Source of the DNA: a bacterium
GTDB lineage: Bacteria > DYJV01 > JALVYZ01
Assembly (NCBI GenBank): GCA_027037705.1
Contig: JALVYZ010000247.1
Coordinates: 1 to 10,913 of the forward strand
DNA length: 10,913 bases
Direction: 5' to 3'
The number at the start of each line of letters is the position of its first letter. Positions within the stretch are counted from its first letter, which is position 1. The notes beneath the pieces are model-generated. The model was given only the letters and a program-made list of their open reading frames with translations. It had not been told where the DNA came from and ran no database searches. Of the stretch, positions 1 through 10,913 are shown one piece after another. The position numbers and the translations under genes were made by a program.

Positions 1-1385
1 ATTATTAATGGGATAATATAAGCAACTTCTCTTATATTTAAATCAGGAAGTTTCATAATTTTTTCATCTTCAAGAGGTCCAAAAAATGCCCTTTGATACA
101 TCCATAACATATACATAGCTCCTAAAACTGTGCCAGTAGCAGCAATAACAGCATACCAGATATTTGCTTTAAATATTCCTAAATACAACAAAAATTCACC
201 AATAAAACCATTTGTTCCAGGAAGGCCAACTGATGCTAACATTGCAATCATAAAAAATGTTGCAAATAATGGCATCTGTTTAGCCACACCACTATAATCT
301 TTTATCCATCGAGAAGAATATCTTTCAAATAGAGTTCCTAATAATAAAAAGAGTGCAGCCATTATAATTGTATGATTTAGCATCTGGAAAATAGCACCTT
401 GAACTGATTGAATTGTAAGTAAAAATAAACCTAAAACAATTACAGCAAGGTGAGCAACTGATGAATAAGCAATTAACCTTTTCATATCTTTTTGAGCAAT
501 TGCAATTAATGAAATATAAACTACTGCAACTAATGTTAAGAATGCAATTACAGGAGTAAATTTTAATGAAGCATCAGGGAATAATGGTAATGCAAATCTA
601 TAAAATCCATAAATTCCCATTTTTGATAAAATAGCTGCTAATAAAACAGTTCCTGCAGTTGGTGCATTGACATAAGTATCTGGCTGCCATGTGTGGAATG
701 GAATAATCGGAACTTTTATTGCGAAAGCCAAGAAAAATGCTAAATAAAGCCACATTTGTGTTTTTACAGGTAAATGTAATCTATAAAGTTGTAAAATATC
801 AAAATTCATCTTAGAGTTTAACCAGTATAATGTAAATATCGCAACTAACATTATTACTGAACCAACCATTGTATATATATAAAATTTTAATGTAGCATAA
901 ATCTTTTTATGATCTCCCCAAATTCCAATTAAGAAATACATTGGAATTAACATTACTTCCCAGAATAAATAAAATAGTACTAAATCTAATGCTACCAGTG
1001 CACCTATAACACCTGTTTCTATAAATAAAATACATAAGAAATATTCTCTTGCATATTTTTCAACACCCCATGAAGCAACAATACAAATAAAAGTTATAAT
1101 TGTTGTCAATGTAATTAAATACATGCTTACAGCATCTACACCTAAAAAATATTGTATTCCAAGAGACTTTATCCATTGATATCTTTCAACAAATTGAAAG
1201 ACATTACCATTAGACTGATATGCAAAAAATAGGTATAATCCTAATAATAAATTTAAAAAAGCAAAAAAAGCACTAATTAATTTTGCACCACCAGAATTTT
1301 CTCTTTGAATTCCAAGTAGTGTTATTGCTCCTACTAAAGGCAAAAAAGTTAAAATAGTTAAAATATGGTTTGTAATAATTTCCAT
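1..1385 (-). CDS. nuoM: NADH-quinone oxidoreductase subunit M (NuoM), 3' end cut by window edge
   Basis: This is an antiporter-like membrane subunit of complex I that forms one of the proton-translocating channels in the distal membrane arm. I read 461 codons from the ATG at 1385-1383; the family is usually about 490-510 residues, so only a short C-terminal piece lies beyond the left edge. The protein is almost wholly hydrophobic with many membrane helices. Channel residues are visible: Glu143 in FWEVMLIPMYFLIGIW, Lys224 in FAIKVPIIPFHTWQPD, Lys255 in ILSKMGIYGFYRF and Glu397 in GLPGTNGFIGEF. These correspond to E. coli NuoM E144, K234, K265 and E407, and the last three keep a constant offset of ten. 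The start is fixed by a GGAGG that overlaps the nuoL stop codon, 12 bases away, which suggests coupled translation. nuoN would be expected next, outside the window. Confidence 0.97.
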   Translation of the reverse strand, partial: MEIITNHILTILTFLPLVGAITLLGIQRENSGGAKLISAFFAFLNLLLGLYLFFAYQSNGNVFQFVERYQWIKSLGIQYFLGVDAVSMYLITLTTIITFICIVASWGVEKYAREYFLCILFIETGVIGALVALDLVLFYLFWEVMLIPMYFLIGIWGDHKKIYATLKFYIYTMVGSVIMLVAIFTLYWLNSKMNFDILQLYRLHLPVKTQMWLYLAFFLAFAIKVPIIPFHTWQPDTYVNAPTAGTVLLAAILSKMGIYGFYRFALPLFPDASLKFTPVIAFLTLVAVVYISLIAIAQKDMKRLIAYSSVAHLAVIVLGLFLLTIQSVQGAIFQMLNHTIIMAALFLLLGTLFERYSSRWIKDYSGVAKQMPLFATFFMIAMLASVGLPGTNGFIGEFLLYLGIFKANIWYAVIAATGTVLGAMYMLWMYQRAFFGPLEDEKIMKLPDLNIREVAYIIPLI

Positions 1386-1397
1386 AATCGGTTCCTC

Positions 1398-3356
1398 CTA
1401 TCCTGCAAATCCTGTAAAATAAAAGATAGTTATCAATATTCCCAATATTGTAGCAACAACATAAAATTGTATATTACCAGTCTGAATATATCTTAATGCT
1501 CCACCAACTCCTCTAACAAATCCATAAATTACTCTAACAGCACCATCAACAATAAGTTCGTCCCATATCATCCATAAAATTTGGCCTGCAAAATATAATG
1601 GCCAAGCAATTAAACCCTCGTAAATTTCATCTACATACCATTTGTTATAGATTAATCTATACAATAATGGAAATTTCTTTGTAAGTTTTTCTGGTAATTC
1701 TCTATTTTTAATATACATTACATAAGCTACATAAATACCCAATAGAGCAACTATTACAGCAATTATCATTAATAAATATTCAGCACCTAAAGACATATGA
1801 TGTTCAACTTCATGTATTTTTTCTCCATGTTTTGAGCCTATTTCAAAGCATGGTGCAAGAAAATTCCATATTCTATTTGACCCACCTAATGCTTCTGGGA
1901 CCCCAATATATCCACCAAATATTGATAAAAGAGCTAAAACTATCATAGGCACTGTCATTGATGGAGGTGACTCATGAATATGCTTTTCTACTTCTGGTTC
2001 AACTCTACTTTCTCCATGAAAAGTTAAAAATAAGACTCTAAACATATAGAATGATGTCATACCTGCTGTTATTGTTCCTAATGCCCATAAGAAATAATAT
2101 CCATTTTCAAATGCTTTACCTAAAATCATATCCTTACTGAAAAATCCTGAAAAGCCTGGAATTCCAGAGATAGCTAAACATGCAATTAAAAAAGTCCAAT
2201 ATGTAATAGGTAATTTATCTTTAAGTCCTCCCATTTTTCTCATATCCTGTTCACCACTTAAAGCATGAATTACACTTCCAGCGCCAAGAAAGAGTAATGC
2301 TTTAAAAAATGAATGAGTAACAATGTGAAAAACACCTGCTGCAAATGCATATACACCAACTCCTAAAAACATATAACCTAATTGTGATATTGTAGAATAA
2401 GCAATGACCTTCTTAATATCTGTTTGAGCTAAAGCCATTGTAGCTGCATAAAATGCTGTGACTCCACCCACAATTGCTACAACATATAGAGCCAATGGTC
2501 CATGTTTATATAAAGGAGCACATCTTGCCACCATATAAACACCTGCTGTAACCATTGTTGCAGCGTGAATTAATGCTGAAACTGGGGTTGGACCTGCCAT
2601 TGCATCAGGTAACCAAACATATAGAGGGATCTGAGCTGACTTTCCAGTTGCACCTATAAAAAGCAATATCCCAACTGCAGTTGCAATGGCTACTGGAATA
2701 AATTTAACATGCATAAAAATTTCGTAAAAATTTAAAGTATATATTCCAGTTTTTCTGCCAAGAGTAAAGAAAAGCAAAAACATTCCTAATAAAAATCCAA
2801 AATCACCAATTCTATTATAAATAAAAGCTTTTTTACCTGCACTTGCAAATTCTTTATTTTCAAACCAAAAACCAATCAATAGATATGAACATACTCCAAC
2901 GCCTTCCCATCCAAGAAACATTAAAACGAAGTTATTAGCTAAAATAAGATTAATCATTGAAAACATAAATAGATTTAAATATGTAAAATATCTGTAATAT
3001 CTTCCTTCATCATGAATCATATAACCTATAGAATACACATGTATTAAAAATCCAACTCCTGTTACAAATAAAGCCATTGTAATTGACAATGGATCAACTA
3101 AATAAGCTACATTTATTGAAAGTTCACCTGATGTGAACCAATTATACACAACTATTTCAAAATGCCTATGGTCTGGTGGTAAATTTAACAATTCTCTGAA
3201 TATCATCCAAGCAACTATAAAACATAACGCAATTGCAGAACATGCAATCCAATGGATTATACTTTTCGAAATTTTTTCTAATTTTGCTCCCAATATTCCA
3301 TTTATTAAAACTCCAATCAATGGAAAAAGTGGAATCAACCAGACTTTTGCAATCAT
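1398..3356 (-). CDS. nuoL: NADH-quinone oxidoreductase subunit L (NuoL)
   Basis: This is the largest antiporter-like subunit of complex I, at the tip of the membrane arm; its C-terminal lateral helix runs along the arm. At 652 residues it has the full length for the family. Residues 130-410 carry the conserved channel set: Glu151 (LGWEGVGVCSYLLIGFW), Asp185, Lys239, His264 (ALIHAATMVTAGVYM), His348, Lys352 and Lys408 (GFSGFFSKDMIL). By position these match E. coli E144, D178, K229, H254, K342 and K399. A polar stretch rich in His and Glu (about 510-525) precedes the C-terminal part with the lateral helix and final membrane segments. The ATG is preceded by AAGGAG at a good distance. It lies 21 bases after nuoK and 12 bases before nuoM. 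Nothing suggests damage or transfer. Confidence 0.98.
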   Translation of the reverse strand: MIAKVWLIPLFPLIGVLINGILGAKLEKISKSIIHWIACSAIALCFIVAWMIFRELLNLPPDHRHFEIVVYNWFTSGELSINVAYLVDPLSITMALFVTGVGFLIHVYSIGYMIHDEGRYYRYFTYLNLFMFSMINLILANNFVLMFLGWEGVGVCSYLLIGFWFENKEFASAGKKAFIYNRIGDFGFLLGMFLLFFTLGRKTGIYTLNFYEIFMHVKFIPVAIATAVGILLFIGATGKSAQIPLYVWLPDAMAGPTPVSALIHAATMVTAGVYMVARCAPLYKHGPLALYVVAIVGGVTAFYAATMALAQTDIKKVIAYSTISQLGYMFLGVGVYAFAAGVFHIVTHSFFKALLFLGAGSVIHALSGEQDMRKMGGLKDKLPITYWTFLIACLAISGIPGFSGFFSKDMILGKAFENGYYFLWALGTITAGMTSFYMFRVLFLTFHGESRVEPEVEKHIHESPPSMTVPMIVLALLSIFGGYIGVPEALGGSNRIWNFLAPCFEIGSKHGEKIHEVEHHMSLGAEYLLMIIAVIVALLGIYVAYVMYIKNRELPEKLTKKFPLLYRLIYNKWYVDEIYEGLIAWPLYFAGQILWMIWDELIVDGAVRVIYGFVRGVGGALRYIQTGNIQFYVVATILGILITIFYFTGFAG

Positions 3357-3377
3357 TATATCAACTCCTTTTGAAAA

Positions 3378-3680
3378 TTAATGTTTTAATAAATTTAATT
3401 TTATTGTATCAATATTCCCTTTTTGTCTAAATAAAACAACAAACAATGCTAATGCTACTCCAGCTTCTGCTGCTGCTATTGCAAGTACAAATAATACAAA
3501 CATCATACCATCAATATTTTTCAAAAAATGTGAAAAAGCAACAAGCATAAGATTAGCTGAATTTAACATTAACTCAATACACATAAAGACAATAATAAGG
3601 TTTCTTCTAACAATTACTCCAACAGCTCCTACTGAAAATAAAAATAATGATAAAAAAATTAATACTGCAGGACTATGCAT
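3378..3680 (-). CDS. nuoK: NADH-quinone oxidoreductase subunit K (NuoK)
   Basis: This is a small three-helix membrane subunit of complex I, homologous to MrpC, sitting between NuoJ and the antiporter-like subunits in the proton path. It is 100 residues, exactly the usual size. The two membrane glutamates essential in E. coli NuoK fall at the same numbers, Glu36 (FMCIELMLNSANLMLVAF) and Glu72 (AIAAAEAGVALALFVVLFR). The start codon lies 5 bases after the nuoJ stop, and its Shine-Dalgarno (AAAGGAGAG) sits inside the last codons of nuoJ, so the two are very likely translationally coupled. Confidence 0.98.
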   Translation of the reverse strand: MHSPAVLIFLSLFLFSVGAVGVIVRRNLIIVFMCIELMLNSANLMLVAFSHFLKNIDGMMFVLFVLAIAAAEAGVALALFVVLFRQKGNIDTIKLNLLKH

Positions 3681-3685
3681 TTTCC

Positions 3686-4204
3686 CTACTCTCCTTTATT
3701 TTTTTCTTTTTTTGCAAGATATACAGCTCCAGCAATGCCAGCTAATAAAAGAATAGATACAACTTCAAATGGCAAAACAAATTTCGTAAATAATTTATAT
3801 GCTATATAATTTACACTACCAAATCTTTCTGGAATACTTTTCCAATCAAATCCTTCCCATCCTGTTAAATGAACCATTCCATATTTTACAGCTTGAATAA
3901 AAAAGATAATTACAAAAAATATTCCTACTATCTGAAATAATCTCAATCTATATCTTTTTTTAATCTCTTCCTCTATACTTGTAAGCATAATTACATAAAC
4001 TATTAACATCATAATTGCACCAGCATATACTATAACTTGAATAGCTGCTAAAAAATCAAATCCAAGAAGTAAGTATATAACAGCAGTGCAAAATAGGGTT
4101 GAAACCATCCATAATGCACTATGAATAGGATTTTTTACACATATAATGGCAATTGCAGAACCCATTGCAAAAACAACAGCCATAAAAAATATAATTACAT
4201 CCAT
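3686..4204 (-). CDS. nuoJ: NADH-quinone oxidoreductase subunit J (NuoJ)
   Basis: This is a membrane subunit of complex I with about five helices. Its third helix contains the pi-bulge that links quinone reduction to proton movement. The 172 residues compare with 184 in E. coli. The diagnostic block is at residues 52-74 (AAIQVIVYAGAIMMLIVY), with the conserved Tyr60 and the glycine next to it. A short lysine- and glutamate-rich cytoplasmic loop follows (about 77-86), and the C-terminus is charged. The ATG at 4204 has AAGGAG nearby. Unlike the other membrane-arm genes it does not follow its neighbour closely: 113 bases containing a long inverted repeat separate it from nuoI. Confidence 0.96.
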   Translation of the reverse strand: MDVIIFFMAVVFAMGSAIAIICVKNPIHSALWMVSTLFCTAVIYLLLGFDFLAAIQVIVYAGAIMMLIVYVIMLTSIEEEIKKRYRLRLFQIVGIFFVIIFFIQAVKYGMVHLTGWEGFDWKSIPERFGSVNYIAYKLFTKFVLPFEVVSILLLAGIAGAVYLAKKEKNKGE

Positions 4205-4228
4205 TTTATGCTCCTTGTATAATTTTGA

Positions 4229-4317
4229 GGCTGAAGGTTGAAGGACGAAGGTTGAAGAACAATTATATTTTTTAATTTGTAAAAAAAACTTCTACCTTCC
4301 ACCTTCTACCTTCCACC
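4229..4317. repeat. Long imperfect inverted repeat of GAAGGT-type units between nuoI and nuoJ
   Basis: Two 29-base arms, 4229-4257 and 4289-4317, face each other across a 31-base AT-rich loop. Aligned end to end, 24 of 29 positions can pair (one as G-U), with five mismatches, so the nuoI-nuoJ mRNA could fold a long hairpin here. Each arm is itself a tandem run of a roughly seven-base unit close to GAAGGTW. One arm ends exactly at the nuoI stop codon. The run of T on the transcribed strand lies in the loop, not after the hairpin, so it does not look like an intrinsic terminator. It could be a dispersed repeat of REP or MITE type, or an element affecting mRNA stability. Function is unknown. Confidence 0.8.
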
Positions 4318-4806
4318 TTATTTTTTATAAGTCATACTCAACTTTTCTGGTTCTTCTAAAGTTTCTTTTTCAAGATAAAATTTTTCTTTTTCATAACCTG
4401 TAAAGTCATATACATTACTATATTCAATTGCATCTTTTGGACATACTTCAACACAAAAACCACAATAAATACATCTTAACGAATCCACCATAAATCTATC
4501 AGGAATTCTTTTAGCATCATCTGTTTCAAGTGTTCTTATTGTTATTGCTTTTGCAGGACATACTGCTGCACACAAGCCACATCCTACACATTTATAATTA
4601 CCATTTTCATCTTTTTTAAACCTATGAATTCCTCTCCATCTTGGAGAAATATCTCTCTTTTCCTCTGGATATTGAATTGTTACAGGTCTTGAAAAAAATT
4701 GTTTTAATGTATAACCTAATCCTTTTAATAATGGTGTAATAATTGAAGGTCGTCTTAAATTTTCTCTTATTTCCTCGATTGAATAATATCCTTTTTTATC
4801 AGCCAT
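4318..4806 (-). CDS. nuoI: NADH-quinone oxidoreductase subunit I (NuoI), 2x[4Fe-4S] ferredoxin-like
   Basis: This peripheral-arm subunit carries clusters N6a and N6b and passes electrons from the NuoG-position subunit to NuoB and quinone. Two classic motifs are present: C73VGCGLCAAVCP (Cys73, 76, 79, 83) and C112IYCGFCVEVCP (Cys112, 115, 118, 122). The N-terminal part (about 20-60) carries the amphipathic segment typical of NuoI ahead of the ferredoxin fold. I place the start at the ATG at 4806 (162 residues), because AAGGAG stands at the right distance. The frame opens earlier at a TTG at 4824, but that start would overlap nuoH and read through this ribosome site. The gap to the nuoH stop is 10 bases. 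Its partner here is the formate dehydrogenase subunit rather than a normal NuoG. Confidence 0.97.
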   Translation of the reverse strand: MADKKGYYSIEEIRENLRRPSIITPLLKGLGYTLKQFFSRPVTIQYPEEKRDISPRWRGIHRFKKDENGNYKCVGCGLCAAVCPAKAITIRTLETDDAKRIPDRFMVDSLRCIYCGFCVEVCPKDAIEYSNVYDFTGYEKEKFYLEKETLEEPEKLSMTYKK

Positions 4807-4808
4807 CT

Positions 4809-4815
4809 TACTCTC
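4809..4815 (-). promoter_or_regulatory. Shine-Dalgarno site that decides the nuoI start
   Basis: On the minus strand TAAGGAGAGTAAG precedes the ATG at 4806, just after the nuoH stop codon. It supports the 162-residue NuoI over an 18-base-longer version beginning at TTG. Confidence 0.75.
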
Positions 4816-4816
4816 C

Positions 4817-5806
4817 TTAACCAATAATTGCCATTACAATTGCTGTTACAAGTAAATTTGCTAATGATAATGGCAATAGAACTTTCCATCCAAAATGCAT
4901 AATTTGATCTATTCTAAATCTTGGGTATGTTGCTCTTTCCCATATAAAGAAAAACATAAATGCAAACGTTTTTAATAAAAACCATACTATTGGTGGAAGC
5001 AGAGGCCCCTTCCAGCCACCTAAAAATAGAGTAGTTAAAATTGCACTAATAGTAAATAAATGAGCATATTCTGCCATAAAAAACATTGAAAATTTCATAC
5101 TTGAATATTCAACATTAAATCCACAGGCAAGCTCACTTTCTGTTTCAGGCATATCAAAAGGAGTTCTATTAATCTCAGCTAATGCACATACAATTGCAAG
5201 GAAAAAAGCTACAGGTTCTCTTACAATATTCCATAAATGAGATTGTGCTTCAACTATTCCTGAAAAACTTAATGTCCCATTTACAAGAACTATACTCATT
5301 ATCAATAAAACAAATGGGATCTCATAACTAATTAAAAGAGCAGATGTTCTCATTGCACCAAAAATACTGTATTTATTATATGATGAATATCCACCTAATA
5401 AACAACCATAAGAACCAAGAGCTGCAAGGGCAAATACATATAAAATGCTTATATCTATATCTGAAACAATTAATTTCACATGTCTTCCAAAAATAGTAAT
5501 TGAATCAGCAAAAGGAATAATTGCAATTATACCAACTGCTGTAATGAAGCTTACCATTGGAGCTAATACAAATACAATTTTATCAGCTTTTTCAGGGATA
5601 ACATCTTCTTTAAAGAATGCTTTTAAACCATCTGCAATTGGTTGCCAGATACCAAATGGACCTGCTCTATTTGGTCCAATTCTCAACTGAAAATCCCCCA
5701 AAAGTTTTCTTTCTAACAATGTTGAATATGCCACTACCAAGAGTAAAAGCAAAACAGATAATATTGCGAAAATTACATTAATTATTACATCAATCCAGAA
5801 ATCCAT
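4817..5806 (-). CDS. nuoH: NADH-quinone oxidoreductase subunit H (NuoH)
   Basis: This membrane subunit forms the quinone chamber and the first proton channel at the junction of the peripheral and membrane arms. It has 329 residues (E. coli 325) and about eight helices. Family signatures are intact: ERKLLGDFQLRIGPNRAGP at 32-50, followed by the GIWQPIADGLKAFFKED loop at 52-68; the YEIPF block near 161-165; and AEINRTPFDMPETESEL at about 210-226, leading into NVEYSSMKFSMFFMAEY. These include the acidic and arginine residues lining the quinone entrance. The ATG at 5806 has a strong AGGAGG. The gene follows fdhA after a 134-base spacer with repeats and ends 10 bases before nuoI. A conventional NuoH implies the complex really reduces, or is reduced by, membrane quinone. 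Confidence 0.98.
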   Translation of the reverse strand: MDFWIDVIINVIFAILSVLLLLLVVAYSTLLERKLLGDFQLRIGPNRAGPFGIWQPIADGLKAFFKEDVIPEKADKIVFVLAPMVSFITAVGIIAIIPFADSITIFGRHVKLIVSDIDISILYVFALAALGSYGCLLGGYSSYNKYSIFGAMRTSALLISYEIPFVLLIMSIVLVNGTLSFSGIVEAQSHLWNIVREPVAFFLAIVCALAEINRTPFDMPETESELACGFNVEYSSMKFSMFFMAEYAHLFTISAILTTLFLGGWKGPLLPPIVWFLLKTFAFMFFFIWERATYPRFRIDQIMHFGWKVLLPLSLANLLVTAIVMAIIG

Positions 5807-5833
5807 CTAAATTTCCTCCTGTTAAATTATAAG

Positions 5834-5865
5834 TATATGCGTTAATGCGTATATGCGTGGATGCG
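5834..5865. repeat. Four tandem 8-base units ending in ATGCG
   Basis: Read on the plus strand the units are TATATGCG, TTAATGCG, TATATGCG and TGGATGCG, a period-8 array with a constant ATGCG core. It lies in the fdhA-nuoH spacer, upstream of the nuoH ribosome site. The last unit is also part of the left arm of the adjoining hairpin. It could be a slippage-generated repeat or a protein-binding array; I cannot tell which. Confidence 0.75.
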
Positions 5866-5900
5866 AAAATATATTTTTTACATTTATGCATTTTCGCATC
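5860..5900. repeat. Perfect 11-bp inverted repeat (hairpin) in the fdhA-nuoH spacer
   Basis: GATGCGAAAAT at 5860-5870 is the exact reverse complement of 5890-5900, separated by a 19-base AT-rich loop. In the transcript it would fold between the formate dehydrogenase and nuoH messages. No U-tract follows the 3' arm on the transcribed strand, so it is not a standard terminator. It may act as an mRNA processing or stability element, or be part of a dispersed repeat together with the adjacent octamer array. Confidence 0.7.
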
Positions 5901-5923
5901 ATCACATTCCTTTTTCTTCTCAT

Positions 5924-5935
5924 CTTCCACCTTCT
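5924..5935. repeat. Short copy of the GAAGGTGGAAG repeat just after the fdhA stop
   Basis: The 12 bases CTTCCACCTTCT (plus strand) are identical to 4296-4307 inside the right arm of the nuoI-nuoJ inverted repeat. In both places the motif lies immediately or a few bases downstream of a stop codon in the direction of transcription. This suggests the two spacers contain related repeated DNA, although 12 bases of low-complexity sequence is a short match. Confidence 0.5.
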
Positions 5936-5940
5936 CCCTT

Positions 5941-8625
5941 TTATGCCTTCTCAATCCTCACTGCACAAACTTTATATTCTGGAATTTTTGCTACTGGATC
6001 TAATGCATGTAATGTTAAAACATTAATTGCTGCTTCACTAAAATGGAAACATCCAAAAACAACACCTTTTGAAACTCTATCTGAAATCATAGCCTTAGTT
6101 TTAACTTCACCTCTCCTTGATTTAACAATAATTTCATCTCCATCATTAATACCAAGCTGTTTAGCATCTTCAGGATTTATCTCCAATCTTGGTTCTGGAG
6201 AATAATAATTTAATGCTCTTGCTCTTCTTGTCATTGTAGCTGTATGGAAATGCTCATATCTCCTACCCGTTGTTAGAATAAATGGATATTCTTCATCTGG
6301 TTGTTCAACAGGTGGTTTATTTTCTATAGGAGTAAGCAACCCTTTTCCTCTTGCAATTTTCCCCACATGAAGTATGGGAGTACCTGGATGCTCTTCATCT
6401 GGGCATGGCCAGCAAACGCCATCATTTTCTTCAATCCTTTTATATGTAATTCCAGCATATTGAGGTGTGACTTTTCTTATCTCTTCAAAAACATCTTCTG
6501 GATTATTTGAATATTTTACTCCAAATTTTTCAGCTAACATACTTAATATTGTTAAATCATCTTTTGCTTCTCCTGGAGGATTTACTGCTTTTCTAACTCT
6601 TTGAACCCTTCTTTCTGTATTTGTAAATGTTCCATCTTTTTCAGCAAAACATGCTCCTGGTAAAACTACATCTGCATATTGTGCAGTCTCAGTCATAAAA
6701 ATATCTTGAACAACTATAAAATCCAATTTTTCAATACATTTCTTTAAATGATTTAAATCTGGATCACTTACAAGTGGATTTTCTCCCATTATGTAAAGAG
6801 CTTTTAATTTACCTTCTTCTACTAAATTAGGAATCTCTGTTAAAGGTGCTCCTTTATTTATATTGCAACTTGCTCCCCACTCTGAAGAGAATTTTTTACA
6901 ATTTTCTTCATTATCAACAGGCTGATAACCTGGATAAACATTTGGGAGGCCACCCATATCGCATGCACCTTGAACATTATTCTGTCCTCTTAATGGGTTA
7001 ACTCCTGCACCCTCTTTTCCAATATTACCTGTAATCATTGCAAGGTTTGCAAGTGATTTTACATTATCAGTCCCATTGGAGTGTTGAGTAATTCCCATTG
7101 CATAAAGGATAGATGCTGCTTTTGCTTCACCATAAATTTTAGCAGCTTTTTCTAACTTCTCAGCTGGAATTCCAGTTATCTCTTCAACATATTCTGGCGT
7201 ATACCTCTCAACAACTTTTTTTAATTCCTCAAAACCTTCAGTATGTTCATTTATAAATTCTTCATCATGAAGATTGTTGTTAATGATTACATTCATAAAT
7301 CCATTTATCCATGCAACATTGTTACCTGGCTTTGGTTGCAACCAAATTTCTGCATAATCTACAAGGTCTATTCTTTTAGGATCAACAACAATTAATTTAG
7401 CACCATTTTTCATTACTGCTTCCCGAACATAGTTAGCAATAACTGGATGACACTCAGAGGTATTTGATCCTGTAACAAGAATAACCTCTGCTTTTAATGT
7501 CATATCTTCAATTGAGTTTGTCATTGCGCCACTACCTAATACTGTAGCCAGACCGGCTACTGTTGAGGAATGTCAGAGACGGGCACAATGATCTATATTG
7601 TTAGTACCAATTACACTTCTAAAAAACTTCTGAAAAGTATAATTTTCTTCATTTGTTGCTCTTGCACTTGTTAAACCATAAATTGAATCTGGCCCATATT
7701 TTTCTTTTATTTCAGTTAATTTATCTTTAATCAATGTTAATGCTTCATCCCATGAAGCTTCAACAAAATCACCATTCTTTTTAATTAATGGTTTTGTTAA
7801 TCTATCTTCACTATGAATAAATTCATATCCAAATCTACCTTTGATACATAAAGAACCTTTATTTGGTCCTACGCCATTTTTTGAGGTCACTTTTATAACT
7901 TTGTTTTCATAAACATTTAGCTCTAACTGACAACCAACTCCACAGTATCCACAAGTTGTTTGAACTCTATTGTAAGTCCATAATCTTCCCTTAATGTTAC
8001 AAAGTTTATCTGTTAATGCTCCTGTTGGACATACAAATAAACACTCTCCACAAGATTTACAAGCTTCTTCATCAACTACAGCTACTCTTGCATCCCAACC
8101 TTTTCCCACAATATCAATAGCCTGTCTTCCTGTTATTTCTCTACAAGCAGTTATACATCTTAAGCACATTATACAACGATCAGCCCATTGTCTTATAAAA
8201 GGAGTTGCATATTCAGGTAAACCTTTATTAGGTAACTTTTCCTGAAATTCTACTTTATCTATTTGAAATTCATAAACTAAATCTTGTAAATCACACTCAC
8301 CACCTTTATCACAAATAGGGCAATCAAGTGGATGGTTTAAAAGCATTAATTTTAAAGCATTTCTTCTTATTTCAAATAATAAATCTGAATCAGTTATAAC
8401 TTCTATATCCTCTTCAACAGGAGTCATACAAGCTGGAACAGGATGGTCATAATCTTTAACTTCTACCATACACATTCTACATGAACCAATTGGAGTAAGT
8501 CTTTCATGATAGCACATTGTTGGAATTCTAATTCCTAATTTTTTTGCAGCTTGTAAAATTGTGGTTCCTCTTGGAACCTCTACTTCCTGTCCATCAATTT
8601 TTAATTTTACCAATTCTTCACTCAT
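5941..8625 (-). CDS. fdhA: Selenocysteine-containing formate dehydrogenase alpha subunit (Mo/W-bisPGD), in NuoG position
   Basis: Predicted reversible formate/CO2 oxidoreductase, 894 residues when the in-frame TGA at 7573-7575 is read as selenocysteine 351. A NuoG-like iron-sulfur region comes first: 2Fe-2S Cys38, 49, 52, 66; His98 with Cys102, 105, 111; then a double ferredoxin (Cys151, 154, 157, 161 and 189, 192, 195, 199). True NuoG proteins have lost part of that second motif. The molybdopterin domain follows: Cys225, 228, 232, 260 for a 4Fe-4S cluster, Lys262, then the active-site block NNIDHCARL-U351-HSSTVAGLA. C-terminal dinucleotide-binding motifs include GRRYEHFHTATMTRR and ALDPVAKIPEYKVCAVRIEKA. 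Length matches clostridial and Moorella-type FdhA (about 890-900). The ATG at 8625 has AAAGGAG. It lies 20 bases after the NuoF/GltD fusion. Without Sec decoding it would be misread as two genes, 8625-7573 and 7524-5941. Confidence 0.95.
7541..7575 (-). promoter_or_regulatory. Bacterial SECIS element with UGA selenocysteine codon of fdhA
   Basis: In the mRNA the UGA codon is followed after 12 bases by GUAGCC-GGUCU-GGCUAC. This is a perfect six-base-pair stem (7555-7560 with 7544-7549) with a five-base loop (7550-7554), extended by two more pairs beyond an A-A mismatch. E. coli fdhF has the same GGUCU loop, and there too it begins 18 bases after UGA. The loop is the known SelB contact. The coding frame stays open across it and encodes the conserved HSSTVAGLA block. 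Confidence 0.93.
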
Positions 8626-8645
8626 TGAAATTACTCCTTTTTAGA

Positions 8646-10595
8646 TTAGTAACCTATCATTCCAACTCTATAACATTTAAGACATCTATCTGCTTCTGCT
8701 CTTGCTTCAGGGATAGTATAACCTTGAGTGTATTCTACAAAAGATGTTTTTCTCTCTTCAGGAGGCATATGTTTAATTGGAACTCTTGGTCTTCCATCAA
8801 TTATTCCAATATTTTCAGCTGGATCAAATACCTTGATTTTGCTAAAATAATCTTCAAATTTTTCTTCTAATGAAGGCGCTACTTCTTCACCTTTTAAATA
8901 TTTATCTACTCTATCAGCTGCTCTTCTTCCTCCTGCACATGCTCTAATCAAAGCATCTGGACTTGTTACAACATCTCCAGCAGCAAATACTCCTTTTTTT
9001 GAAGTCATGCATGTTTCTGTATCAATAACAATTGTATTTTTTCTTGTAACTTCAATTCCTTCTTCACCTTCTAAAACACTTAAATCAATTGCCTGTCCAA
9101 TAGCAGGGACAACAATATCGCATTCAAGGAAGAACTCACTACCTTCAATTGGAACTGGTCTTCTTCTTCCAGACTCATCAGGTTCACCAAGCTCCATTTT
9201 TATAAGTTCAATGCCAACAACTTTTCCATCTTTTCCAATGATTTTTGTTGGATTAGTTAAATACATAAATTTTACACCTTCTTCTTCAGCCTCCTCAATC
9301 TCTTCAATATTTGCTGGCATTTCACTTCTTGTTCTTCTATAAACTAAAATTACTTCATCCTTTCCCAGTCTTAAAGAGCATCTTACACAATCCATTGCAA
9401 CATTTCCACCACCAACTACTACTACTCTTTTCCCTTCTGGGTACGGATCTTTACCATTATTTATATCAAGGAGGTATTGTACTCCAGGGATAAATCCTTT
9501 ATATCCTGCATCTTCACCTTCTACTCCCATTCTACTTGAAGAGTGAGCCCCAATTGAAATTATTATTGAATCAAAATCTCTCTCAAGTTCAGAAAATTTA
9601 ATATCTTTACCAACATAAGTATTATAAGCAATTTCAACCCCAAGAGATTGAATTGCCTCTGTTTCCTTTTTTATTATATCTCTTGGCAATCTATAATCTG
9701 GAATACCAACTGCAGCCATTCCTCCAGGTTCACCTAATCTTTCAAAAATTTTGACTTTGTATCCTCTCAATGCAAGATGATACGCTGCTGTTAACCCAGC
9801 AGGACCTGCTCCTATTATTGCAACTCTTTTATCTTTTGGTCCTTCTAAAGGAGTAAATTTTGCAACACCTTTTTTATTTAATTCAAAATCAGCTACAAAT
9901 CTCTTTAGATGTTTAATTGCTATTGGACCATCAAGCAACATTCTTCTACAATTATCCTCACAAGGTTTTACGCAAACTCTTCCAACAATACCTGGAAGTG
10001 GCAATCTTGTTCTAATTAAATCAAGTGAATCCTGAAATCTCCCTTCTCTAATTGCTTCAACATATTGAGGAATTGGCAAATGGATAGGACAAGCATCCAT
10101 GCAAGGTGCTGTTAATTGAGACATATAATTTAAATTGCTCTTTTTAACAATACCATTGACAGCATTTTTGAAATCATCTTCAAAATATTCAAGTGCATCT
10201 AAAATTGGTTTTGTAACAGTTTGACCTAAATTACATCTTGAACCTTCTTTTATTGAAACACTTAACTTCTTAACAATTTCAAGTTCACTTTCTCTTGCTT
10301 CTCCTTCTACCAATTTCTTCAATATATCAGCTAAAACTTTAGTCCCAATTCTACATAAAAAACATTTTCCACAAGAATGTTTTTGAGCCTCTTCCATATA
10401 TTTCCAGCAAGCTTCTACTATAGATACTCCTTCTTCTTTCAAAACAATTCCATTCCAGCCTACAAAAATCTTTATATCTTTTCCATCGAAGTTATCAGGA
10501 ATATTTAAATTTTCTGGGACCTGATATTCAGATTCGCTTTTACCTCTATTGTCAATAACTTCTTCAGTCCATGAACTAAAGACCACTTTAGCCAT
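8646..10595 (-). CDS. Fusion of NuoF 4Fe-4S tail with GltD-like FAD/NAD(P)H oxidoreductase
   Basis: This is a predicted electron-input or exchange flavoprotein of the complex, 649 residues. Residues about 40-140 resemble only the C-terminal domain of NuoF: SCGKCFLCRIGT (Cys75, 78, 81) with Cys121 in SRCNLGQTV, the ligands of the N3-type cluster. The FMN- and NADH-binding part of NuoF is missing. From about 155 the protein is like the glutamate synthase small subunit and NfnB: Fe-S cysteines 165, 169, 208, 212 and 216 (GRVCVKPCEDNC), the FAD motif GAGPAGLTAA at 262-271, the second dinucleotide motif GGGNVAMDC at 395-403, YRRTRSEMPA at 419-428 (often seen with NADPH), and the FAD-closing AAGDVVTSPDAL at 538-549. 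The tail ends with Cys638 and Cys641. The ATG at 10595 has AGGAG. The gene sits between nuoD and fdhA, where nuoE and nuoF normally lie. Its actual nucleotide substrate is inference. Confidence 0.9.
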   Translation of the reverse strand: MAKVVFSSWTEEVIDNRGKSESEYQVPENLNIPDNFDGKDIKIFVGWNGIVLKEEGVSIVEACWKYMEEAQKHSCGKCFLCRIGTKVLADILKKLVEGEARESELEIVKKLSVSIKEGSRCNLGQTVTKPILDALEYFEDDFKNAVNGIVKKSNLNYMSQLTAPCMDACPIHLPIPQYVEAIREGRFQDSLDLIRTRLPLPGIVGRVCVKPCEDNCRRMLLDGPIAIKHLKRFVADFELNKKGVAKFTPLEGPKDKRVAIIGAGPAGLTAAYHLALRGYKVKIFERLGEPGGMAAVGIPDYRLPRDIIKKETEAIQSLGVEIAYNTYVGKDIKFSELERDFDSIIISIGAHSSSRMGVEGEDAGYKGFIPGVQYLLDINNGKDPYPEGKRVVVVGGGNVAMDCVRCSLRLGKDEVILVYRRTRSEMPANIEEIEEAEEEGVKFMYLTNPTKIIGKDGKVVGIELIKMELGEPDESGRRRPVPIEGSEFFLECDIVVPAIGQAIDLSVLEGEEGIEVTRKNTIVIDTETCMTSKKGVFAAGDVVTSPDALIRACAGGRRAADRVDKYLKGEEVAPSLEEKFEDYFSKIKVFDPAENIGIIDGRPRVPIKHMPPEERKTSFVEYTQGYTIPEARAEADRCLKCYRVGMIGY

Positions 10596-10614
10596 CTGTT
10601 TTCTCCTACCTTTT

Positions 10615-10913
10615 TTATCTGTCTATTTCACCTAAAACTATATCTAAACCGCCAATTGCGGTAATTATATCAGATAACATATATCCTTCTGTCATCGCAG
10701 GTAATGCACTTACATGAATGTAACATGGTGATTTTATTTTTAATCTAAATGGCTTATTCCCTCCATCACTATAAAGATAAAATCCAAGCTCACCTTTTGA
10801 ACCTTCTACTGATTGATAAACTTCCCCTTTAGGGGCATTAAAACCAGAAGTAGCAAATTTAAATCTTCTAATTAATGCATCAATATCTGTTCTAACTTTT
10901 TCTTGAGGTGGAT
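10615..10913 (-). CDS. nuoD: NADH-quinone oxidoreductase subunit D (NuoD), C-terminal part, 5' end cut by window edge
   Basis: This is the peripheral-arm subunit of complex I that, with NuoB and NuoH, forms the quinone reduction site; it is homologous to the large subunit of NiFe hydrogenases. Only the last 98 residues are visible. They match the family well: PKGEVYQSVEGSKGELGFY, then DGGNKPFRLKIKSP, and the ending LSDIITAIGGLDIVLGEIDR followed by TAA at 10617-10615. The short gap of 19 bases to the NuoF/GltD fusion gene indicates the same operon. The family is about 390-420 residues, so the rest, and probably nuoA, nuoB and nuoC, lie to the right of the window. Confidence 0.95.
   Translation of the reverse strand, partial: PPQEKVRTDIDALIRRFKFATSGFNAPKGEVYQSVEGSKGELGFYLYSDGGNKPFRLKIKSPCYIHVSALPAMTEGYMLSDIITAIGGLDIVLGEIDR

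Follow-up and report, generated by a model that had tools for sequence, protein, structure and literature searches.

A predicted selenocysteine-containing formate dehydrogenase in the NuoG position of complex I operons

Gene content of the locus

The stretch of DNA under study (the window) comprises an entire contig of 10,913 bp from a metagenome-assembled genome (G000) of 2.05 Mb, which is distributed over 496 contigs and 92.8% complete. Open reading frames and HMM matches define a succession of genes on the minus strand that starts with the 3' end of nuoD and proceeds via genes coding for a fusion protein and a formate dehydrogenase (FDH), termed fdhA, to nuoH, nuoI, nuoJ, nuoK, nuoL and the 5' part of nuoM (Table 1). 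Since the window constitutes the whole contig, nuoA-C and nuoN are not visible, whereas the full operon nuoABCD-fusion-fdhA-nuoHIJKLMN is found in three relatives, L059 (genome G001), L060 and L061. Given the identical gene order in these independent assemblies, and in many others, we reject a mis-assembly. Our open reading frames and residue table reproduce the coordinates and the residues Lys262, Sec351 and His352 of a preliminary description of this DNA, which had also correctly placed nuoH to nuoM behind the FDH gene. For nuoI, a start at the ATG at position 4806 is likelier than at the TTG at position 4824.

Table 1. Features of the window.
Feature	Position	Strand	Evidence and remarks
nuoD, 3' end (49-kDa subunit)	10615..10911	-	TIGR01962, 119.7 bits; 5' part beyond the contig, full gene in relatives
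NuoF-C-terminal/GltD fusion, in nuoE/nuoF slot	8646..10595	-	PF10589, PF14691, PF07992
fdhA, Sec formate dehydrogenase, in nuoG slot, 894 aa, UGA351	5941..8625	-	TIGR01591; NuoG-type N-terminal Fe-S domain
SECIS-like element over UGA351	7520..7578	-	Rfam RF01989 (SECIS_3), E 5.3e-8
nuoH	4817..5806	-	PF00146, 394.8 bits
nuoI	4318..4824	-	TIGR01971, 141 bits
nuoJ	3686..4204	-	PF00499
nuoK	3378..3680	-	HMM match and E36/E72
nuoL	1398..3356	-	TIGR01974, 737.5 bits
nuoM, 5' part (first 461 codons)	3..1385	-	TIGR01972, 553.2 bits; cut by the contig end

Features of FdhA, the fusion protein and the membrane arm

The reading frame of fdhA is open through a single in-frame TGA at codon 351. The match to SECIS_3 on the coding strand, which at 40.3 bits stays below the Rfam gathering score of 63, is located exactly over this codon, the two nearest relatives carry a TGA at the corresponding position of their FDH genes, and G000 contains the C-terminal part of SelB (C474; profile positions 187-580). 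For these reasons a broken gene is not plausible, and we assign the TGA as a putative selenocysteine codon.

When compared to curated models, FdhA scores above the cut-off for the α-subunit of formate dehydrogenases (TIGR01591, 910.6 bits; cut-off 666.25) and below that for NuoG (TIGR01973, 442.5 bits and 444.4 bits at genome level; cut-off 470.05), which classifies it by these models as the catalytic type of metal-dependent formate dehydrogenase. Its best matches among solved structures are catalytic subunits of FDHs, with the 75-kDa subunits of complex I being much weaker, and FdsA from Rhodobacter matches over the full length (741 bits, residues 6-891). The residues K262, U351, H352, R546 and Q548 are all present, and the ligands of five Fe-S clusters are intact, namely those of N1b, N5 (His98/C102/C105/C111), two clusters of the ferredoxin type and one adjoining the Mo/W site. 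The score for TIGR01591, the catalytic residues, the cluster ligands and the SECIS element bear out the earlier proposal of a catalytic-type FDH in the NuoG slot. The protein also carries traits of NuoG, which include the ligands of N1b, N4 and N5 and the location of its gene between nuoD and nuoH.

The catalytic set is lost in all 13 NuoG proteins used for comparison, most of which are encoded in nuo operons and which include the protein of E. coli. Ten of them, again including E. coli, are also devoid of the second cluster of the ferredoxin type (Fd2), which is kept in L194, L196 and L204. Since Fd2 is located between the cluster at the Mo-site and N4, FdhA would possess wiring that canonical NuoG has lost, and its homology to FdsA suggests a working chain for electrons. 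Three proteins resembling NuoG (L187, L188 and L195), which belong to nuo operons in other phyla, keep all clusters and have lost catalytic residues.

Judged by its sequence, the NADH module is altered beyond its G subunit, as NuoE is absent and NuoF is rebuilt as an N3 domain with a different flavoprotein. The fusion protein of 649 residues combines the C-terminal domain of NuoF, which contains the ligands of the N3 4Fe-4S cluster (SCGKCFLCR...C), with a GltD-like FAD/NAD(P)H oxidoreductase and is devoid of the FMN/NADH domain of NuoF. The GltD-like part encompasses a 4Fe-4S domain, the FAD motif GAGPAG and the nucleotide motif GGGN...YRR. The N3, FAD and nucleotide motifs are conserved in relatives, and the closest matches in the PDB are NADPH-binding subunits of transhydrogenases of the Stn/Nfn-type. 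The fusion probably provides a second port for electrons from NAD(P)H. AlphaFold models of the FDH (calculated from 9 sequences) and the fusion (from 4) have mean pLDDT values of 64.6 and 47.4, respectively, which are too low for an interpretation of distances and interfaces.

Family searches of G000 identified no canonical NuoG, with FdhA and a fragment of a second FDH as sole matches, and no canonical NuoF, for which the C-terminal domain inside the fusion is the only family match. An NADH module consisting of NuoE and a NuoF with FMN domain is absent from both the operon and this genome. The same holds in G000 for the NuoH of a second complex I, since the only other match to this family is distant (98.9 bits) and part of a group-4-like cluster. 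Among the genomes of relatives, no full NuoF was found in G060, which contains L060, and the NuoF homologues of G001 and G061 reside in other clusters, with none scoring above the curated cut-off. The prediction that there is no separate NuoG thus holds for the operon and, after searches for NuoG, NuoF and NuoH, for G000. The proposed replacement of NuoG by an FDH is confirmed with respect to the slot, but it is not an isolated swap, since NuoE and NuoF are likewise missing and the NuoF slot is occupied by the fusion.

Residues involved in quinone reduction and ion pumping, which were mapped on E. coli K-12, are kept in NuoH, I, J, K, L and M of the window and in NuoA, B, D and N of relatives. 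In NuoH, every checked residue of the quinone channel and of proton transfer is conserved and in NuoI, all eight cysteines of N6a and N6b are found. Conservation extends to Y59 of NuoJ, E36 and E72 of NuoK, the antiporter residues of NuoL and those of NuoM (E144, K234, K265, H322 and E407), with the lysines and glutamates of NuoL, M and N being intact. In relatives, the N2 cysteines of NuoB and the NuoD motifs HPSxHG and DRxxY are intact as well. The large subunit is of the NuoD type, aligns in relatives with NuoCD of E. coli, and is distinct from the NiFe-subunit of formate hydrogenlyase. With respect to the quinone, MqnC was detected above cut-off in G000 and matches of the MqnA/D-type in G001, G060 and G061, which hints at a futalosine route to menaquinone in these organisms; the search of G000 did not reveal MqnA/D.

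Distribution and phylogeny of the nuo-linked formate dehydrogenases

Of 395 surveyed Thermodesulfobacteriota genomes, 50 carry an FDH that scores above 1,115 bits against FdhA of the window, and the clade described below occurs in about 50 of them. The arrangement of an FDH gene within a nuo operon, which the preliminary description had noted for this locus, belongs to a widespread family of this phylum. We have inspected 27 loci of the clade, 22 of which are located in nuo operons and two are cut by contig ends, while nuo genes are missing in the visible stretch of the remaining three, where the FDH is either accompanied by the fusion (L118, L120) or found alone (L130), with all three proteins placed inside the clade. 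The window, L059 and L060 extend the former to 25 nuo-linked loci, which show five layouts. The order ABCD-fusion-Fdh-H... is found in 16 loci and Fdh-ABCD-fusion-H... in four. Two further operons (L133, L137) follow the order ABCD-Fdh-H... and do not contain the fusion. In another two (L119, L121), HdrA/GltD-like genes are followed by Fdh-H..., with upstream nuo genes being outside of the visible stretch and the N3 fusion not being the preceding gene. Finally, in L122 a NuoF and a second FDH are succeeded by a Trp-variant of Fdh and nuoH. Conservation of the arrangement thus spans large evolutionary distances, and the layouts suggest that modules for electron entry are being swapped around a constant core of FDH and pump. 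Since nothing is placed between nuoD, fdhA and nuoH in L133 and L137, the FDH alone would be able to serve as entry module.

Phylogenetic trees of the N-terminal and the catalytic domain both unite 30 proteins, including all 25 nuo-linked FDHs, in one clade (SH-aLRT 99 in both cases). In the tree of the catalytic domain, this clade is located several supported nodes within catalytic FDHs, with NuoEF-linked soluble FDHs from this phylum as its closest neighbours and at a great distance from NuoG. This nesting, in a tree with long NuoG branches and an uncertain root, argues for the recruitment of an FDH into complex I separately from the origin of NuoG. The occupation of the NuoG slot by a catalytic-type FDH, as proposed in the preliminary description, is retained, with the amendment that the protein appears to be recruited from catalytic FDHs. 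As a main reading, we have rejected a surviving ancestor of NuoG on the basis of the same tree. A chimeric origin, with the N-terminus derived from NuoG and the catalytic domain from an FDH, is unsupported, as the tree of the N-terminal domain places the clade beside soluble FDHs, with weak support for the deep split.

Intact catalytic residues and all five cluster sites are found in FdhA of the window as well as in 28 of the 30 members of the clade, 27 of which contain the UGA/Sec codon. Both proteins with altered active sites are encoded in nuo operons, which suggests that catalysis is not indispensable. In L122, TGA is replaced by TGG (Trp), which could be a sequencing error. In L061, Cys-Leu is found in place of Sec-His; since Cys variants and a His to Gln variant in ForC of Bacillus are active (PMC8808070), this protein may not be dead. 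Together with the NuoG-like proteins from other phyla described above, these variants suggest that the transition from FDH to NuoG has occurred repeatedly.

Proposed function and relation to known systems

We regard it as likely that the locus encodes a proton-pumping formate:menaquinone oxidoreductase with a live Sec-FDH as G subunit, which would be reversible as CO2 reductase, and consider this the best explanation of our data. As an intact Sec-FDH has replaced the dead G subunit, formate rather than NADH alone probably powers the pump directly, or else the reverse reaction would generate formate from CO2. Based on the observed gene content and order, the motifs, the selenocysteine signal, conservation and co-divergence, we infer assembly into a single complex with the following path, substrate and direction. 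Electrons from formate would enter at the Mo/W-bis-MGD cofactor (Sec351) and pass via the [4Fe-4S] cluster at the A1/N7 site and two ferredoxin-type clusters to N5, and from there via N6a and N6b of NuoI and N2 of NuoB to menaquinone, with their flow being coupled to the pumping of protons (or Na+) by NuoH, J, K, L, M and N. The fusion would dock at the position of NuoF with its N3-type cluster next to N1b, so that its NAD(P)H/FAD port may permit the exchange of electrons between formate, NAD(P)H and menaquinone within one complex. In these Wood-Ljungdahl organisms, of which all four genomes examined encode acetyl-CoA synthase, a reverse mode could spend proton-motive force on the reduction of CO2 to formate.

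The textbook potentials of CO2/formate, NAD+/NADH and menaquinone are about -420 mV, -320 mV and about -75 mV, respectively, which for the transfer of two electrons to menaquinone corresponds to about 67 kJ for formate compared to about 47 kJ for NADH. With the former value, a pump translocating 4 H+/2e- would be workable with menaquinone. The driving force would be ample for formate oxidation, and CO2 reduction driven by the proton-motive force would serve the Wood-Ljungdahl pathway. On balance, we are slightly inclined towards a wider proposal, in which these proteins define a distinct and widespread class of complex I, where a live Sec-FDH acts as G subunit and a GltD flavoprotein replaces NuoF to form a reversible ion-pumping hub between formate/CO2, NAD(P)H and menaquinone that could produce formate from CO2 at the expense of the proton-motive force, with catalysis decaying again in some members and thereby replaying the origin of NuoG.

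We think it unlikely that FdhA and the GltD fusion instead constitute a soluble NADPH-dependent FDH, functioning as CO2 reductase of the Wood-Ljungdahl pathway, which would have no more than the operon in common with a ferredoxin-fed complex I of 11 subunits. Precedents can be found in complex I-like enzymes of 11 subunits without NuoEFG (PMC11238625), in the soluble units of GltD and NuoG-like proteins of the Stn transhydrogenase (PMC10482914) and in a soluble FDH next to nfnB in Seep-SRB1g (PMC10553843), and the combination of fusion and FDH away from nuo genes in L118 and L120 points in the same direction. However, both are encoded between nuoD and nuoH, where NuoEFG is normally located, in 16 loci, and the FDH alone is found there in two more. 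Moreover, the N5 motif of the nuo-linked FDHs (HPLDCPxCDKGGEC) is of the NuoG type, as expected if N5 has to pass electrons to NuoI, whereas SGDHNCLxC is found in their closest soluble relatives from this phylum. Finally, FDH distances correlate with those of NuoD, B, H, I, J, L, M and N with r values of 0.82-0.95 (0 of 2000 permutations as high in Mantel tests), about as tightly as Nuo subunits among themselves (0.92 for NuoD-NuoL) and as would be seen in a co-inherited unit, although for this correlation alone a common complex and a shared species history give the same signal.

There is a small chance that a complex containing FdhA mainly serves a three-way exchange, in which NAD(P)H and quinol (or the proton-motive force) drive CO2 reduction or electrons bifurcate at the FAD of the GltD domain, with formate oxidation being minor. 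The FAD and GGGN...YRR motifs are kept in every full-length fusion, and the homology to Nfn/Stn subunits and the acetyl-CoA synthase encoded by each of the four genomes are in line with this role. Against it stand the operons of L133 and L137, which lack the fusion gene, and for bifurcation, which is unreadable from sequence, the report that StnC, a protein of the same fold, has lost this property (PMC10482914). That FdhA is a structural NuoG only, in a complex with NAD(P)H at the fusion as sole electron donor, is highly improbable despite the decay in L122 and L061, considering the near-complete retention of the catalytic set with its costly UGA/Sec codon and, again, the operons without fusion.

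If true, the formate-driven complex I that we favour would be the direct, quinone-reducing counterpart of formate hydrogenlyase. In reverse, it would permit Wood-Ljungdahl organisms to invest proton-motive force into CO2 reduction. For many anaerobes, the electron donor of a complex I without NADH module has yet to be established, with nuo clusters lacking NuoEFG and of unknown donor being reported for Desulfurivibrio, Thermodesulfovibrio, MBNT15, Desulfitobacterium and Chloroflexi. The described family would name such a donor inside the operon and make it testable. With active sites that in some proteins have again been altered or lost, it may offer a living series for NuoG becoming a dead FDH. 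We found no published description of an FDH in the NuoG position in open-access full text, and novelty is provisional as subscription papers and preprints were outside the scope of this search; in its passages on complex I and Nuo, a 2026 review of metal-dependent FDHs relates these proteins to the complex I superfamily only via formate hydrogenlyase (PMC13397495).

The relation to respiratory complex I (NuoA-N) is manifested in the complete set of NuoA-D and NuoH-N in relatives, their order and the conserved ligands of N1b, N4, N5, N6a, N6b and N2 and residues of the proton channels. Unlike this enzyme, the present operon contains neither NuoE nor the FMN domain of NuoF, the G subunit is replaced by an intact Sec-FDH that has one additional ferredoxin cluster, and a GltD fusion is located in the NuoF slot. 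Complex I of Desulfitobacterium similarly consists of NuoA-D and NuoH-N without NuoEFG, and its donor is debated (PMC11238625), whereas in the present operon, genes for a dedicated donor module take the place of nuoEFG. In the formate hydrogenlyase of E. coli (FdhF and Hyc), a Sec-FDH is likewise combined with a membrane arm of the complex I superfamily (PMC13397495), but this enzyme contains a NiFe site, does not reduce quinone and attaches its FDH via a HycB-type protein, while our NuoB and NuoD are of the quinone-reducing type and the FDH would itself be the G subunit. The NAD-dependent FDHs of the FdsABG and FdhA-NuoEF type share the domain architecture of the FDH, but they are soluble, have NuoE and NuoF as partners and are not accompanied by genes of a membrane pump. 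The GltD part of the fusion resembles the Stn/Nfn transhydrogenases, where StnC combines GltD with an inactive FDH domain similar to NuoG (PMC10482914), in contrast to the present system, where the fusion contains the N3 domain of NuoF and the FDH is of the catalytic type and linked to complex I. Finally, in the menaquinone-linked ForCE of Bacillus, an FdsA-like FDH also delivers electrons to menaquinone (PMC8808070), although in this case via the small subunit ForE and in a system that does not contain an ion-pumping arm.

Related genes in the same genome

The metagenome-assembled genome of the window (G000) contains a second Sec formate dehydrogenase carrying a Tat signal, which appears divided between two contig ends and is followed by an Fe-S subunit and an NrfD-like membrane protein. 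This enzyme is probably a periplasmic protein of the FdnG/FdhAB type. The same genome has a group-4-like membrane cluster that resembles complexes of the 'energy-converting hydrogenase related' kind; its large subunit shows no obvious NiFe CxxC motifs.

Coordinates of features in the window, its genome and related loci
Feature	Location	Contig
Second Sec formate dehydrogenase locus, first part	L054:15154-15923	G000 C43 (end)
Second Sec formate dehydrogenase locus, second part	L055:1-3627	G000 C146 (start)
Group-4-like cluster: Hyf/NuoL, NuoB-, NuoD-, NuoM-, NuoH-like genes	L222:1-6522	G000 C119
Multihaem cytochrome-like and NrfD/Fe-S protein genes, immediately outside nuo operon	L042 and L040:1-1716	G001 C110
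Spacer nuoI/nuoJ, short recurring words	4205-4317	window
Spacer fdhA/nuoH, short recurring words	5807-5940	window
Nuo-linked Trp variant with NuoF homologue and second, intact Sec formate dehydrogenase ahead of it	L122:1-6698	
HdrA/MvhD/GltD-like genes ahead of nuo-linked formate dehydrogenase, in place of N3-GltD fusion	L119:5066-13998	

Operon surroundings and electron-entry modules

The repeated words of the two spacers are GAAGGTTGAAGG-like and ATGCGTATATGCG-like, and spacers of this kind are uncommon for an operon whose genes are elsewhere closely packed. The operons of the two closest relatives (L059, from genome G001, and L060) are near-identical, yet their records are titled Candidatus Methylomirabilis and Bacteroidales, so one of these assignments, if not both, has to be incorrect. 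The genes immediately outside the G001 operon point to an anaerobic respiratory chain.

Among nuo-linked loci of Thermodesulfobacteriota, the genes preceding the dehydrogenase in L119 are another swapped electron-entry module. In L122, Trp (TGG) occupies the Sec codon of the nuo-linked enzyme, and catalysis has possibly passed to the neighbouring Sec-containing protein.

NuoG-type proteins lacking the active site

Two nuo operons from other phyla (L187, L188) each encode two NuoE/NuoF sets and two formate dehydrogenase-like proteins, joined in L188 as a tandem fusion of 1794 residues, which have lost the catalytic residues while retaining all Fe-S sites. The NuoG proteins of L194, L196 and L204, devoid of the formate dehydrogenase active site, are intermediates in NuoG decay, which have kept the second ferredoxin cluster that is absent from NuoG of E. 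coli.
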